Positions 1 through 64,000 of a stretch of 64,000 nucleotides of DNA are shown in pieces. Positions within the stretch are counted from its first letter, which is position 1. The number at the start of each line of letters is the position of its first letter. The stretch is taken from NCBI RefSeq assembly GCF_023022985.1, contig NZ_CP095461.1:1798001-1862000 (forward strand), written 5' to 3'. The position numbers and the translations under genes are program-made. The notes beneath the pieces are model-generated. The model was not told the origin of the DNA. It did not search any database and was given only the letters and a program-made list of their open reading frames with translations. The stretch is from Arthrobacter gengyunqii (GTDB lineage Bacteria > Actinomycetota > Actinomycetes > Actinomycetales > Micrococcaceae).

Positions 1-861
1 GAGCAGGCGCAGCAACGGGCGGATGACGCGGCCGGCGGCCGAACGGCGCAGGATGGGGCCGAGTTTCAGGGCTGTCTGCAGCGGAACAAACCATGGATTA
101 ACCTCGAAGAGGCTGCCGTCCCTGCCGTTGAAGACCAACGGGTGTGCGGCCTCGGGGCCCTCGAATCTCTTTCCCTGCCATCCGAAGCTGCCCAGAACGC
201 CGTCGAGGGGATGACCGGTTGGCACTTCTGTTCCCTGCCATGAGCCCGTGAGCTCATCGATGCCCACCGGCGGAAGGGAGTCGAAAAACGCCAGGGCTTC
301 CGTGGAGGTGGTTCCGCCGCTGAGAACGGTCAGTCCGGCCAGCGCTTGGGTGACGCCGTTGTTGGGACTGATGGCGGTGGGGTTGCCGAGGCGGGCGCCG
401 GACAGCGGTGCATAGGCTTCCCACTGTCCACCGGCACTCCCGAGCTTTTCGGTATCGGAATTTGCGTCCTCATATCTGGAGGTGAAGGCTCGCGCGGCCG
501 CAGGATTTGTTGCAGGCGCACTGCTGCGAACTGTGCGGCTCTTTCCCTTGCCGTTCTCGAACTTCACAACAAAGTCACTCCCCAGCTCTGCTGCAATTTG
601 AGCGGCCAACGTTCTTCCCCGCTCCCCGTGAGCTCGGTCCTTACGCTGGGGTGCTGTCTTGTCACCGTCGGCTGTCGCATCCGTAATCGAGGCGTAGTAG
701 CGGCTTTCCCAAGCGGCCAGGTCCGCTGTGAGCTGTTCACTAAGCTGTGAGTCCCCGAAATCGACGGGGCCGTCAGGGAGCCAAACAGGAGATTCGGCCC
801 ATCCGGGAAACAGCCGGACGGGGATGGGAACGCGATGGTGGTCCACTGGGCCTTCTTCCAT
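1..861 (-). CDS. GXWXG / DUF4334 domain protein, C-terminus outside the window
   Basis: An open reading frame of 287 codons runs off the left edge without a stop. It carries G-S-W-Q-G at about residues 206-210, followed by T-G-H-P-L-D and W-x-G-K-R-F, the signature of the GXWXG domain that normally precedes DUF4334. The first 180 or so residues are hydrophilic and match no family I recognise. The start is the first ATG after an open upstream stretch and lacks a clear ribosome site; a GTG five codons in, preceded by GGAAGAAGG, is an alternative. The biochemical role of GXWXG/DUF4334 proteins is poorly known. The family call rests on the motif and is fairly sure; the start is not. Confidence 0.7.
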   Translation of the reverse strand, partial: MEEGPVDHHRVPIPVRLFPGWAESPVWLPDGPVDFGDSQLSEQLTADLAAWESRYYASITDATADGDKTAPQRKDRAHGERGRTLAAQIAAELGSDFVVKFENGKGKSRTVRSSAPATNPAAARAFTSRYEDANSDTEKLGSAGGQWEAYAPLSGARLGNPTAISPNNGVTQALAGLTVLSGGTTSTEALAFFDSLPPVGIDELTGSWQGTEVPTGHPLDGVLGSFGWQGKRFEGPEAAHPLVFNGRDGSLFEVNPWFVPLQTALKLGPILRRSAAGRVIRPLLRLL

Positions 862-1071
862 CCGACGGGTTTTCGATGCTAGGTGAAATGTACGTGAAAG
901 GTACCTCTGGGCAAACGTTATGAAACCCGCGGCACTCAGTCCGGGCGCCAGAGAACCAGTACTTTTTCGAAGAAACTTGAGTAGTGCCGCCCTCCGATTA
1001 TGCCGGCACCTGAAGCTAAAATAGAACGTATGTACTACTCCTAAAGGCTGAACGGCAACGGAGGCTCCAGA
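862..1071. other. Divergent intergenic region
   Basis: About 210 bases between the leftward GXWXG gene and the rightward DUF222 gene, more AT-rich than its flanks, so promoters for both probably lie here. I saw no convincing operator or hairpin. Confidence 0.4.
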
Positions 1072-2694
1072 TTGAACACCGCAGTCATCCCAGGTCGGCC
1101 TCCCCTTGAAGGGAGGACTTCTGCCGGCAGCGCTCGCCGCTGCGGTCCCGGCGGAGAGCAGGCTGTTGACCCTGGGGCTGGGCCAGTGTCGGTGGAGGTG
1201 CTGGAGGCTGCTGAGCGGGTGCGGTTGATTGATGAGATTCGGTTACTGGAGGAGTTGAAGTCCGCGGCTGCGGCGGCGCAGGCTCGTGCTGCGGCGGCGT
1301 TTGATGCTTCCACCCGGCGTGCCCAGGTCCGGGCGGGGCTGGCGGTGGAGCAGGCGGGCCGGGGAGTGGGAGCGCAGATCGGGTTGGCCCGCCGGGAGTC
1401 ACCCCACCGGGGGAACCGGTTGCTGGGGTTGGCGAGGATCCTGACCGCGGAGATGCCGTGCACCTTGCAGGCGTTGAGCGTGGGGGTGATCAGTGAGTGG
1501 CGGGCCACGCTGCTGGTGCGGGAGACTGCGTGCCTGTCCCGGGAGGACCGGGGGCGGGTGGATGAGGTCGTGGCCGGGGATCTGGCGGGGTTGGAGGCTC
1601 TGGGGGATCGGGCACTGGTCGCGCGGGTGAGGTCTTTGTCGTACGGGTTGGATCCGCATGCGGTGGTGAATCGTGCGGCGAAGGCGGTTGAGGGCCGGTA
1701 TGTGTCGTGTCGTCCGGCGCCGGACACGATGACGTATTTGACAGGGTTGTTGCCGGTGGCTCAGGGCGTGGGGGTGTTCGCGTCGTTGTCGCGGGAGGCG
1801 GATCGGTTGAAGGCGGCCGGGGATGCCCGGGGTCGGGGGCAGATTATGGCCGATACGTTGGTGGAGCGGGTCACGGGCAAGGCGCGGGCCGAGGATGTGC
1901 GGGTGGAGGTGCAGTTGATCATGACGGATCGGGCGTTGCTGGCCGGGGTCCTGGCACCTGATGACATGGATGCTGGTGTCGAGGAACCGGTGGGTGCCGG
2001 TAGGCGTGCGGGTTCTTTGGGCGGGTTTGTTCCTGCTGGTTCGGAGCCTGCGGTGTTGGCGGGGTACGGGGTGGTGCCGGCGCAGTGGGCGCGGGACCTG
2101 ATCCGTGGCAGTCGGCCGGGCAGCGGTGCGGGAACCGTCCCAAGCCTCCAGCGTGAGGACACCGACGCTGGAACGTCTGGATCCAAGAACCACGGAGGCT
2201 CAGGAAACTGTAGGCCAACTCATAACCAGTCATCGGGGTGGGCTGCGCCTTGGGGTGTGCCGCGGGCGCGTCCGGATCCGTGGACCGAGGTGTGGCTGCG
2301 GCGGTTGTATGTGGTGCCGGAGTCAGGCCGGCTGGTGGCCATGGATTCAAAGGCACGGTTGGTGCCGAAGGGGTTGGCGCGGTTCATCGCAACCCGGGAC
2401 CAGGTGTGTCGGACGCCGTGGTGTGGTGCGCCGATCCGGCATTATGACCATGTTGTTCCGGTTCGTGAGGGTGGTCGGACTACGGCGGAGAATGTTCAGG
2501 GGTTGTGCGAGGCCTGCAACCAGGCGAAGGAAGCGCCCGGATGGACCAGCCGAACGGTACGGGACACAGACTTCGGCCCGCCGGTCGACACCCCGGAGCT
2601 AGTTCACCGACTGGGCAGGCATACGGTGGTGACAACCACGCCCACAGGGCATGTTTATTGGTCTGTTGCTCCTTGTCCACCGGCTCTGGAGTAA
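1072..2694 (+). CDS. DUF222 / HNH endonuclease domain protein (13E12 repeat family)
   Basis: 540 residues. The long helical DUF222 region spans roughly residues 40-330. An HNH nuclease module lies near residues 440-490: paired cysteines in C-R-T-P-W-C-G, then H-Y-D-H, then C-E-A-C. HNH modules bind one metal ion and cut DNA. Members of this family are numerous in Arthrobacter and mycobacteria, and their role is unproven. The start is a TTG seven bases after GGAGG. Codon use is unlike the neighbours, with many ttg, gcg, ggg and gtg codons, so the opposite strand reads Pro/Arg-rich. The linker at about 2125-2230 (residues 352-386) differs in composition from both domains. A second family member lies at 48450-50081. 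Confidence 0.85.
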   Translation: MNTAVIPGRPPLEGRTSAGSARRCGPGGEQAVDPGAGPVSVEVLEAAERVRLIDEIRLLEELKSAAAAAQARAAAAFDASTRRAQVRAGLAVEQAGRGVGAQIGLARRESPHRGNRLLGLARILTAEMPCTLQALSVGVISEWRATLLVRETACLSREDRGRVDEVVAGDLAGLEALGDRALVARVRSLSYGLDPHAVVNRAAKAVEGRYVSCRPAPDTMTYLTGLLPVAQGVGVFASLSREADRLKAAGDARGRGQIMADTLVERVTGKARAEDVRVEVQLIMTDRALLAGVLAPDDMDAGVEEPVGAGRRAGSLGGFVPAGSEPAVLAGYGVVPAQWARDLIRGSRPGSGAGTVPSLQREDTDAGTSGSKNHGGSGNCRPTHNQSSGWAAPWGVPRARPDPWTEVWLRRLYVVPESGRLVAMDSKARLVPKGLARFIATRDQVCRTPWCGAPIRHYDHVVPVREGGRTTAENVQGLCEACNQAKEAPGWTSRTVRDTDFGPPVDTPELVHRLGRHTVVTTTPTGHVYWSVAPCPPALE

Positions 2695-2737
2695 AGGTGT
2701 TGGCAGAAGTCAGGTCCAGACACGGGAGAATGGACCA

Positions 2738-5431
2738 GTGAGCACACAGCATTCAACCGGCAAGCCAGACCGGTCAAACGCCCTGGCCCGGGCGCCCTTC
2801 AACCTGGAGCACATCGGCGCGGGGCTGGTCTTTGCCGAGGCGCTGCCTGATCTGGCGGCGGCCCTGGACCCGGTGAACGGAAAGAACGCGGCCGTTGTGC
2901 AGGCGCCGCCGGGAACAGGAAAAACCACCCTGGTTCCGCCGCTCCTCGCCAACCTGCTCTTCAGCGGCGAAGCAACAGCTGGTCCCGTATCCCGGATCGT
3001 CGTGACACAGCCGCGCCGGGTGGCCGCACGTTCGGCAGCACGCCGGCTCGCAGCATTGGACAAGAGCCGACTGGGAGATCGGATCGGTTACACCGTCCGC
3101 GGTGAAAGCCACACCGGACCGGACACCGTCATCGAATTCGTCACCCCGGGGATTCTGCTGCGCCGCTTGCTGGCCGATCCCGGGTTGGAAGGCACCGCCG
3201 CTGTGGTCCTGGACGAGGTCCACGAGCGCGGGTTGGAAACAGATCTGCTGCTGGGCATGCTCACCGAAGTCCGGCAGCTGCGCGACGGCCTCACCTTGGT
3301 GGCGATGTCGGCCACTTTGGATGCACCTCGCTTTGCCGCGCTGATTGGGAGCGGGGATGGAAGTGAGAGAAACGGCGACGGCCCGGTTCCCGTCGTCGGC
3401 TGCGCCTCGGCACTGTATCCGCTGGGCGTTCGGTGGGCCCCGGCACCGTCCCTGCGTCTGGACGAGCACGGCGTGACCCGAAGTTTCCTGCAGCATGTGG
3501 CTGATACGGCGGCTGCAGCGCACAGCGAACTGCTGGCCGAGAATCCGCAGGCCGACGCCCTCGTCTTTGTGCCGGGTGCCTGGGAAGTCTCCCATGTGGC
3601 GGCGAGGATTCGCAGCCGCGCCGGCGCGGGAACCGAAGTGTTGGAGCTGCACGGGCAGATCGACCCGCGGGACCAGGACCGAGCCGTTTCGGGACGGTCA
3701 GCCGGTGATAAACCGAGGATCATCGTGTCCACCAGCCTGGCCGAATCCTCCCTGACGGTACCGGGGGTCCGCCTGGTCATCGATTCCGGCTTGGCACGGG
3801 AACCGCGCCGGGACGCAGCACGCGGCATGTCGGGACTGGTGACCGTTTCCTGTTCCCGGGCCTCAGCCGAACAGCGCGCCGGACGTGCGGCGCGCCAAGG
3901 GCCGGGACTCGTGGTCCGCTGCTACGACGAACGCACATTCGGCGCCTCGCCGGCACATCAGACACCGGAGATCTCGGTCGCGGACCTGACCGCTGCGGCT
4001 CTGGTCCTGGCATGCTGGGGTTCGCCCGGCGGTGACGGGCTGGCATTGCCGGATGCACCGCCGCGCACCGCGATGGCGGACGCCCAAACCGTGCTGCGGG
4101 ACCTCGGCGCCGTGGATGCTGCCGGCGCCGTGACCGCATTGGGCAAGACGCTTGCCCGGATCCCCGCCGATCCGCGGTTGGCTCGGGCGCTGCTGGACGG
4201 CTCCCGTGTTGTCGGTGTCCGGACAGCCGCCGAGGCAGTGGCACTGGTCTCCGGAGACCATCGTGCTCCCGGCGCCGACCTGACCCGTCTTCTCACCGCC
4301 CTGCGATCGGGGCGGGACCCGGGGGAGCGGCGCTGGGCTGAGGATGTGCGGCGCATGCAGGACCTTGTTCGGCGCGAACACCACAAAGAGCAAACGTCTC
4401 GTGCCGATGACCGGGTGCCGGCGGACGTTGCGGGGGCTGACGCCGTCGGGTTCGTGATTGGGCTGGCCTTTCCGGACCGCATTGCCCGCCGCGTTCCCGG
4501 AGACGGACCGGAACGCTATCTTCTCTCCTCCGGAACCCGGGCAGGCCTGCCGGAGGGCAGCCCGCTGACAGGTCATGAATGGCTTGCGGTTGCTGAAGTT
4601 ACCCGCGCCCAGGGCCGCGACGCCGCCGGAACCGGAGCCGTTATCCGCTCCGCCGCCCCGCTGAGTGATGACACTGCGGAAGCCGCGGCACGGCACCTGC
4701 TCACCGACACGGTGGAGGCGAGGTTTGTGTCCGGGCGCGTCACTGCCCGGCGCGAACGGCGGCTTGGGGCAATTGTGCTGTCCTCAACGCCGGTCCGGCC
4801 TTCGGTGGAAGAAGGAAAGCCGGCTGTGGCACGGGCCCTCGAGCAGGAAGGCCTGGGTGTGATCGGGTTCTCCCCGGCCGCCGATGCCCTGCGCCGCCGC
4901 ATGGCGCTGCTTCACCGCGAGTTGGGGGAGCCATGGCCGGATGTCTCCGAGCGCTCCCTGCTGGCGAGGCTGGATGATTGGCTGGCGCCGGAGCTCAACG
5001 CCCTTGCCTCCGGTGCCTCGGTGAACGGCATCGACCTCACGGAGCCGCTGCGCCGCCTGCTGCCCTGGCCGGAAGCCTCTCGCATGGGAGAGCTGGCGCC
5101 GGAGCGGCTCACCGTTCCCAGCGGTTCCCACGTGCGCATTGCTTACCCCGAGCCGGACGACGACGGCGGGCGCCCCGTGGTGGCGGTCAAACTCCAGGAA
5201 TGCTTCGGCTGGGCGGAAACCCCGCGGGTCATCCAAGGCCGGGTGCCGGTGCTCTTCCACCTGCTCTCGCCCGCCCGGCAGCCCCTGGCGGTCACCGATG
5301 ACCTGGCATCGTTCTGGGCGGGGCCCTATCTGCAGGTGCGGGCCCAAATGCGCGGCAGGTATCCCAAGCATCCCTGGCCCGAGGACCCCTGGTCGGCGAA
5401 GGCAACAGCCAAAACCAAGGCGCGCATGTAG
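2738..5431 (+). CDS. hrpB: ATP-dependent RNA helicase HrpB
   Basis: 897 residues, close to the usual size of HrpB, a DEAH-type superfamily 2 helicase of unclear cellular role. Walker A P-P-G-T-G-K-T-T lies at residues 57-64 and the DEAH box reads D-E-V-H at 159-162. The helicase C-terminal domain follows, with S-T-S-L-A-E-S-S-L-T-V and the arginine-finger stretch A-E-Q-R-A-G-R-A-A-R. HrpB-type C-terminal domains complete the protein. The frame is open from 2651, but GTG 2738, eight bases after GGGAGA, gives a conventional N-terminus; the upstream extension overlaps the end of the DUF222 gene and looks unreal. No operon partner is evident. Confidence 0.92.
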   Translation: MSTQHSTGKPDRSNALARAPFNLEHIGAGLVFAEALPDLAAALDPVNGKNAAVVQAPPGTGKTTLVPPLLANLLFSGEATAGPVSRIVVTQPRRVAARSAARRLAALDKSRLGDRIGYTVRGESHTGPDTVIEFVTPGILLRRLLADPGLEGTAAVVLDEVHERGLETDLLLGMLTEVRQLRDGLTLVAMSATLDAPRFAALIGSGDGSERNGDGPVPVVGCASALYPLGVRWAPAPSLRLDEHGVTRSFLQHVADTAAAAHSELLAENPQADALVFVPGAWEVSHVAARIRSRAGAGTEVLELHGQIDPRDQDRAVSGRSAGDKPRIIVSTSLAESSLTVPGVRLVIDSGLAREPRRDAARGMSGLVTVSCSRASAEQRAGRAARQGPGLVVRCYDERTFGASPAHQTPEISVADLTAAALVLACWGSPGGDGLALPDAPPRTAMADAQTVLRDLGAVDAAGAVTALGKTLARIPADPRLARALLDGSRVVGVRTAAEAVALVSGDHRAPGADLTRLLTALRSGRDPGERRWAEDVRRMQDLVRREHHKEQTSRADDRVPADVAGADAVGFVIGLAFPDRIARRVPGDGPERYLLSSGTRAGLPEGSPLTGHEWLAVAEVTRAQGRDAAGTGAVIRSAAPLSDDTAEAAARHLLTDTVEARFVSGRVTARRERRLGAIVLSSTPVRPSVEEGKPAVARALEQEGLGVIGFSPAADALRRRMALLHRELGEPWPDVSERSLLARLDDWLAPELNALASGASVNGIDLTEPLRRLLPWPEASRMGELAPERLTVPSGSHVRIAYPEPDDDGGRPVVAVKLQECFGWAETPRVIQGRVPVLFHLLSPARQPLAVTDDLASFWAGPYLQVRAQMRGRYPKHPWPEDPWSAKATAKTKARM

Positions 5432-5519
5432 CTGCGATGCGCATCACGTGGGTGGCTGCGCCGCGTAGCCTGGATGCGCTCATAGGCTGGAAGGGCGGCG
5501 ATTCGTCTCTTCCGCCGCA

Positions 5520-6605
5520 GTGAAAGGCCTTGGCTCCGTGCTGCACCACCTCCGTGATTTCCTGTCGGTCCCGGCCGGCCGCGGCCATCGCTTTCCAGCA
5601 GCCCGGGTTGCGGCGGGACTGCTGATACCGCTGCTGGTGCTGATCCTGCTTGACCGCACCGACCTGACCATGTGCGCCATCTTCGGATCCCTGACCGGAG
5701 TCTTCGGCCGCAGCGAACCGCACTGGCGCAGGCTCCGGCACCAAACCCACTCCGGTGCGCTGATGTGTCTCACCGTGGCAGCCGGCGTCTCCATGTCCCT
5801 GGCCGGCCGAAGCGATTGGGAAGTCGTCGCAGCCGCCACACTGATTGCCGGAGTTATTTCAATTGCGGCTGACTACCTTCGGGTGCGGCCGGCCGGACCG
5901 TTCACCTACATTTTTGCTTTTACGGCCACTGCGGACGCACCGTTCAACGGTTCCGTCGGCGAAGCAGCACTGGCTGCAGGCGGCGGTGCGCTGACGGCCA
6001 TACTGCTGGGCATCGCAGGCCGCCTGCATGCCCGCCGGCACACCCCGGCCGTGCCCCGCACGCCGGCTCCGCCACCGATGTGGCCGGCCATCCTGCGGCA
6101 CTCGGCCCGGTACATCACCGCCGTCGCCGCCGCCGGATCCCTGGCAGTGCTGGTGGGGCCCGGCCACAGTTACTGGGCCATGCTCGCCGCGTGTGCTCCG
6201 ATTGCTGCTGCGGATGCGGCGCGCACCCCGCTGCGGGCCGTACATTTCCTCCTGGGCACCTACGCAGGCGTGCTCCTATCTGCGCTGCTCCTTCAACCCG
6301 ACTGGACCCCGGTGCAGCTGGCCGTCCTGCTGACGCTGCTGCAGTTTGCCGGCGAGGTGTACGTCATCCGGCACTACGCACTGGCCATGGTCTTCCTGAC
6401 TCCGGTCGCGCTGCTGATGACGGGTTTCCTCTCCTCCCAGCCGGTAGGGGAGCTGACGCTGGACCGGGCAGTCGAAACCACCATTGGCGCGGCAGTCGCC
6501 GTCGTCGTTGTCCTGCTCACCACGCGCCGCCCGGCAGGTTCACCGCGTCCCGAAACTGCCGGCAGAACCGCTATTACGGCCGGCCCGGACGCAAACAGGC
6601 GCTAA
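5520..6605 (+). CDS. FUSC family inner-membrane protein
   Basis: 361 residues, mostly hydrophobic. Two clusters of membrane helices (about residues 25-145 and 190-330) flank a short Pro/Arg-rich loop (HARRHTPAVPRTPAPPP), the doubled layout of the FUSC (fusaric-acid-resistance-like) family. Members are thought to export aromatic acids or other small organics. The start is a GTG with no strong ribosome site, so the N-terminus may be wrong by some residues. The gene ends 40 bases before the response regulator and may share its transcript; if so the two-component pair could regulate it, which is inference. Confidence 0.7.
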   Translation: MKGLGSVLHHLRDFLSVPAGRGHRFPAARVAAGLLIPLLVLILLDRTDLTMCAIFGSLTGVFGRSEPHWRRLRHQTHSGALMCLTVAAGVSMSLAGRSDWEVVAAATLIAGVISIAADYLRVRPAGPFTYIFAFTATADAPFNGSVGEAALAAGGGALTAILLGIAGRLHARRHTPAVPRTPAPPPMWPAILRHSARYITAVAAAGSLAVLVGPGHSYWAMLAACAPIAAADAARTPLRAVHFLLGTYAGVLLSALLLQPDWTPVQLAVLLTLLQFAGEVYVIRHYALAMVFLTPVALLMTGFLSSQPVGELTLDRAVETTIGAAVAVVVVLLTTRRPAGSPRPETAGRTAITAGPDANRR

Positions 6606-6645
6606 CCCCGGGCCGGGCAGCTGCCCGGAGAATAGACTTTCTTGC

Positions 6646-7314
6646 ATGACGGACCGCCCCCGGATTCTTGTCGTGGAAGATGACCGCCAACTGGCGCGGA
6701 TGCTGGCGGACCTCCTGAAATCGGAGGGCTATCAGGTGACGCTGGCCTTCGACGGACAGCGCGCACTGCACGAGGGTTTGACCCACCCCTTCGATGTGCT
6801 GCTGCTGGACCGCGGGCTGCCCGCGATCGAGGGCCTGGACGTGCTGGCCCGGCTCCGCAGCCGCGGCGTGCTGACACCCGCGCTGGTCCTTTCCGCGCTG
6901 GGGAACCCCGCGGACCGGGTCGAGGGGCTGGACCGGGGCGCCGAAGACTATCTTGCGAAGCCGTTTGACATTGACGAACTGCTGGCGCGCCTGCGGGCAC
7001 TGCGGCGCCGGAACATAACCCGGGTTCCGGTCCTGCCCGTCCCCGGCGGCGTGCTGGACACCACCGGACGCACCGTCACCACGGAGGCCGGTGAAGTGGT
7101 GGTGCTGTCGGACCGCGAGGGTGCCCTGCTCGAACATCTGGCCCGCCGCCCCGGACAGGTCTTTCCGCGGGCAGACCTGCTCGAGACGGTCTTCCCTGAA
7201 GCGGACGACGACGGCGTTGTGGACACCTATGTGCATTACCTTCGGCGCAAGCTGGGCAAGGAGATTGTGCTGACGGTGCGGGGAATCGGCTACCGGCTCG
7301 GCGTGCGGTCGTGA
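6646..7314 (+). CDS. OmpR-family response regulator
   Basis: 222 residues. The receiver domain has acidic E-D-D at 11-13, phospho-acceptor D55 and conserved K106. The C-terminal half is a winged-helix DNA-binding domain ending in the usual V-D-T-Y-V-H-Y-L-R-R-K-L-G-K and R-G-I-G-Y-R-L-G. The frame is open from 6484, but the ATG at 6646 gives the standard receiver N-terminus. The gene overlaps its kinase by four bases, so the two are translationally coupled. The signal is unknown. Candidate targets are the FUSC gene upstream and the acidic protein gene downstream. Confidence 0.93.
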   Translation: MTDRPRILVVEDDRQLARMLADLLKSEGYQVTLAFDGQRALHEGLTHPFDVLLLDRGLPAIEGLDVLARLRSRGVLTPALVLSALGNPADRVEGLDRGAEDYLAKPFDIDELLARLRALRRRNITRVPVLPVPGGVLDTTGRTVTTEAGEVVVLSDREGALLEHLARRPGQVFPRADLLETVFPEADDDGVVDTYVHYLRRKLGKEIVLTVRGIGYRLGVRS

Positions 7315-8645
7315 GCACGCGCCGCCGCAGTTCTGAAGAAACCGAACTGCGGCGTGCATCGCTGCGCCTGGCCGCACAGTTCACGGCCCTGATTGTGGTG
7401 CTGCTGGGCCTGGCCGGGGTCCTCGTGTACGGGCTGGTGTCGGCCCAGACCCGGGATGCCGCGGAGCAGACCCTCGTCTCGGCGGTGGAGTTCAACTCTC
7501 CGCGGGAGGCTCCGCTGGACGTGTTCGTGGCAGTGTACGACGACGGCCGGCTGGCTGTTTCACGCAACATGCCCTCCGGCCTGCCCGATGAAGAGGCACT
7601 GGCGGACGTGGCAAATACCGGTGAATCCCGCCGGGACACGGTGACTGACGGGGACCGCAGCTATGAAGTCCTGACCACACGCCGCGGCCGCGACGTGGTT
7701 CAGGCCGCCGTCGACACGCATGAAGCGGATGAACAGCTGCGCAGGTTATCCCTGGCGCTGGTGGTGTCAGTCCTGGCCGCAGGAGTTGTCGCCGGAGCTC
7801 TCTCGGCATGGGCCGCCCGTGCCGCCATGCGTCCCATGGCGGAAGCACTGGCCCTGCAGCGGCGGTTTGTTGCCGATGCCAGCCATGAACTGCGGACGCC
7901 CCTGACGCTGTTGAGCATGCGCGCGCAGATGCTCCGCCGCCGGCTTGCTGCGGAGACTGACGCCCGGATTGACGTGCATACTGACGCGGAGACCGGCGCA
8001 GAGATTGACGCGGCGACAGCACGCGAAGAAGCCGTCCAGGCCGCTGATGAGGTGGTGGATGACACCAAGGTGCTGACCGGCATTCTTGAGGATTTGCTGA
8101 TGTCTGCTGATCCGCGCCGCTCGGGGCCGTTGGAAGAGGTGGATCTCGTGTCGCTGGCACGTGCCGCCGTCCGTTCGCTGCAGCCTGAGGCCACGCGGCG
8201 GGGGCTGACACTGGAATTGGACGCCCCGGACCCGGAGGTGACGGTGCGCGGCGGACAGTTTGCCCTGCAGCGGGTGTTTACGGCCCTCGGCGCCAACGCC
8301 CTGGACTATGCCCGCTCACAGGTGCGCTTCTCGGTTCTGAAAAGCGGGCGGGACGCCGTTATCCGGGTCTCCGACGACGGGCCGGGGTTTCCGCCGGGGT
8401 TCAGCCGGCAGGCCTTTGAACGGTTTGCCTCAGCCCGGGACCGGGCGGAGCCGAAACCCCGCGACGACGGGGCGGGAGCGGCACCGAGGCATTACGGTCT
8501 GGGCCTGGCGCTCGTAGCGGAAATTGCTGCACGGTACGGCGGCAGCGTCAGTGCCCTGCCGGCGGTGAATGGGACCGGGGGAGTGCTGGAGGTTCGGCTG
8601 CCGGCTACCCGGAGGCACTCCGGCTCCACAGGACGGGAAGTCTAA
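7311..8645 (+). CDS. Sensor histidine kinase, partner of the OmpR-type regulator
   Basis: 444 residues, GTG start inside the regulator stop. One membrane helix at about 24-45 and another at about 146-168 enclose a short extracytoplasmic loop of about 100 residues. The H box F-V-A-D-A-S-H-E-L-R-T-P-L places the phosphorylated histidine at 192. The ATPase domain has the N box in A-N-A-L and D-D-G-P-G-F-P. A stretch near 215-240 is unusually acidic and repetitive (alternating Asp/Glu/Ala with Thr) and lies between the dimerisation helices. The sensed signal cannot be read from the sequence. Confidence 0.92.
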   Translation: MSTRRRSSEETELRRASLRLAAQFTALIVVLLGLAGVLVYGLVSAQTRDAAEQTLVSAVEFNSPREAPLDVFVAVYDDGRLAVSRNMPSGLPDEEALADVANTGESRRDTVTDGDRSYEVLTTRRGRDVVQAAVDTHEADEQLRRLSLALVVSVLAAGVVAGALSAWAARAAMRPMAEALALQRRFVADASHELRTPLTLLSMRAQMLRRRLAAETDARIDVHTDAETGAEIDAATAREEAVQAADEVVDDTKVLTGILEDLLMSADPRRSGPLEEVDLVSLARAAVRSLQPEATRRGLTLELDAPDPEVTVRGGQFALQRVFTALGANALDYARSQVRFSVLKSGRDAVIRVSDDGPGFPPGFSRQAFERFASARDRAEPKPRDDGAGAAPRHYGLGLALVAEIAARYGGSVSALPAVNGTGGVLEVRLPATRRHSGSTGREV

Positions 8646-8713
8646 GAAATCTCGAAGAAACAGTTCCGAGAATGGTGGTGTAACCAATCCACTAATCGGA
8701 GGTGAGTAACACT

Positions 8714-9208
8714 ATGGCTTTCCGGGACAAGGCTCGGGGTCCACTTGGGTGGATTCTCGGCATCGTGGGAGGTCTGGCACTGCTGGTCGGTTCCTTTTTC
8801 GCCGGCATGGCCACTGCTGATACGGCTGCGGACCAGGAACAGGCGTCAGTGACCGAGCAGCAGGAAGATCAGCAAGGTCAGGACAACGAGCAGCACCGCA
8901 AGGGTGAGCGCCATCAAGACGACGGCACCGACGCCGACTCTGACGCGCAGAAGCAAGACACGGATTCCGATCAGGACTCCGGTTCGAAGCCCGGCAAGGG
9001 AATGCGCGATGGCGAGGACGGCCCCGCTGAGGACGGCACCGGCGACGACGGCACCGCTGAGGATGCGCCTGAACGTGGACATGGCGGCCGTCACCACGAC
9101 GGCCAGCCGGACCACGGCACCGATGAAGACGGCACGCGCGATGACGGTCACCACGGCAAAGAGCAGAAGCAGGACGGAGACACCACGCAGGACGCTCCGG
9201 CAGCCTGA
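8714..9208 (+). CDS. Small single-pass membrane protein with long acidic Asp/Gly/His-rich tail
   Basis: 164 residues. A short basic N-terminus and one hydrophobic helix (about 10-34) are followed by some 125 residues of low complexity made mostly of Asp, Glu, Gln, Gly and His, with repeated D-G-T and G-H-H-type clusters. I recognise no family. The tail would be disordered, strongly negative and able to bind cations; which side of the membrane it faces is not certain. The ATG follows GGAGGTGA at 8697-8704; an in-frame GTG inside that ribosome site (8702) is less likely. It lies 68 bases after the histidine kinase, so it may be a target or accessory of that system. This is inference. Confidence 0.65.
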   Translation: MAFRDKARGPLGWILGIVGGLALLVGSFFAGMATADTAADQEQASVTEQQEDQQGQDNEQHRKGERHQDDGTDADSDAQKQDTDSDQDSGSKPGKGMRDGEDGPAEDGTGDDGTAEDAPERGHGGRHHDGQPDHGTDEDGTRDDGHHGKEQKQDGDTTQDAPAA

Positions 9209-9264
9209 CAGCTTCCGGCACAGCACCGGCAGACAACGAACAGACAACAATCAGACACAAAGAA

Positions 9265-9290
9265 AACGCCCGGCCATCTGGCCGGGCGTT
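9265..9290. terminator. Perfect 11-bp hairpin terminator between convergent genes
   Basis: Arms AACGCCCGGCC and GGCCGGGCGTT enclose a 4-base loop. On the minus strand the stem is followed by TTTCTTTG, so it best fits termination of the LysM/NlpC gene, but it can serve both directions. Confidence 0.85.
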
Positions 9291-9363
9291 CCCTTGTGCA
9301 TTCATCGAACGGCGCGGGTCCGTTCGCTTCCCGCGCCTTTCGATGCGCGCTACAGCTGCGTGA

Positions 9364-10242
9364 TTAGGCTACGCGGTAGTAGACAGCGCCGGAACCGACG
9401 TTGGCGCTCTGCTGGACAGTCTGGTTGCCGTTCCATCCGCTGTGGATGGCCTGTCCGTCGCCCACGTAGATGGCGATGTGAGCCAAGCCCATGCCGCCGT
9501 CGGCGTAGTAGATGATGTCGCCGGGCTGGGGATCAGAAACCGGGGTGCCATAGGCTGCCAGCTGTGCCGGAGCCAGGTCGCCAACCGAGTGGCCTGCTGC
9601 CCGGAGGGCAACTTCCACCAGCACGGTGCAGTCCTGGGCAGCGCCCAACTGGGCATAGGCGGAGTTCAGCATGATCGAGTTCGTGCCCGAAACAGCTGCA
9701 CCGGCGGGAGCCGGCGTCACAGCGGAAGCCTGCGTGCTGAAGGTGCTGAAGTCAGCTGCGGCCGGGGAAGCCTCGACCGGGGCTGCTTCGACCGGTGCGG
9801 CATAGGCTTCAGCGGCAGCGGCAGGAGCCGCGTAGACAGCAGCCGGTGCTACAGCAGCGCCGCCGGCGTACGTGATGACATCACCGGGGTAGATGATGGA
9901 TTCCAGCGCCAGGCCGTTCTGCGTCAGAATATCGGTCAGGGACACGCCGTACGTTGAGGCGACTGCACTCAGCGTATCGCCGGACTGGACGACGTGGGTG
10001 GATGCGGCCTGAGCGGCGGCCGGAGCGGCCGGTGCTGCAGCGGGGGCTGCGAAAGCTGCCGGCGCGCTGTAGGACTCGGTGGAGTCGTTGGATGTGACGC
10101 CTGCCGAAGCAGGAGCGGCCAGACCCAGCATCAGGCCGGAGCCTGCAGCCATGACGGCAGCGGCGCTGCCGATGGTGCGGGCTTTGCCCAACACGGTGTT
10201 GTTCTCGGCACGGTGGCGTCCACGGGTGTTATTGAAAGACAA
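9364..10242 (-). CDS. Secreted LysM - NlpC/P60 peptidoglycan endopeptidase
   Basis: 292 residues. A Sec-type signal peptide ends at A-P-A-S-A near residue 47. One LysM domain at about 81-127 (H-V-V-Q-S-G-D-T-L) anchors the enzyme to peptidoglycan. An Ala/Pro/Val-rich linker leads to an NlpC/P60 domain (about 185-292) with catalytic Cys205, His255 and probably His267. The cysteine motif reads D-C-T-V-L rather than the common D-C-S-G. The frame is open to 10311, but the TTG at 10242, eight bases after GGAGAGG, is preferred because the upstream part overlaps the riboswitch. These enzymes cut stem peptides in the wall. Expression is probably controlled by cyclic di-AMP. Confidence 0.9.
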   Translation of the reverse strand: MSFNNTRGRHRAENNTVLGKARTIGSAAAVMAAGSGLMLGLAAPASAGVTSNDSTESYSAPAAFAAPAAAPAAPAAAQAASTHVVQSGDTLSAVASTYGVSLTDILTQNGLALESIIYPGDVITYAGGAAVAPAAVYAAPAAAAEAYAAPVEAAPVEASPAAADFSTFSTQASAVTPAPAGAAVSGTNSIMLNSAYAQLGAAQDCTVLVEVALRAAGHSVGDLAPAQLAAYGTPVSDPQPGDIIYYADGGMGLAHIAIYVGDGQAIHSGWNGNQTVQQSANVGSGAVYYRVA

Positions 10243-10257
10243 AATGAGTACCTCTCC

Positions 10258-10388
10258 CGATACCTGCGAGGTGAGCTGTCGGATGCGGATGGGAGTCATC
10301 CGGTCCGCCAAAGGAATCCCTTGGCTGACTTAACCCCAAGGATTCAAAGGAACCCGAAGTTGGTTCCCCCGCCCCTGCCGAAGTGTGT
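10258..10388 (-). promoter_or_regulatory. Cyclic di-AMP (ydaO/yuaA-type) riboswitch
   Basis: Read on the minus strand, the leader has the conserved blocks in order: GGGGGAACCAA, TTTGAATCCTTGGGG, AGCCAAGGGATTCC, and CCGACAGCTCACCTCGCAGG next to the ribosome site at 10251-10257. This matches the actinobacterial form of the ydaO aptamer, known to precede cell-wall hydrolase genes (Rpf, NlpC/P60). The aptamer ends next to the ribosome site, so ligand binding could block translation or act with premature termination. Boundaries are approximate. Confidence 0.85.
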
Positions 10389-10567
10389 TAATTGTTGACC
10401 TTGGCAAGCGGCAGAGTTAGGTAACAAGCCAAGGACGCCGTATCAATCAACGGCATGAATCCACCGTAAAGGATGATTACGGTGCGATAACTATTTAGTA
10501 ACGAACGTCGCAGAGGCCTGTGCGTGGCGCCGCTATGTGGTATGGGTGGCCGGCGGCACAAAACCGT
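10389..10567. promoter_or_regulatory. Promoter region of the wall hydrolase
   Basis: About 180 bases between the aptamer and the next gene. They hold an inverted repeat ACCGTAA / TTACGGT (10463-10469, 10477-10483) and AT-rich stretches suited to a leftward promoter. No regulator can be assigned. Confidence 0.4.
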
Positions 10568-11200
10568 CTAGGCGGAAGCATCCTGCTGGCGGTCGACGGC
10601 GGCGGATGAGAAGTCCCCGTAGGCCTGAATAACGTCCCCTGGAGCCAGCCTCAACCCGCGGGCAACGCCGCTGCCCCTGAGCATGGACCCTCGTTTTTCC
10701 GGGGGATTTGAGGTGTGATCCCCGCCATCGGCAAGGATTACCGACTCCGCCTGCACTGCACCGAGAATCTGGGACCCGGAGCCCAGGACCGAGCGTCCCG
10801 ACACAACCGCACCCTGGCCCAGCCGGGCCTTGTCGCCTACGGCCACTGCATCGGCACGCCCGGCCGTGAGCTGGACACCGCCCGGACCCAGGGAGATGTC
10901 GGATCCGAGGAGCAGCATCCCGCCGTTTTCAGCAGAGAGGAACGCACCGGGATAAAACACGTTGCGTTCTCCAATAACACAGGAGCTTTGGCTGTCCACG
11001 GCAATGACGGTGCCCGGATAAAACACGTTTCCGGCTCCCAGCTGAACTTTGCGGGAAATCAGTGTGGATGACGGATCAAGGATCTGCTGCGTGGCGCAAA
11101 GCTGAAGGATTTCCGCGACTGTGAGGTAACCGAGTTCTTCGCGAATGTTGTCGGCATCGTTTCGCTTGGCCTCAGGCATGTCCTTCTCTTTCTTCGTCAT
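10568..11200 (-). CDS. Left-handed beta-helix (hexapeptide-repeat) protein
   Basis: 210 residues. A helical N-terminus (about 1-45) is followed by about 120 residues with the hexad spacing of left-handed beta-helix proteins, including two copies of N-V-F-Y-P-G about 24 residues apart and many V-x-I-G, L-G-x-G turns. The fold is shared by acyltransferases, gamma-carbonic anhydrases and the C-terminal domains of sugar nucleotidyltransferases. No catalytic His pattern stands out and there is no partner gene. The start is uncertain: ATGs at 11221, 11200 and 11179 are all in frame. Confidence 0.6.
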   Translation of the reverse strand: MTKKEKDMPEAKRNDADNIREELGYLTVAEILQLCATQQILDPSSTLISRKVQLGAGNVFYPGTVIAVDSQSSCVIGERNVFYPGAFLSAENGGMLLLGSDISLGPGGVQLTAGRADAVAVGDKARLGQGAVVSGRSVLGSGSQILGAVQAESVILADGGDHTSNPPEKRGSMLRGSGVARGLRLAPGDVIQAYGDFSSAAVDRQQDASA

Positions 11201-11410
11201 CGTGCCGGACCGCGAATACATCAGCTTGGAACCGGTGCTCTTAGCCTACCCGTCCCCACCTCCCTCTGCGGCGGGCGGAATACGGGAATCAGCATTACAT
11301 CAGGCGCTGCTTGTTTGTCCAGAGTGCAGGTGTACGGGGTGGGGAGGCCAAAACAATATCCTTCGAAGCGAATGATAAAGAACGCGCGGTTTCCATATGC
11401 TGCGAAGGAA

Positions 11411-12055
11411 TTAGGACCGGAGATAGGCCAGGGTGGCCAGCACCCGGCGGTGGCCGCTGTCCGACGGAGCAAGGCCCAGTTTCGCGAATATGTTGCCGAT
11501 ATGTTTACTGACCGCGGTCTCTGAAACGGAAATGGCTTTCGCTATTGCTGCGTTGCCCAGGCCTTCCGCCACCAGCCCCAGCACCTCGAATTCACGCGGA
11601 GTCAGCGACCTGACGGGGTCCCGGGTACTGCGCCGGCTGAACAACTGGGCAATGACTTCGGGATCCATGACGGTTCCGCCGGCCAGGACTCGGCGCAACC
11701 CGTCCACGAAATCACCCACCTTGCCCACGCGTTCCTTTAACAGATAGCCCACACCCTGGGCTCCGGAGGCCAGGAGACGGGCGGCATAACGGTCCTCAAC
11801 ATAGGAGGACAGAACAAGGACGGGGAAATCCGGCACCCGAGACCGCAATTCCAGCGCGGCCCGGAGCCCTTCATTGGTGAACGACGGCGGCATCCTCACA
11901 TCCAGGACAGCGCCGTCCGCGGTGCCGGGCTCAAAGGCAGCGAGCAGGTCGTCGGCGTTGTCCGCGGAACCGGCAATCTCGAATCCCTCGCCCTGCAGCA
12001 GCAACTCCAGTCCCGCCCGCAGCAGCGCGTCGTCTTCGGCAATCAGAAGTCGCAT
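11411..12055 (-). CDS. NarL/LuxR-family response regulator
   Basis: 214 residues. The receiver domain has E-D-D at 7-9 and phospho-acceptor D52. A C-terminal LuxR-type helix-turn-helix starts L-T-P-R-E-F-E-V-L and includes V-S-E-T-A-V-S-K-H-I. The start codon overlaps the end of the kinase gene by 13 bases, so the pair is co-translated. The pair is divergent from an FtsX-type ABC exporter, the usual arrangement of antimicrobial or envelope-stress export modules. The 24-bp palindrome between the operons is its probable binding site. Confidence 0.93.
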   Translation of the reverse strand: MRLLIAEDDALLRAGLELLLQGEGFEIAGSADNADDLLAAFEPGTADGAVLDVRMPPSFTNEGLRAALELRSRVPDFPVLVLSSYVEDRYAARLLASGAQGVGYLLKERVGKVGDFVDGLRRVLAGGTVMDPEVIAQLFSRRSTRDPVRSLTPREFEVLGLVAEGLGNAAIAKAISVSETAVSKHIGNIFAKLGLAPSDSGHRRVLATLAYLRS

Positions 12056-13341
12056 GGCAGATCGACCCTCAGCTCGGTTGGTCCGCCGGACGGACTGGTG
12101 ACTCGCAGGGTGCCACCAAAGGCAGCGGCCCGGCGTGCGATCCCGGCAAGTCCGGTGCCGGTTGCAAGTCCGGTTCCAACGCCGGAGCCGCTGGCGGTGC
12201 GGGGCGGAATGGCTGCGCCGCCGCGGCCGTCGTCGTTCACCCGGATCACCAGCAGATCTTCGCCCGGCACGGATTCCGTGCGCAGCACCACACCAATTCG
12301 CGACGCATCAGAGTGTTTTGCGGCGTTGGTCAAGGCCTCGGCCAGCACAAAGTAAGCGGCCGATTCCACCGCCGCCGGAGCCCGCAGCAGACCGTGCACG
12401 TCCAGGGAACAGGGGATGGGTGACCTGCTGGTCAGCGCTGACGCGGCTCCGCCGAGACCCAGTTCATCAAGGATGGGCGGATAGATGTCATGCACGGCTT
12501 CGCGCAGCCCGGCCAGGGCTTCCGTTGCGGCGTCCTGGGCGCGCCCGATGAAGGGCACCGCCGCCGCAGGGTCCGTCTCCGCCGCCCGCTGGGCCAGCCC
12601 GAGCATCATGACCACGCCCACCAGCCGGTTCTGTGCGCCGTCGTGCAGTTCCCGTTCAATCCGGCGCAGCTCCGCAGCATGCGCGGTCAGCGCGCTGGCG
12701 CGGGCAGCAGACAGATCCTGGATCCGGCGGGAGAGCTCGTCGTACCGGCGGGGAGAGAGGATCGCCAGCGTTCCGGTGCTGAGCCGCCGCGCCAGCCAGG
12801 GCAACAGCATCCAACCGGTCACGCCGTAGGCAACCCCCAGCAGGACAGTGGCGGCTGCGGCCAACCAGCTCGTCACAGGAAACGCCAGCTCAAGAGGTGC
12901 CTGCGGCGGAAACAGCGGCCACCACGGCGCCGCAAACACATACAGCACCGCAGCCAGCGGCAACCCCACGGCCAGACACCCGGCCAGCAGGGCAAAGGCG
13001 CAGTGAAACAACAACCACGACGCGTCCCGCTTGGTCTCCGGAGAGCTCACCAGAGCCGCCACTTCACCAAAAGTGTGCCGCCCGTCCAACCTGCGGCGGT
13101 CGAAGGGCACGACGGCGGCCGTATAGGCAGCGGCGCGCGCCTGGGCCCGTGCACCCAACAGGTTCAGCGTTTGCAGCAGGCGGGGAACCGGATACAGGCC
13201 AACACCCAGCGGCAGGAAAGGAAGCAGTACGACGCCGGCCACAAGGAGTCCCAGCGACGTCAGCCAATGCCAGCCCTCGCGCAGCAGAAAGCCGGCAGCT
13301 TTGATGCGGGTCTCCAAGCTGGCACGGGCGGGAAGTATCAC
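12043..13341 (-). CDS. NarL-type (HisKA_3) sensor histidine kinase
   Basis: 432 residues, GTG start. Four hydrophobic segments lie at about 26-50, 110-140 (two) and 155-185. A coiled linker then leads to E-R-E-L-H-D-G-A-Q-N-R-L, the HisKA_3 motif, with the phosphorylated histidine at 233. The ATPase domain has N-A-A-K-H and N-D-D-G-R-G-G. Only short loops face outward, as in intramembrane-sensing kinases that work with ABC transporters. It phosphorylates the adjoining LuxR-type regulator. Confidence 0.92.
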   Translation of the reverse strand: MILPARASLETRIKAAGFLLREGWHWLTSLGLLVAGVVLLPFLPLGVGLYPVPRLLQTLNLLGARAQARAAAYTAAVVPFDRRRLDGRHTFGEVAALVSSPETKRDASWLLFHCAFALLAGCLAVGLPLAAVLYVFAAPWWPLFPPQAPLELAFPVTSWLAAAATVLLGVAYGVTGWMLLPWLARRLSTGTLAILSPRRYDELSRRIQDLSAARASALTAHAAELRRIERELHDGAQNRLVGVVMMLGLAQRAAETDPAAAVPFIGRAQDAATEALAGLREAVHDIYPPILDELGLGGAASALTSRSPIPCSLDVHGLLRAPAAVESAAYFVLAEALTNAAKHSDASRIGVVLRTESVPGEDLLVIRVNDDGRGGAAIPPRTASGSGVGTGLATGTGLAGIARRAAAFGGTLRVTSPSGGPTELRVDLPCDF

Positions 13342-13372
13342 CTGCCTGATTATGCCCTGCCCCGCTCCCAGT

Positions 13373-13396
13373 CTTGGTATAGCCAGCTATACCAAG
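13373..13396. promoter_or_regulatory. 24-bp palindromic operator between kinase and ABC operons
   Basis: Arms CTTGGTATAGC and GCTATACCAAG are perfectly complementary with a 2-base CA spacer. The site lies in the 163-bp divergent region between the histidine kinase and the ABC exporter. Length, symmetry and position fit a dimeric NarL-type regulator controlling both operons. Confidence 0.7.
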
Positions 13397-13504
13397 GATT
13401 GGGTTGGTGGCTGTATGGGACTGCCCGTACCGGATCCGTAGCGTCGAAGACAGTAAAAGTGCAGCGGCAATCACCCGCTGCGGCCCGAACACAGGAGAAC
13501 GCTA

Positions 13505-14260
13505 ATGTACGCCGATGCCACCGAACTTCCCGGACCGGCTGCCCTGCAGCTGGAGGGAGTGTCCAGGAGCTACCACTCCGGAACCGCCCGCGTCCCCGCC
13601 CTGCGCGAGGTGTCTCTCGCTATACCGGCCGGAACCTTTACCGCCGTGATGGGACCCTCCGGGTCCGGCAAGAGCACACTGCTGCAGTGCGCCGCCGGAC
13701 TCGACACCCCGGACAGCGGACGAGTGCTGCTGGGATCCACTGACATCTCCCGTCTGCGCCGGCGGGCACTGACAGCTTTCCGCCGGGACCACGTCGGGTT
13801 CGTGTTCCAGTCCTATAACCTGCTGCCCCAACTCTCAGTGGCCCGCAATGTGACGCTGCCGCTGCTGCTGGGTGGCCGGAGCGTTGACCGGGAGTGGCTG
13901 GAATACATTCTGGAAGCCGTGGGACTGAGCGGCCTGGATGCGCGCAAGCCGCAGGAACTCTCCGGTGGACAGCAGCAGCGGGCCGCGATTGCCCGGGCAC
14001 TGATTACCCGCCCGGATGCCGTCTTTGCGGACGAACCCACCGGAGCCCTGGACTCTGCCACCGCCCGGCAGGTCCTTGACCTGCTGCGGCACACCGTTAC
14101 CGATCTCGGGCAAACAGTGGTCATGGTGACCCACGATCCGGTGGCAGCCTGCTCCGCGGACAACGTCATCTTCCTCGCCGACGGGCGCCTGGACGGCGCC
14201 CTGGCCAACGCCAGCGTCCGGGATGTCACCGAACGCGTGTCCTACCTGGGGGAGCGGTAA
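13505..14260 (+). CDS. ABC exporter ATP-binding protein (MacB/LolD type)
   Basis: 251 residues. Walker A G-P-S-G-S-G-K-S lies at 50-57, the signature L-S-G-G-Q-Q-Q-R near 143, and Walker B reads A-V-F-A-D-E-P-T-G-A-L-D, the extended form typical of the MacB/LolD/FtsE group. Two bases separate its stop from the permease start. With the permease it forms a mechanotransmission-type exporter; the substrate is unknown, but association with a two-component pair suggests an antimicrobial peptide or envelope-damage response. Confidence 0.93.
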   Translation: MYADATELPGPAALQLEGVSRSYHSGTARVPALREVSLAIPAGTFTAVMGPSGSGKSTLLQCAAGLDTPDSGRVLLGSTDISRLRRRALTAFRRDHVGFVFQSYNLLPQLSVARNVTLPLLLGGRSVDREWLEYILEAVGLSGLDARKPQELSGGQQQRAAIARALITRPDAVFADEPTGALDSATARQVLDLLRHTVTDLGQTVVMVTHDPVAACSADNVIFLADGRLDGALANASVRDVTERVSYLGER

Positions 14261-14262
14261 CC

Positions 14263-16773
14263 ATGTTTGCATTTGCCCTGTCATCCATCCGGCACAACCG
14301 GGGAGGTTTTGCCGGTGCCTTTATCGCCGTCTTCCTGTGTGCCGCGCTGATCACCGCCATGGGTGTCCTCATTGAATCCGGGCTGCGCGGTGGCACCGCT
14401 CCGCAGCGCCTGGCCGGGGCCGACGTCGTGGTCGGGGCTCCGCAGTCGCTGCCCGTTCCGGAGAACATGGACGTGCCCTTTGCCGAACGGGTGCTGCTTT
14501 CCGCAGACAAGGTTGCGGACATAGGTTCAGTGCCCGGTGTGGAGCGGGCCGTTGGCAACGTCAGCATTCCCCTGGTCACCGCAGACGGACAACAGCTTGA
14601 GGCGGCAGGCTGGGAATCAGCGTTGCTGGCGCCCTACGCACTGACCTCCGGCCAGGCTCCCCGGGCAGCGGACGAGGTTGTGCTGGACGGCTCCTTCGGC
14701 GCGGCTCCAGGCTCCCGCATCGAACTGTTCCACGGTGGAGAACCCTCGGACTACACGGTGACGGGGACCGCCGCGGTCGAACAGAGCGCGGCAGGGCAGG
14801 GCTCCGCTGGTCAGGGCGCCGGGTCCGGCGGTCCAGCCGTTTTCCTGAGTTCCTCCGGAGCGGCAGCGCTGTGGCCGCACGGGGACACTGTCACCACGGT
14901 GGGGGTGATTGCGGACCCCGGTGCAGACCCCGAAGAGCTGGCGGCCGCCATAGAGACTCAGGTGGGCGGCGTCACCGGATACACCGGAGACCGCCGCGGA
15001 GACGCGGAAAGCCGAGGCGGCGCCGCCGGCCGGACCATGCTGTTCCTGCTGAGCACCTCCCTGGCCGGGACAGCCGTGATGACAGCGGTCTTTGTCACTG
15101 CGGGGACCTTGTCGCTGTCGATCGCGGCCCGTCGCAGGGAGTTCGCGCTCCTGCGTGCGGTGGGAGCCGGTGCCGGGCAGACCCTGGGACTCATTGTGCG
15201 TGAGGTGGTGCTGGTGGCGGGGATTGCAGCGGTCCTCGGGACGCTGCCCGGATTCTGGCTGGCGCAGCTTCTGGGACGGCAATTTACCGTCGGCGGGATC
15301 ATTCCCGCGGACTTTGCCCTGGCCTACAGCCCGCTCCCTGCGCTCGCAGCTGTGCTGCTGAGCACCGCCGCGGCTGCCGGCGCCTCCGTGGTTGCCGCCC
15401 GCGGAGCAGTGCGGGCGACGCCGACGACGGCGCTGCGGGAGGCCGTCACCGAGAATCATGCGCTGGGCCTGCGGCGGACCGTTACCGGCCTGGTCTTGCT
15501 GGGTGCCGGCTTGGCTGCAGCTCTCACGCCGCTGGCTGTTCCCGGTCTGGCAGGGCTGACGGCGGCTGCGGGAAGCGCGCTGCTGCTGGTCATCGCAGCC
15601 GGCGTCCTCGGCCCGTGGATCGTGGCGGGTGCCCTCAAGACCCTGCGTCCGCTGCTGCGCCGCAGCACGTCAGCGTCCATGGTCCTGGCCGAAGCCAACG
15701 CGGCTGCCTTTCCCCGCCGGATGGCCGCCGGCATAGTTCCGCTGGCACTGGCGGTAGCCCTGGGCTCCGTGCAGCTGTTCATGGCGTCGACCGTGGAGAC
15801 CGAGGCGGCACAGCAGTCCCGGGATTCAGTGGTGGCCGACTACCTGGTGTCAGCTCCCGTCTCCGGCATATCCGCGGAACTGGCCGAGCGGGTCGGCGCG
15901 GTGCCCGGAGTCCGGGCGGCAACCCCGGTGGCGCGGTCAACTGTCCTTGCACGCACCACCTTCCTGGGGTTGGAGGACGCCACGGAAACGTACGCAATCT
16001 CCGGGCTGGGCGGACAGGACCTCGAGTCAACACTGAATCTCGGCGTCAGCCATGGTTCGCTTGCGCGGCTGGCCGAGCCCGGAACCGTGGCGCTGAGCAA
16101 CGACCTTGCCCGGTCCACCGGCACCGATTTGGGCGGCAGATTTGCCTTTCACTACGGCGACGGAACCGAGGCAACCGCCGTCGTCGTTGCGACTTACGAA
16201 CGCGGGCTGGGCTTCGGTGACCTGGCGGTGGACAACGAAACGCTGCGGCAGCACACCACTGCGGGGCTGAACGACTACGTGCTGGTCAGTGCCGAACCCG
16301 GCGCGGATGCCGGTGAGGTGGCTGCCGCCGTCGGCGCCCTGGGGCTGACGGTGCTGGACCCGGGGGAACTGGGAGCGGCCGGAGCATCGGAGCGAAGTTC
16401 GGAGTCCTGGATTTCCGTGGTCGGGCTGCTGGTCCTGCTGGGATATGTCGGGCTATCCGTGGCCAACAGCCTGGTGATGGCCACGGCGCGGCGGCGCCCG
16501 GAGCTGATGCTCCTGCGTGCCCTCGGTGCTTCCGACCGGCAACTGCGGCGGATGACCGGCCTGGAAGCCCTGGCGGTGGTGGTGACCGCCGTCGTACTGG
16601 GAAGCGGCATTGCCCTGCTGCCGCTGATGGGAATTGCCTTCAACGTTTCCGGGCAGCCGTTTCCGACCATTGTCCCGGGGATCTTCCTTGCACTGGCCGG
16701 CACGGTGGCGGCGCTTGGCCTGGGTTCCATCGCTGCTGCCACCCATGCCGCGCTGCGACCGGTCCGGGAATAA
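14263..16773 (+). CDS. FtsX-like ABC transporter permease
   Basis: 836 residues. An N-terminal membrane helix (about 15-38) is followed by a large extracytoplasmic domain (about 40-260), then a first FtsX domain of three helices (about 265-385). Two more helices near 400-455, a second extracytoplasmic domain, and a second FtsX domain near 710-830 complete the ten-helix layout. Both FtsX domains carry the R-R-R-E/P-x-x-L-L-R-A-L/V-G-A motif. It pairs with the ATPase directly upstream. Confidence 0.9.
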   Translation: MFAFALSSIRHNRGGFAGAFIAVFLCAALITAMGVLIESGLRGGTAPQRLAGADVVVGAPQSLPVPENMDVPFAERVLLSADKVADIGSVPGVERAVGNVSIPLVTADGQQLEAAGWESALLAPYALTSGQAPRAADEVVLDGSFGAAPGSRIELFHGGEPSDYTVTGTAAVEQSAAGQGSAGQGAGSGGPAVFLSSSGAAALWPHGDTVTTVGVIADPGADPEELAAAIETQVGGVTGYTGDRRGDAESRGGAAGRTMLFLLSTSLAGTAVMTAVFVTAGTLSLSIAARRREFALLRAVGAGAGQTLGLIVREVVLVAGIAAVLGTLPGFWLAQLLGRQFTVGGIIPADFALAYSPLPALAAVLLSTAAAAGASVVAARGAVRATPTTALREAVTENHALGLRRTVTGLVLLGAGLAAALTPLAVPGLAGLTAAAGSALLLVIAAGVLGPWIVAGALKTLRPLLRRSTSASMVLAEANAAAFPRRMAAGIVPLALAVALGSVQLFMASTVETEAAQQSRDSVVADYLVSAPVSGISAELAERVGAVPGVRAATPVARSTVLARTTFLGLEDATETYAISGLGGQDLESTLNLGVSHGSLARLAEPGTVALSNDLARSTGTDLGGRFAFHYGDGTEATAVVVATYERGLGFGDLAVDNETLRQHTTAGLNDYVLVSAEPGADAGEVAAAVGALGLTVLDPGELGAAGASERSSESWISVVGLLVLLGYVGLSVANSLVMATARRRPELMLLRALGASDRQLRRMTGLEALAVVVTAVVLGSGIALLPLMGIAFNVSGQPFPTIVPGIFLALAGTVAALGLGSIAAATHAALRPVRE

Positions 16774-16802
16774 ACCGACCGAAGGGCCGGTTGCGCCCGA
16801 TG

Positions 16803-16824
16803 GCGGGTCCCGAGCGGGACCCGC
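16803..16824. terminator. Perfect 10-bp hairpin after the FtsX permease gene
   Basis: Arms GCGGGTCCCG and CGGGACCCGC are separated by AG, 30 bases after the permease stop. There is no T-run, so it is a weak intrinsic terminator at best, possibly helped by Rho or acting as an mRNA 3' end stabiliser. Confidence 0.5.
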
Positions 16825-16888
16825 ATAGGATTGCGGCCCCGGCCCAACCTGCTTTGAACGCCACCACCGTGAACAGGATTCTTCCCTT

Positions 16889-18397
16889 TTGAGTATTGAC
16901 CCGTCTTCCGTCGCCACTTCCGCACCGCCGTCGCCAGGCAAACAAAACCCCCGCAAAACCGCTGCGCCGGATGCCCTGGACGCCCGCACCAAGACTGTGA
17001 TCGGGTTGCTGCTCGTCTCGTCATTCGTCGTGATCCTGAATGAGACGATCATGAGCGTGGCCCTGCCGCGGCTGATGGCAGACCTCAACATCACCGCGGG
17101 CACGGCCCAGTGGCTGACCACAGGGTTCATGCTGACCATGGCCGTGGTCATCCCGGCCACAGGATTCCTGCTGCAGCGGTTTTCCATGCGCGGCCTCTTT
17201 ATTACGGCCATGTCGCTGTTCAGTGCGGGCACGCTGCTGGCTGCCATGGCTCCGGGGTTTGGCACGCTGCTCGGCGGCCGCATCATTCAGGCCGGGGGCA
17301 CGGCGATCATGCTGCCGCTGCTGATGACCACCGTCCTGAACGCCGTTCCGGCACACCGGCGCGGACGCATGATGGGCACCATTTCCATTGTCATTGCCGT
17401 CGCCCCGGCCATCGGGCCCACCGTTTCGGGCATCATCCTCAACGCCCTGGACTGGCGCTGGATGTTCTGGCTGGTCCTGCCGATCGCACTGCTCTCCCTT
17501 GTCGTGGGTGCGCTGAAGGTGCAGAACCTCACCGAACCCAAGAAGGTCCCCTTTGACGTGCTCTCGATCGTGCTGTCCACCTTTGCCTTCGGCGGGCTGA
17601 TCTTTGGCCTGAGCAGCATCGGCGAAGCCGCCCAGGGCGAGGCCCTGATGCCGCTGTGGATTCCCCTCACCGCCGGTGCCCTGGCCATGGCCGGATTTAT
17701 TTTCCGCCAGCTGTTCCTCCAGCGCACGGACCGGGCGCTGATGGACCTGCGCACCTTCGGGAGCAAACCGTTCGTCGTTGCCATCGTCCTGGTTCTGGTG
17801 AGCATGATGGCGCTCTTCGGCTGCCTCATTGTCCTGCCGCTGTACCTGCAGAACGTCCTGGGGCTCAGCACCCTGAACACCGGTCTGCTGCTTCTTCCCG
17901 GCGGTGCCGTGATGGCGATTCTGTCACCCATTGTCGGAGGACTGTTCGACAAGTTCGGCCCCCGTCCGCTGGTGATCCCCGGAGCCCTGGTGCTCAGCGG
18001 TGCACTGTGGGGCATGACGACCCTGGACGAGAACAGCTCCGTTCCCGTGGTCATCGTCCTGCACTGCCTGCTCAACACGGGCCTGGGATTCATCTTCACG
18101 CCGCTGTTCACCTCGGCCCTGGGTTCCCTGCACAAGTCGCTCTACTCGCACGGCAGCGCGATCATCAATACGCTGCAGCAGTTGGCCGGCGCTGCGGGCA
18201 CGGCTGTCTTCGTCACCCTGATGACGACCGGCACCACTGCTGCGGTCAATGAAGGAATAGCGGGCATCCCGGCCTCGGCCGCCGGTGTGCACACCGCATT
18301 CTTCTGGGGAGCGGTTATCTCGCTGGTGGCGCTGGCGGCGTCCTTCTTCGTGCGCCGGCCCACCAATGAAGTGCCCGACGGCGTGGCCATCCACTAG
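16889..18397 (+). CDS. MFS drug exporter, DHA2 (14-TM, EmrB/QacA) family
   Basis: 502 residues with about 14 hydrophobic helices. The first helix carries L-N-E-T-I-M-S-V-A-L-P, close to the DHA2 helix-1 motif, followed by Q-W-L-T-T-G-F-M-L. Motif C-like A-P-A-I-G-P-T-V-S-G lies in helix 5. The family exports drugs and cationic or lipophilic compounds by proton antiport. The start is a TTG with a weak AGGA upstream. The gene seems to stand alone, after the hairpin that closes the ABC exporter operon. Confidence 0.88.
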   Translation: MSIDPSSVATSAPPSPGKQNPRKTAAPDALDARTKTVIGLLLVSSFVVILNETIMSVALPRLMADLNITAGTAQWLTTGFMLTMAVVIPATGFLLQRFSMRGLFITAMSLFSAGTLLAAMAPGFGTLLGGRIIQAGGTAIMLPLLMTTVLNAVPAHRRGRMMGTISIVIAVAPAIGPTVSGIILNALDWRWMFWLVLPIALLSLVVGALKVQNLTEPKKVPFDVLSIVLSTFAFGGLIFGLSSIGEAAQGEALMPLWIPLTAGALAMAGFIFRQLFLQRTDRALMDLRTFGSKPFVVAIVLVLVSMMALFGCLIVLPLYLQNVLGLSTLNTGLLLLPGGAVMAILSPIVGGLFDKFGPRPLVIPGALVLSGALWGMTTLDENSSVPVVIVLHCLLNTGLGFIFTPLFTSALGSLHKSLYSHGSAIINTLQQLAGAAGTAVFVTLMTTGTTAAVNEGIAGIPASAAGVHTAFFWGAVISLVALAASFFVRRPTNEVPDGVAIH

Positions 18398-18561
18398 GCG
18401 CGGTAATTCCGGTAATTCCCAGCCTTTCCTGCGGGCACGCGGCCGTGGAATTACTTGTGCCCTGCTATAGCCGAATGTGGCCGGCACCCTATTTTATGGA
18501 AGCTGCGCGGCTAAACTTACTGGCAGGGGTGGTTCAGAATTACACGAAAAGGGACAAGCAC

Positions 18562-18894
18562 ATGGCCCAGAAAAGACAAGTTCTTCTGATTGATGACCTT
18601 ACCGGGGAAGACGCACAGGAAACTGTGAAGCTGGCCCTGGACGGTGCGCAGTATGAAATCGACCTGACGACGGAGCATGCGGCTGACCTTCGCGAGAAGT
18701 TGGGTCCGTATATCTCCAGCGGACGCCGCCTGCGGGGCGGTTCAAGCACGCGCAGCACAAGGCGGGAAAGTACTGCGCACGGTGAGGACAGCCGAAAGAT
18801 ACGGGAATGGGCTGTTGCAAACGGTTACAAGCCAAGCGCCCGCGGACGCATCAGCCAGGAAATACGCGAAGCGTACAACTCGGCACAAAACTAA
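18562..18894 (+). CDS. lsr2: Lsr2-like nucleoid-associated protein
   Basis: 110 residues, the size of Lsr2. The N-terminal dimerisation domain starts M-A-Q-K-R-Q-V-L-L-I-D-D-L-T-G. The C-terminal domain has the minor-groove AT-hook R-G-R near residues 94-96 and the I-R-E-W-A-V-A-N-G-Y helix just before it. Lsr2 coats AT-rich, often foreign, DNA and silences it; it is the actinobacterial counterpart of H-NS. The frame is open from 18445, but this ATG gives the canonical N-terminus. Confidence 0.95.
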   Translation: MAQKRQVLLIDDLTGEDAQETVKLALDGAQYEIDLTTEHAADLREKLGPYISSGRRLRGGSSTRSTRRESTAHGEDSRKIREWAVANGYKPSARGRISQEIREAYNSAQN

Positions 18895-18935
18895 CAGCCC
18901 CGGACACGTCCCTCAGACGTGTCGGAGGCTGTTAG
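18891..18935 (+). terminator. Long hairpin after lsr2
   Basis: Outer arms CTAACAGCC and GGCTGTTAG and inner arms GACACGT and ACGTGTC form a two-part stem with a small mismatched region. It begins in the stop codon of lsr2. No T-run follows. Confidence 0.7.
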
Positions 18936-19144
18936 CTCACCACCGATTTCCCGCCGTATTGTTGCTTGTCATTCATCGCGCGCAACATTCCGCCATATGA
19001 CGGTGCCCGCCGGTCACATAACGTGTCACTGGGATTCCTGCGTCGGCACGTGCATGCTGGGTCGTGAGCCCTTCCACACGGCACCCGGCACCCACCGGGG
19101 AAGGGGCGCACCCGCGTTGCCAGTGGATAAAGCCATACCCACAA
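18936..19144. other. Intergenic region before the riboswitch
   Basis: About 210 bases with no credible gene. The promoter of the MetE-like gene should lie in the right half. Confidence 0.4.
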
Positions 19145-19237
19145 CCATCCAGAGCAGCTGAGAGACCTGCCTCCGCGACGCTGCAGCTTCCCCCGGACAT
19201 CCTTTCCGGAAAGGTGCTAACGGCAGGAACGATGGAA
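19145..19237 (+). promoter_or_regulatory. SAM-I (S-box) -like riboswitch
   Basis: The core blocks appear in order: CCATCC, AGAGCAGCTGAGAGACC, CGACGCTGCAGC, a CCGGA/TCCGG hairpin, AAGGTGCTAA, and GATGG closing P1 with CCATC. This fits the S-box layout, which senses S-adenosylmethionine and turns off methionine genes. The usual GCAACC reads GCTTCC here. The P1 3' strand (19231-19235) touches the ribosome site GGAAGGA (19234-19240), so control of translation is likely. Confidence 0.75.
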
Positions 19238-19246
19238 GGAACACCC

Positions 19247-20482
19247 ATGACGCATGATCACATTCCCACGACCCACGCCGGCTCCTTGCCCCGGACACCG
19301 GAACTGATAGCAGCCAATGCCGCCCGCACCTTTGCGGCCGACGGTTTCACCCTGGAACGGACCCCGGAATTCGAGGCGTTGCTGACCGGCGCCGTGGTTG
19401 ACCTGGTGCAGCGCCAAAAGAACCTTGGCATCACCATCCCGGGAGACGGCGAATACGGCAAAGCAATGTCCAATGCTTTGGATTACGGCGCCTGGTGGAC
19501 CTACAGCTTCCAGCGCACCGCAGGTCTTGAACTCACCGAATTCAATCCCATCACGGCGGGACCGGTTCGCAGCGAGCCCGGCAACGTTCGGTTGACGTCG
19601 TTCGCGGACAGGAGGGACTGGACCCGATTCGCTGCCGCCTATTCGGATCCGGAAAGCGGTATTCACCTCGGCCGGAACGCAACCGCCTTTCCCTCGGCCA
19701 CTGGCCCGATCAGCTATACCGGCCAGGCAGCCCTCGCCAGCGACATTGCGAACCTCAAGGCAGGATTGGAAGCTGCTGACCTCGCCACCGGGTTCATTAC
19801 AGCTCTGTCACCCGGATCCGCCAGCCGCATCGGCAATGACTACTACGGAAGCGAAGAAGAATTCATCTACGCATGGGCAGATGTCCTTCGCGAAGAATAC
19901 AAGGCCATCGTCGAAGCCGGACTGGTTGTGCAGATTGATGACCCGTCTATCGCCGAAAACTGGGACCAGATCAATCCCGAGCCGAGCGTGGAAGACTACC
20001 GCCGCTTCACTCAGATCCGGATTGAAGCGTTGAATTACGCCCTGCGCGGGCTGCCCGAAGATCAGGTCCGTTTCCATGTCTGCTGGGGTTCGTGGCACGG
20101 ACCCCACGCCACCGACATCGAGTTCAACCACATTGTTGACCTGGTGCTGGGCATCAATGCCGGAGCCTATTCCTTTGAAGCCGCCAATGTCCGGCATGAG
20201 CATGAGTGGGCCATCTGGCGCGGCAAGCGGCTGCCCGAGGGCAAAATCCTGATTCCCGGCGTCGTATCCCATGCCACCAATGTTGTGGAGCACCCGGAGC
20301 TGGTGGCGCAGCGGATAGAACGCTTCGCGGGGCTCGTGGGCCGTGAGAACATCATCGCCGGCACCGACTGCGGCCTGGGTGGACGCATCCACCCGGATAT
20401 TGCCGCAGCGAAGCTCGAGTCGCTGGGTCAGGGAGCGCGCATCGCGGCAGGCAACCTGTTGGCTGGAGCTTCACTCCGATAA
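19247..20482 (+). CDS. MetE C-terminal-like methyltransferase (cobalamin-independent methionine synthase family)
   Basis: 411 residues, about the size of the single catalytic barrel of MetE and lacking its N-terminal half. Zinc ligands are visible as H277-x-C279, E311 and C375, with the N-terminal substrate loop T-T-H-A-G-S-L-P-R. The enzyme should transfer a methyl group to homocysteine or a related thiol; the methyl donor is unknown for this short group. The ATG lies six bases after AAGGA. The SAM riboswitch upstream supports a role in methionine supply. The ORF extends upstream in frame through the riboswitch, which is not coding. Confidence 0.85.
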   Translation: MTHDHIPTTHAGSLPRTPELIAANAARTFAADGFTLERTPEFEALLTGAVVDLVQRQKNLGITIPGDGEYGKAMSNALDYGAWWTYSFQRTAGLELTEFNPITAGPVRSEPGNVRLTSFADRRDWTRFAAAYSDPESGIHLGRNATAFPSATGPISYTGQAALASDIANLKAGLEAADLATGFITALSPGSASRIGNDYYGSEEEFIYAWADVLREEYKAIVEAGLVVQIDDPSIAENWDQINPEPSVEDYRRFTQIRIEALNYALRGLPEDQVRFHVCWGSWHGPHATDIEFNHIVDLVLGINAGAYSFEAANVRHEHEWAIWRGKRLPEGKILIPGVVSHATNVVEHPELVAQRIERFAGLVGRENIIAGTDCGLGGRIHPDIAAAKLESLGQGARIAAGNLLAGASLR

Positions 20483-20586
20483 GGGCAACCGGACCAAGTA
20501 GTTCCGTGGGCGCGGCCGCGTGTTGTGCCCACGGAACTGCTCGCCGGAAACCCTTGACGGCGTCCTGTGCCGGGGACATACTCGGT

Positions 20587-20606
20587 TACTAAACGATCAT
20601 TTAGTA
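20587..20606. promoter_or_regulatory. TetR-type operator before the acyl-CoA dehydrogenase gene
   Basis: Perfect arms TACTAAA and TTTAGTA with a CGATCA spacer, 24 bases before the start codon. A related imperfect site lies upstream of the TetR gene at 23530-23547, so that regulator is the best candidate. Confidence 0.7.
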
Positions 20607-20629
20607 TCGAATAACAGGCCGGAGCCGAC

Positions 20630-21913
20630 ATGACGACCATCCGAATTGCAGACCAGCCGGAGACCACAGAGTTGAACGGATCAGCCGACGATCCGGCGGC
20701 TGCCGGCTTCAGCTTCGATCCGACGGCCGTCCAGGACGTGGACAGTGACCTGTACCTCCTGGACAACCTCCTTGACGAGCAGGCCAAGGATGTCCAGCGA
20801 CGCGTGCGCGCCTTCGTGGACGAGGATCTGCTGCCGGTTATCAATGGCTACTGGGAGCGTGCCGAAGTCCCTTATGAGCTGATCCCGAAGCTCGCGGCCC
20901 TTAACATCGCGGGGGGAACCATCAAAGGATACGGCTGCCCCGGGCTGACCCGGCTTGCCGCTTCCACCGCTGCTGCTGAGCTGGCCCGCGGCGACGGGTC
21001 CATCAACACGTTCTTCGGCGTGCATTCCGGGCTGGCCATGGGCAGTATCGACATGCTCGGCTCCGAGGAGCAGAAACAGCGGTGGCTGCCATCCATGGCC
21101 CGGTTCGAGAAAATTGGAGCTTTTGCGCTGACTGAACCGGGACACGGGTCCGACTCTGTCTCCCTGGAGACCTCCGCGCGCCGCGACGGGGACGAATATG
21201 TCCTCAACGGCAGCAAGCGGTGGATCGGCAACGCGAGCTTCGCCGACGTCGTCATCATTTACGCCCGGGATGAAGCAGACGGTGCCGTCAAGGGCTTTGT
21301 CATGGAAAAGGATGCTGAAGGTAATCACCCGGCCGGTTACAGTGCTGAGGTCATCACCGGAAAGATCGGCAAGCGAGCCGTCCTGCAGCCGAACATCATC
21401 ATCGAGAACCTTCGTATTCCGGCGGAAAACCGGCTGGAGAACTGCAACTCCTTCAAGGACGTCAACAAGGTGCTGGCGGCCACCCGTGGGGGAGTGGCGT
21501 GGGAGGCGCTGGGCCATGCCGTTGCGGCCTACGAAATTGCCGTGGCCTACGCCAAGACCCGTGTGCAGTTCGGGAAGGAAATTGGCCGGTTCCAGCTGGT
21601 GCAGAACAAGCTGGCCAACATGCTGGCCCAGCTGACCGCCATCAAACTGACGTGTTTCCGCCTGAACGAGCTGGCGGACGAGGGCAATATGACCGGGCCG
21701 ATGGCGTCAATGGCCAAAATGTTTGCGGCACGCCAGGGCCGCTGGATCTGCTCGGAGGCGCGGGACATTATGGGCGGCAACGGGCTGCTGCTGGAGAACC
21801 ATGTTGCCCGGCACCTCACCGATATGGAAGTTGTCTTCACCTATGAGGGCACTGACAGCATGCAGTCCCTGATCCTGGGGCGGCACATCACCGGGTTCTC
21901 GGCGTTCGCGTAG
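20630..21913 (+). CDS. Acyl-CoA dehydrogenase, glutaryl-CoA dehydrogenase-like
   Basis: 427 residues with the three acyl-CoA dehydrogenase domains. The FAD region has A-L-T-E-P-G-H-G-S-D (about 166-175), then K-R-W-I-G-N-A. The C-terminal helix carries V-F-T-Y-E-G-T-D-S-M, where Glu is the catalytic base in glutaryl-CoA dehydrogenases. It oxidises an acyl-CoA and passes electrons to ETF, encoded in this window at 26.6-28.4 kb. Glutaryl-CoA, from lysine or tryptophan breakdown, is plausible but unproven. About 40 residues precede the usual N-terminus. Control by the downstream TetR regulator is likely from the shared operator. Confidence 0.9.
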   Translation: MTTIRIADQPETTELNGSADDPAAAGFSFDPTAVQDVDSDLYLLDNLLDEQAKDVQRRVRAFVDEDLLPVINGYWERAEVPYELIPKLAALNIAGGTIKGYGCPGLTRLAASTAAAELARGDGSINTFFGVHSGLAMGSIDMLGSEEQKQRWLPSMARFEKIGAFALTEPGHGSDSVSLETSARRDGDEYVLNGSKRWIGNASFADVVIIYARDEADGAVKGFVMEKDAEGNHPAGYSAEVITGKIGKRAVLQPNIIIENLRIPAENRLENCNSFKDVNKVLAATRGGVAWEALGHAVAAYEIAVAYAKTRVQFGKEIGRFQLVQNKLANMLAQLTAIKLTCFRLNELADEGNMTGPMASMAKMFAARQGRWICSEARDIMGGNGLLLENHVARHLTDMEVVFTYEGTDSMQSLILGRHITGFSAFA

Positions 21914-21988
21914 CCGGCACCCCGGGGGAGCAGTAACGGGCAGTCGTAACGGGCAGTCGTACCGGGGAGGCGACAGAGGAAGACCGAC

Positions 21989-22021
21989 GGGGAGGGCGGC
22001 GCTGAAGGCGCCGCCCTCCCC
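21989..22021 (+). terminator. 14-bp perfect hairpin after the acyl-CoA dehydrogenase
   Basis: Arms GGGGAGGGCGGCGC and GCGCCGCCCTCCCC with loop TGAAG. Just upstream a 13-base direct repeat (GTAACGGGCAGTC) occurs twice. There is no T-run, but the stem is very stable. Confidence 0.75.
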
Positions 22022-22121
22022 TGCATTCCGAATTGTGTGCAGGGGGCAGCCCACTTGCACAGAGCTGTTGAAGTGGCAATTTCGAGTGTAGGCAGGCGAA
22101 TGGCCTCCGCTTCGTATCCAC

Positions 22122-22139
22122 TTATATCAATTGATATAA
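22122..22139. promoter_or_regulatory. 18-bp perfect AT-rich palindrome
   Basis: TTATATCAA followed by TTGATATAA, with no spacer, in an AT-rich stretch 107 bases before the possible start of the hypothetical gene at 22246. It resembles operators of MarR-like or other dimeric regulators; no regulator can be named. Confidence 0.5.
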
Positions 22140-22245
22140 AAGTTTCTGGATATAATCCGAAAAAACACGCGCCTTGCAACCATCAACACCTCCCAGCCGC
22201 ACAACCTCCCAGCAACGAAATGCTGCCAAGACTAGGGGAGTGTCT

Positions 22246-22644
22246 GTGTCTACTGAACTGGGCTCTCTGGCTGGCCGCTCCGGAATGTCTCTTCCAATTT
22301 CCGGCATCTTGGTTCGATGTTCGACGGCTTCGGAATTAACTACCCGCCCCTTCTTCCAAACCCCTGACGGGGACAATTCGTCTCCTATCCAAACGACGTG
22401 GTTCGAGGGAGGGGACTGGACGCGGTTCTCTTACACCGAGAATGGCGAGGAGATCCTGCTGCACAGACCAGACTTGAGCAAGCCGCCTGCCCCGCATCCG
22501 CGGGCCGCCTGGACCAGGCGGCCCGAGTTACGCCGCTCACGGCGTGTTGACAAGGCTCCTGAGGGACGGTGGAGAGTCTGCGGATTTTGTTCAGTTTCAG
22601 GAATCCGTTCATCCCGTTCCACAGGAGTCCCGGTTCGTGGTTGA
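22246..22644 (+). pseudogene. Hypothetical gene, first part; probably frameshifted
   Basis: A GTG five bases after AGGGGAG opens a frame whose first 80 or so residues look natural (W-F-E-G-G-D-W-T-R-F-S-Y). From about 22520 the frame turns Arg-rich, while the overlapping +1 frame (22544-22873) takes on protein-like composition. The change coincides with two strong hairpins at 22501-22545. The simplest reading is one gene of about 209 codons broken by a frameshift; two overlapping genes are possible. No family recognised. Base composition is AT-richer than the surroundings. Confidence 0.35.
22501..22545. repeat. Two tandem perfect hairpins inside the hypothetical gene
   Basis: First: CGGGCCGCCT / AGGCGGCCCG with a 5-base loop (22501-22525). 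Second: ACGCCG / CGGCGT with loop CTCA (22530-22545). They sit at the apparent frame break and may be a terminator, an inserted palindrome or a site of sequence error. Confidence 0.6.
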
Positions 22645-22873
22645 AGGCTTCGAGAGTATCCGCATCGGAAACCAGGCACTCGTCACGAAAAAAGTGCAGC
22701 TTTACAGCGACGGCAAACGGTCAAATACTTTCTGGACACTAAATGAGGCAGTCGTTAAATCAGACTGGGGCGGCGCGGAGTCATATCTGGTTAATGATGT
22801 GGAAAGCGCCTTGGATGCGATGGGAACTGCGCTGAGAAGCAAGGTCCAGAAATTCTTATCAACGTCCCGGTAA
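22544..22873 (+). CDS. Hypothetical protein, or second part of the frameshifted gene
   Basis: 109 codons in the +1 frame relative to the ORF before it, with balanced composition (F-V-V-E-G-F-E-S-I-R-I, then W-T-L-N-E-A-V-V-K-S-D-W-G-G). The GTG start has no ribosome site, which favours the reading that it is the continuation of the upstream frame. No domain recognised and no membrane segment or signal peptide. It ends 13 bases before the convergent TetR stop. Confidence 0.4.
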   Translation: MLTRLLRDGGESADFVQFQESVHPVPQESRFVVEGFESIRIGNQALVTKKVQLYSDGKRSNTFWTLNEAVVKSDWGGAESYLVNDVESALDAMGTALRSKVQKFLSTSR

Positions 22874-22885
22874 GCCTTACTTACC

Positions 22886-23467
22886 TCAGCGCCCTTCGAC
22901 CCCGAGCAGCCGAAGGGCCATGAGGCTGTGGTGCTCACCGATCTCCGCAGCGCTGAGCCGTCCGTCGCTTCGGTACCAGCGGGCCACATCGATGCACAGG
23001 GAAAGCAGGGTAACCACCGCCATATTGGCATCCGGAACGCGAAACACCCCCTGCTGCATACCGTCATCGACGATGGAGCGGAATTCGTCCTCCACCTGAT
23101 GACGCATTTGCAGGACCTCGGACAGATGGTCCTCGCTCAGTGCCGGAAGCTCGAAGTTCACCACGCGCGAGCTGGTGTGGTTCGCCGCCTGCCACTGTGC
23201 CAAATCCCGGACCAGGGCGGCGATCCGGCTGACCGGACTCCCGCCTTCTGAAGCAGCGGCACTGGTCCGCACCAGGTCCAGGGTCTTCTCATGTCCAACC
23301 TTGGAAATGCTGTAGAGCAGATCCTCCTTGGACTTGTGGTGCACATACACGGCCCCGGGGGTCACACCGGCGCCGGAGGCGATGTCCCTGGTGGTGGTGC
23401 CGTGGAAACCTTTGGCCGCGAAGGCCGCAGTGGCGGAGGAGAGCAGCCGCTGTGCTGTGTCCGTCAT
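22886..23467 (-). CDS. TetR/AcrR-family transcriptional regulator
   Basis: 193 residues. The N-terminal helix-turn-helix reads F-A-A-K-G-F-H-G-T-T-T-R-D-I-A-x-x-A-G-V and V-Y-V-H-H-K-S-K-E-D-L-L. The C-terminal ligand-binding part is helical. The ATG has GGAG nine bases upstream. It probably represses itself and the acyl-CoA dehydrogenase gene through related operators, with an acyl-CoA as the likely inducer by analogy with TetR regulators of fatty-acid and amino-acid catabolism. Confidence 0.9.
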   Translation of the reverse strand: MTDTAQRLLSSATAAFAAKGFHGTTTRDIASGAGVTPGAVYVHHKSKEDLLYSISKVGHEKTLDLVRTSAAASEGGSPVSRIAALVRDLAQWQAANHTSSRVVNFELPALSEDHLSEVLQMRHQVEDEFRSIVDDGMQQGVFRVPDANMAVVTLLSLCIDVARWYRSDGRLSAAEIGEHHSLMALRLLGVEGR

Positions 23468-23529
23468 GGCCGTTGCTCCGTCTTCCGCCCGTTCCGTCTG
23501 CGACGCTGATATTGCCCGTCGTCACGACC

Positions 23530-23547
23530 GCTAAATGAGCGATCAGC
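23530..23547. promoter_or_regulatory. Probable TetR autoregulatory operator
   Basis: GCTAAATGAGCGATCAGC is a partial palindrome 63 bases before the TetR start. Over 20 positions about 13 match the operator before the acyl-CoA dehydrogenase gene (compared to its reverse complement), including the CTAAATGA block. Confidence 0.5.
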
Positions 23548-23585
23548 AACCAGCGTAGCAGTGCCGGAATCCGGAGTTCCTGCGG

Positions 23586-24407
23586 CTATTTCACCCGCAG
23601 CCCCATGACGCGGCCGGTGTGTTCGGCGGCAGGATCCATGACCTCGGGCCACCGTGCCGTCATCATGAACAGAAGGCCGCCGTCGTCGCCTCCTGCTGCG
23701 CACGAAAAGCAGCCCTGCTCCAAGCTGATGGTCTGCAGGACGGAACCGCCCTGCGCCACCCGGACACAGCGTTCACCGGGAACTTCGGCGAACCAGATCC
23801 CGCCGGTGCCGTCCCAGCAAATGCCGTCCGGGGCACCTCCGGCCAGATCCGCCCACAGCGAGCCGGCGCCCAGGCTTCCGTCCTCGTGGATGGAAAAGGC
23901 GGTGAGGCAGCCGGCATTGGATTCGGCCACCACCAGCGTGCTGCCGTCCTCGGTAACCAGCATGCCGTTGGGAAAGGCCAAACCGCCGGCGACCTGGTCC
24001 GTGGAACCGTCCGGCCGGACGAGGGCGATGACCCCGTTGTGGGAAGCTTCACCGGAATAGTCGTAACCGATGCCGTTGACGTACATGTTGCCCGTGGGAT
24101 GCACTGCAATTTCGTTCCACGGGTACTCGGAGATCCCGTGCAGATCCGCCAGCGGGACCAGGCCCGCATGGGGAACCTCCAGGAGGACGGCGGCGTCGCT
24201 GCCCGAAACCACCGCCATGCGTCCGTCCGGCAGCCAGTCAAAGCAGATGGGCGACGACGGCACTCCGGTAACCCGCCGGACATTCCCCGCCCCGTCGAGA
24301 GCGGAAATTGTTCCGGCCAGCCAGTCGGCGAACCACAACTCGCCACCGTGCCAGCGGGCCGATTCGCCCATGCCGAGTCCAGATACGAGGGTTTCCACTT
24401 CGGCCAT
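23586..24407 (-). CDS. SMP-30/gluconolactonase/LRE-family beta-propeller protein
   Basis: 273 residues. The start G-L-G-M-G-E-S-A-R-W-H-G-G-E-L-W-F-A-D contains the metal-binding Glu of the SMP-30 family, and P-N-G-M near residues 144-147 and later D-G-I-C-W-D are further propeller landmarks. Family members hydrolyse sugar or other lactones. The substrate is unknown. It reads in the same direction as the TetR gene, 118 bases before its start, and could share its regulation. Confidence 0.85.
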   Translation of the reverse strand: MAEVETLVSGLGMGESARWHGGELWFADWLAGTISALDGAGNVRRVTGVPSSPICFDWLPDGRMAVVSGSDAAVLLEVPHAGLVPLADLHGISEYPWNEIAVHPTGNMYVNGIGYDYSGEASHNGVIALVRPDGSTDQVAGGLAFPNGMLVTEDGSTLVVAESNAGCLTAFSIHEDGSLGAGSLWADLAGGAPDGICWDGTGGIWFAEVPGERCVRVAQGGSVLQTISLEQGCFSCAAGGDDGGLLFMMTARWPEVMDPAAEHTGRVMGLRVK

Positions 24408-24631
24408 TACGCGCCTCTTTCCTCCCGTGACGGTGGACCTGCCATGGCATGTCCAGTATGCCGCTGCAGCGGGGCGGCGAACAGGGCACGGCTGCAGCTG
24501 ACTTCCCCGAAACCGGCGGCATGCCCCGCAGCGGATAGGATGAGTGGCTGGCTAACGGGCCACATCCGCCGCACGGCCTTCCCGGCCCCGGCACCGTTCG
24601 CCAGTTTCCACTCCCGAGAGGACACCCCCGA

Positions 24632-26224
24632 ATGAGCCTGATCCGGCTGCAGGACGTCAACGTTGGCTTCGACAAGACGCAGATCCTGCGCGAGGCCTTC
24701 TTCCGCCTGGAACCGAAGGACCGGGTGGGACTGATCGGCAAGAACGGTTCCGGCAAGTCCACGCTGCTGAAGCTGATCCTGGAGCAGGTGCAGCCGGATT
24801 CCGGGACGGTCAGCCTGGAACCGGGCCTGAAAATCGGCTACTTCTCCCAGTTCTCCGAGCTCAACGGCGACTCCACCATCACCGAGGTGCTTGACGCACT
24901 CTTCGTGGAAATCAAGGCCACCGAAGCTGAGCTCGCCGCCATCGATGAGTCCATTGCGACGGATCCCGAGCCCAAGGCGCTGAACAAACTGATCCGCCGC
25001 CAGGCTGAGCTGTTTGAAACCATGGACCGTCTGGACGGCTGGGACTATCCGCGCCGGATCGATGCCGCCCTGACCACGCTCGGGTTCAGCGAAGCACACC
25101 GCATCTGCCCCATCGACGCCCTCTCCGGCGGCTGGCGCAACCGTGCCGCCCTGGCCAAGATCCTGCTTGAGGTGCCGGATGTGCTCCTGCTGGACGAACC
25201 CACCAACTACCTCGATGTTGCCGGCGTTGAGTGGCTGGAAGGGTGGTTCCGCGACTTCCGCGGCGCCGCCGTCGTTGTCTCCCACGACCGGAAGTTCCTG
25301 GACGCCGTGGTGACCCGCATCATCGAGGTGGAGAACTACCACCTGCACGAATACCCCGGAAACTTCGGCGAATACGTCATCCAAAAGCAGTTCCGGCTCA
25401 AGGCGCTGGCGTCCCAGTTTGTGCACGAATCCGAGCTGCTGGCGTTCGAAGCCGAGGGCATCTCTGACCGGCGCGAAGCAGCCAAGGCCGGCAGCGACGG
25501 CCTGGGCAGCAAGCTCGCCAAGATCAAGAAGGCCCGCGCGCCGCGTCCGGTGGACCAGATCATCACGGAAATCTACGGCGGCCTGCACGTTAAGGACAAC
25601 CTGTGCCGGGTTGAGTCAGTGGCCAAGTCGTACGGCGACAAGACGCTCTTTCAGGACCTGAGTTTCGAGATCCGGCGGGGCGACCGCTTGGTGGTCCTCG
25701 GCTCCAACGGCAGCGGCAAGACCACGCTGCTGCGTGTGCTGACGGGTGAGGAAAAGGCCGACGCCGGCAAGGTCGCCTGGGCGAACGGGGCAAAAATGGT
25801 CTCCTACAACCAGGTGCTGGCGGAGCTCGACGACGACGACACCGTCACCCACTCGGTCAACGCCATGCCGGACAGCCTGGCCCTGACGGCCACTAAGAAA
25901 TCAGTGAACCGGTTCCTGACCATGTTCCAATTCTCGGAAGCGGACCTCAAGCAGAAAATCGGCAACCTCTCCGGCGGGCAGAAGGCCCGGGTGGCCATGG
26001 CCCAGTGCCTGCTTTCCGGTGCCTCGGTGCTGCTGCTGGATGAGCCCACCAACCATCTGGACCTCTCCAGCACCCAGGTCATGGAGCGGGCGCTGCTGCA
26101 CTTCCCGGGTGCAGTGGTGGTGGTCAGCCACGACCGGTTCTTCACCGACAAAATCGCCAACCGGCATCTGGTTTTCGGCGCGGACGGTGCCCAGCCGGGA
26201 GAAATCGACCTCCGGGTCGCCTAA
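24632..26224 (+). CDS. ABC-F family ATPase
   Basis: 530 residues with two ATP-binding cassettes and no membrane part. First Walker A G-K-N-G-S-G-K-S at 36-43 and signature L-S-G-G-W-R-N-R; second Walker A G-S-N-G-S-G-K-T near 355 and signature L-S-G-G-Q-K-A-R. Between them lies the helical P-site tRNA interaction linker. ABC-F proteins act on the ribosome, as translation factors or antibiotic-protection factors. Nothing here distinguishes housekeeping from resistance, and no antibiotic genes adjoin it. A strong terminator follows. Confidence 0.92.
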   Translation: MSLIRLQDVNVGFDKTQILREAFFRLEPKDRVGLIGKNGSGKSTLLKLILEQVQPDSGTVSLEPGLKIGYFSQFSELNGDSTITEVLDALFVEIKATEAELAAIDESIATDPEPKALNKLIRRQAELFETMDRLDGWDYPRRIDAALTTLGFSEAHRICPIDALSGGWRNRAALAKILLEVPDVLLLDEPTNYLDVAGVEWLEGWFRDFRGAAVVVSHDRKFLDAVVTRIIEVENYHLHEYPGNFGEYVIQKQFRLKALASQFVHESELLAFEAEGISDRREAAKAGSDGLGSKLAKIKKARAPRPVDQIITEIYGGLHVKDNLCRVESVAKSYGDKTLFQDLSFEIRRGDRLVVLGSNGSGKTTLLRVLTGEEKADAGKVAWANGAKMVSYNQVLAELDDDDTVTHSVNAMPDSLALTATKKSVNRFLTMFQFSEADLKQKIGNLSGGQKARVAMAQCLLSGASVLLLDEPTNHLDLSSTQVMERALLHFPGAVVVVSHDRFFTDKIANRHLVFGADGAQPGEIDLRVA

Positions 26225-26252
26225 GCCGGGCGCCCGACACCCCTCACCCCTC

Positions 26253-26285
26253 AGCCCTGCCGGCCCCGTCGCCGGCAGGGCTTTT
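26253..26285 (+). terminator. Intrinsic terminator of the ABC-F gene
   Basis: A perfect 12-bp stem AGCCCTGCCGGC / GCCGGCAGGGCT with a 6-base loop, then TTTT. Confidence 0.92.
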
Positions 26286-26580
26286 GTCATGCCCTCAGAC
26301 TGACCTGACGCCGCCGTACCTTACGCCGGCGAGCGCCCGGTGACAGTTATTACGCGGATTTCCGGGCCGGGCACCACACGCCTTCCGCCGAAACATCACG
26401 GCTCCCGGTATCGCGGCGGCCGCCACCTGGAGTGTTCGCTGCGCCGGAGGGGAGCATATGGCGTGGATCACAACGAATCCGCTCGTCTGCGATACGATCG
26501 CGGCAACGTCTGCCGAACGGTGACTGAGGTCTCAAAGGCCTTCAACACGGAGTCGTTGACGACGATGCGAGAGGGAAAAG
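26286..26580. other. Upstream region of etfB
   Basis: About 295 bases without a credible gene; it should hold the promoter of the etf operon. GAGAGGGAAAAG before the etfB ATG is the ribosome site. Confidence 0.4.
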
Positions 26581-27369
26581 ATGAGAATTATCGTGCTGAT
26601 GAAAGAGGTTCCGGATACTTGGGGGAACCGCACCCTCAATCTGGAGACCGGTCTCCTGGACCGGGCAGGCAGTGAACTGGTGCTCGACGAAATAAACGAG
26701 CGTGCGCTCGAGGTTGCGCTGACGCACAGCGACAGCAGCAAGGATGCCGAGGTGGTCCTGCTCGCGGTGGGGCCGGCAACGGTGCCGGCCAGCCTGCGCA
26801 AGGGATTGGCGATGGGCGCCGACCGTGCCGTGCACGTGCACGATGATGCACTGCTGGGCGCGGACATGACGCTGACGGCCGAGGTGCTCGCTGCGGCCAT
26901 CAGGCACATCGGATTCGATCTGGTCATCGCCGGCAACATTTCCACCGACGGCGGCGGCGGTGCCCTTCCGTCAATGATCGCGGAACTGCTGGGCGTTGCC
27001 GGAGTGACCTCCCTCAGTTCGGTCGAGATCACCGATGCCGGTGTGGCCGGGCGCAGGAACATCGAATCAGGGACCTTCGAGGTGCAGGCCGCCCTTCCCG
27101 CGCTGATCTCGATTACCGAAGCACTGCCCGACGCCCGCTTCTCGAACTTCAAGGGGATCATGGCGGCGAAGAAGAAGCCGTTCGACACCCTTTCCCTGGC
27201 GGACCTCGGCCTCACTGCGGACGAGTCGGCCAACCGGTCCATCGTTGTTGCCGTGACGGAGCGTCCGGCGCGCGCGGCCGGCATCAAGATTGAAGACGAC
27301 GGCGACGCCGGCCAGCAGATCGCCGATTTCCTCACCCAGAACCAGCTCATCAAAGGACGCGCAGAATGA
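26581..27369 (+). CDS. etfB: Electron transfer flavoprotein beta subunit
   Basis: 262 residues. The adenine-nucleotide-alpha-hydrolase-like fold starts [12 protein letters not shown]. The ETF-beta landmarks are [14 protein letters not shown] and, further on, [14 protein letters not shown]. It binds AMP and forms the heterodimer with EtfA, taking electrons from acyl-CoA dehydrogenases. It is first in a tightly coupled operon: its stop overlaps the etfA start by four bases. Confidence 0.95.
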
Positions 27370-28361
27370 CCGGCTACCCCACTGACTCCGTTCTCGTGCT
27401 CGTCGATGTTACGCCGTCGGGGAAGCTCCGTTCCAGCGCAGCCGAAGTAATCGGCGCCGCCTCAACGATCGGCACCCCCGTTGTGCTCGCCGTCGCAGCC
27501 CCCGGCAGCGCTGACCTGCTGGGCACGGAGTTGGCTGCCCTTGGCGCGGCGCATGTTCTGATCGCTGAATCCGACGAACTTGCCACCGCCATGGTTTCTC
27601 CGCAGGTAGACGCGTTGAGCGCGGCTGCCGCGGCGGTCAGCCCGGAGGCAGTACTGGTCTCCAATTCCATCCAGTCCCGGGACGTTGCCGCACGCTTTGC
27701 TGCGCGTTCCGGTTCCGCGCTGGCAGCGGATGCCGTAGGGGTGTCCCGTGACGAGGAGGGCATCGTTGCCCATCACTCGGTCTACGGGGGAGCCTATTCG
27801 GTCGATTCCGCAGCAACGGCCGGAACCCTCGTCATCACTCTCCGCCAGGGCTCCTCCAGCGTCCGTGCCGAGGCGAAAGACGCCGGCATTGAGCTGCTCG
27901 CCGTGCGGTCATCCGGTGTGCCCGACGGCGTCATAACCAGTTACGAGGAGACATCCGTCGTTTCGGCGCGGCCGGAGCTCCGCGGCGCAGAGGTTGTTGT
28001 TTCCGGCGGCCGCGGCCTGGGATCAATCGAGAACTTCGCCCTCGTCGAGGATCTGGCCGACGCCCTCGGCGGAGCCATCGGAGCCTCCCGTGCGGCCGTG
28101 GACGCCGGCTACGTGCCGCAGACATCCCAGGTGGGACAGACCGGAGTGACTGTTGCTCCGCAGCTTTACATCGCGCTTGGCATCTCCGGAGCCATCCAGC
28201 ACCGCGCCGGCATGCAGACCGCCAAAACCATTGTCGCGATCAACAAGGACGCCGATGCCCCCATCTTTGAAATTGCCGACTTCGGCGTGGTGGGCGATCT
28301 GTTCACAGTTGTGCCGCAGCTCGTGAAGGCGATCGAAGCGAAACGGGGAGCTACTTGGTAA
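27366..28361 (+). CDS. etfA: Electron transfer flavoprotein alpha subunit
   Basis: 331 residues. The C-terminal FAD-binding domain has S-G-G-R-G-L-G-S, then [14 protein letters not shown], and [10 protein letters not shown], ending with [10 protein letters not shown], the standard EtfA signature. It holds the redox FAD of the dimer. The start overlaps the etfB stop, and its stop overlaps the TTG start of the cytochrome gene, so all three are translated together. Confidence 0.96.
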
Positions 28362-29791
28362 GGCAGGGGCTGCCGCGGGTTCCCGGTGCAGGTGCAGGTG
28401 CTGGTGCAGGTCCGGGGGCGGCGGCTAAGCCGGCGTCTTCGCCGGACGAATCGGTCTCGAATCAAGCTGCGCCGGATGAAGCTGCATCGACTCAAGCTGC
28501 GTCCTCAGGGGCAGTAGCCAACGTCGACGCTCAGGCATCCGCACCTGCTTCCGGGCCGGCTCCCGCGCCTGCGCCCAAGCCCGCCGGCCGTCGGCAGGGA
28601 CTGCCGCGCCCTGGCGCGACTGCTTCGGCAGCCGATCCTGCTGCTGGCCGGCCGGCATCAGCGGCAGCGTCGACACCCCCTGCGGGTAACCCGCCGGCAC
28701 CTGCCGCGGCAGCTCCGTCCAGACGTCAAGGCATGCCGCGTCCTGCAGCCGTTGCGCCCTCGACTGCACCCGCGGCCAAAGCAACAGTCGCTGCCGCAGG
28801 CGGCCAGCACGACACCACTACGCGAGCCACTCCCGTCGCAATAGCCACACCCGCCAAACCAGCCACACCAGCCACACCCGCGGCACCGCCGTCGGACACT
28901 AACCCCGGACGCAGCCGAATCGTCCGGGCCGGGCTGGGAGCCCTTGCCCTGCTTGTGCTGCTTGCCGCCGCCGTGCTCTTGGCCCGGTGGCTGGTCACCC
29001 AGGAATCCGTACAGGGATTCCTGAACCGGTATCCGGGGGAGAGCCATCTGCCTGCGGGCGCACCCGTGGGGCTGCCCGCCTGGCTGGGCTGGCAGCATTT
29101 CTTCAATGTTTTCCTCATGGTCCTGATCATCCGGTCTGGATGGCAGGTGCGCACCCAGCGCCGTCCGCCGGCGTCATGGACTCCGCGCTGGGGCAGGAAT
29201 CCGAAGAAGATCAGCATCACCTTGTGGTTCCACCAGTCTCTGGATCTGCTGTGGCTGGTCAACGGGGGCATTTTCGTGGTGCTCCTGGCGGTCACCGGCC
29301 AGTGGATGCGGGTGGTGCCGACAAGCTGGGACGTGTTCCCGAACGCCCTCTCGGCGGGCCTTCAGTATCTCTCGCTGGACTGGCCCACGGAAAACGGCTG
29401 GGTCAATTACAACAGCCTGCAGGTTCTGGCCTACTTCGTCACCATCTTCATCGCGGCTCCACTGGCTGCGCTGAGCGGGTACCGTATGTCGGACCTGTGG
29501 CCGGCTAAGGCCAAGCGGCTGAGCAAGGTGTATCCCGTTGAGGTGGCCCGGGCGATTCACTTCCCCGTGATGCTGTACTTCGTGGGCTTCATTATTGTTC
29601 ACGTGGCCCTGGTGCTGTCCACCGGTGCGCTGCGGAATCTGAACCATATGTACGGCGGCCAGGATGCGGTCAACTGGTTCGGGTTCTGGATGTTCTTTGC
29701 GTCGCTTCTGGTGATAGCCGGGGGCTGGTTCGCAGCCCGCCCGCTGGTTCTGGCACCCATCGCCTCCCTCTTCGGGAAGGTCGGGCGCTAG
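28355..29791 (+). CDS. Membrane cytochrome b/b6-domain protein with repeated RQG(L/M)PRP motif
   Basis: 478 residues. Residues 1-185 are Ala/Pro-rich and probably disordered, with R-Q-G-L/M-P-R three times (3-8, 80-85, 124-129). Membrane helices follow at about 193-213, 245-265, 298-316, 357-377, 402-424 and 441-461. Candidate haem-ligand histidines are H248, H293, H402 and H416. The fold resembles cytochrome b561 or formate dehydrogenase gamma. The TTG start has GGGGAG five bases before it and overlaps the etfA stop. Co-translation suggests it carries ETF electrons to the quinone pool or another membrane acceptor; this is inference. Confidence 0.75.
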
Positions 29792-29813
29792 TTGCACTCC
29801 GCACCAAAACCGT

Positions 29814-29861
29814 AAAAGACCCCCGGTTAGCCGCCATCCAGCCGCTAACCGGGGGTCTTTT
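29814..29861 (+). terminator. Terminator of the etf-cytochrome operon
   Basis: A perfect 18-bp stem: AAAAGACCCCCGGTTAGC pairs with GCTAACCGGGGGTCTTTT across a 12-base loop. The flanking A and T runs let it work in both directions. Confidence 0.93.
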
Positions 29862-30239
29862 GGTCATATGCCTTCCGTTGCAGCGGACCCCGAGAGGTGC
29901 CCCGTCCAGGGAAATGCGGCCCGGGAACAGGGTGCATGCAGTCCAGGAGAAGGGGGCCAAGCTCCGCCGCGGAGTACCCGGAGCTCGGCCACAGGGAGGC
30001 AAATGCGGCAATGGCGCACAAAAATGAGATGATAAGAGATGTCCGTAGGTTTTGGACGACTCCGCCCGCCAGGGCCCCTGCCCGTTTTGTGAAAACGGCG
30101 GCGGCCTGAGGCCCGGGATGCGCAGGGTTGCGCGGGCCCGGAGGAGTCGGCCCTGAAACGGACCCTAGACCTTTTGGTGTCGCAGCTCAGTGCTGCAGCA
30201 CCCCCGTAAAACCCGTACCCGACGAAAGAAACACCATCC
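29862..30239. other. Long leader/promoter region of the RNase J gene
   Basis: About 380 bases with no credible gene. Several GC-rich inverted repeats are visible near 30105-30140 but I could not match a known RNA family. The ribosome site before the GTG start is weak (GAAAGAA). Confidence 0.35.
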
Positions 30240-31928
30240 GTGAATAGAACACCTGCCGCATTGAAAGCCCCCCGGGAACTCGCCAATGGAACCATGCGTA
30301 TTGTCGCGCTGGGTGGTATCGGTGAAATCGGCAGAAACATGACCGTCTTTGAGTATGACGGCAAACTGCTGATTGTTGACTGCGGCGTGCTTTTCCCTGA
30401 GGAAATCCACCCCGGCGTCAACCTGATCCTGCCTGACTTCTCCTACATCCGGGACCGCCTGGATGACGTCGTGGGTGTCGTCCTGACCCACGGCCATGAA
30501 GACCACATTGGCGGCGTCCCCTACCTGCTGCGCGAACGCGCGGACATTCCCCTGATCGGCTCCAAGCTGACCCTGGCGTTTGTTGAAGCCAAGCTCAAGG
30601 AACACCGCATCACCCCGAAGCTGATCCAGGTCAAGGAAGGCGACCGCCGGACCATGGGCGGCTTCGACCTGGAATTCGTGGCCGTTAACCACTCCATTCC
30701 CGATAGCCTGGCCGTTGCCATCCGCACCCCTGCCGGCATGGTCCTGCACACCGGTGACTTCAAGATGGACCAGTTCCCGCTGGACCGCCGCATCACCGAC
30801 CTGGCCGGTTTCGCCCGGCTTGGCGCCGAAGGCGTGGACCTTTTCCTCACCGACTCCACCAACGCCGATGTTCCCGGCTTCATGGCATCGGAGAAGGAAC
30901 TGGCTCCCGCCATCGACACGGTGTTCCGCACCGCGCCGCGCCGGATCATCGTGTCCAGCTTCGCCAGCCACATCCACCGCATCCAGCAGGTTATCGACGC
31001 TGCCGACCGCTACAAGCGCAAGGTGGCCTTCGTGGGCCGCTCGATGGTCCGCAACATGACCATCGCGGAGGAACTGGGCTACCTGAACATCCCCAAGGGC
31101 CTCCTGGTGGACTTCAAGCAGCTGCAGCGTTCCGATGACCACAAGGTGGTGCTGATCTGCACCGGTTCGCAGGGCGAGCCGCTGGCTGCGCTGTCCCGCA
31201 TGGCCAACAAGGACCACGCGATCCGCATCCATGAGGGCGACACCGTCCTGCTGGCCAGCTCGCTGATCCCGGGCAACGAGAACGCCATTTACGGCGTCAT
31301 CAACTCCCTGACCAAGCTGGGCGCCAACGTGGTGCACAAGGGCAACGCCAAGGTCCACGTTTCCGGACACGCCAGTGCCGGTGAACTGGCCTACTGCTAC
31401 AACATCGTCAAGCCGCGCAACGTCATGCCGGTCCACGGCGAATGGCGCCACCTGAAGGCCAACGCAGCCATCGCCGTTGCCACCGGCATGGACCCGCGCG
31501 ACGTCGTTATTGCCGAAGACGGCGTCACCGTGGACCTGCGCCGCGGCCGTGCCACGGTCTCAGGCAAGATCCCCGTGGGCCTGGTCTTCGTGGACGGCGA
31601 CAGCGTCGGCCACACCACCGAGGACGACCTCAAGGAACGCATGCAGCTCTCCGAGCAGGGTTCCGTCACGGTACTGGCCCTCATCGATCCGGACACCAAC
31701 ACGGTTGCCGAGCCGCCGGAGCTCTTCATCAAGGGGTTCGCCTGCAGCCCGGGCGACGTCAAGAAGGCTGAAGCCGCCATCGAGAAGGCCATCAACGACG
31801 CCGCCGGCCGCGGCCGCGGCGGGCGCGGCGAAGAGCCGGAAGCCATCATTGAGCGGTCCACCGCCAACTGGATGCGCCGCTTCTACAACCGCACGCCGGC
31901 CATCACGGCCATTGTCGTGGATGCCTAA
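30240..31928 (+). CDS. rnj: Ribonuclease J
   Basis: 562 residues, full length. The metallo-beta-lactamase metal site reads H84-x-H86-x-D88-H89, with later ligands in H-T-G-D-F-K-M-D and the beta-CASP motif H-V-S-G-H-A-S. RNase J has endonuclease and 5'-3' exonuclease activity and matures rRNA and turns over mRNA. The GTG start gives a usual N-terminus. In many actinobacteria dapA precedes this gene; here it does not, and it looks monocistronic between two terminators. Confidence 0.95.
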   Translation: MNRTPAALKAPRELANGTMRIVALGGIGEIGRNMTVFEYDGKLLIVDCGVLFPEEIHPGVNLILPDFSYIRDRLDDVVGVVLTHGHEDHIGGVPYLLRERADIPLIGSKLTLAFVEAKLKEHRITPKLIQVKEGDRRTMGGFDLEFVAVNHSIPDSLAVAIRTPAGMVLHTGDFKMDQFPLDRRITDLAGFARLGAEGVDLFLTDSTNADVPGFMASEKELAPAIDTVFRTAPRRIIVSSFASHIHRIQQVIDAADRYKRKVAFVGRSMVRNMTIAEELGYLNIPKGLLVDFKQLQRSDDHKVVLICTGSQGEPLAALSRMANKDHAIRIHEGDTVLLASSLIPGNENAIYGVINSLTKLGANVVHKGNAKVHVSGHASAGELAYCYNIVKPRNVMPVHGEWRHLKANAAIAVATGMDPRDVVIAEDGVTVDLRRGRATVSGKIPVGLVFVDGDSVGHTTEDDLKERMQLSEQGSVTVLALIDPDTNTVAEPPELFIKGFACSPGDVKKAEAAIEKAINDAAGRGRGGRGEEPEAIIERSTANWMRRFYNRTPAITAIVVDA

Positions 31929-31969
31929 AGCAGCAGCTGTTCGGGGACATTAGTCCCGGAGCGCAGCGG

Positions 31970-32013
31970 AGGAGGGGCCGGCGTCGTTATTACGACGCCG
32001 GCCCCTCCTTTTT
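31970..32013 (+). terminator. Intrinsic terminator of RNase J gene
   Basis: An 18-bp stem (AGGAGGGGCCGGCGTCGT and its complement) with a 4-base loop, followed by TTTT. Confidence 0.92.
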
Positions 32014-32079
32014 GTGCCTCCGTCTATTGGTCCTCCGAGCCGGTCCTGTCTGAGTCGCCGGCACCGCCACGGGCGGGCG

Positions 32080-33033
32080 CTACGGATGAGCCTGGAGCAG
32101 GTCGGCCTCCCGGGCTTTGCTCCAGGAGCGGGCATAGAGGCCAAGGGTGGCCTCGTCCCGTACCGCAAGGCCAAGCCGGTTGAGCAGCTCATTGCTCTGA
32201 TACATGGTCAGTTGCTGGGCACTTCGGCTGACTCGTTCCTTGTCCGCGCGGTACAAGTATGCATCGATGGCCTGGGACCACTTTCTCCGCCAGTTTTCCA
32301 CCGCCGGTTCCGAAGCGGTTGCCGCCATCAGACGGTGGGCAGAAACGATCCGGGGAGCCATTCGGGTGACAAGGGCTTCGCGCCTTTGTGCAGCCTGCGG
32401 GCCGAAGTGCCCGGTACTGCTGCGCAGGTGGCTGTCCCAGTAGTAGTCCCAGGAAATACTTCTGCGGTCAGGCCAAACGGACGAATGCGGACCGGACATC
32501 ATTGCGTGGCAGGTATCGAAGAGCAGCAGCGACGCCAGAGTGGCACGGCTGTTTACAGTGGGAAAGCGGGACAGCGCCCAGGCGGCAAGGGCCGAGGACA
32601 CCTCGCAGACTTCCGCTGCCAGGTGAAGGCCCTCCACTCCGCCGTATTTGGCCAGCGCAGCCTCAAAACCAGGTGTGACGGTCGTCTTTCCCCAGCGGGT
32701 GGAAGGGGGAGCAGCCGTATAGTCGGAAATGACCATCGCGCCCATCTCCCCATGGGACTGGTCGACCAGTGCCTGGCTGAATGACCGCAGGCGGTCAAAA
32801 GCGGCCCGCGGAGCAAGGGCTCCGAAATGTACAGATGGCGCAGCCGGGTTCAAGGAGCGCGTATACGCCCACCGTTCGGCGCCCCAGACCCGGGCCTGCG
32901 CAGCGAGCGGCGTCACAATACGACAAACCACCGCGTCACAAATTTCCTCCGTTTCAGGCTGAATAGTCAGCAACCACCACACGGTTTCGTTGTTTAGCCG
33001 CCTGGAACCGGTGCCGGCAATCAATTGACTCAT
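32080..33033 (-). CDS. Stand-alone lantibiotic-dehydratase C-terminal-like protein (thiopeptide-type bacteriocin biosynthesis domain)
   Basis: 317 residues, the size of single-domain proteins of this group. The N-terminus W-W-L-L-T-I-Q-P, the E-R-W-A-Y-T-R-S segment near 58-65 and especially K-Y-G-G-V-E-G-L-H-L-A-A-E-V (about 137-150) followed by alternating helices resemble the SpaB_C/TIGR03891 domain, which eliminates glutamate from glutamylated Ser/Thr or, in thiopeptides, forms the pyridine ring. The start is the ATG five bases after GGGAG; the frame runs open to 33294 without a better start. No LanB glutamylation domain, cyclase or transporter lies nearby. Recognised by pattern only. Confidence 0.5.
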   Translation of the reverse strand: MSQLIAGTGSRRLNNETVWWLLTIQPETEEICDAVVCRIVTPLAAQARVWGAERWAYTRSLNPAAPSVHFGALAPRAAFDRLRSFSQALVDQSHGEMGAMVISDYTAAPPSTRWGKTTVTPGFEAALAKYGGVEGLHLAAEVCEVSSALAAWALSRFPTVNSRATLASLLLFDTCHAMMSGPHSSVWPDRRSISWDYYWDSHLRSSTGHFGPQAAQRREALVTRMAPRIVSAHRLMAATASEPAVENWRRKWSQAIDAYLYRADKERVSRSAQQLTMYQSNELLNRLGLAVRDEATLGLYARSWSKAREADLLQAHP

Positions 33034-33488
33034 CTTTCTCCCAATTTCCTGTCGAATCGGTCGCTGACTTTGCCGGCGATGGCTAACCTTTCCACCGTGA
33101 TAAGCGTTACACACATTCGACAGACCCGGCTGATTCACGACTGCAATCACATTAAGATTGGGAAACAAATTCCCAAAGTAATCCACCACCGCTTCCCCGG
33201 CTTCCCCGTGGATGGGCGGGAAGGTCAAGGACCACCAAGCCCTTGCCGCCTTGTTATATGCTCCGAATGGATGCGTCGCAGCCGGATGCACCATGTCCCC
33301 ACATATTTAGTCTCGAGGCGGCTGCATACACAAACACCTGCATCTCAGAATTTCCACACCTTCAGCGCGACACCAGCTTTCCCGGCGGAAATAACTCGAA
33401 GATCGAGAAACCAATTGTCCAAACCAAGCACGTATAATCACACGCGAACCAGGCCGCCGTCGACTCAGGTTGGATCGGTGAAAACCGG
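33034..33488. other. Atypical divergent intergenic region
   Basis: 455 bases, AT-richer than the chromosome. They hold an inverted repeat TTGGGAA / TTCCCAA (33158-33176) and two tiny minus-strand frames: 33254-33343 (29 codons, ending G-A-S-G-C-D-A-S-I-R-S-I) and a 28-codon frame whose stop overlaps the start of the dehydratase-like gene (M-C-V-T-L-I-T-V-E-R). Neither has a clear ribosome site. Confidence 0.4.
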
Positions 33489-33995
33489 ATGACAGCAGGC
33501 TCATGGGTTCCGGACGCCGCTGCATTTCTCAGCAGCGACCTCAGCAGTTCTTTCGGCGGGGTTGAGTTTCAGATTGCGGCGTCGCAGGTTTTTGCGAGCT
33601 CCGGCATTGCCGTGTCCTGGACCGACGGACCGCCGCTCTATGCCGTCGAAATCGTCGTGGCCCGGTCGGCCTGCCGGTTCGAGTTGGTTCAATGGGGCGC
33701 CCAGACTAGTCAGGTCGCGGGCATCGTGACCAAGAGGCGCACTATGAGCCCGCATGCCGAGGCAAAGATCCTGAGTTTGCTGGCGGATGCCCTGGGAACG
33801 CATGAACTGGATGCCGAGCACGTCCATCCAACCCCGCCGCTCCTGACCGAGCCGGGAGACCGCGTCGAAATGGGAACGGTCCCGGAATTCCTGGATCTCC
33901 TCTTTGAGCGAATGACCTTTTGCCGGGAATGCCCCGCTCCCACCTCAGGCGGAAATGTGCTGTGTCCCTGCATCAAACTCCGCTCCCAGCGCTGA
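33489..33995 (+). CDS. Protein of unknown function with Cys-rich C-terminus
   Basis: 168 residues. I recognise no family. The central part has mixed strand and helix composition (Y-A-V-E-I-V-V-A-R-S-A-C-R-F-E-L-V). The C-terminus carries C-x2-C, then, 14 residues on, C-x-C (F-C-R-E-C-P, L-C-P-C-I-K), which could bind a metal or be modified. No signal peptide or membrane helix. It diverges from the dehydratase-like gene over a shared regulatory region, so the two may work together; this is only inference. The ATG lacks a strong ribosome site. Confidence 0.55.
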   Translation: MTAGSWVPDAAAFLSSDLSSSFGGVEFQIAASQVFASSGIAVSWTDGPPLYAVEIVVARSACRFELVQWGAQTSQVAGIVTKRRTMSPHAEAKILSLLADALGTHELDAEHVHPTPPLLTEPGDRVEMGTVPEFLDLLFERMTFCRECPAPTSGGNVLCPCIKLRSQR

Positions 33996-34022
33996 GTTTC
34001 CGTTATGGTCCGGCCCGGGGCC

Positions 34023-34042
34023 GTTAGGAAACCGTGAGGAAA
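34023..34042 (+). promoter_or_regulatory. Probable KdpE binding site (direct repeat) before the kdp operon
   Basis: GTTAGGAAA and GTGAGGAAA are direct repeats spaced 11 bp, one helical turn, the usual pattern for OmpR-family regulators such as KdpE. GCTAAT directly downstream could be the -10 hexamer. Confidence 0.5.
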
Positions 34043-34093
34043 AGCTAATGCCCCCTTTCCAGGGGATCTACTCGTAAAGGCGCATCCGCGCCC

Positions 34094-34116
34094 CTGCCGG
34101 CTGTTGCAGCCGGCAG
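34094..34116 (+). promoter_or_regulatory. Hairpin in the kdp leader
   Basis: Arms CTGCCGGCTG and CAGCCGGCAG with loop TTG, 30 bases before the first small ORF of the operon. It could stabilise the transcript or be part of a structured leader; I could not match a known riboswitch. Confidence 0.45.
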
Positions 34117-34145
34117 AGGAAACGATTTGATCCCTGGGGGTCCCC

Positions 34146-34229
34146 TTGCTTGACGTTCTAATTGTGCTGGGCATCGCGGCATTTTTTGCCGCCCTGTTCC
34201 TGAGCATCCGGGCGGTGGAGAAGCTGTGA
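34146..34229 (+). CDS. Tiny membrane protein upstream of kdpF
   Basis: 27 residues from a TTG start, one hydrophobic helix ending R-A-V-E-K-L. A GGGGG stretch lies upstream. Its stop overlaps the kdpF start by three bases (GTGA), so it is coupled to the operon. Similar one-helix peptides ending in E-R-L or E-K-L precede kdpF in other actinobacteria in my recollection. It may be a second small subunit or stabiliser of the Kdp pump. Confidence 0.6.
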
Positions 34230-34315
34230 TCTTCTTCGACTTCCTCGCGCTGGCCCTGGCGGCAGCCGCAGCATTTTATCTGCTCGCGGCACTGATCCGG
34301 CCGGAGCGTTTCTGA
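34226..34315 (+). CDS. kdpF: Potassium-transporting ATPase small subunit KdpF
   Basis: 29 residues, one membrane helix, ending L-I-R-P-E-R-F, the usual KdpF C-terminus in actinobacteria. GTG start within the previous stop; its own stop overlaps the kdpA ATG (TGATG). KdpF stabilises the KdpFABC complex. Confidence 0.88.
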
Positions 34316-35976
34316 TGGGCGTTTGGCCGGCCGTGGCATCCTTCCTGGCGGTCGCACTGCTGCTGGCGGCTCTTTACCGTCCGCTGGGCGATTACATGGC
34401 CCGGTTGTACTCCACGGACAAAAACCTGGCGGTGGAACGCGGGTTCTACCGCGTGATCGGCGTGGATCCCGGATCCCGTCAATCGTGGCAGTCCTACCTG
34501 CGCAGCATCCTGGCCTTCTCCGCCGTCGGACTCCTGCTCGGGTACGTGCTGCAGCGTACCCAGCAGCTGCTGCCCGGGTCGCTGGGTCTGCCTGCCGTAC
34601 CTGAAGGCCTCGCCTTCAATACGGCGGCGTCATTTGTCGCCAACACCAACTGGCAGTCCTATTCACCCGAAGTGACGGTGGGTTACATGGTCCAGATGGC
34701 AGGACTGGCTGTCCAGAACTTCCTTTCGGCAGCTGTTGGCCTGGCTGTAGCCGTTGCCCTGGTCCGGGCTTTTGCGTCCCGGAAGGAAGCGACGATCGGC
34801 AACTTCTGGACGGATATGACTCGGTCAGTGGTGCGGCTGCTGCTGCCCATCGCCTTTGTCAGTGCGCTGCTGCTGCTTCTGGGCGGCGTCGTCCAGAACT
34901 TCAACGGCTTCACCTCCGTAACCGGCCTCGCCGGCGGCACCTCTACGATTCCCGGCGGTCCGGTAGCGTCCCAGGAAGCCATCAAGCTCCTGGGAACCAA
35001 CGGCGGCGGATTCTTCAATGCAAACTCCTCCCACCCGTTCGAGAACCCGTCCGCCTGGACCAACCTGCTGCAGGTGGTGCTGATGCTGGTCATTCCGTTC
35101 AGCCTGCCGCGCACCTTTGGAACTCTGATCGGAGACCGCAAGCAGGGATACGCGATCCTGGCGGCCATGGCCACTATCTTTACCGTTTCCCTCGCGGCCA
35201 TGACAGCCCTCGAATTCTCTGCTTCATCGGCCCTGGCCGGTTCCATGGAAGGCAAGGAGCAGCGGTTCGGCATAGCCGGATCCACCCTGTTCGGAACCAC
35301 CAGCACGGCCACCTCCACCGGCGCCGTGAACTCGATGCATGACAGCTTCAGTCCGCTGGGCGGCATGATGGCCATGCTGAACATGATGCTCGGCGAAGTG
35401 GCTCCGGGCGGGGTGGGATCAGGCCTCTACGGCATGCTGGTCCTCGCCCTGGTGGCCTCCTTCATCGCCGGTCTCCTGGTGGGGCGCACGCCCGAATATC
35501 TGGGCAAGAAGATCGGCCCCCGCGAGATCAAGCTGGCCAGCCTTTACCTGCTGACCATGCCCACCCTCGTCCTGGCCGGCACGGCACTGAGCTTCGCCGT
35601 TCCGGGCATCCGCGAGGACGTTCAGGGCACGTCCATCTACAATCCCGGACTGCACGGTTTCAGCGAAGTGCTGTACGCCTTTACCTCGGCGGCCAACAAC
35701 AACGGATCGGCATTTGCCGGCTTGACGGCGAACACACCGTGGCTGAACACGGCACTGGGCCTGGCCATGCTGCTGGGGCGGTTCCTGCCGATGATCTTTG
35801 TATTGGCGCTGGCCGGCTCGCTGGCCGCACAGGACCGGGTCCCGGTGACCGCGGGAACGCTTCCCACGCACCGCCCCCAGGCAGTGCTCATGCTCTGCGG
35901 CGTCACCGTCATTGTGACTGCCCTGACCTTCTTTCCCGTACTCGCGCTGGGTCCCCTGGCGGAAGGGTTGCTCTGA
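34315..35976 (+). CDS. kdpA: Potassium-transporting ATPase subunit KdpA
   Basis: 553 residues, about ten membrane helices. The four selectivity-filter loops of the K+-transporter superfamily include [15 protein letters not shown] (about 223-237) and [10 protein letters not shown]. KdpA is the channel-like subunit that binds K+ with high affinity from outside. It follows kdpF with a one-base overlap, and kdpB starts two bases after its stop. Confidence 0.96.
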
Positions 35977-35978
35977 CC

Positions 35979-38180
35979 ATGTCCACAGTGACAAGCAAAA
36001 CCGACAAGTCCCAGCTGGATCCGGGCTCACATCAATCCGGAGCACCCGCCGGCCGGGATACGGGCTCAACAGACCCGGCACCGGCCCGCGGCGGGTTCTC
36101 CGCCGCACAATTGGGTGCCGCTTTCCCCGGAGCCCTGCGCAAGCTCGATCCGCGCATCATGTGGCACACCCCCGTCATGTTCATTGTGGAGGTGGGCGCC
36201 GCGCTGATTACCGTCATTGCAGTGGCGGAGTCCATCTCCGGCGGCGCGGGAACCTCGGGCGGCAGCACGGTACCGGGCGCGTTCACCTGGCTGATTGCGG
36301 CATGGCTCTGGCTGACCGTCATCTTCGCCAACCTGGCGGAATCCGTTGCTGAGGGTCGCGGCAAGGCCCAGGCGGCGTCGCTGCGGGCGACCCGGACGAC
36401 CACTGAGGCCCAGCGGGTGTCCGGCTACGATTCCACCGGCGATCCGTCAGCCTCCCGCACCCCGGTTGAACAGGTTGCCTCAGCCGATTTGGTGCTCGAC
36501 GACGTCGTGGTGGTCACCGCCGGCGGGATCATCCCCGGCGACGGCGACATCATCGACGGCATTGCCTCCGTGGATGAATCAGCCATCACCGGCGAATCGG
36601 CCCCCGTGGTCCGCGAATCCGGCGGCGACCGGTCTGCGGTCACCGGCGGAACCCGGGTACTCTCGGACCGCATTGTGGTGCGGATAACCAGCAAGCCCGG
36701 TGAGACGTTCGTGGACCGGATGATCCGCTTGGTGGAAGGGGCAGCCCGGCAAAAAACGCCGAACGAGATCGCCCTGGACATCCTGTTGGCCACCCTGTCC
36801 CTGATCTTCCTGGTTGTGGTGGTGACGCTGAATCCGCTGGCCGGATACGCCGGCGCAGCGGTCAGCATTCCGGTGCTGGTGGCGCTGCTGGTCTGCCTTA
36901 TCCCCACGACAATCGGTGCACTGCTCTCGGCCATCGGCATTGCTGGCATGGACCGGCTGGTCCAGCACAACGTGCTGGCGATGTCCGGCCGCGCCGTTGA
37001 AGCCGCCGGTGATGTCACCACCCTGCTGCTGGATAAGACCGGCACCATCACCTACGGCAACCGTCAGGCCGCAGCCTTCATCCCCGTGGCCGCAGCGGAC
37101 CGGGACGAACTGATCCGTGCCGCCGTCCTGTCCTCGGCGGAGGACCCGACCCCCGAGGGCAAGTCCATTGTGGACCTGGCCGCCGGCATGGGCATTACAC
37201 CGGTGAAGGATGTCGGCGCCGTCAGCGTTCCGTTTACCGCCCAGACGCGGATGAGCGGATTGGACTATCCCAACGGAACACAGATCCGGAAGGGTGCCGG
37301 CTCGGCCGTCATGGACTGGGTCTCGGAATCCGGCGGAATCGGCGTCGATGTACTGTCCGACCTGACCTACCAGGTGGACAAGATCTCTGCCGGCGGCGGC
37401 ACGCCTCTGGTGGTGGCCATTCGGGAGGCCGACGGCGGCAGCCGGGTACTCGGCGTCGTGCACCTGAAGGACGTGGTCAAGGACGGGCTGAAGGACCGCT
37501 TCGCCGAGCTGCGGCGGATGGGTATCCGCACCGTCATGATCACGGGAGACAATCCGCGCACCGCCAAGGCGATTGCCGCGGAAGCCGGTGTGGATGACTT
37601 CTTGGCCGAAGCCACTCCGGAGGACAAGATGGCTCTGATCCGCAGGGAACAGGCCAGCGGCCAGCTGGTGGCAATGACGGGGGACGGCACCAACGATGCC
37701 CCCGCCCTGGCCCAAGCCGATGTGGGCGTGGCCATGAACACCGGAACGTCGGCAGCGAAGGAAGCCGGCAACATGGTGGACCTGGACTCGGACCCCACCA
37801 AGCTGATCGATATTGTCCGGATCGGCAAGCAGCTGCTGATCACCCGCGGGGCACTGACCACGTTCTCGATCGCCAATGACGTGGCCAAATACTTCGCGAT
37901 TATTCCTGCCATGTTCATGGGTGTTTTTCCGGGACTGGCCGTCCTGAACGTCATGGGCCTGCATTCTCCGGCGTCGGCAATCCTCTCCGCGGTCATCTTC
38001 AATGCCCTGGTGATCATTGCCCTGATTCCGCTGGCGCTGCGCGGCGTGAAGTACCGGGCCGCCGGCGCTTCAGCGGTGCTGACCCGGAACCTGCTGGTCT
38101 TCGGTGTGGGCGGGGTAGTGGCACCGTTCGTCGGGATCAAGCTCATCGACCTGGCCGTGACCCTGGTCCCGGGGTTCTGA
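35979..38180 (+). CDS. kdpB: Potassium-transporting P-type ATPase subunit KdpB
   Basis: 733 residues. The phosphorylated aspartate is D352 in D-K-T-G-T-I-T-Y-G, the actuator loop T-G-E-S is at 204-207, and the hinge [12 protein letters not shown] follows. The N-terminal 40 residues are Ser/Gly/Pro-rich and extra to the E. coli form. The frame is open from 35739 inside kdpA; the ATG at 35979 gives the conserved start. KdpB hydrolyses ATP to drive K+ uptake through KdpA. Confidence 0.96.
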
Positions 38181-38235
38181 TGAGCGGCTCAGTGTTTTTG
38201 CACAACATCTCCAAAGACAACGAACAGGAAGCATC

Positions 38236-38844
38236 ATGAGTACTGCACGAACATCGTCCCGTCAGCTGGGAGTGGCCGTCAGGGCCGTTGGGGTCCTGAC
38301 CCTGGCCCTGGGCCTCGTCTATCCGCTGGCCGTCACGGGTTTTGGCCAGGTGGTGGCGAATCATCAGGCCAATGGCTCGGAGGTCACCGTGAACGGGCAG
38401 ACGGTGGGATCTGCCCTGATTGGCCAGTCCTTCACCGATGAAAACGGCGCTGCCCTGCCACAGTGGTTCCAATCCCGGCCTTCTGCCGCCGGTGACGGAT
38501 ACGACGGCGGTGCCTCCAGCGGCTCGAACCTTGGGCCCACAAACCCGGATCTGGCCGCCGCAATCGATGAACGCCTCACGGCCGCTGCAGAATTGGAGGG
38601 TGTGGACCCGGAGCAGGTGCCCGCGGACGCGCTGACGGCGTCGTCGTCGGGCCTGGATCCCCACATCAGCCCGGAATATGCCCTGCTTCAGGTGGACCGG
38701 GTGGCGGCCGAGCGCGAACTGGACCCGGTCGATGTCCGGGCGCTGGTGGAGTCCGCTGTGGAAGGGCGGCGAGGGGGAGTGCTCGGAGAACCGACGGTCA
38801 ACGTGTTGCAGCTCAATATTGCTCTCTTGGAGTTGGACACTTAG
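38236..38844 (+). CDS. kdpC: Potassium-transporting ATPase subunit KdpC
   Basis: 202 residues. One N-terminal membrane helix (about 13-36, L-G-L-V-Y-P-L-A-V-T-G) is followed by the periplasmic-type domain with G-S-A-L-I-G-Q-S-F-T, F-Q-S-R-P-S-A-A and S-S-G-L-D-P-H-I-S-P, all KdpC signatures. AGGA lies before the ATG. It supports assembly and affinity of the pump. Confidence 0.95.
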   Translation: MSTARTSSRQLGVAVRAVGVLTLALGLVYPLAVTGFGQVVANHQANGSEVTVNGQTVGSALIGQSFTDENGAALPQWFQSRPSAAGDGYDGGASSGSNLGPTNPDLAAAIDERLTAAAELEGVDPEQVPADALTASSSGLDPHISPEYALLQVDRVAAERELDPVDVRALVESAVEGRRGGVLGEPTVNVLQLNIALLELDT

Positions 38845-38847
38845 AGG

Positions 38848-41433
38848 ATGACACGAGGACAACTCCGGGTTTTCCTGGGCGCTGCGCCCGGAGTCGGCAA
38901 GACGTACACCATGCTCGAAGAGGGGCGTCGACTGAGGGACGAGGGCAGGGACGTGGCGGTGGCGGTGGTGGAAACCCACGGCCGCGCCGCCACGGCCGCC
39001 ATGGCCGAGGGCCTGGAAACGGTTCCTCCGGTACAGGTAAATCACCGCGGGCTGCTGCTGTCCGAGCTTGACCTGGCCGGGGTGCTGGCCCGCCGTCCGG
39101 AGTATGCGCTGGTGGATGAACTGGCCCACACCAACGCCCCGGGACTGGCCCATGCCAAGCGCTGGCAGGATGTCCAGGCACTCCTGGACGCCGGCATCAA
39201 CGTCCTGTCCACCGTCAATATTCAGCACATTGAATCCCTGAACGACGTGATTGAACAAATCACCGGCACCGTCCAGCGCGAAACGGTTCCGGATTCTGTG
39301 CTGCGGTCTGCGGACCAGGTGGAGTTGGTGGACATTGCGCCGCAGCTGCTGCGAGGGCGGCTTTCACAGGGCATCATCTACCCTGCCGGGCGGGTGGACG
39401 CCGCGCTGTCCAACTACTTCCGGCTGGGGAACCTCACCGCGCTGCGCGAACTGGCGCTGCTGTGGCTGGCAGATGAAGTGGACAGCGCATTGAACCGGTA
39501 CCGCGCCGAGAACGGGATCCGGAACAAATGGGAAGCCCGGGAGCGGGTGGTTGTGGCCCTGACCGGCGGCCCGGAAGGGCAGACCCTGCTGCGCCGCGGC
39601 GCCCGGATTGCCGCCAGATCAGCCGGCGGGCACCTCCTGGCCGTCCATGTGACCACCCCTGACGGGCTGCGGGACGGGCATCCGGGTGAACTCGCCGCTC
39701 AGCGGGCACTGGTGGAGAAACTGGGCGGAACCTTCCACCAGGTGGTTGGAAGCGACATTCCGCATGCCCTGGTGGACTTTGCCCGGGGAGTGAACGCCAC
39801 CCAACTGGTCATCGGTGTCAGCCGCCGTCCGCGGCTCCAAGCGCTGCTTACCGGTCCGGGGATCGGCGCCACGGTGGTGCGCGAGTCCGGGGACATCGAC
39901 GTCCATATCGTGAACCATTCGGCAGCGGGCAGGCGCCCCGCCCTGCCCAGGCTCGGCGGTGCGCTCACGGCCCGCCGCCGCCTGTGGGGGCTGGCGCTGG
40001 CCCTGGCGGGCGGTCCGCTCCTGACCTGGGTGCTGGTCACGATGAGTACACCGGAGTCCATCACCGGCGATGTGCTCAGCTATCAGCTGCTGGTGATCGT
40101 GGTCGCGCTGGCCGGCGGAATCTGGCCGGCAATGTTTGCTGCGCTCCTGTCCGGAATAACCCTGGACTATTTCTTCATCCAGCCCCTCTACACCGTCACT
40201 GTCGCCACCCCTGCCCACGCCCTGGCCCTGGTGCTGTACATCGTCAACGCCGTGCTGGTCAGTTATGTGGTGGACCGGGCCGCGCGGCGCTCCCGCACTG
40301 CCCGGCGTGCCGCCGCCGAGTCCGAATTGTTGGCATCTGTGGCGGGAAACGTGCTGCGCGGGGAGGATGCTCTGGCGGCACTGGTGGGCCGTACCCGCGA
40401 GGCCTTCAGCCTGGAGTCAGTGCGTTTGACGGCCGACGGCGGAGTACTCGCCGCCGCGGGTCCGGTGCCGGGCACGTCCCGAACGCCAGCCACGTCCCGA
40501 ACGCCGGACCGTGGGGCCGCGGAAGCGGGCCCATCCCTGACCCTGCCGGTGGGGGAGCGGGCGGTGCTGGAATTGTATGGCCGGGACCTGGAAGCGGCCG
40601 ACCGCCGGCTCCTGGCCGTGATCACCGCCCAGCTGGAGGCGGCGCTGGAATACGGCGACCTCACCGAGACCGCTGAAGGGCTGGGTTCCCTCGCTGCCGC
40701 GGACAAGGTCCGCACGGCGCTGCTGGCCGCCGTCGGACACGATCTTCGCCGGCCGCTCACGGCAGCCACCGCTGCGGTGACCGGGCTGCGCGCGCCCGAT
40801 GTGAACTGGACGGAACAGGACCGCGCCGAGCTGCTGGCGACCGCCGAGGAATCCCTGGCCACTCTGTCGGGGCTGGTGACGAGCCTGCTTGATGTCAGCC
40901 GGCTGCAGGCCGGAGTCCTGGGTGTTTCGCTGGCGCCGCTGGATACTGCCGAAGCGGTGCTGCCGGCGCTGGAGGAACTGGGCTTGGGGCCCGCGGAAGT
41001 GGAACTGGAGATCCCTCCGGGCCTGCCGCCGGTCATGGCTGACGCTGTGCTGCTGCAGCGGGTGCTGGTGAACCTGCTGGCGAACGCCGTCCGTTTCTCT
41101 CCGGCCGATGCCAGGGTGGTGCTGGCGGCGAGCGCCTTCGCGGGCCGGGTGGAAGTCCGGGTCATAGACTGTGGGCCGGGGATTTCCCCGGAACGGCTGG
41201 AAGATGTGTTCCTGCCGTTCCAGCGTCTGGGAGACACCGACAATCTGACCGGGCTGGGTTTGGGGCTGGCCCTGGCCAAGGGCTTCATGGAAGGAATGAT
41301 GGGAACGCTGGAAACCGAGGACACTCCCGGAGGCGGACTGACCATGGTGCTGTCCCTGCCGGCGGCTGCCGCTGCCGGGGAAACCGGGGCCCACGCCCGG
41401 GCCGCCGCCACAAACGAATCCGGTGCGGCATGA
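38848..41433 (+). CDS. kdpD: Sensor histidine kinase KdpD
   Basis: 861 residues. The N-terminal KdpD domain has Walker A G-A-A-P-G-V-G-K-T at 11-19, then a Usp-like domain (about 225-355). Four closely spaced membrane helices (DUF4118) lie at about 380-475, then a GAF-like region, and the kinase core with G-H-D-L-R-R-P-L-T (His near 631) and D-C-G-P-G-I-S. It responds to low K+ or turgor and, in some bacteria, binds c-di-AMP through the Usp domain. Its stop overlaps kdpE by four bases. Confidence 0.95.
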   Translation: MTRGQLRVFLGAAPGVGKTYTMLEEGRRLRDEGRDVAVAVVETHGRAATAAMAEGLETVPPVQVNHRGLLLSELDLAGVLARRPEYALVDELAHTNAPGLAHAKRWQDVQALLDAGINVLSTVNIQHIESLNDVIEQITGTVQRETVPDSVLRSADQVELVDIAPQLLRGRLSQGIIYPAGRVDAALSNYFRLGNLTALRELALLWLADEVDSALNRYRAENGIRNKWEARERVVVALTGGPEGQTLLRRGARIAARSAGGHLLAVHVTTPDGLRDGHPGELAAQRALVEKLGGTFHQVVGSDIPHALVDFARGVNATQLVIGVSRRPRLQALLTGPGIGATVVRESGDIDVHIVNHSAAGRRPALPRLGGALTARRRLWGLALALAGGPLLTWVLVTMSTPESITGDVLSYQLLVIVVALAGGIWPAMFAALLSGITLDYFFIQPLYTVTVATPAHALALVLYIVNAVLVSYVVDRAARRSRTARRAAAESELLASVAGNVLRGEDALAALVGRTREAFSLESVRLTADGGVLAAAGPVPGTSRTPATSRTPDRGAAEAGPSLTLPVGERAVLELYGRDLEAADRRLLAVITAQLEAALEYGDLTETAEGLGSLAAADKVRTALLAAVGHDLRRPLTAATAAVTGLRAPDVNWTEQDRAELLATAEESLATLSGLVTSLLDVSRLQAGVLGVSLAPLDTAEAVLPALEELGLGPAEVELEIPPGLPPVMADAVLLQRVLVNLLANAVRFSPADARVVLAASAFAGRVEVRVIDCGPGISPERLEDVFLPFQRLGDTDNLTGLGLGLALAKGFMEGMMGTLETEDTPGGGLTMVLSLPAAAAAGETGAHARAAATNESGAA

Positions 41434-42110
41434 AAATCCTCGTGGCGGACGACGACGTCCAGATCCTCCGCGCCTTGCGCATCACCCTGTCGGCCTATGG
41501 CTACGAGGTGGTCACGGCCGCCGACGGGGCTGCTGCTGTCCGCAAAGCCGTTGAGGAGCATCCGGAGCTCATCGTGTTGGACCTGGGCATGCCCCGGCTC
41601 AGCGGCATGGAGGTCATTGAAGCGGTGCGGGGATGGAGCCGGGCGCCGATCCTGGTCATCTCAGGGCGCACGGATTCATCGGACAAGGTCCGCGCCCTGG
41701 ACCTCGGGGCTGACGACTACGTCACCAAGCCCTTTTCCACCGAAGAGCTGATGGCGCGCATCCGGGCCCTGACCCGCCGGCACCCGGCCGTCCCGGAACA
41801 ATCCGAAGTGGTGTTCGGCGATGTCCGCGTGGACCTGGCCGCAAAAGCCGTGGTGCGGCTTTCGGATGGATCCGCCATCCGTCTGACCCCCACCGAGTGG
41901 CGGCTGCTCGAAGCGCTGGTCCAGCACCCGGGCCGCCTGGTCAGCCAGTCCACCCTGCTGACGGAGGTGTGGGGTCCCGGAACCACGGACACCGGATATC
42001 TGCGCCTGTACATGGGACAGCTGAGGCGCAAGCTGGAGGCGGACCCCGCGTCTCCGGTGCATCTGGTCACCGAGCACGGACTGGGCTGTCGGTTCGTTCC
42101 GGCGAGTTGA
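41430..42110 (+). CDS. kdpE: Response regulator KdpE
   Basis: 226 residues. Receiver domain with D-D-D at 7-9 and phospho-acceptor D51, then an OmpR winged helix with L-T-P-T-E-W-R-L-L-E-A-L-V and Y-L-R-L-Y-M-G-Q-L-R-R-K-L, typical of KdpE. It should activate the kdp promoter, where direct repeats with one-turn spacing lie (34023-34042). The gene ends 9 bases before a convergent stop. Confidence 0.95.
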   Translation: MKILVADDDVQILRALRITLSAYGYEVVTAADGAAAVRKAVEEHPELIVLDLGMPRLSGMEVIEAVRGWSRAPILVISGRTDSSDKVRALDLGADDYVTKPFSTEELMARIRALTRRHPAVPEQSEVVFGDVRVDLAAKAVVRLSDGSAIRLTPTEWRLLEALVQHPGRLVSQSTLLTEVWGPGTTDTGYLRLYMGQLRRKLEADPASPVHLVTEHGLGCRFVPAS

Positions 42111-42119
42111 GCGAGGCCC

Positions 42120-43751
42120 TTAGTTCCCGGCAAGGAACGTCCGGTGATAGTCCTCCAGGATGTGCCGGGTTGCGGCACCGATCGCGCGGTACTCGAAGTC
42201 GGTGAGATTCGCCAGGGACACCCTGGCGGAGGGCGCGACGACGTCGAACCCCTCCCCGGGCAGCAGCACCACTCCCGTTTCCGTGGCCAGGCGCAGCAGG
42301 AAGCGCAGCCCAAGGTCCGGGCGGGCGGTGAGCCAGTCCCTGAAAGCGGATCCGTAGAGCAGGCCACCCACTTTCTGCAGGTCGATCAGGCTGTAGTAGC
42401 CGACGTCGTCGGGGTTGGGGTCGGGGGTCAAGCCCATGCTTCGGTACAGAGTGGCGTAGCGGCCGCGGACCAGCGCCTTCGCGGCATCCTGGTAGCGGTC
42501 CAGCCGGTCCATGAGCCCGTGCAGGGCAAATAACACCATCTGCAGCTGCTGCGGACCGGACAGACCGGCGGTGTGGTTCAGGGCCACGGACCGGCTGTCC
42601 GCCACCAGACGATCGATGAATTTCAGTCCGGGGACATCCGTGGTGAGTGAGGAGTAGCGGGCTGCCAACCGCTCCTTGTCGGTCCGGGGCAGGGATTGAA
42701 GCAGTTCATCTATGACGTTCTCCTGCTGCAGTGCGATGGTTCCCAGCCGCCAGCCCGTGGCACCGAAGTACTTGGAGAAGGAATACACACACAGGGTGTT
42801 CCGCGGGCAGGCGGCGAAGACCGAGACAAAGTCATCGGCGAAGGTGGCATAAACATCGTCAGTGATGATGATCAGATCCGGCCGCTCCTTCTCCACCAGC
42901 CGTGACAGCCGGTCCAGGACCGCCTGCGGCTGCTTGGAGGAGGGAGGGTTGCTGGGGTTGACCAGACAGAAAACCTTGACGGCCGGATCCAGCAGTTTTT
43001 CCAGCTCGGCTTCCGGCAGCTGCCAGTCCTGCGATTCATCCATGGCCAGCTGAACCACTTCCAGCCCGTAATCGGGCAACCGCGGGATTTCCAGATATGG
43101 CGAGAAGATGGGTGTGGCAAGGGCGATTCGGTCACCGGGAACCAGGAGTCCGTTGACCGCAAGGCTCGAGAAGACGTAGCTCATGGCCGCGGTTCCGCCT
43201 TCGGTGGGGAAGACGTCGAACGTTCCCGCCGGGGCACTGCCGCCCAGAAGCTCCTGCTCCAGATAGGCCCGCAGCACCTCCTGTGTCTGTGGCAGCACCC
43301 GCGGCGGGGTCGGATAAATACACCCGAGGAATGCGGACACCATCTCCTCGAGGAACACCTCGCGGTTCAGGCCCAACCGATCATGGACGTAGCTCACTGC
43401 AGAGCGAAGGAACGGCAGGCCCACCCGCTGCGGATCGTTCACCACAAACGCGTTGAACCGCCCCAGCATCCCTTGCTGTTCTGGCAGCCCGCCAAACCCG
43501 CTGTCCAGGTACGAGTACGAACGTTCGGATTCAGATACGGCAAAGTCACCAAGGGCCAGGAAGGCGCGGCGCGGAAGGGTGGCCAGAAAATTTGGATTGC
43601 CGCGGCCTGCGTTCAGCATCAGCCGTTCGGTGTCCGAGGACGCAAGAGCGATCAGCCGGTCCTTGAGCTCAAAGGGGCTCAGGGCGGCCAGCGCGGTCAA
43701 GTCCTGCTCCCGGTTAAAGCTCTGGTCCTGGTCGGCAGGTTTCTTTTCCAT
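42120..43751 (-). CDS. asdA: Aspartate 4-decarboxylase (bifunctional aspartate aminotransferase)
   Basis: 543 residues, the unusual length of the PLP enzyme AspD/AsdA, which is longer than ordinary aminotransferases. The PLP lysine is K327 in S-F-S-K-Y-F-G; N-A-G-R-G-N-P-N-F and N-P-S-N-P-P-S-S-K are family motifs. It turns L-aspartate into L-alanine and CO2. In several bacteria it pairs with the aspartate:alanine antiporter AspT to make proton motive force; no aspT gene adjoins here. It may instead serve alanine supply or acid tolerance. Confidence 0.92.
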   Translation of the reverse strand: MEKKPADQDQSFNREQDLTALAALSPFELKDRLIALASSDTERLMLNAGRGNPNFLATLPRRAFLALGDFAVSESERSYSYLDSGFGGLPEQQGMLGRFNAFVVNDPQRVGLPFLRSAVSYVHDRLGLNREVFLEEMVSAFLGCIYPTPPRVLPQTQEVLRAYLEQELLGGSAPAGTFDVFPTEGGTAAMSYVFSSLAVNGLLVPGDRIALATPIFSPYLEIPRLPDYGLEVVQLAMDESQDWQLPEAELEKLLDPAVKVFCLVNPSNPPSSKQPQAVLDRLSRLVEKERPDLIIITDDVYATFADDFVSVFAACPRNTLCVYSFSKYFGATGWRLGTIALQQENVIDELLQSLPRTDKERLAARYSSLTTDVPGLKFIDRLVADSRSVALNHTAGLSGPQQLQMVLFALHGLMDRLDRYQDAAKALVRGRYATLYRSMGLTPDPNPDDVGYYSLIDLQKVGGLLYGSAFRDWLTARPDLGLRFLLRLATETGVVLLPGEGFDVVAPSARVSLANLTDFEYRAIGAATRHILEDYHRTFLAGN

Positions 43752-43783
43752 CGTGCTCCTGTGGTTCGCTCAAGCGGTACCGG

Positions 43784-46114
43784 TCAAGAGAGGTTGTAGG
43801 CCCGGGGCAGCTTCATGCCCCGCTCTTCCATCACCGAACGCAGCAGGGTGGGATAGTCGGTGATGATGCCGTCAACGCCCGCGTCAATCAAGGCATTCAT
43901 GTCCGCAGCGGAGTTGACGGTCCAGGGGATGACCGGAAGACCGGCCTCATGGGCGTCCCGGATCATCTCAGCGGTTACGGTGGTGGCGATGGGGGACAGG
44001 ACGTCATATCCGGCGGCAGCCGCTGCCCGGGCCACCGAACCGTCGTAATCGTCTATGTCGATGCCGCCCAGCTGGGGCGCAGCTCCCGGCTGGCCCACGC
44101 CGAGTTCCGCGTTATCGCCGGCCAGGGCAACGAGCGTCAGCCGCGGTGCGATTTCTTTCACCAGATTCAGGGAGGACCAGTCAAAGGACTGGATGGTGGT
44201 GTGGCGCGCACGTCCGGAGGCTTCAACTTCGGCAACCACTGCACGGGTCAGGGCTTCCATTCCCGGGCCGCCCGCCTGGCCGTCCTCAACCTTGGTTTCC
44301 ACGTTGAACCGGATTTTCCGTGCGTCGTAGGCGTCGGCCAGTTCGTAGACATCGCGGAGCTCGGCCATGCGGTTGCCCTGGACCACTTCCTGCTCCGGGA
44401 AGCCGGGGAGCTGCTGGAAACCGCAGTCCAGGGTCTTGAGCTGGGCGAGGGTCAGGTCCGCCACGCGGGCACCAACGTACGGGAACTGCGGATCGCCCGG
44501 CTGCGCCGGCGCAGTGTCCCGGCACTTCTCGGGCGCAATGGTGTCATCGTGCCACACCACCACTTTCCCGTCTTTGCTGAGATGGAGGTCCAGTTCCAAG
44601 GTACTGACGCCCAGCTCCAGAGCCTGCGCAAACCCGGTCAGGGACTCTTCGGTATATTCGCCGCGGCCACCTCGATGTGCCTGCAGGTCAAAGCGGGCCC
44701 TGCCGTTGTTCCAGTCCGGCGGGGTGCTCCCGCCGCCCTGGCCGTTGTCATCCCCGGGTTCATCTCCTGCACGCATCATCTGGACCATGATGTCAAAGAT
44801 GCGGGTGTTCTCATAGACCCCGGTCAGCAGCTCGGATCCCGGCCCCGCGGCGGTTAGCGGAACGTCCAGGGCGGTGTGGCCGCCGGTACTCCAGTCCACC
44901 ATGAACTGCTGCTCCGAGTTCGCCACGGGCAACGGTCCGTCCTCGGCCGAAGGACCGTCTCCGGACTCGTCGGGTTCCTCTCCGGGTTCCGGCACGTCCA
45001 CGGATTCGATGGTCATGCCTCCGGTCTGATGATCGCCCACCACGATCAGCAGGGTGTCTCCGTCCTGTTCCGCAAAATCCTTGGCGAGGGCTACGGAACG
45101 GTCAAACTCGATTCCAGCCTCGATGGTGAGCTCGGCGTTGTTGACGTGGCTGAATGCGTCGATTCCCTCTTCCTCGACCATCAGGAAGAAGCCTTCATCC
45201 GCTGGGGACAGAACTTCCAGGGCCTTTGCCGTCATGTCCGTGAGGGGAACTGTGGGCTGGTACCGAGCGTCGACGTCGTCGCCGTACTGGAACATCTCCT
45301 CATTGGCGAAGAGGCCCAGCAGCATGGAGGACTCCGATTCCTGCAGACCGGCCAGATCCCACACGTATTCGTAACCGATTTCCTGGGCCAGTTCGACCAG
45401 ATTACCTTCGGTGCCGGCGCTTTCCTCCGACGGATCTTCTGCGGGATTGTCCGGATGCCGGCCCGGATCTCCGGCGGGATACCAGTAATCCTCGCCGCCG
45501 CCCAGAATTACTTCCGGCTGGCTACTCTCCAGGAATTGACGGGCGATGAAGCTTTGTTCATCGCGGTCCAGCACGTGGGATCCGAAGGCCGCGGGTGTTG
45601 CGTCCGTGACATTGCTGGTGGTGACCAGCCCCGTGGATTTGCCCAGTTCCTCCGCCACCTCAAGCGCTGTGGTGACCGGCTGCTGATCGAGGTCGACGCC
45701 GATGGCGCCGTTGTAGGTCTTCACTCCGGTGGACATGGCCGTGGCGGCTGCGGCGGAGTCAGTGACGAACGTTTCCGGGTCCGCTGAGTGGGTGTGCACC
45801 CGGCCGGCTGCCGGCATGGAATCCATCTCCAGCTCTCCGGTCAGGCCCACCAGACCGAGCCGGATGGCTTCGCGCTGCCCCGGACCCATACCGTCTCCGA
45901 CCATGAGGATGACGTTGCGGGCCAACGGCGATTCCTCGTCCGGTCCGCCGTGCCCTCCGCCCTTGCCGTGGTCCTTCCCATCAACCGTCGTTGCTGCAGG
46001 TTGGTGGTCCGGCAGCTGAAGTCCGGTTACCGGCCCGGTTCCGGTCAGGACGAGCGCGGCAATTGCCGCCGTCGTCACCGCCCACGTGCTCTTTCCCGCG
46101 TTTGCGTACCTCAC
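43784..46114 (-). CDS. Secreted alkaline phosphatase fused to glycerophosphodiester phosphodiesterase
   Basis: 776 residues. A signal peptide (about 1-30) and short linker precede an alkaline phosphatase domain (about 65-450) with metal ligand D74 in M-V-G-D-G-M-G, nucleophile S120 in T-D-S-A-A-A-A-T-A and the G-D-H-Q-T-G-G motif. A Gly/Asp-rich linker leads to a GDPD domain (about 476-776) starting F-D-L-Q-A-H-R-G-G with E-L-D-L-H-L and W-H-D-D. The GTG at 46114 follows GGGAGG. Together the domains could release glycerol 3-phosphate from glycerophosphodiesters and then free phosphate. Confidence 0.9.
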   Translation of the reverse strand: MRYANAGKSTWAVTTAAIAALVLTGTGPVTGLQLPDHQPAATTVDGKDHGKGGGHGGPDEESPLARNVILMVGDGMGPGQREAIRLGLVGLTGELEMDSMPAAGRVHTHSADPETFVTDSAAAATAMSTGVKTYNGAIGVDLDQQPVTTALEVAEELGKSTGLVTTSNVTDATPAAFGSHVLDRDEQSFIARQFLESSQPEVILGGGEDYWYPAGDPGRHPDNPAEDPSEESAGTEGNLVELAQEIGYEYVWDLAGLQESESSMLLGLFANEEMFQYGDDVDARYQPTVPLTDMTAKALEVLSPADEGFFLMVEEEGIDAFSHVNNAELTIEAGIEFDRSVALAKDFAEQDGDTLLIVVGDHQTGGMTIESVDVPEPGEEPDESGDGPSAEDGPLPVANSEQQFMVDWSTGGHTALDVPLTAAGPGSELLTGVYENTRIFDIMVQMMRAGDEPGDDNGQGGGSTPPDWNNGRARFDLQAHRGGRGEYTEESLTGFAQALELGVSTLELDLHLSKDGKVVVWHDDTIAPEKCRDTAPAQPGDPQFPYVGARVADLTLAQLKTLDCGFQQLPGFPEQEVVQGNRMAELRDVYELADAYDARKIRFNVETKVEDGQAGGPGMEALTRAVVAEVEASGRARHTTIQSFDWSSLNLVKEIAPRLTLVALAGDNAELGVGQPGAAPQLGGIDIDDYDGSVARAAAAAGYDVLSPIATTVTAEMIRDAHEAGLPVIPWTVNSAADMNALIDAGVDGIITDYPTLLRSVMEERGMKLPRAYNLS

Positions 46115-46465
46115 AGCGACAACCTCCCAGAGTGCGACGGCGGCCGGCAGTGTACCGGCCGTTGGGCGCCCCCGATGCCCTGTGGCGTCAAGAGTCTGTA
46201 TGCGGAGCGGAGGTGTCAAGAGAAAAGGAACATATTGCCATGCGTGACTGTTTCGGCAGGGACGAGCGTTCCATGAGGGATCGGATGCTGGCAGGCAACC
46301 GCAATTTTCGGAAACTGCTGGGCGGTTTGGGGGAGGGCGCCAAAATCCGTGCGCCCCTCTACGCGGTTCACGGCACTGGAGCAGTCGTCACCCAGCGCGG
46401 GTAATCAAACGGTTATAGACCGGGCGCCAATACCGGAGAGCATGTCATGCCCGGGTGGGCCGACC
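46115..46465. other. Intergenic region upstream of the phosphatase gene
   Basis: About 350 bases with no supported gene. TTGACA-like boxes (46188 and 46216-46221, minus strand) could belong to promoters of the phosphatase gene. I saw no clear Pho-box repeats. Confidence 0.35.
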
Positions 46466-46741
46466 TTATGCATGCACCAGATGCGTGGGAATCGGGACTT
46501 CCGTGGCCGACCGTGTGTCCGGTGCGGAAACGGAACCCGTCATGTTCTCCCGTCGGTCGAGCTCCTCCGCGACGAACTCGAGCCGGAACCTGGTTTCAAG
46601 CTCGGTCGCTCCGTCTTGCTGATATTCGAAGCCGGCCTGCCGGTGGAGCTTGCTGTTGAGGATTTCCAGGGCGTCTGTCGTCAGCTCTTCGAGCTGCTCG
46701 GGAAACGAGTCTTGGGGGGTGAGTCTGCTGGAGAAAGTCAT
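46466..46741 (-). CDS. Small hypothetical protein
   Basis: 91 residues, acidic and helical (E-Q-L-E-E-L-T-T-D-A-L-E-I-L-N-S-K-L-H-R-Q), ending in a flexible tail. Balanced amino-acid use and no Arg/Pro excess suggest it is real. No family recognised. The ATG at 46750 is in frame but the one at 46741 gives a more natural start. No operon partner. Confidence 0.5.
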   Translation of the reverse strand: MTFSSRLTPQDSFPEQLEELTTDALEILNSKLHRQAGFEYQQDGATELETRFRLEFVAEELDRRENMTGSVSAPDTRSATEVPIPTHLVHA

Positions 46742-47014
46742 GGGTACCAATCAAGGTTGGACGAGCCGGCATAGTGCGGCAGGCGTCGATGAAGAGGAGT
46801 CCGGAGATTGCGTCCGCGGCCGCCGTGGCAGCCACAGACGGGGAAGCCTTGAGTAATGAGAGTTGTGGTCCGCAGTGTTCTCAACGGTCACTCTTCACTG
46901 TCGAGGATACCCGTAGCCGACGCCGTCACCTACGAGTTCCCGAATCGATCTTCGTGTCCCTCAGCCTGCCCTGCTTCACCGGCCGTTGTGTGGCTGTGGT
47001 GTGCGGCTGTGGTG
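46742..47014. other. Intergenic region
   Basis: About 270 bases between two leftward genes. I saw no supported gene, hairpin or operator. Confidence 0.4.
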
Positions 47015-47749
47015 TCAGACTTCCGGAGCCAGCATCGAGCGCAGCGTCCTGGCGTTGCGGACGGCGTGGCCCTCGCCGTCGTTGTTGAAATAGACGTACA
47101 CGTCCTTATCCGTTAGCTGCCATTCGCGGATCCGGCCCGCCCACCACTGCAAATCACCGTCGCTGTAGGAGCCGGCATAAAGATACTCATGATCCGGGCC
47201 GTGCATCCGCAGATAGACGAACGACGCCGTCGCACGCAGGTTACACGGCAGGTGGGCTCCGCTCATGACGGTATACGCGGCGTCGTGCCGCTCAAGAAGG
47301 CCGTAGACATCGTCGGTTTCCCAACTCGGATGGCGGAATTCAACTGCGGTTCTTATCCCGCCGGGAAGGGAGGACAAGAAGTAGTCCAAGCGTGCGTCGT
47401 CGCGCTCCATGTTGGGCGGCAACTGAACAACCAGGACTCCGGCTTTATGACCCAGTTCCTTCCAGCAACGGCTGATCCTGCCGATCCACTCCTCGGGTTC
47501 GCGGAGCTTTCGCGCATGGGTCAGGCCTCTCGGTGCCTTGACCGAGAATTGGTAGTTCTCCGGCAGCCGGTCCCGATAGGCCGCAAAGGCCGGCTCACGC
47601 GGCCACCGGTAGAAACTCCCGTTGAACTCAACCGTGTCGAATTCTGCGGCATAAGTCTCCAGCCAGAGACGGTTCGGCACGCCGGACGGATACAGGACGT
47701 TCCGCCAATCGCTGTAACTCCAGCCGGAAGTGCCGATGTGCAGAGCCAT
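47015..47749 (-). CDS. DUF72 domain-containing protein
   Basis: 244 residues, a full-length DUF72 (YecE-like) barrel. The start L-H-I-G-T-S-G-W-S-Y-S-D-W, then F-D-T-V-E-F-N-G-S-F-Y-R-W-P and F-S-V-K-A-P-R-G-L-T-H are family landmarks, as is V-Y-V-Y-F-N-N-D-G-E-G-H-A-V-R-N-A near the end. The fold is a TIM barrel; the reaction is unknown. It ends a short leftward run of genes. Confidence 0.92.
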   Translation of the reverse strand: MALHIGTSGWSYSDWRNVLYPSGVPNRLWLETYAAEFDTVEFNGSFYRWPREPAFAAYRDRLPENYQFSVKAPRGLTHARKLREPEEWIGRISRCWKELGHKAGVLVVQLPPNMERDDARLDYFLSSLPGGIRTAVEFRHPSWETDDVYGLLERHDAAYTVMSGAHLPCNLRATASFVYLRMHGPDHEYLYAGSYSDGDLQWWAGRIREWQLTDKDVYVYFNNDGEGHAVRNARTLRSMLAPEV

Positions 47750-47784
47750 GCCCCTAGCCTGCCTTGCCGTCTACTTGAACCTGC

Positions 47785-48405
47785 TTACTCGAACCGTGTG
47801 GGGTCGCCGGTGCCGTAGCGCACGATGTCAGGTTCGCCGCTCGAAAAGTCGATGACCGTGGTGAGGTCCGGAGGGCAGAATCCCGCATCCAGAACAGCTT
47901 CCACCTGGTGGTCCAGCCGTTCCTTGATTTCCCAGCCCTCGGTCAGGGGATCTTCTTCACCGGGCAGCAGCAGGGTGCTCGAGATCAATGGTTCGCCCAG
48001 CTCTTCCAGCAGGGCCAAAACGACCTTATTGTCTGGGATGCGGACGCCCACCGTTTTTTTCTTGGGCTGTGACAGCCAACGCGGTACTTCTTTCACGGCC
48101 GGCAGGATGAAGGTGTAACTGCCCGGAGTGACCGCTTTGATGCTGCGGAAAATATCATTGTCCATCTTCACGAATTGCCCGAGCTGCGCGAAGTCCCGGC
48201 ACATCAGCGTGAAGTGGTGCTTGTCATTCAGGTGGCGGATGGACCGGATGCGGTCCAGTGCGTCCTTGTTGCTCAGCTGAGCACCGAGCGCATAACAGGA
48301 ATCTGTGGGATAGGCGATCAGACCGCCGGAGCGCAGAATCGCGGCCACTTGGCCGATGGTGCGCTGCTGCGGATTCTCAGGATGAATGTCGAAATATCGT
48401 GCCAT
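47785..48405 (-). CDS. Sua5/YciO/YrdC-family protein
   Basis: 206 residues, one YrdC-like domain. G-G-L-I-A-Y-P-T-D-S-C-Y-A-L-G is the ATP/threonine-binding start, then R-H-L-N-D-K-H-H-F-T-L and K-T-V-G-V-R-I-P-D-N. The family makes threonylcarbamoyl-AMP for tRNA t6A, but this sequence is closer to YciO, whose own role is less certain. No C-terminal Sua5 domain. It lies between the DUF72 gene and the DUF222/HNH gene. Confidence 0.85.
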   Translation of the reverse strand: MARYFDIHPENPQQRTIGQVAAILRSGGLIAYPTDSCYALGAQLSNKDALDRIRSIRHLNDKHHFTLMCRDFAQLGQFVKMDNDIFRSIKAVTPGSYTFILPAVKEVPRWLSQPKKKTVGVRIPDNKVVLALLEELGEPLISSTLLLPGEEDPLTEGWEIKERLDHQVEAVLDAGFCPPDLTTVIDFSSGEPDIVRYGTGDPTRFE

Positions 48406-48449
48406 GTCTTGAGCTTACCGCTGGCCGGTTACGACGGTGGGAACGGTGA

Positions 48450-50081
48450 TCAGAACGGCGGTGGATCGTCGCCGTAGTCAGCGGGACTTTCGTCTGTACC
48501 TCCCCGGCAGGAAGCATCGGGCCGAACGGGCTGCGCTGCGGCAACGCCAGTGTCGGGTCCTTTCGCCAGCGTGAGATGCGGGTCGGTGTGGTAGGCCCTT
48601 CCGCCGGGCGAGGTCCACTCGATGATTCCGGGTGAGTGTTGTCGGGCTTTCCAGAAGCCGCGGGTTTTGAACATGTGGTGCCGCCGGCAGAGGTGTTCGA
48701 GGTTGTCGTGGTCGGTGGTGCCGCCGTGGGACCAGGGCTTGGTGTGGTCAATCTCGGAAATGACGGCGTTGGTCCTGCATCCCGGGAATCGGCAGGTGCC
48801 GTCGCGGGCACGGAGCCACCGTTGCAGTCCGGCAGGGACTTTCCGTCGCCGGCCGACCCGCAAAATCTCATCGGTGCCCGGGTGACGTTCCACCGCTGTC
48901 CAGTGGGCTGCCTGCCGGGCAAGCCTGCGGGCGGTTTCAGGGCTGATGGGCCCGTACCCGTGAAGTTCAGCGGGCTGTTCATCGGCGCCGAAGAGGGTTT
49001 CCGCATTGATCAGGACCAGGATTTCGGTGCGGGCCCTGGCCCGGGCTCGGGCCTTGGCGTCCCTGGCGTCCTTGGTGCCGCCGTTGTCCCGGGTATCCAT
49101 GATCGGGTGGTTGTCCGGACGATCATCAGCGCGGTTATCGTGGACGTCCCCACCTGCATCCCCACCTTCATCCCCAACCGCATCCTCGCCCTCGCCCTCG
49201 CCCTCGAGGAGGTCAGCCAGGATGTCCGCCCGCAGCGCATCCACAAGCCGCGGGTCCCCGGCAGCCTGTTCACCCCGCGCAGCAGTGGTCAACTGCGTGT
49301 AAATCAACTGGGCCCGGGCAGCCGGCAACAACGCCGACAACCACGACATCCCGTCCTCGTCCGGTGCCAAACAGACCCGGCGCCGCTCAAACGCCGTCTT
49401 GTGCCGGACGCTAATGGTCTCCGGATACGCCTTTTCCCGCATCCGGCGGGCCTTCACCCGAAACTGCGACGACGTCTGACCCGCGGCAGCCATTTCCAGC
49501 AGATCATTTTCAAAGCCAGCCAGCGCGGCCTCGGGGACATTCTGGGACTGGTCCAGCACGGTTTGCACATGCCCGTAACTGAGGGTGCCCGCTTCCAAAC
49601 CAGCCAGCGTTGCCGTGTGGGTGGAACACAGCCGTCCGGCATCGCTCATGAGCATCTTCGCGGTGTTGGTAGGCAGATGCAGGATCGCGGCGGATTCCTC
49701 CGCAGCAAGACTGAACGTCAGCCCCGGATCCTCCCTACCGATGTCTTGGAGCAAGTCGTCGCGGAATACGGTCTCCATCCGGTGCAGCACTTTCGCTTGC
49801 TGAGCTTGAGCCCAGCGCATCAGGGAATCCAACCGTGACAGCACAGCCCCGGCTTCGTCCTGGCTCAGGGACTCTGCAGCCTGCAGAGCGAGGGATCCGG
49901 TGAACCCCTCACGGTAGGTGGGGCCGGGGTGGGAGACCTGCGCGGGATCGTACTGGGCAGGAGGGCTCCCGGCGGTACCTGGCTCAGCCTCGTAAACCGA
50001 CAGGCTCGCGCCAGCAGCCTGTCCGGCACCGGTGGGTTCACCAGTGTCGCCGCGCCGCCGAGAAGATCCGTTCTGATCCAT
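48450..50081 (-). CDS. DUF222 / HNH endonuclease domain protein, second copy
   Basis: 543 residues. DUF222 covers about 50-300. A charged, Asp/Gly-rich linker (about 300-345, D-N-R-A-D-D-R-P-D-N-H) separates it from the HNH module near 425-480: C-R-F-P-G-C-R, E-I-D-H-T-K-P-W-S-H-G-G, N-L-E-H-L-C-R-R-H-H. It diverges strongly from the copy at 1072-2694 in the linker and has ordinary C-ending codons, so it is not a recent duplicate. Function unproven. Confidence 0.88.
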   Translation of the reverse strand: MDQNGSSRRRGDTGEPTGAGQAAGASLSVYEAEPGTAGSPPAQYDPAQVSHPGPTYREGFTGSLALQAAESLSQDEAGAVLSRLDSLMRWAQAQQAKVLHRMETVFRDDLLQDIGREDPGLTFSLAAEESAAILHLPTNTAKMLMSDAGRLCSTHTATLAGLEAGTLSYGHVQTVLDQSQNVPEAALAGFENDLLEMAAAGQTSSQFRVKARRMREKAYPETISVRHKTAFERRRVCLAPDEDGMSWLSALLPAARAQLIYTQLTTAARGEQAAGDPRLVDALRADILADLLEGEGEGEDAVGDEGGDAGGDVHDNRADDRPDNHPIMDTRDNGGTKDARDAKARARARARTEILVLINAETLFGADEQPAELHGYGPISPETARRLARQAAHWTAVERHPGTDEILRVGRRRKVPAGLQRWLRARDGTCRFPGCRTNAVISEIDHTKPWSHGGTTDHDNLEHLCRRHHMFKTRGFWKARQHSPGIIEWTSPGGRAYHTDPHLTLAKGPDTGVAAAQPVRPDASCRGGTDESPADYGDDPPPF

Positions 50082-50204
50082 GTGTTCAGGCTTTCACCCG
50101 GCACTGACATTTCCGTCCCGAAAACAGCCCAAAAAGACCCAAAACAGGAGCTTTTCGGGGCCTTGAAATACCCGTCTTTTTTCTGCAACTACCTAGTTCC
50201 CGGC

Positions 50205-50240
50205 GGGACAAGACACGGGACAGGACACAGGACAAGACGG
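50205..50240. repeat. Three imperfect 12-bp tandem repeats
   Basis: GGGACAAGACAC, GGGACAGGACAC and AGGACAAGACGG in a row, upstream of the second DUF222 gene. Function unknown; the 230-base intergenic region around it has no gene. Confidence 0.55.
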
Positions 50241-50311
50241 ACGGGCCTCTCGCCCTTCCGATCCGAGAGAAAACGCGATGGAAAACCCGGACCGGAAGGG
50301 AAGGGATCTTC

Positions 50312-51061
50312 TCAGTAGAGCTTGATGGTGCCGCCGTCGGCCATCAGGGTCTGGCCGGTCAGGTAGCGCGACTCGTCGCTGGCCAGGAATGCCACGATCG
50401 GAGCGATGTCCTTCTCCGGATCGCCCAAACGCCCCAGCGGAACACCGTTCACAACCTCCTGGTACGCCTCGGGGTAAGCCTTGCTCCACTGGATAATGCC
50501 CGGGGTCAGAGCCACAGGGCTAACAACGTTGGCACGGATGCCGTCCGCTGCCCATTCGTTGGCAGCAGTCCGGGTGATGGCACGGATAGCTTCCTTGGCT
50601 GCGGCATAGGCAACCTGGTTGGGGAGGCCCTTGATGCCGGCCCCGGAACCAAAGTTCACGATGCTGCCTTGCGTCTTCTTCAGCTCGGGATGGGCTGCCT
50701 GCATCAGGTACAGGGTGGCCATGGTTCCGGTGCCGAAGGAAAGGTTCCAGATTTCCGGAGTGGTTTCCAGAATGGGGGCCTGCTTGGAGGCATGCGCGTT
50801 GTTGACGAGAATGTCCAGCTTGCCAAACCGCTCCACGGTTTCAGCCACAATCTCTGCGGAGCTTTCGGGCAGCGAGATGTCCTTGCAGATAAAGATGGCC
50901 TCACCCAGATCTGCCAGGTCCGCCACCAGCTTGTCGCCCTGTTCCTGATTGATGTCGACGATCGCCACTTTGGCACCTTCGGAAAGGAAGTGGCGGACAA
51001 TACCCTGACCGATTCCGCCGGCGCCGCCGGTGACGATGGCCGTTTTGTTGCTGAGTTTCAC
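50312..51061 (-). CDS. Short-chain dehydrogenase/reductase (SDR)
   Basis: 249 residues, classical SDR. T-G-G-A-G-G-I-G-Q-G-I binds NAD(P), N-N-A-H follows, and the active site has Y-A-A-A-K (Y-x3-K). The residue after the second strand is Asp (V-D-I-N), which favours NAD. The C-terminus V-A-F-L-A-S-D-E-S-R-Y-L-T-G-Q-T-L-M-A-D-G-G is standard. Substrate unknown. It overlaps the TetR gene by four bases and is probably repressed by it. Confidence 0.92.
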   Translation of the reverse strand: MKLSNKTAIVTGGAGGIGQGIVRHFLSEGAKVAIVDINQEQGDKLVADLADLGEAIFICKDISLPESSAEIVAETVERFGKLDILVNNAHASKQAPILETTPEIWNLSFGTGTMATLYLMQAAHPELKKTQGSIVNFGSGAGIKGLPNQVAYAAAKEAIRAITRTAANEWAADGIRANVVSPVALTPGIIQWSKAYPEAYQEVVNGVPLGRLGDPEKDIAPIVAFLASDESRYLTGQTLMADGGTIKLY

Positions 51062-51777
51062 TGTTGCTCCTTCTTAGCGGCGGACGGCGATGTTTGCACT
51101 GTCCGCAGATTTATCAAGATGCGGGCGGAAATACCGCGCAGGAAGCTGTCCACGGCAAAGTCCAGGGACCTGCGGGAAGCGTCATAGGTGATGCCGCGCC
51201 CCCGAAAAGCGGCGGCCAGGCTGTCGTCACCCGGGCCGTCGTCGTTATTCAGGCGTACGACGGCGTTGGGCCGGGACGGGCGGTGCACACCGGGTCCGGG
51301 GTTGGCGGCGAGGGCCAGTGTCGACGTCCCGATCACGATGGCGGAAATTCCCACCACGCAGTCGAAGCACTCCTCCGGAGCCAGCCCGGCGTCCTGCAAC
51401 GCGCGAAGCAGATGCTCCAGCTCAGCGGTGGGTGCCAAGTCCAGCAGACGGCCGGGGCCCAGAACAATCTGCAGCAGCCAGGGATGCTGTACAAAGTTCT
51501 CCCACAGCGACGCCGCCAGATGACGGAGCATCTCCTGCCAAGAAGCCGGCGGCGGCGGGATAAGGCCGGAGTGCCGGGCAGTCTGGCCCGCCATCGCAAG
51601 CAGCAGGGAATCCCGGTTGTCAATGTGCCGGTACAGGGCCATCGCGGACACACCGAGAGTATCGGCAATTCGCCGCATCGAGACGGACTCCAGTCCTTCT
51701 CCATCCGCCAGGGTCACGCCGCACGCCGCTATGGCCTGCGCTGACAGCTCGGGGCGGCGATGCTCGGATGTCGACAT
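51058..51777 (-). CDS. TetR-family transcriptional regulator
   Basis: 239 residues. Helix-turn-helix M-R-R-I-A-D-T-L-G-V-S-A-M-A-L-Y-R-H-I-D-N-R-D lies near 40-60, and the C-terminal part resembles TetR_C types. The frame is open to 51813, but those codons consist largely of the palindrome GTATACGCTGTATAC, so the ATG right after it is preferred. That leaves no ribosome site, which suggests a leaderless message. It should control itself and the SDR gene downstream. Confidence 0.88.
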   Translation of the reverse strand: MSTSEHRRPELSAQAIAACGVTLADGEGLESVSMRRIADTLGVSAMALYRHIDNRDSLLLAMAGQTARHSGLIPPPPASWQEMLRHLAASLWENFVQHPWLLQIVLGPGRLLDLAPTAELEHLLRALQDAGLAPEECFDCVVGISAIVIGTSTLALAANPGPGVHRPSRPNAVVRLNNDDGPGDDSLAAAFRGRGITYDASRRSLDFAVDSFLRGISARILINLRTVQTSPSAAKKEQQ

Positions 51778-51792
51778 GTATACAGCGTATAC
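51778..51792. promoter_or_regulatory. TetR operator abutting the start codon
   Basis: GTATAC-AGC-GTATAC, an inverted repeat with each arm itself palindromic, directly before the ATG at 51777. On the minus strand TACGCT at -12 to -7 fits a -10 box if transcription starts at the ATG, so repressor would cover it. Confidence 0.65.
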
Positions 51793-51978
51793 CTGAAACG
51801 TCTCGTTGTGCATCAGGGGCGGCTCGGCGATGTGATCTTCTTCTCAGGGCCGTGTCGCTGCCGGACGGGCGAGGACCGGTGAAATGCGCGCGGGCCAGCG
51901 AAAGGAGGGCGAGGTTGTACATCCGTAACACTGCTGCCGTCAAGACCGATCCACAGAAAGCCGTTGTATCTTGGGCGG

Positions 51979-54324
51979 ATGCGACAAAACAACTCCTCCA
52001 TGCTGGGCAGACTCGGCACCTCCGGCCGGCTGGTGTTGTTCCTGGTGGTCAGTGCCTTTTGCGGGGCGCTGGTGGCAGGAATCTTCATTCCCACTGCGGC
52101 TGTCGGAGCCTCCGGCGCAAACATCGTCCTGGACGCCATGGAAGACCTTCCCGACGAGTTCCAGACCGGACCTCTGGACGAGGGGTCCAAGATCTACTCG
52201 GCCGACGGCGTTCTGCTTGCCTCGTTCTACGCGCAGAACCGGATCCCGGTGACGCTGGACTCGATTTCGCCGCACATGCAGGACGCGATTGTCGCCATTG
52301 AGGACAACCGGTTCTATGAGCACGGGGGAGTGGATGCCAAGGGCGTTGCACGCGCTCTGGCCTCCAACCTGACCAAGGACAGCACGCAGGGTGCCTCCAC
52401 CCTGACCATGCAGTACGTGAACAACGTGCTTATCGACCAGGGCGTGGCTGAAGGCAAGAGCGGCGACGACCTCACCATCAGCGGAACCAAGAATTTCACC
52501 GACAAAATCCGTGAAGCAAAGCTCTCCCTCGCCGTCGAGAAGGAGTACTCCAAGGACGAGATCCTGGAGGGCTACCTGAACATCGTGCTGTTCAGCGGCC
52601 GCACGTACGGCATTGAAGCGGCGGCCCAGAACTTCTTCGGCATTCCCGCTGCCAACCTGAACGTTGCGCAGTCGGCCATGCTTGCCGGCATGGTGCAGTC
52701 GCCGAACAACTTCAATCCCTTCACCAACCCGGAGGGCACCCGGGAACGCCGTGACGTCGTCCTCGCAGCGATGCTGCGCTACGACAAGATCACACAGCAG
52801 CAGTACGACGACGCCGTCGCCTCCGATCTGCAGCTGAACCCCCAGCCCGCTGCGCACTCGGGTTGCGTGGGAGCCGAAATGGCCGACTACTTCTGCAGCT
52901 ACGTGGAGCAGGTCATCCTGTCTTCGGATGAGTTTGGCGTGGATGAAACAGCTCGTGCCAAGCTGCTGGCCCGCGGCGGCCTGACCATCACCACCACGCT
53001 TGATTCACGACTCCAGGAGCAGGCCCAGACCCAGATAGAAGCACAGGTGCCCGTAGGGGACGCCTCCGGAGCGGGATCCGCCATGGTGTCGGTGGAACCA
53101 GGAACCGGAAAAATCCTGGCCATGGCCCAGAACACTGATTACACGCCCGAAGAGGGCCCCGGAAACACCCAGCTGAACTTCAACGTCGACAAGAATATGG
53201 GCGGCACCTCCAATGGTTTCCAGCCCGGATCCACGATGAAGCCGTTCACCACTGTTGCTTACCTCGAGGCCGGTGGAAGCATCGACGACGTGATTGATGC
53301 CTCCCGCACCACATACCCGGCCGGTTACGACTGGACCGCCAGCTGCCTGCCGGAAGATGCATACTTCGAGGAATGGAAGTTCAAGAACGCCCAGGACGGC
53401 TACGAACGCCGCATGACCGTGGGTGACGGGCTGACTTGGTCCGCCAACACGGCCACCGTCGCCCAGGCCTCGCAGCTGGACTTGTGCGACATCCGTGACG
53501 CCGCCGCCCGCATGGGCGTGCACCGCGCCGTCGACGGGGAACCCCTGGAAGTGAATAATCCCTCCTTCGTCCTGGGCAGTCAGGAAGTAACGCCGCTGAC
53601 CATGGCGGCTGCTTACGCGACCTTCGCCAGCGGCGGCGAGTACTGCGAACCCATCGCCCTCACCCAGGTCAGCGATTCCCGGGGCAATGCCTACAAAGTC
53701 CCCGAGGAACAGTGCGAGCGTGCCATTTCCGAGGAGATTGCCAAGGAAGTGTCCGAACCACTGCAGAATCTGGTGAACAGCGGCCCCGGCGCCCTGGAGC
53801 CCCTTGGTGTTCCCGCGGCTGCTAAGACCGGCACTACCGACGTCTCCGAGCAGACCTGGACCGTGGGTTACACCGAGGGCATCTCAACTGCCTCATGGGT
53901 GGGCAACTGGACGTCCTATTCATCGCTGAACGACCTGCCCATCAACGGCGTTGCCCGCAGCTATGTGGACGGATCCACCATTGCGGGCGCGCAGTGGACC
54001 GAGTACATGCGGGCCGTGGCACCGCTCTATGCCACCGGCGAGCTGACAGACCCCAACCGGGTTCCCGCTCCGGCCCCGGAACCGGAGGAACCGGAAGAGA
54101 AGCCCGAGGAAACTCCGACCCCGACACCGACCCCGGAGGCTCCCGCGGAAACCGGAGCCAACCCGGCTCCGACCAGTGAGCCTGCACCGCCGGCCGCCCC
54201 GGAGGCACCGGCACCTGAGCCGTCCGTACCGGCCCAGCCTGCTCCAGCACCGGCGCCGGCACCGGACCCCGTTGTGCCTCCGGTCGAGCCCGCACCCGCA
54301 GCAACGCCCCCTGCCGGCGCCTGA
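51979..54324 (+). CDS. Class A penicillin-binding protein (PBP1)
   Basis: 781 residues. An N-terminal membrane helix (about 15-40) leads to the glycosyltransferase domain with E108 in E-D-N-R-F-Y-E-H and S-T-L-T-M-Q. The transpeptidase has S418-T-M-K, S-A-N and K-T-G-T-T. A tail of about 90 residues is made of Pro, Glu, Ala and Thr and is probably extended in the wall. It polymerises glycan strands and cross-links peptides. The frame begins at 51964 (TTG), but the ATG at 51979 with GGGCGG before it is preferred. Confidence 0.93.
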   Translation: MRQNNSSMLGRLGTSGRLVLFLVVSAFCGALVAGIFIPTAAVGASGANIVLDAMEDLPDEFQTGPLDEGSKIYSADGVLLASFYAQNRIPVTLDSISPHMQDAIVAIEDNRFYEHGGVDAKGVARALASNLTKDSTQGASTLTMQYVNNVLIDQGVAEGKSGDDLTISGTKNFTDKIREAKLSLAVEKEYSKDEILEGYLNIVLFSGRTYGIEAAAQNFFGIPAANLNVAQSAMLAGMVQSPNNFNPFTNPEGTRERRDVVLAAMLRYDKITQQQYDDAVASDLQLNPQPAAHSGCVGAEMADYFCSYVEQVILSSDEFGVDETARAKLLARGGLTITTTLDSRLQEQAQTQIEAQVPVGDASGAGSAMVSVEPGTGKILAMAQNTDYTPEEGPGNTQLNFNVDKNMGGTSNGFQPGSTMKPFTTVAYLEAGGSIDDVIDASRTTYPAGYDWTASCLPEDAYFEEWKFKNAQDGYERRMTVGDGLTWSANTATVAQASQLDLCDIRDAAARMGVHRAVDGEPLEVNNPSFVLGSQEVTPLTMAAAYATFASGGEYCEPIALTQVSDSRGNAYKVPEEQCERAISEEIAKEVSEPLQNLVNSGPGALEPLGVPAAAKTGTTDVSEQTWTVGYTEGISTASWVGNWTSYSSLNDLPINGVARSYVDGSTIAGAQWTEYMRAVAPLYATGELTDPNRVPAPAPEPEEPEEKPEETPTPTPTPEAPAETGANPAPTSEPAPPAAPEAPAPEPSVPAQPAPAPAPAPDPVVPPVEPAPAATPPAGA

Positions 54325-54350
54325 CCGGTATTGACTGGTACCTAGCACTG

Positions 54351-54390
54351 CAAAATGCTCCGCACCCCCGACGGGATGCGGAGCATTTTG
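54351..54390 (+). terminator. Terminator after the PBP gene
   Basis: Arms CAAAATGCTCCGCA and TGCGGAGCATTTTG are perfectly complementary across a 12-base loop; A and T runs at both sides allow action in both directions. Confidence 0.9.
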
Positions 54391-54460
54391 CTCTGCCTGA
54401 TTACACGCCTGCAAAGCTCCTGCCCTTGTGCCGCAGAGGAACTGCCCGCACTCTGGACTC

Positions 54461-54742
54461 ATGAAAATGCACTCCGGACTTTCTAGAGACACGCATTCCC
54501 ACAGCGCATCCAACAGCATGTCACGCCACCGCGTGCTCGCGCTGCCTGCAATGAGCGCCAGGACACTGGCGGTCGGAGCCTTTTCGCTGGGAGCCGTTGC
54601 CATGGGAGCTGTGGCGGTGGGAGCCCTGGCCATCGGCAAAGCCAGCGTTGGCCGGGCCGACATCAAGGAGCTGTACGTTGGCCGGCTCCAAGTGGATGAA
54701 CTCGTGGTGGCGGAATCCACCAGACCTGAGCTCGGACTTTGA
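54461..54742 (+). CDS. Small protein of tandem five-residue repeats
   Basis: 93 residues. From about residue 35 the sequence has a five-residue period for about ten units, x-V/L/I-G-x-x (A-V-G-A-F, S-L-G-A-V, A-M-G-A-V, A-V-G-A-L, A-I-G-K-A, S-V-G-R-A ...), ending D-E-L-V-V. Such periodicity suggests a pentapeptide-type right-handed beta-helix. The first 30 residues are polar. The start is uncertain (54428, 54461 or 54467). No family recognised. A terminator precedes it and the next gene starts 135 bases on. Confidence 0.55.
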   Translation: MKMHSGLSRDTHSHSASNSMSRHRVLALPAMSARTLAVGAFSLGAVAMGAVAVGALAIGKASVGRADIKELYVGRLQVDELVVAESTRPELGL

Positions 54743-54877
54743 CAACCGCGGCGTGAGGTTCTGAAGCCTGGCCGCATTCGTGGCCAAATCCCTCGGGCAC
54801 CTAAGATGGCAAGGTCACTTAGCACCTTCCGGAGTTCCCCAGCCGGAGCCGGATCTTTTCAAAGAAGGAAATACACC

Positions 54878-55144
54878 ATGATCGGTTTCATCGTTGCAGG
54901 ACTCGTTATCGGCGCTCTCGCGCGCCTGATCAAGCCGGGAAAGCAGAACCTGAGCCTGCTGGCCACGCTGCTGCTCGGTCTCGCCGGTTCCGTGATCGGC
55001 GGCGTCATTGCCAATCTGATCGGTACCGGAGATATCTTCGAGCTGAACATCTTCGGCTTCATTGTTGCCGTGATTGCTTCCATCCTGCTGATCGGCGTGG
55101 CTGAAGGCATGTCCGGCCGCGGCAAGGGACAGGTTCGCCGCTAG
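54878..55144 (+). CDS. GlsB/YeaQ/YmgE-family small membrane protein
   Basis: 88 residues with three hydrophobic helices separated by short loops: G-F-I-V-A-G-L-V-I-G-A-L-A-R-L, then L-L-L-G-L-A-G-S-V-I-G-G, then I-V-A-V-I-A-S-I. This is the transglycosylase-associated (GlsB/YeaQ) family, tied to general stress. The ATG lies nine bases after AAGGAA. It is convergent with the alditol oxidase, three bases apart. Confidence 0.9.
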   Translation: MIGFIVAGLVIGALARLIKPGKQNLSLLATLLLGLAGSVIGGVIANLIGTGDIFELNIFGFIVAVIASILLIGVAEGMSGRGKGQVRR

Positions 55145-55147
55145 TCC

Positions 55148-56428
55148 TTAGCCGAGAACGTTCCGTTTCAGGAACGGGTTTACAAACGTGCCCTGCGGAT
55201 CCATGCGCCGGGCCAAATCGGAGAAGTCCCCGAACCGCGGATAGAGTTCCTGCAGCTGCGGCCGCTCGAGGGTAAACAGTTTCCCCCAGTGCGGCCGCGG
55301 CCTCAGCGGCGCAAGAGCGGCCTCGATGCGGGACAGCAGGGCTTCCACCTCTGCCTGCCGGGGTTTCCAGGTGAAGTGCAGGCCCACGCTCTCCCGGCCG
55401 TAACTCGAGCTCAACCACAGGTCATCCCGTGCAATGGTCCGGATTTCGCAGATCTGAAGCAGGGGCGCGATCTCCGCGGACATTTCACGCAGGATTCGGA
55501 TCGCCGCAACTGCGGAACTCCGCTCCACAAGGTATTCAGTCTGCAGCTCGTCCCCGTTGCTGGGCGTAAAGGCGAGCCGGAAGTGCGAGAGCCGGTCCGA
55601 CCAGGACCCCGGAATGCCCATCTGCTCCGAACAGCTGACGGCGCTGATCCCCGGCAGCGGATGCAGCGGTTCCACGGCTGCGGTCCCACCGAAAAACCCG
55701 GCTTTTCCGGCATACGGCAAATCCGCATCGGTGCGGCTTTTCAGCCACACCTGGGACGCCTCCGGGCCGGCCAGCGAACTGAAGATGCTCACGCTGTAGG
55801 CAGCGGACGTAATGGCGTCGAAGTTCTCTTCCACTGAGCTCCAGGGCACGCCGGTAAACACGTCTTGGCGCACCTCGTAATCCGCTTCAATCTCCAGCGT
55901 GATCCGGGTGAAAATCCCCACCGCGCCCAGAGAGACCACCATGCCGTTGAAATCGGGGGAGGACCGGTCCACCCGCAGCACATCGCCGTCGGCCGTCACG
56001 AGTTCCAGCGCCGCAACCGCAGTGGCGAGATTGCCGTTGCGGTCGCCGGAACCGTGCGTGGCAGTGGCAACCGCCCCCGCCACCGAAATGTGCGGAAGCG
56101 AGGCCAGATTGTGAAGCGCGTATCCGTGCTCCGCCAGGAAACCGGCCAGCTCCCCGTACCGCATTCCTGCGTCCACCGTGACTGTCAGCGCAGCCTCGTC
56201 CAGCACCGGCGCACTGCTCAGTTTTTCGAGGCTCACCATGAGCGCCGAAGAATCGGCTATGTCATTGAATGAATGCCTCGTACCCACGGCGCGAACAGAC
56301 GGTGCGGCAGCCACCAGTGCGCGCAGTTCCTCCAGACTGGAAGGATGGGCGATTTCCGCTGCTGAATAGCGCAGGTTGCCCGCCCAGTTGTACTCCGCCT
56401 TGTCCTCCGCCAGAACATCCTCAAGCAC
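55148..56428 (-). CDS. FAD-linked alditol oxidase-like protein
   Basis: 426 residues. N-terminal PCMH-type FAD domain with the covalent-flavin histidine H52 in V-G-T-R-H-S-F-N-D-I-A-D, then H-I-S-V-A-G-A-V-A-T-A-T-H-G-S-G. The C-terminal ALO domain ends H-W-G-K-L-F and N-P-F-L-K-R. This fits AldO of Streptomyces, which oxidises xylitol, sorbitol or similar polyols with O2 to sugar and H2O2. The GTG start seven bases after GAGGGG is preferred to the TTG five codons upstream. It lies 54 bases after araA on the same strand. Confidence 0.88.
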   Translation of the reverse strand: MLEDVLAEDKAEYNWAGNLRYSAAEIAHPSSLEELRALVAAAPSVRAVGTRHSFNDIADSSALMVSLEKLSSAPVLDEAALTVTVDAGMRYGELAGFLAEHGYALHNLASLPHISVAGAVATATHGSGDRNGNLATAVAALELVTADGDVLRVDRSSPDFNGMVVSLGAVGIFTRITLEIEADYEVRQDVFTGVPWSSVEENFDAITSAAYSVSIFSSLAGPEASQVWLKSRTDADLPYAGKAGFFGGTAAVEPLHPLPGISAVSCSEQMGIPGSWSDRLSHFRLAFTPSNGDELQTEYLVERSSAVAAIRILREMSAEIAPLLQICEIRTIARDDLWLSSSYGRESVGLHFTWKPRQAEVEALLSRIEAALAPLRPRPHWGKLFTLERPQLQELYPRFGDFSDLARRMDPQGTFVNPFLKRNVLG

Positions 56429-56482
56429 GGTGTTGCCCCTCAATCTGTTGGAACCGCTAACGGCGGAAACCGGCTGGATGAA

Positions 56483-57994
56483 TCAGAATCCCTGTGCCAG
56501 CCGATAGTACGCCTGGTTCATCTTCAGCTCGTTGACGAACGATGCCGTGGTGGTGGCGTCGTCGATCATTGCCAGTTCCACGTCCGCAATCTGCGCGAAG
56601 TCCTCCCACACGTCCCGCCCCAGGGCAGTGGACATAACCGTGTGGTGGGCTCCGCCGGCTGACAGCCAGCACTCGGCGGAGGTCTCCAGGTCCGGAGCCG
56701 GCTTCCACACCGCGCGGGCCACGGGCAGGTTGGGCAGGTCCTGCTCGGGCACCACGTTTTCCACCAGGTTGGCGGTGAGCCTGAACCGCTCGCGCATATC
56801 CGCCAGAGAGACGACGACGGCGGGGCCGGGGTCAGCGGTGAAGACCAGACGAACCGGGTCGTCCTTGCCCCCGATGCCCAGCGGGTGGATTTCCAGTGCC
56901 GGCTTGGAGGTGGTCAGGGACGGGCAGATTTCCAGCATGTGCGCACCGAGGATGACCTCGTTCCCGGGGACCAGATTGTACGTGTAATCCTCCATCAGGG
57001 ACGCTCCGCCGGGCAGGCCCTCGCCCATGACCTTGGCGATGCGGACCAGGACGGCGGTCTTCCAGTCACCTTCGGCGCCGAATCCGTAACCGTCGGCCAT
57101 CAGACGCTGCACGGCCAGGCCGGGAAGCTGCTGCAGGGCGCCCAGATCCTCGAAGTTGGTGGTGAAGGCGCCAAAGTTGCCGCCGTCCAGGAAGGAGCGC
57201 AGTCCCAGTTCCTGACGTGCGCCGTAGCGCAGGGACTTGTGGCGGCCGCCGTCGCGCCGAAGCTCCGGAACGACGTCGTACAGTTCTTCGTACTCGGCAA
57301 CCAGCGCGTCAATGGCCTCTTCGGTGACGGCGTCCATGGCCTCGGCCAGTTCGTTGACGGACCAGGTGTTTACGGAGACGCCGAACTTCACCTCGGCCTC
57401 GGTCTTGTCACCCTCGGTCACGGCGACGTTGCGCATGTTGTCGCCGAAGCGTGCCAGTTTCAGGTTGCGGATTTCGTGCCAGCCGGCGGCGGCACGCGCC
57501 CAGGAATCGATCTTGGCCTGGACACGGGGGCTGGAGACGTGCCCGACGACGGTCTTGCGGCTGATGCCCAGGCGGGAGGCCATGTAGGCAAATTCCCGGT
57601 CGCCGTGCGCGGCCTGGTTCAGGTTCATGAAGTCCATGTCGATGTCCGCCCACGGCAGCTCGACGTTGTGCTGGGTGTGCAGGTGCAGCAGCGGGCGCTG
57701 CAGCTTCGTCAGTCCGCGGATCCACATCTTGGCCGGAGAGAAGGTGTGCATCCAGGCGATGAGCCCAATGCAGGATTCGGAGGAGTTGGCGGCCAGGATG
57801 GTCTCCTGGATGGCGTCGGAATCCTTGAGGACGGGCTTGAACACAATCCGGTAGGGGACGGCGTCGGCGTCATCCAGCTGCCGGGCAATGTCGCTTGCCT
57901 GTTCGCGGACCTGGGCCAGGGTGTCTTCTCCGTAGAGTCCCTGGCTGCCGGTGAGGAACCAGATTTCGCGGGCGGGGGCGGTGCTAATGGTCAT
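56483..57994 (-). CDS. araA: L-arabinose isomerase
   Basis: 503 residues, usual length. Family motifs include W-F-L-T-G-S-Q-x-L-Y-G near the start, [17 protein letters not shown] and the metal-binding E-D-Y-T-Y and G-A-H-M-L-E-I-C-P. It converts L-arabinose to L-ribulose with Mn2+. It is the third gene of araB-araD-araA, 36 bases after araD. Confidence 0.96.
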
Positions 57995-58030
57995 GATGGT
58001 GTCTTTCGTGAGCGTGACGGAGGGAGGGCG

Positions 58031-58708
58031 CTATTTTTGGCCGTAAACGTTCTGGTAGCGCTGGTACAGATGGTCGATGTCTGCCTGCGGGATCGGCAGC
58101 AGCTCGCCGAGCTGGCGGCTGATGTGAACGGTGCGGGCCACCTCTTCGCACAAGACTGCTGACTTCACGGCGGACCTGGCGTCCTTGCCGATCGTGAACA
58201 CGCCGTGGTTCTGCATGAGGATGGCGGTGGAGCGGTGACCGTCAAGGACCTCGACGATGCCGCGGCCAATGGAGTCATCACCGATCAGGGCAAACGGGCC
58301 AACGGGGATTTCCCCGCCGAATTCGTCCGCCATCATGGTCAGCACGCAGGGAATGGCTTCTCCGCGGGCGGCCCAGGCGGTGGCATAGGTGGAATGGGTG
58401 TGGACGACGCCGTGGACGGCCGGCATGTTCCGATAGACGTAGGCGTGGGCATCAGTGTCCGACGACGGCGAGCCGCCGCCGTCGACCGCTGTGCCGTAAA
58501 GATCGGTGAGGACCATGTTCTCGGCAGTGAGGTCGTCATAGGAAACACCGGAAGGCTTGATAACCATCAAATCCTGGTCCGGCACGCGGGCTGAGATGTT
58601 GCCCGCGGTCCACACCACCAGTTCGTTGCGGGTCAGTTCGGCGTGCAGGTCGCTGACCTGGCGGCGCAGCCGGTCGACGGTGCCGAGAACATCGGAGGTG
58701 GCCGTCAC
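58031..58708 (-). CDS. araD: L-ribulose-5-phosphate 4-epimerase
   Basis: 225 residues, class II aldolase fold. Zinc ligands appear as H-T-H-S-T-Y and the later M-Q-N-H-G-V-F; T-A-G-N-I-S-A-R is the substrate loop and K-P-S-G-V the phosphate site. It converts L-ribulose 5-phosphate to D-xylulose 5-phosphate. Its start overlaps the araB stop by four bases. Confidence 0.95.
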   Translation of the reverse strand: MTATSDVLGTVDRLRRQVSDLHAELTRNELVVWTAGNISARVPDQDLMVIKPSGVSYDDLTAENMVLTDLYGTAVDGGGSPSSDTDAHAYVYRNMPAVHGVVHTHSTYATAWAARGEAIPCVLTMMADEFGGEIPVGPFALIGDDSIGRGIVEVLDGHRSTAILMQNHGVFTIGKDARSAVKSAVLCEEVARTVHISRQLGELLPIPQADIDHLYQRYQNVYGQK

Positions 58709-60417
58709 AGCGCGGGCTCCAAATCCTGTGCAGCCGTTCCGGCGCGGTGCGCCGAAGCGGTCCGCTGGATGGCCTTGAGCCGGTGCATGACCTCGTTGGC
58801 GCCGCGGCCAAAGTAGTCATGAAGGGTGGTGTATTCGGCGAAGAGTTCGTCATAGGCACGAACATTCTCCGGAATGGGGCGGTACACGCCCCGCTTTACC
58901 CGCCCCATGGCGGCCGCGGCGGTCCGGACGTCCGGGTAGGCTCCGGCGGCCACTGCTGCATGGATGGCCGACCCCAGGGCGGGTCCCTGCTCGGAATCGA
59001 TCACCGACAGGGGCAGGTTGATGACGTCCGCATAGATCTGCATCAGCAGCGGGTTCTTCAGCAGGCCGCCGGCCACCACAAATTCCGTGACCGGAACACC
59101 GCTGGCGTTGAACGCGTCAATGATGGTTCGGGTGCCGAAAGCCGTGGCCTCCAGCAGTGCCCGGTACATGTCCTCGGGCCGGGTGGCCAGGGTTTGACCC
59201 ACGAAGACGCCGGACAGCTCGTGGTCCACGAGGACCGAACGATTGCCGCTGTGCCAGTCCAGGGCCACCAGGCCGTGCTGGCCGATGGCCTGGCCGGAAG
59301 CAAGTTCGGTCAGGTATTCGTGGACTCCGATGCCTTTAGCGGCCGCCGCGCTGACATACCGGGGCGGCACGCAGTTGTTCACGAACCAACCGAAAATGTC
59401 TCCCACCCCGCTTTGTCCTGCTTCGTAGCCCCAGAGTCCTTCCACGATGCCGCCCTCTACGGCTCCGCACATGCCGGGGACTTCGGCGAGTTCCTCGGCA
59501 TTCATCACATGGCAGGTGGAGGTACCCATGATGGCGACCATCTGTCCGGGCTGCACTGCGTTGGCTGCGGGGGCCGTGACATGCGCATCCACGTTTCCGA
59601 CGGCGACGGCGATGCCCTCGGGGAGCCCCGTCCAGGCGGCGGCGCGGGCGGACAGCGTGCCGGCTGCGGAGCCGAGCTGGCCGATGGCGTGGTCCAGCTT
59701 CTCCCGGACGAATCCGGCAAAGCCGGGGTTGAGGGCGGCAAGGTAGTCTTCGGACGGGTACCGGCCGTCCTGGTAGATGCCCTTGTAACCGGCGGTGCAT
59801 GCGTTGCGGACGTAGGTATCCGTCAGCTGCCAGACAATCCAGTCCGCGGCCTCCACCCAGTGGTCCATGGCGGCGTACACTTCGGGGTCTTCTTCAAGGA
59901 TCTGCAGGCCCTTGGCGAATTCCCATTCCGAAGAGATCAGGCCGCCGTAGCGTCCCAGCCAGGACTCGCCGCGCTCGGCCGCGAGGGTGCTGATCCGCAC
60001 GGCCTGGCCCTGGGCGGCGTGATGGCGCCAGAGTTTCACGAACGCATGCGGCCGTGAGGCAAATTCGGGGAGCTCATTCAAGGGCGTTCCGTCTTCGAGG
60101 ACGGGAACCATGGTGCAGGCGGTGAAGTCGGTGGCGATGCCGATGACATCTGCGGCATCGACGCCGGCGCTGCGAAGGGCCGCCGGAACGGCGTTCTGCA
60201 GCACTTCAACGTAGTCCTGCGGAACCTGGAGGGCCCAGTCCGGAGGCAGCCGGACGTCTGAGCCGGGAAGGGTCTCAGTGACGACGGCGTGCGGGTACTC
60301 GTGGACGGCGGAGCCAAGTTCCGTTCCGTCTGAGACCCGCACCACCACGGCACGTCCTGACAAGGTGCCGTAGTCGACCCCCATCACGTACTGCTCATGC
60401 GGTTGGGGGTTGCTCAT
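58705..60417 (-). CDS. araB: Ribulokinase
   Basis: 570 residues, FGGY kinase. N-terminal V-M-G-V-D-Y-G-T-L-S-G-R binds phosphate, M-G-T-S-T-C-H is the second phosphate loop and G-G-L-L-K-N the adenosine site. It phosphorylates L-ribulose. The ATG follows AGGAGG closely and is preferred to the frame start at 60486, which would run through the LacI-type operator. First gene of the operon. Confidence 0.96.
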   Translation of the reverse strand: MSNPQPHEQYVMGVDYGTLSGRAVVVRVSDGTELGSAVHEYPHAVVTETLPGSDVRLPPDWALQVPQDYVEVLQNAVPAALRSAGVDAADVIGIATDFTACTMVPVLEDGTPLNELPEFASRPHAFVKLWRHHAAQGQAVRISTLAAERGESWLGRYGGLISSEWEFAKGLQILEEDPEVYAAMDHWVEAADWIVWQLTDTYVRNACTAGYKGIYQDGRYPSEDYLAALNPGFAGFVREKLDHAIGQLGSAAGTLSARAAAWTGLPEGIAVAVGNVDAHVTAPAANAVQPGQMVAIMGTSTCHVMNAEELAEVPGMCGAVEGGIVEGLWGYEAGQSGVGDIFGWFVNNCVPPRYVSAAAAKGIGVHEYLTELASGQAIGQHGLVALDWHSGNRSVLVDHELSGVFVGQTLATRPEDMYRALLEATAFGTRTIIDAFNASGVPVTEFVVAGGLLKNPLLMQIYADVINLPLSVIDSEQGPALGSAIHAAVAAGAYPDVRTAAAAMGRVKRGVYRPIPENVRAYDELFAEYTTLHDYFGRGANEVMHRLKAIQRTASAHRAGTAAQDLEPAL

Positions 60418-60470
60418 GGTGCCTCCTGCCGCGGTGTCCGCGGAAATCGTCATTGATCGTGTTAGCAAAG

Positions 60471-60486
60471 TTGTTAGCGCTAACAA
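60471..60486. promoter_or_regulatory. LacI-family operator before araB
   Basis: Perfect 16-bp palindrome TTGTTAGC-GCTAACAA with the central CpG typical of LacI-type operators. A half site GTTAGC lies at 60461-60466. It sits 54 bases before araB and 50 bases after the stop of the regulator gene. Confidence 0.85.
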
Positions 60487-60535
60487 TTAGACGTGTGCAC
60501 CGTCACGATGTCAAGAGAGCGTCGTCCGGCGCCTC

Positions 60536-61561
60536 CTACGTGACAGGGGGAGCAGTACTGGCGCGGATGACAAGTTCCGGCAGGGGAATGCCGGCGGGAT
60601 GCTGGTCCGGCGTGCCTGCATCAGCACCCCCGGCGATCTCTTCGAGCAGCAAATCAAAGCAGTAGCTGCCCATGCGGCGGTAGTCCTGGCGGATGGTCGT
60701 CAGCGGCGGCAGGAAATGTGCTGCCTCCGGCTGGTCGTCGAATCCCACCACGCTGATGTCTCCAGGCACGCTGATGCCGCGCTCATGCAGGGCACGCATG
60801 AACCCCAGGGCCATCTGGTCGTTCGCCACGAACACTGCAGTGTGCGCCGCCGCATCAAAGTCGAGACCAATGCGGTAACCGGACTCGGCGCCCCAGTCAC
60901 CCGCGATCGGGGCGGCGGCGGAAAGTCCCCGTTCCTCCAGTTCTTCCCGCCACCCGACGACCCGCCGCTGAGCGTCCATCCACAGCTCGGGTCCCGCCAA
61001 ATGGGCAATCGAGCGGTGCCCGAGATCCGCAAGATGCGCCACGGCCATCCGTGCTGCGTGTTCCTGGCTTCCCTCGGGTGCCAGTCCGCTGGCGACAATT
61101 TCCAGTGGAATGTTCAGTTCAAGGTTCCGGAACAGATCCACGCCGGCCTGAACCGGAGCCACAACGACAATTCCGTCCGGAGCCTGGTTCAGCAGGTGGT
61201 TGACCGATTCCAGCATGGAGGCGCGGGTCATCTCGCGCAGGCCCGCCACACTGACAAAGTAGCCGTTTCGAAAGGCGGCCTCCTGCAGTCCCAGCAGGGT
61301 GCTCGCCGGACCGTACTGCTCGAGTTCGGTGATGATCACACCGATGACTTTGGAGGAGCGGGTGACCAGCGATCTGGCTGCGGCGTTGCGCCGGTATCCC
61401 AATTCACCGATAGCGGCGGAGACCCGTTCCTTGGTGTCCGGGCTGACATTGGGGTGGTCGTTCAGCACCCGGGAAACCGTCTGGTGGGACACTCCGGCTA
61501 CCCGTGCCACGTCCTCCATGGTGGGAACTGATCGGGACGGCCTGCGGCGGGACGGTGGCAT
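60536..61561 (-). CDS. LacI-family regulator of the arabinose cluster
   Basis: 341 residues. Helix-turn-helix T-M-E-D-V-A-R-V-A-G-V-S-H-Q-T-V-S-R-V-L-N lies near 14-34, followed by the hinge and a periplasmic-binding-protein-like sugar domain with V-F-V-A-N-D-Q-M-A-L-G and V-G-F-D-D. The palindrome before araB is its likely site. The ligand is probably L-arabinose or a product, by context. Confidence 0.9.
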   Translation of the reverse strand: MPPSRRRPSRSVPTMEDVARVAGVSHQTVSRVLNDHPNVSPDTKERVSAAIGELGYRRNAAARSLVTRSSKVIGVIITELEQYGPASTLLGLQEAAFRNGYFVSVAGLREMTRASMLESVNHLLNQAPDGIVVVAPVQAGVDLFRNLELNIPLEIVASGLAPEGSQEHAARMAVAHLADLGHRSIAHLAGPELWMDAQRRVVGWREELEERGLSAAAPIAGDWGAESGYRIGLDFDAAAHTAVFVANDQMALGFMRALHERGISVPGDISVVGFDDQPEAAHFLPPLTTIRQDYRRMGSYCFDLLLEEIAGGADAGTPDQHPAGIPLPELVIRASTAPPVT

Positions 61562-61639
61562 TGGTTTCTTCCATTCGGCACAGCAGGGTCCAGCTCGCGG
61601 CCGGCCTGCTGCGGATTGCGGTGGCTGTCGGTGGTGAGA

Positions 61640-62551
61640 TTATCCGGCGCTGATTGAATACGAAAAACGATGTTCATCGCCCGGTTCCAGCACGATCAGA
61701 TCCGTACCGGTGTTGAAAGCGTCCGGCGGGCACGTCATGGGCTCAACTGCCATGCCCCGCCGGCCGAGCTCTTCACCGGAATAGACCTGCAGCCAGGCAG
61801 ACCCTTCGGGGCCGGCCGGAGTTGAGAGAACCGTCGCCGCGCCGGTGGCGGGGTCGCGCAGGCGAACCTGCCATCCGTCGTCGGACAATCCTGTAAACGC
61901 GTGGTCCAGGCTCATCCCGCCCAGTACCCGGGGTTGGGAAAAATCAAACTCCGAACCCGCGGTTTCCTTCAGCTCCAGCGGCAGCAGCCGGTCATCGGTC
62001 ATGAGGACCTGTGCTGCCGTGAAGCTGACCTCGCACTCGTCCACGGCTTTGTCTCCTGCGGCAAGATACGGATGCGAGGAGACTCCGTAGGGGGCGGCGG
62101 TGCGGCCCACGTTGGCGGCTTGGATCGTTACGGTGAGGCCGCTGTCCGCATCAAGCGAGAACTCCGCCCAAAGGTGCAGCTGGTGCGGATAACCGGGCTG
62201 CCCGTGCAGCATATTTGCCAGGATCACTGAACCGGCTGACTCCTCGGCGACCTGCCACTCGTCCCACACCACCAGGCCGTGGAGTGCGGTGCCTGTGGAT
62301 GCCTCGTTGACGGGGACCTCGTAGGTCCGGCCCCGGAAAACATACTTGCCGCCGCCAATCCGGTTGGGCCACGGAGCCAGCGTCTTTCCGGCATAGGCAT
62401 GCGGCACTTTGTCGGGGTCAAAGGGCAGCACCAAGGAATGCCGGCCGTGGGACAGGCTTTGAATTCCCGCACCGACCGCAGCGATTCCAGCCGTGTAATC
62501 GCCGGCTCGGAGTGAAATGATCCGGCCGTTGGGGCTGGTTGGACGATTCAT
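61640..62551 (-). CDS. Aldose 1-epimerase (mutarotase) family protein
   Basis: 303 residues, galactose-mutarotase-like fold. P-N-R-I-G-G-G-K-Y, A-L-H-G-L-V near 90, S-S-H-P-Y-L (catalytic His) and, near the C-terminus, L-Q-V-Y-S-G-E and E-P-M-T-C-P-P-D-A-F-N are family landmarks. It interconverts alpha and beta anomers of aldoses. It lies upstream of the LacI gene on the same strand, 78 bases before it, and would speed entry of arabinose into AraA. Confidence 0.9.
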   Translation of the reverse strand: MNRPTSPNGRIISLRAGDYTAGIAAVGAGIQSLSHGRHSLVLPFDPDKVPHAYAGKTLAPWPNRIGGGKYVFRGRTYEVPVNEASTGTALHGLVVWDEWQVAEESAGSVILANMLHGQPGYPHQLHLWAEFSLDADSGLTVTIQAANVGRTAAPYGVSSHPYLAAGDKAVDECEVSFTAAQVLMTDDRLLPLELKETAGSEFDFSQPRVLGGMSLDHAFTGLSDDGWQVRLRDPATGAATVLSTPAGPEGSAWLQVYSGEELGRRGMAVEPMTCPPDAFNTGTDLIVLEPGDEHRFSYSISAG

Positions 62552-62644
62552 GGCAGTTCCTGTCGGGCGTTTGAAGGTGCTGGAATTTTGAAGGTGCTGG
62601 ATGGGGTAGACAGTCAGGCACCTTGGAGTTTACCTGTGGAGACC

Positions 62645-63355
62645 CTACTCCTGCGCCGCGGCGGACGTCATCACAGCGGAGCTGAGGCGGCCGTCGCGCA
62701 TGCCGGCCACAGCATCGGTCAGCGGCACGAAGTCCATGTCATGGGTGACCATGACCGTGCCGAAGCCAAACTCCCGGGTCAGGTGAACCAGCAGCTTCAC
62801 GATGCTCTCGGAGCGTTCATGGTCCAGTGCCGCTGTGGGCTCATCCACCAGCATCAGCGCCGGGCTTCCCATGAGGGCACGGGCGATGTTGACCCGCTGC
62901 CGCTGGCCGCCGGAAAGTTGGTGCGGGCGCTTGTTCGCCGCGGAGGTCAGGCCCACCAGATCCAACAGGTCCAGTGCCCGCGGTCCGGATGCTGAAGTGC
63001 GTTGTCCGCGCAACCGATCAGTGATGATCAGCTGCTCCACCGCTGTGAGCGAGGGCAGCAGATTGGGTTGCTGGAAAATCAGTCCCACCCGGCCGCGGCG
63101 CAGGGTGGTGCGGCCGGCGTCGTCCAGCGTTGAAGTATCCACGCCGGCCACTTCGACCCGGCCGGCTGTGGGACGGATCAGGGTAGCGGCCACGGCCAGG
63201 AGGGAGGACTTGCCGGAGCCCGAGGGGCCCACCAGTGACAGCACTTCCCCCGCGGGCAAGCTCATGCTCACGTTGTCCAGGGCTTTGAGTGTCCCCTCAC
63301 CGTCCGGGTATTCAAGGGTGACGCCGGTCAGCGACAGGGCAGCGGATACGGACAT
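62645..63355 (-). CDS. ABC transporter ATP-binding protein
   Basis: 236 residues. Walker A G-P-S-G-S-G-K-S-S, signature L-S-G-G-Q-R-Q-R and Walker B L-M-L-V-D-E-P-T-A-A-L-D, of the MacB/LolD type. The ATG at 63355 is preceded by AAAGGACC; the longer frame to 63397 would start inside the permease stop. It lies 41 bases after the permease gene and forms an exporter with it. Substrate unknown. Confidence 0.92.
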   Translation of the reverse strand: MSVSAALSLTGVTLEYPDGEGTLKALDNVSMSLPAGEVLSLVGPSGSGKSSLLAVAATLIRPTAGRVEVAGVDTSTLDDAGRTTLRRGRVGLIFQQPNLLPSLTAVEQLIITDRLRGQRTSASGPRALDLLDLVGLTSAANKRPHQLSGGQRQRVNIARALMGSPALMLVDEPTAALDHERSESIVKLLVHLTREFGFGTVMVTHDMDFVPLTDAVAGMRDGRLSSAVMTSAAAQE

Positions 63356-63396
63356 TGATTGGTCCTTTCGAGAGGGGTTTGCCGGGATGGCCGTCA

Positions 63397-64000
63397 TCAG
63401 TTCCCGCCCAGGGCGGTGAGCGGGTCCACCTTGGTCACGCTGCGGACGGCGAGCGCAGCTCCGGCCAGGCCAAGCAGGACAATTCCCAGAACGGGCAGGA
63501 CCGTGGTGGCGGCGCTGACACTGAATGGCGCCAGCTGCGCCGCAACTGCGCCAATCCCCACTCCGGCCAGACCGCCCAGGAGGGCGCCGCCGGCCAGAAC
63601 GATCGCCGCCTGGGCCAGCGCATCCCGCAGCAGGTAGGACGAGGAACCGCCCAAAGCCTTCAGCACTGCAATGTCCCGGGTTCGCTGCACGGTCCAGACG
63701 GTCAGGAACGCGACAATCACCAGCGCGGAGATGCCGTATAGGAAGGCCTGCATCAGGAGCAGCGATCCGTTTTCGGAACGGTAGGATCCCAGGGCACTGT
63801 AGGAACCGCGGACGTCGGTGGAGACGGTCCGGGCCGAGGCGTTGGCGGCCGCTGCGGCATCGGGTGTGGCGGTGGAGACGATGACGGTGGCTACGGGGGC
63901 GTCCGGCAGGGACGCGTCATCGGTGTGGGCCACCTGCTGCCAGGTCTCAAGGGAGGCCCACGCCACCGGGGTGTGGCTGTACCAGGAGTCTTCGGAAACG
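63397..64000 (-). CDS. FtsX-like ABC transporter permease, N-terminus outside the window
   Basis: The last 201 codons of a permease; the frame is open to the right edge. It shows three membrane helices of an FtsX domain with R-T-R-D-I-A-V-L-K-A-L-G-G-S between the first and second, then T-K-V-D-P-L-T-A-L-G-G-N at the end, typical of MacB-like permeases. The extracytoplasmic part precedes the first helix. It forms the exporter with the ATPase downstream. Confidence 0.9.
   Translation of the reverse strand, partial: VSEDSWYSHTPVAWASLETWQQVAHTDDASLPDAPVATVIVSTATPDAAAAANASARTVSTDVRGSYSALGSYRSENGSLLLMQAFLYGISALVIVAFLTVWTVQRTRDIAVLKALGGSSSYLLRDALAQAAIVLAGGALLGGLAGVGIGAVAAQLAPFSVSAATTVLPVLGIVLLGLAGAALAVRSVTKVDPLTALGGN

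Follow-up and report, generated by a model that had tools for sequence, protein, structure and literature searches.

The window analysed here is a stretch of 64,000 nucleotides from the genome of Arthrobacter gengyunqii (G000), in which two divergent genes lie between ribonuclease J (positions 30240 to 31928, plus strand) and kdpA (34315 to 35976, plus strand), the left and right flanks of a variable site, both identified by Pfam. The minus-strand gene (32080 to 33033) encodes a 317-residue stand-alone protein of the SpaB_C fold, hereafter SBC. The plus-strand gene (33489 to 33995) encodes a 168-residue LPD29-like protein, hereafter PART, with C-x2-C and C-x-C in its tail. Both open reading frames and both cysteine motifs were found as described in the initial annotation. 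The ATG at 33033 agrees with the MSQL... start of homologues of SBC; a longer frame of 404 residues is also open at this gene. The intervening 455 bp (33034 to 33488) had a GC content of 53.4% versus 64.6% for the window, and only 3 of 1271 overlapping segments of the same size were as low, in line with the AT-richer gap noted before. This region presumably holds the promoters of both genes, and an alignment of three loci revealed no conserved small ORF in it.

The window SBC scored 26.0 bits against PF14028 (cut-off, 24.4), whereas TIGR03891 gave no match at E ≤ 1. The core paralogue of the same genome scored 75.1 bits with PF14028 and 51.7 bits with TIGR03891 (cut-off, 48.45). TIGR03891 scores fell in steps, from 84 and 88 bits in two canonical SpaB_C proteins to 51.7 in the Arthrobacter core copy and to no match in the window copy. 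The predicted structure was a clear SpaB_C fold. The resemblance to the SpaB_C/TIGR03891 domain proposed earlier held for PF14028 and for the structure and failed for TIGR03891, and the likeness to [4+2] pyridine synthases lies at the level of the predicted fold alone.

SBC homologues were present in 33 of 59 genomes, namely in every one of the 29 from the genus, in 4 of the 8 further genomes from the family, and in none of 22 from other families. Among the database matches listed, named relatives were mostly from Arthrobacter, with a few Streptosporangiaceae-type sequences at approximately 30% identity, and the nearest named relative of the window SBC was from A. jiangjiafuii (90%). We collected 97 SBC reading frames with script-chosen start codons. 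A single FastTree run with 96 of them and 10 outgroup proteins, on which the clades used here are defined, separated a core clade of 27 (one copy per genome), 12 second copies, and a P clade of 51 paralogues (support 1.0); one 238-residue fragment left out of the tree and six SBCs outside the three clades make up the other 7. The P clade spans 22 genomes with up to five copies per genome and contains the window SBC. G000 carries five P-clade copies, one core copy, and a short fragment.

The residues required for elimination were compared using NisB numbering. R784 and R786 were placed by alignment with NisB, and H961 through an HM..NR motif that is common to MibB in a weak, co-linear segment. 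In the available text of PMC4979651, the NisB substitutions R786A, R826A, and H961A kept glutamylation and lost elimination, and in that of PMC4341554, H961A kept peptide binding. The equivalents of R784, R786, and H961 in the window SBC are H, G, and N, so that R786 and H961, both required for elimination, are not retained. All 11 outgroup sequences and all 12 second copies have R, R, and H at these positions. Of the 27 core copies, 26 have R or K at the first two and H at the third; one core copy has Q at the R784 position. None of the 51 P-clade copies kept all three residues, and 39 kept none. At the E823 position, the window copy has A where 26 of the 27 core copies have D; the R826 position holds K in the window copy, likewise in all 11 outgroup sequences. 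Because NisB H961A binds without eliminating, it offers a mutant precedent for a binding-only role of the SpaB_C fold.

Canonical elimination requires a glutamylated Ser or Thr. PF04738, the glutamylation half of LanB, had no match in 29 genomes (G000 and 28 relatives), and the control genomes of that search were also without a match. When searched in two genomes, PF04738 matched in G033 and not in G000, although a very divergent copy could escape this search. The initial annotation had noted the lack of the glutamylating enzyme nearby, and none was detected elsewhere in the genome. Locus L044 of G033, a member of the family, encodes a split LanB composed of an 826-residue LanB-N and a 328-residue SpaB_C protein, along with two precursors containing Ser, Thr, and Cys.

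PART relatives were found in 8 of 59 genomes, all in the window's genus. Against PF18847 (LPD29), the best of the relatives scanned scored 26.0 and 23.8 bits, below the cut-off of 27; the family is listed for several relatives in the database pre-computation, and the window PART itself had no match. Across 35 aligned relatives, C-x-C was invariant, C-x2-C was variable, and the tail, often preceded by a Gly-rich stretch, contained no conserved Ser or Thr. The AF2 model of PART had a pLDDT of 81.5, with the tail (residues ~149–168) below 50 and predicted to be disordered, and no PDB fold matched at E ≤ 0.001. A comparison across Arthrobacter genomes for conserved partners, as had been advised, revealed that PART and a P-clade SBC form a divergent pair in 8 genomes; the 10 loci concerned fall at two unrelated sites on the chromosome. 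Because the LPD29-like protein was divergent at 10 of 10 of its own loci and at two non-orthologous sites, we took it as the partner of SBC. Other recurring neighbours of P-clade copies, named by eye, were dehydrogenase-, MOSC-, and methyltransferase-like proteins and others, at no more than 10 loci and mostly in mixed orientation. A family of 381 residues was encoded upstream, on the SBC strand, at all 7 of its P-clade loci (7 genomes).

The gene content between RNase J and kdpA differed among related genomes. SBC and PART were both present in G000 and G019, and the pair with additional genes in G003; G006 and G010 had PART without SBC, and G001 had a different P-clade SBC without PART. Pairwise NG86 estimates of dS between G000 and G019 were 0.125 for SBC and 0.117 for PART versus 0.307 for RNase J, 0.67–0.70 for three kdp genes (0.702 for kdpA), and 1.21 (1.214) for the core SBC. 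Because the dS of the pair was low relative to the flanks and the core copy, SBC and PART most simply moved between species as a unit, and we infer from these values that the pair has been exchanged between species.

Alternatively, SBC and PART might form an exchangeable module for conflict or selfishness at the variable site beside kdp. Along with the differing gene content and the low dS of the pair, the name LPD29 points in this direction, since Pfam took it from large polyvalent proteins, which belong to a mobile-element context. However, neither SBC nor PART was matched by PADLOC (weak matches of REG, the core-cassette regulator described below, were uninformative), no toxin-like domain was recognised, and PART stands without SBC at this very site in G006 and G010. 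We therefore consider a conflict module quite unlikely. Still less probable is that PART is the substrate, in which a folded leader domain and a flexible Cys-rich tail would be bound by SBC as a RiPP-like pair. The disordered tail with its frequent Gly-rich approach and invariant C-x-C end, and the divergent neighbourhood at 10 loci, are consistent with a substrate; the lack of conserved Ser or Thr in the tail, the lost elimination residues of SBC, the lack of another modifying enzyme adjacent to the pair, and the occurrence of PART without SBC in G006 and G010 argue against one.

The initial annotation had suggested that the window SBC might be a remnant. Part of this stood: the residues equivalent to R784, R786, H961, and E823 are changed, fragments occur among the paralogues elsewhere, and the pairwise NG86 dN/dS of the window SBC was 0.41 and 0.27 versus 0.09 and 0.08 for the core copies in the same genome pairs. 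The other part did not, because dN/dS is below 1, G000, G019, and G003 all keep an open frame, low dS is common to SBC and PART, which apparently moved together, and the divergent arrangement is found again at two unrelated sites. A functionless remnant is accordingly an unlikely description of this gene. Of the options it was listed with, a new use of the fold gained support. In our reading, the window SBC most likely acts as a non-catalytic peptide-binding protein.

The core SBC lies outside the window in a conserved cassette. The cassette comprises a divergent regulator annotated from its sequence as TrmB-like/LuxR (REG), a small peptide gene (PEP), the core SBC, and usually, downstream of it, SO, a 63-residue protein that is HTH-like by eye and has no Pfam support. 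A PEP with a ribosome-binding site and a W[DE]W[FIL] end was found upstream of 27 of 27 core copies, its stop codon lying 88–148 nt ahead of the SBC start codon; examples are MKSWDWF, MTKVWDWI, MTSKVWDWL, and MEKATGSTVSIKSWEWF. PEP and SBC shared strand and spacing. The stop codons of PEP varied (TAA, TAG, and TGA) at a kept position, as expected for a translated peptide. No PEP with a W.W end and a ribosome-binding site was found upstream of any of the 12 second copies or any of the 51 P-clade copies; thus, the window copy is tied to the peptide by descent only.

The cassette was also examined at 62 named loci fetched with the core alignment, whose species overlap with the genome set, so that the two sets were not summed. 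PEP was found at 52 of these by pattern and at L146 by eye, and REG and SO at 50 each within the fetched flanks. The 9 named loci without PEP also had neither REG nor SO, and at three named core loci REG was absent from the fetched flank. The two Trp were separated by an acidic residue in each of the 27 core peptides from the genus and in each of the 52 from named loci; variants without it were WGW in L041 and WAW in L279. Outside the window's clade, PEP was ~33–93 residues long and carried between one and six W[DE]W motifs; in most lineages it began with a hydrophobic, signal-like stretch. Such signals were recognised by eye or with a crude rule on hydrophobicity, and none was clear in some precursors, L114 and L279 among them. 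Repeats included two copies of SWDWPK in A. subterraneus, three of NWEWPK in strain H20, and four and six of VWDWPQQ in YR2113-J and L203, respectively. Repeat codons differed in L194 and L195; all six repeats were identical at the DNA level in L203, indicating that recent amplification also contributes. Within the window's clade, PEP no longer has the signal sequence and can be as short as 7 codons, two of them for Trp.

Two observations fit badly with any simple model. First, PEP has lost its signal in the very clade in which the SBC paralogues expanded. Second, G004 and G013 have an apparently interrupted core SBC alongside an intact peptide, and in G004 the regulator is intact as well.

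Matched families in REG were GerE and DUF7436, with TrmB below the cut-off in one relative, and no TPR match was among the families listed. SBC and PEP were adjacent at 28 of the best 30 REG loci; at the other two, in G006 and G010, REG lay ~9 kb from the core SBC. In G115, from a more distant genus of the family, locus L279 contains REG, an SBC of 30% identity, and the ORF MTASAARRIWAWPESWPILGRK. In L043 (G036), an ORF ending in GGIYDWPTVA occupies the place of PEP. A conserved small peptide gene adjoining a regulator is present in the core cassette, and the combination of core SBC, Trp peptides, and regulator looks like an undescribed bacterial peptide-signalling system.

PEP might instead be a regulatory leader of the SBC operon, such as an attenuator or a ribosome-arrest peptide, and not a product. 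The very short PEP of the window's clade, which has two Trp codons and ends 88–148 nt ahead of SBC, and a short CCCC/GGGG inverted repeat seen there by eye after PEP, would suit such a leader. A general inverted repeat after the PEP stop was rejected, since the mean stem score at the 52 named loci (13.9) was barely above that of shuffled sequences (11.2), on average 14.9 of 50 shuffles reached the score, and the next 34 nt scored much the same (13.8). No Rfam family matched in L031, L047, or L113. In other Arthrobacter lineages, the gene begins like one with a signal and has as many as six tandem repeats, which also speaks against a leader, as do the secreted-looking Trp peptides encoded divergently from REG relatives elsewhere. 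A leader role of PEP is very improbable. A shared regulon including the window pair was likewise rejected as a candidate: an 18-mer conserved upstream of PEP, searched across the whole G000 genome with up to 3 mismatches, gave one exact hit, at the core locus, and four hits with 3 mismatches versus two for the reversed control.

Because the core copies keep the elimination-site residues, an enzymatic role for the core SBC is possible, although we regard it as somewhat unlikely. The core SBC would then use its kept His and Arg/Lys to modify PEP, for instance at the acidic residue between the Trp, giving a new RiPP, and the window copy would be a decayed enzyme from this pathway. The R/K, R/K, H pattern of 26 among the 27 core copies, the R, R, H of all 12 second copies, the TIGR03891 score above the cut-off, the shared strand and spacing of PEP and SBC, and the acidic residue in all 27 core and 52 named peptides are in agreement with this. 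On the other side, no further modification enzyme was seen in the core cassette, and no glutamylation domain was detected to provide the glutamylated Ser or Thr that canonical elimination needs. Sec-type precursors are unusual in cytosolic RiPP maturation, and the WGW and WAW variants do without the acidic residue. As for the window, the initial annotation had proposed a possible RiPP-modifying locus. The stand-alone SpaB_C fold was upheld; an active elimination-type RiPP locus was unsupported, since the R784, R786, and H961 positions are all changed, the gap has no conserved small ORF, and the residue-retaining core copies adjoin Trp peptides in which none of the Ser, Thr, or Cys residues is conserved, whether at the core loci of the genus or at the named loci.

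REG homologues were common in the class, many matching in the LuxR part only. Among the first 29 distant REG loci, 7 had a divergent secreted-looking ORF with a Trp motif and 22 had none by the rule, which was fixed in its final form after these loci had been seen, the first look having used a looser one. We then applied it to 40 fresh loci, taken from the top of the REG match list without earlier loci and with seven entries left out; some of the matches were partial, and the stretches of L246 and L268 overlap, as do those of L252 and the earlier L216. A divergent secreted-looking small ORF was found at 16 of the 40 loci and none at 24. All 16 ORFs contained Trp, which was within the last 12 residues in 13. 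They represent 12 genomes and include many similar sequences, and hence are not independent. Their motifs, several of them repeated, included DSGWTS..DSGWTN, DSIWS, DLGWNT, and TTAWE. A mirrored downstream stretch gave 0 of 40, although this control is imperfect, being unlike DNA on the 3' side and often coding. Among 12 further REG loci of the same family, a clear Trp precursor was found at L279 only. No SBC was found within ~1.5 kb of the 29 distant REG loci, which indicates that SBC is not essential to REG–peptide pairs. These results suggest that the peptide and regulator form an older pair to which SBC may have been added later.

We considered how these observations fit together, and give the following account about an even chance of being right as a whole. 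SBC would derive from the SpaB_C elimination domain of class I lanthipeptide and thiopeptide enzymes. Within Arthrobacter sensu lato, a single orthologue would have been recruited into a peptide-signalling cassette. There, PEP would be secreted, cut to short Trp peptides, returned to the cell, and sensed by REG, which would control the PEP–SBC–SO operon. The core SBC would bind the PEP-derived peptide and may act on it. Duplicated paralogues of the P clade would then have moved out of the cassette, losing the residues of the elimination site, and the window SBC would be one of them, a non-catalytic peptide-binding protein working with its CxC partner. Of this account, the fold, the family, the loss of residues, the multiplication of paralogues, and the conserved cassette can be read from the sequences, whereas the exchange, secretion, sensing, peptide binding, and any function of the window pair are inferred. 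More tentatively, and with less confidence than an even chance would warrant, widespread and so far undescribed peptide pheromones, secreted as precursors with single or tandem Trp motifs (WDWPK, DSGW, DTVWD, and NDSIWS) may be sensed across Actinobacteria by divergent TrmB-like/LuxR regulators. In Arthrobacter, the elimination-domain fold would have been recruited as a dedicated handler of the W[DE]W pheromone and have radiated into catalytically dead, horizontally exchanged paralogues, the window's among them, which might bind the peptide as decoys or new receptors.

Genes for stand-alone SpaB_C proteins usually carry the annotation of a lantibiotic or thiopeptide enzyme. This genus-wide family is seemingly different, and many annotations and genome-mining calls would be corrected. 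If the Trp-peptide cassette proves to be a signalling system, Actinobacteria would gain a peptide language whose precursors carry repeats, along with one candidate family of receptors and a test compound that is easy to make, and the SBC family would be a case of a RiPP enzyme fold turned peptide-handling protein.

SBC is a known fold family in a new context. The elimination domains of NisB and MibB (SpaB_C, PF14028, TIGR03891) are its closest described counterparts in fold; the window SBC differs from them in standing alone, in a genome with no detected glutamylation domain, in carrying H, G, and N, and in having no TIGR03891 match. For the thiopeptide [4+2] pyridine synthases TbtD and PbtD, no thiopeptide-type precursor was noticed in the Arthrobacter loci read, and the likeness of SBC to them concerns the fold. 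The split class I LanB loci, such as L044 of G033, share a stand-alone SpaB_C gene with the Arthrobacter loci and serve as outgroup in the tree. The Arthrobacter SBC cassettes have a Trp peptide instead of LanB-N. In biarylitide-type microgenes, a precursor of a few codons lies beside one enzyme, a P450. The SBC cassette differs in that its enzyme-like protein has the SpaB_C fold and its relatives have full precursors resembling those with signal peptides.

In the open-licence PubMed Central literature, as far as its accessible text extends and with closed journals and preprints mostly outside its scope, we found no stand-alone SpaB_C gene with a LuxR gene, no WDWPK-type peptide, and no actinobacterial TrmB/LuxR–peptide pair; the Trp-peptide cassette is without an earlier description found in that literature. 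The available portion of a study on the luxR genes of Arthrobacter UMCV2 (PMC9659744) does not mention lantibiotic, thiopeptide, or TrmB. According to the accessible part of PMC10075063, actinobacterial signals are typically small molecules. The same part describes the RRNPP pairs of Firmicutes, in which, much as in the cassette, the gene for a small secreted propeptide adjoins that for a candidate intracellular regulator (PMC10075063). The Arthrobacter cassette differs from these pairs, as they are presented there, in that its REG is a TrmB-like/LuxR (GerE) protein without a TPR match, its hosts are Actinobacteria, and an SBC gene has been added.

Alignment of the core loci, where the stand-alone SpaB_C-fold gene (SBC) occurs once per genome, revealed a near-GGGGGAAGCTTTCGGAGTC sequence upstream of the small Trp-motif peptide gene in 27/27 loci (L031-type). 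The 18-base core of this GGGGGAAGCTTTCGGAGTC-like sequence has one exact occurrence in G000, the genome of the window. The GGGGGAAGCTTTCGGAGTC-like sequence is a candidate operator of the divergent TrmB-like/LuxR regulator (REG). Between the peptide gene and SBC, the alignment also showed a conserved CCAGCGGCGGTAACC-like sequence directly 5' of the SBC ribosome-binding site.

Core SBC was apparently interrupted, in two pieces, at G004:C8:1067243-1068198, with the peptide gene and regulator both intact, and at G013:C1:357558-358501, with the peptide gene intact. The Arthrobacter cassette of REG, peptide, SBC and SO (a 63-aa HTH-like ORF) was also present at 284-3047 of WNZI01000025.1 (L152), a record titled Vibrio cholerae strain 35D, and its peptide contained ..SWDWPKSQPTAGSWDWPK. 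This assembly looks mislabelled or contaminated.

At the B-class SBC (G000:C1:3610410) and its orthologues, two blocks upstream of SBC were kept in most of the eight aligned loci, namely GTGCAACTAGT..CTCGG and GGCGTG.CTGCTGGAAG.AT.TGAGCCTGACGGCA. A 381-aa protein family was encoded upstream of SBC of the duplicated P clade, on the same strand, at seven loci in seven genomes (for example, G012:C1:3242917 and G019:C1:1732268). The window copy of this clade lies between RNase J and kdpA (31928-34315), an interval whose gene content varies among congeneric genomes, with ORFs including DinB-like, SnoaL-like and amylase-like ones (named by eye).

At locus L278 (G072:C1:447000-452000), a REG homologue follows, on the same strand, an SBC-like gene that has the HM..NR motif, a gene for a membrane-like protein and an ORF of 47 aa. 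This is a further arrangement of the SBC and REG families.
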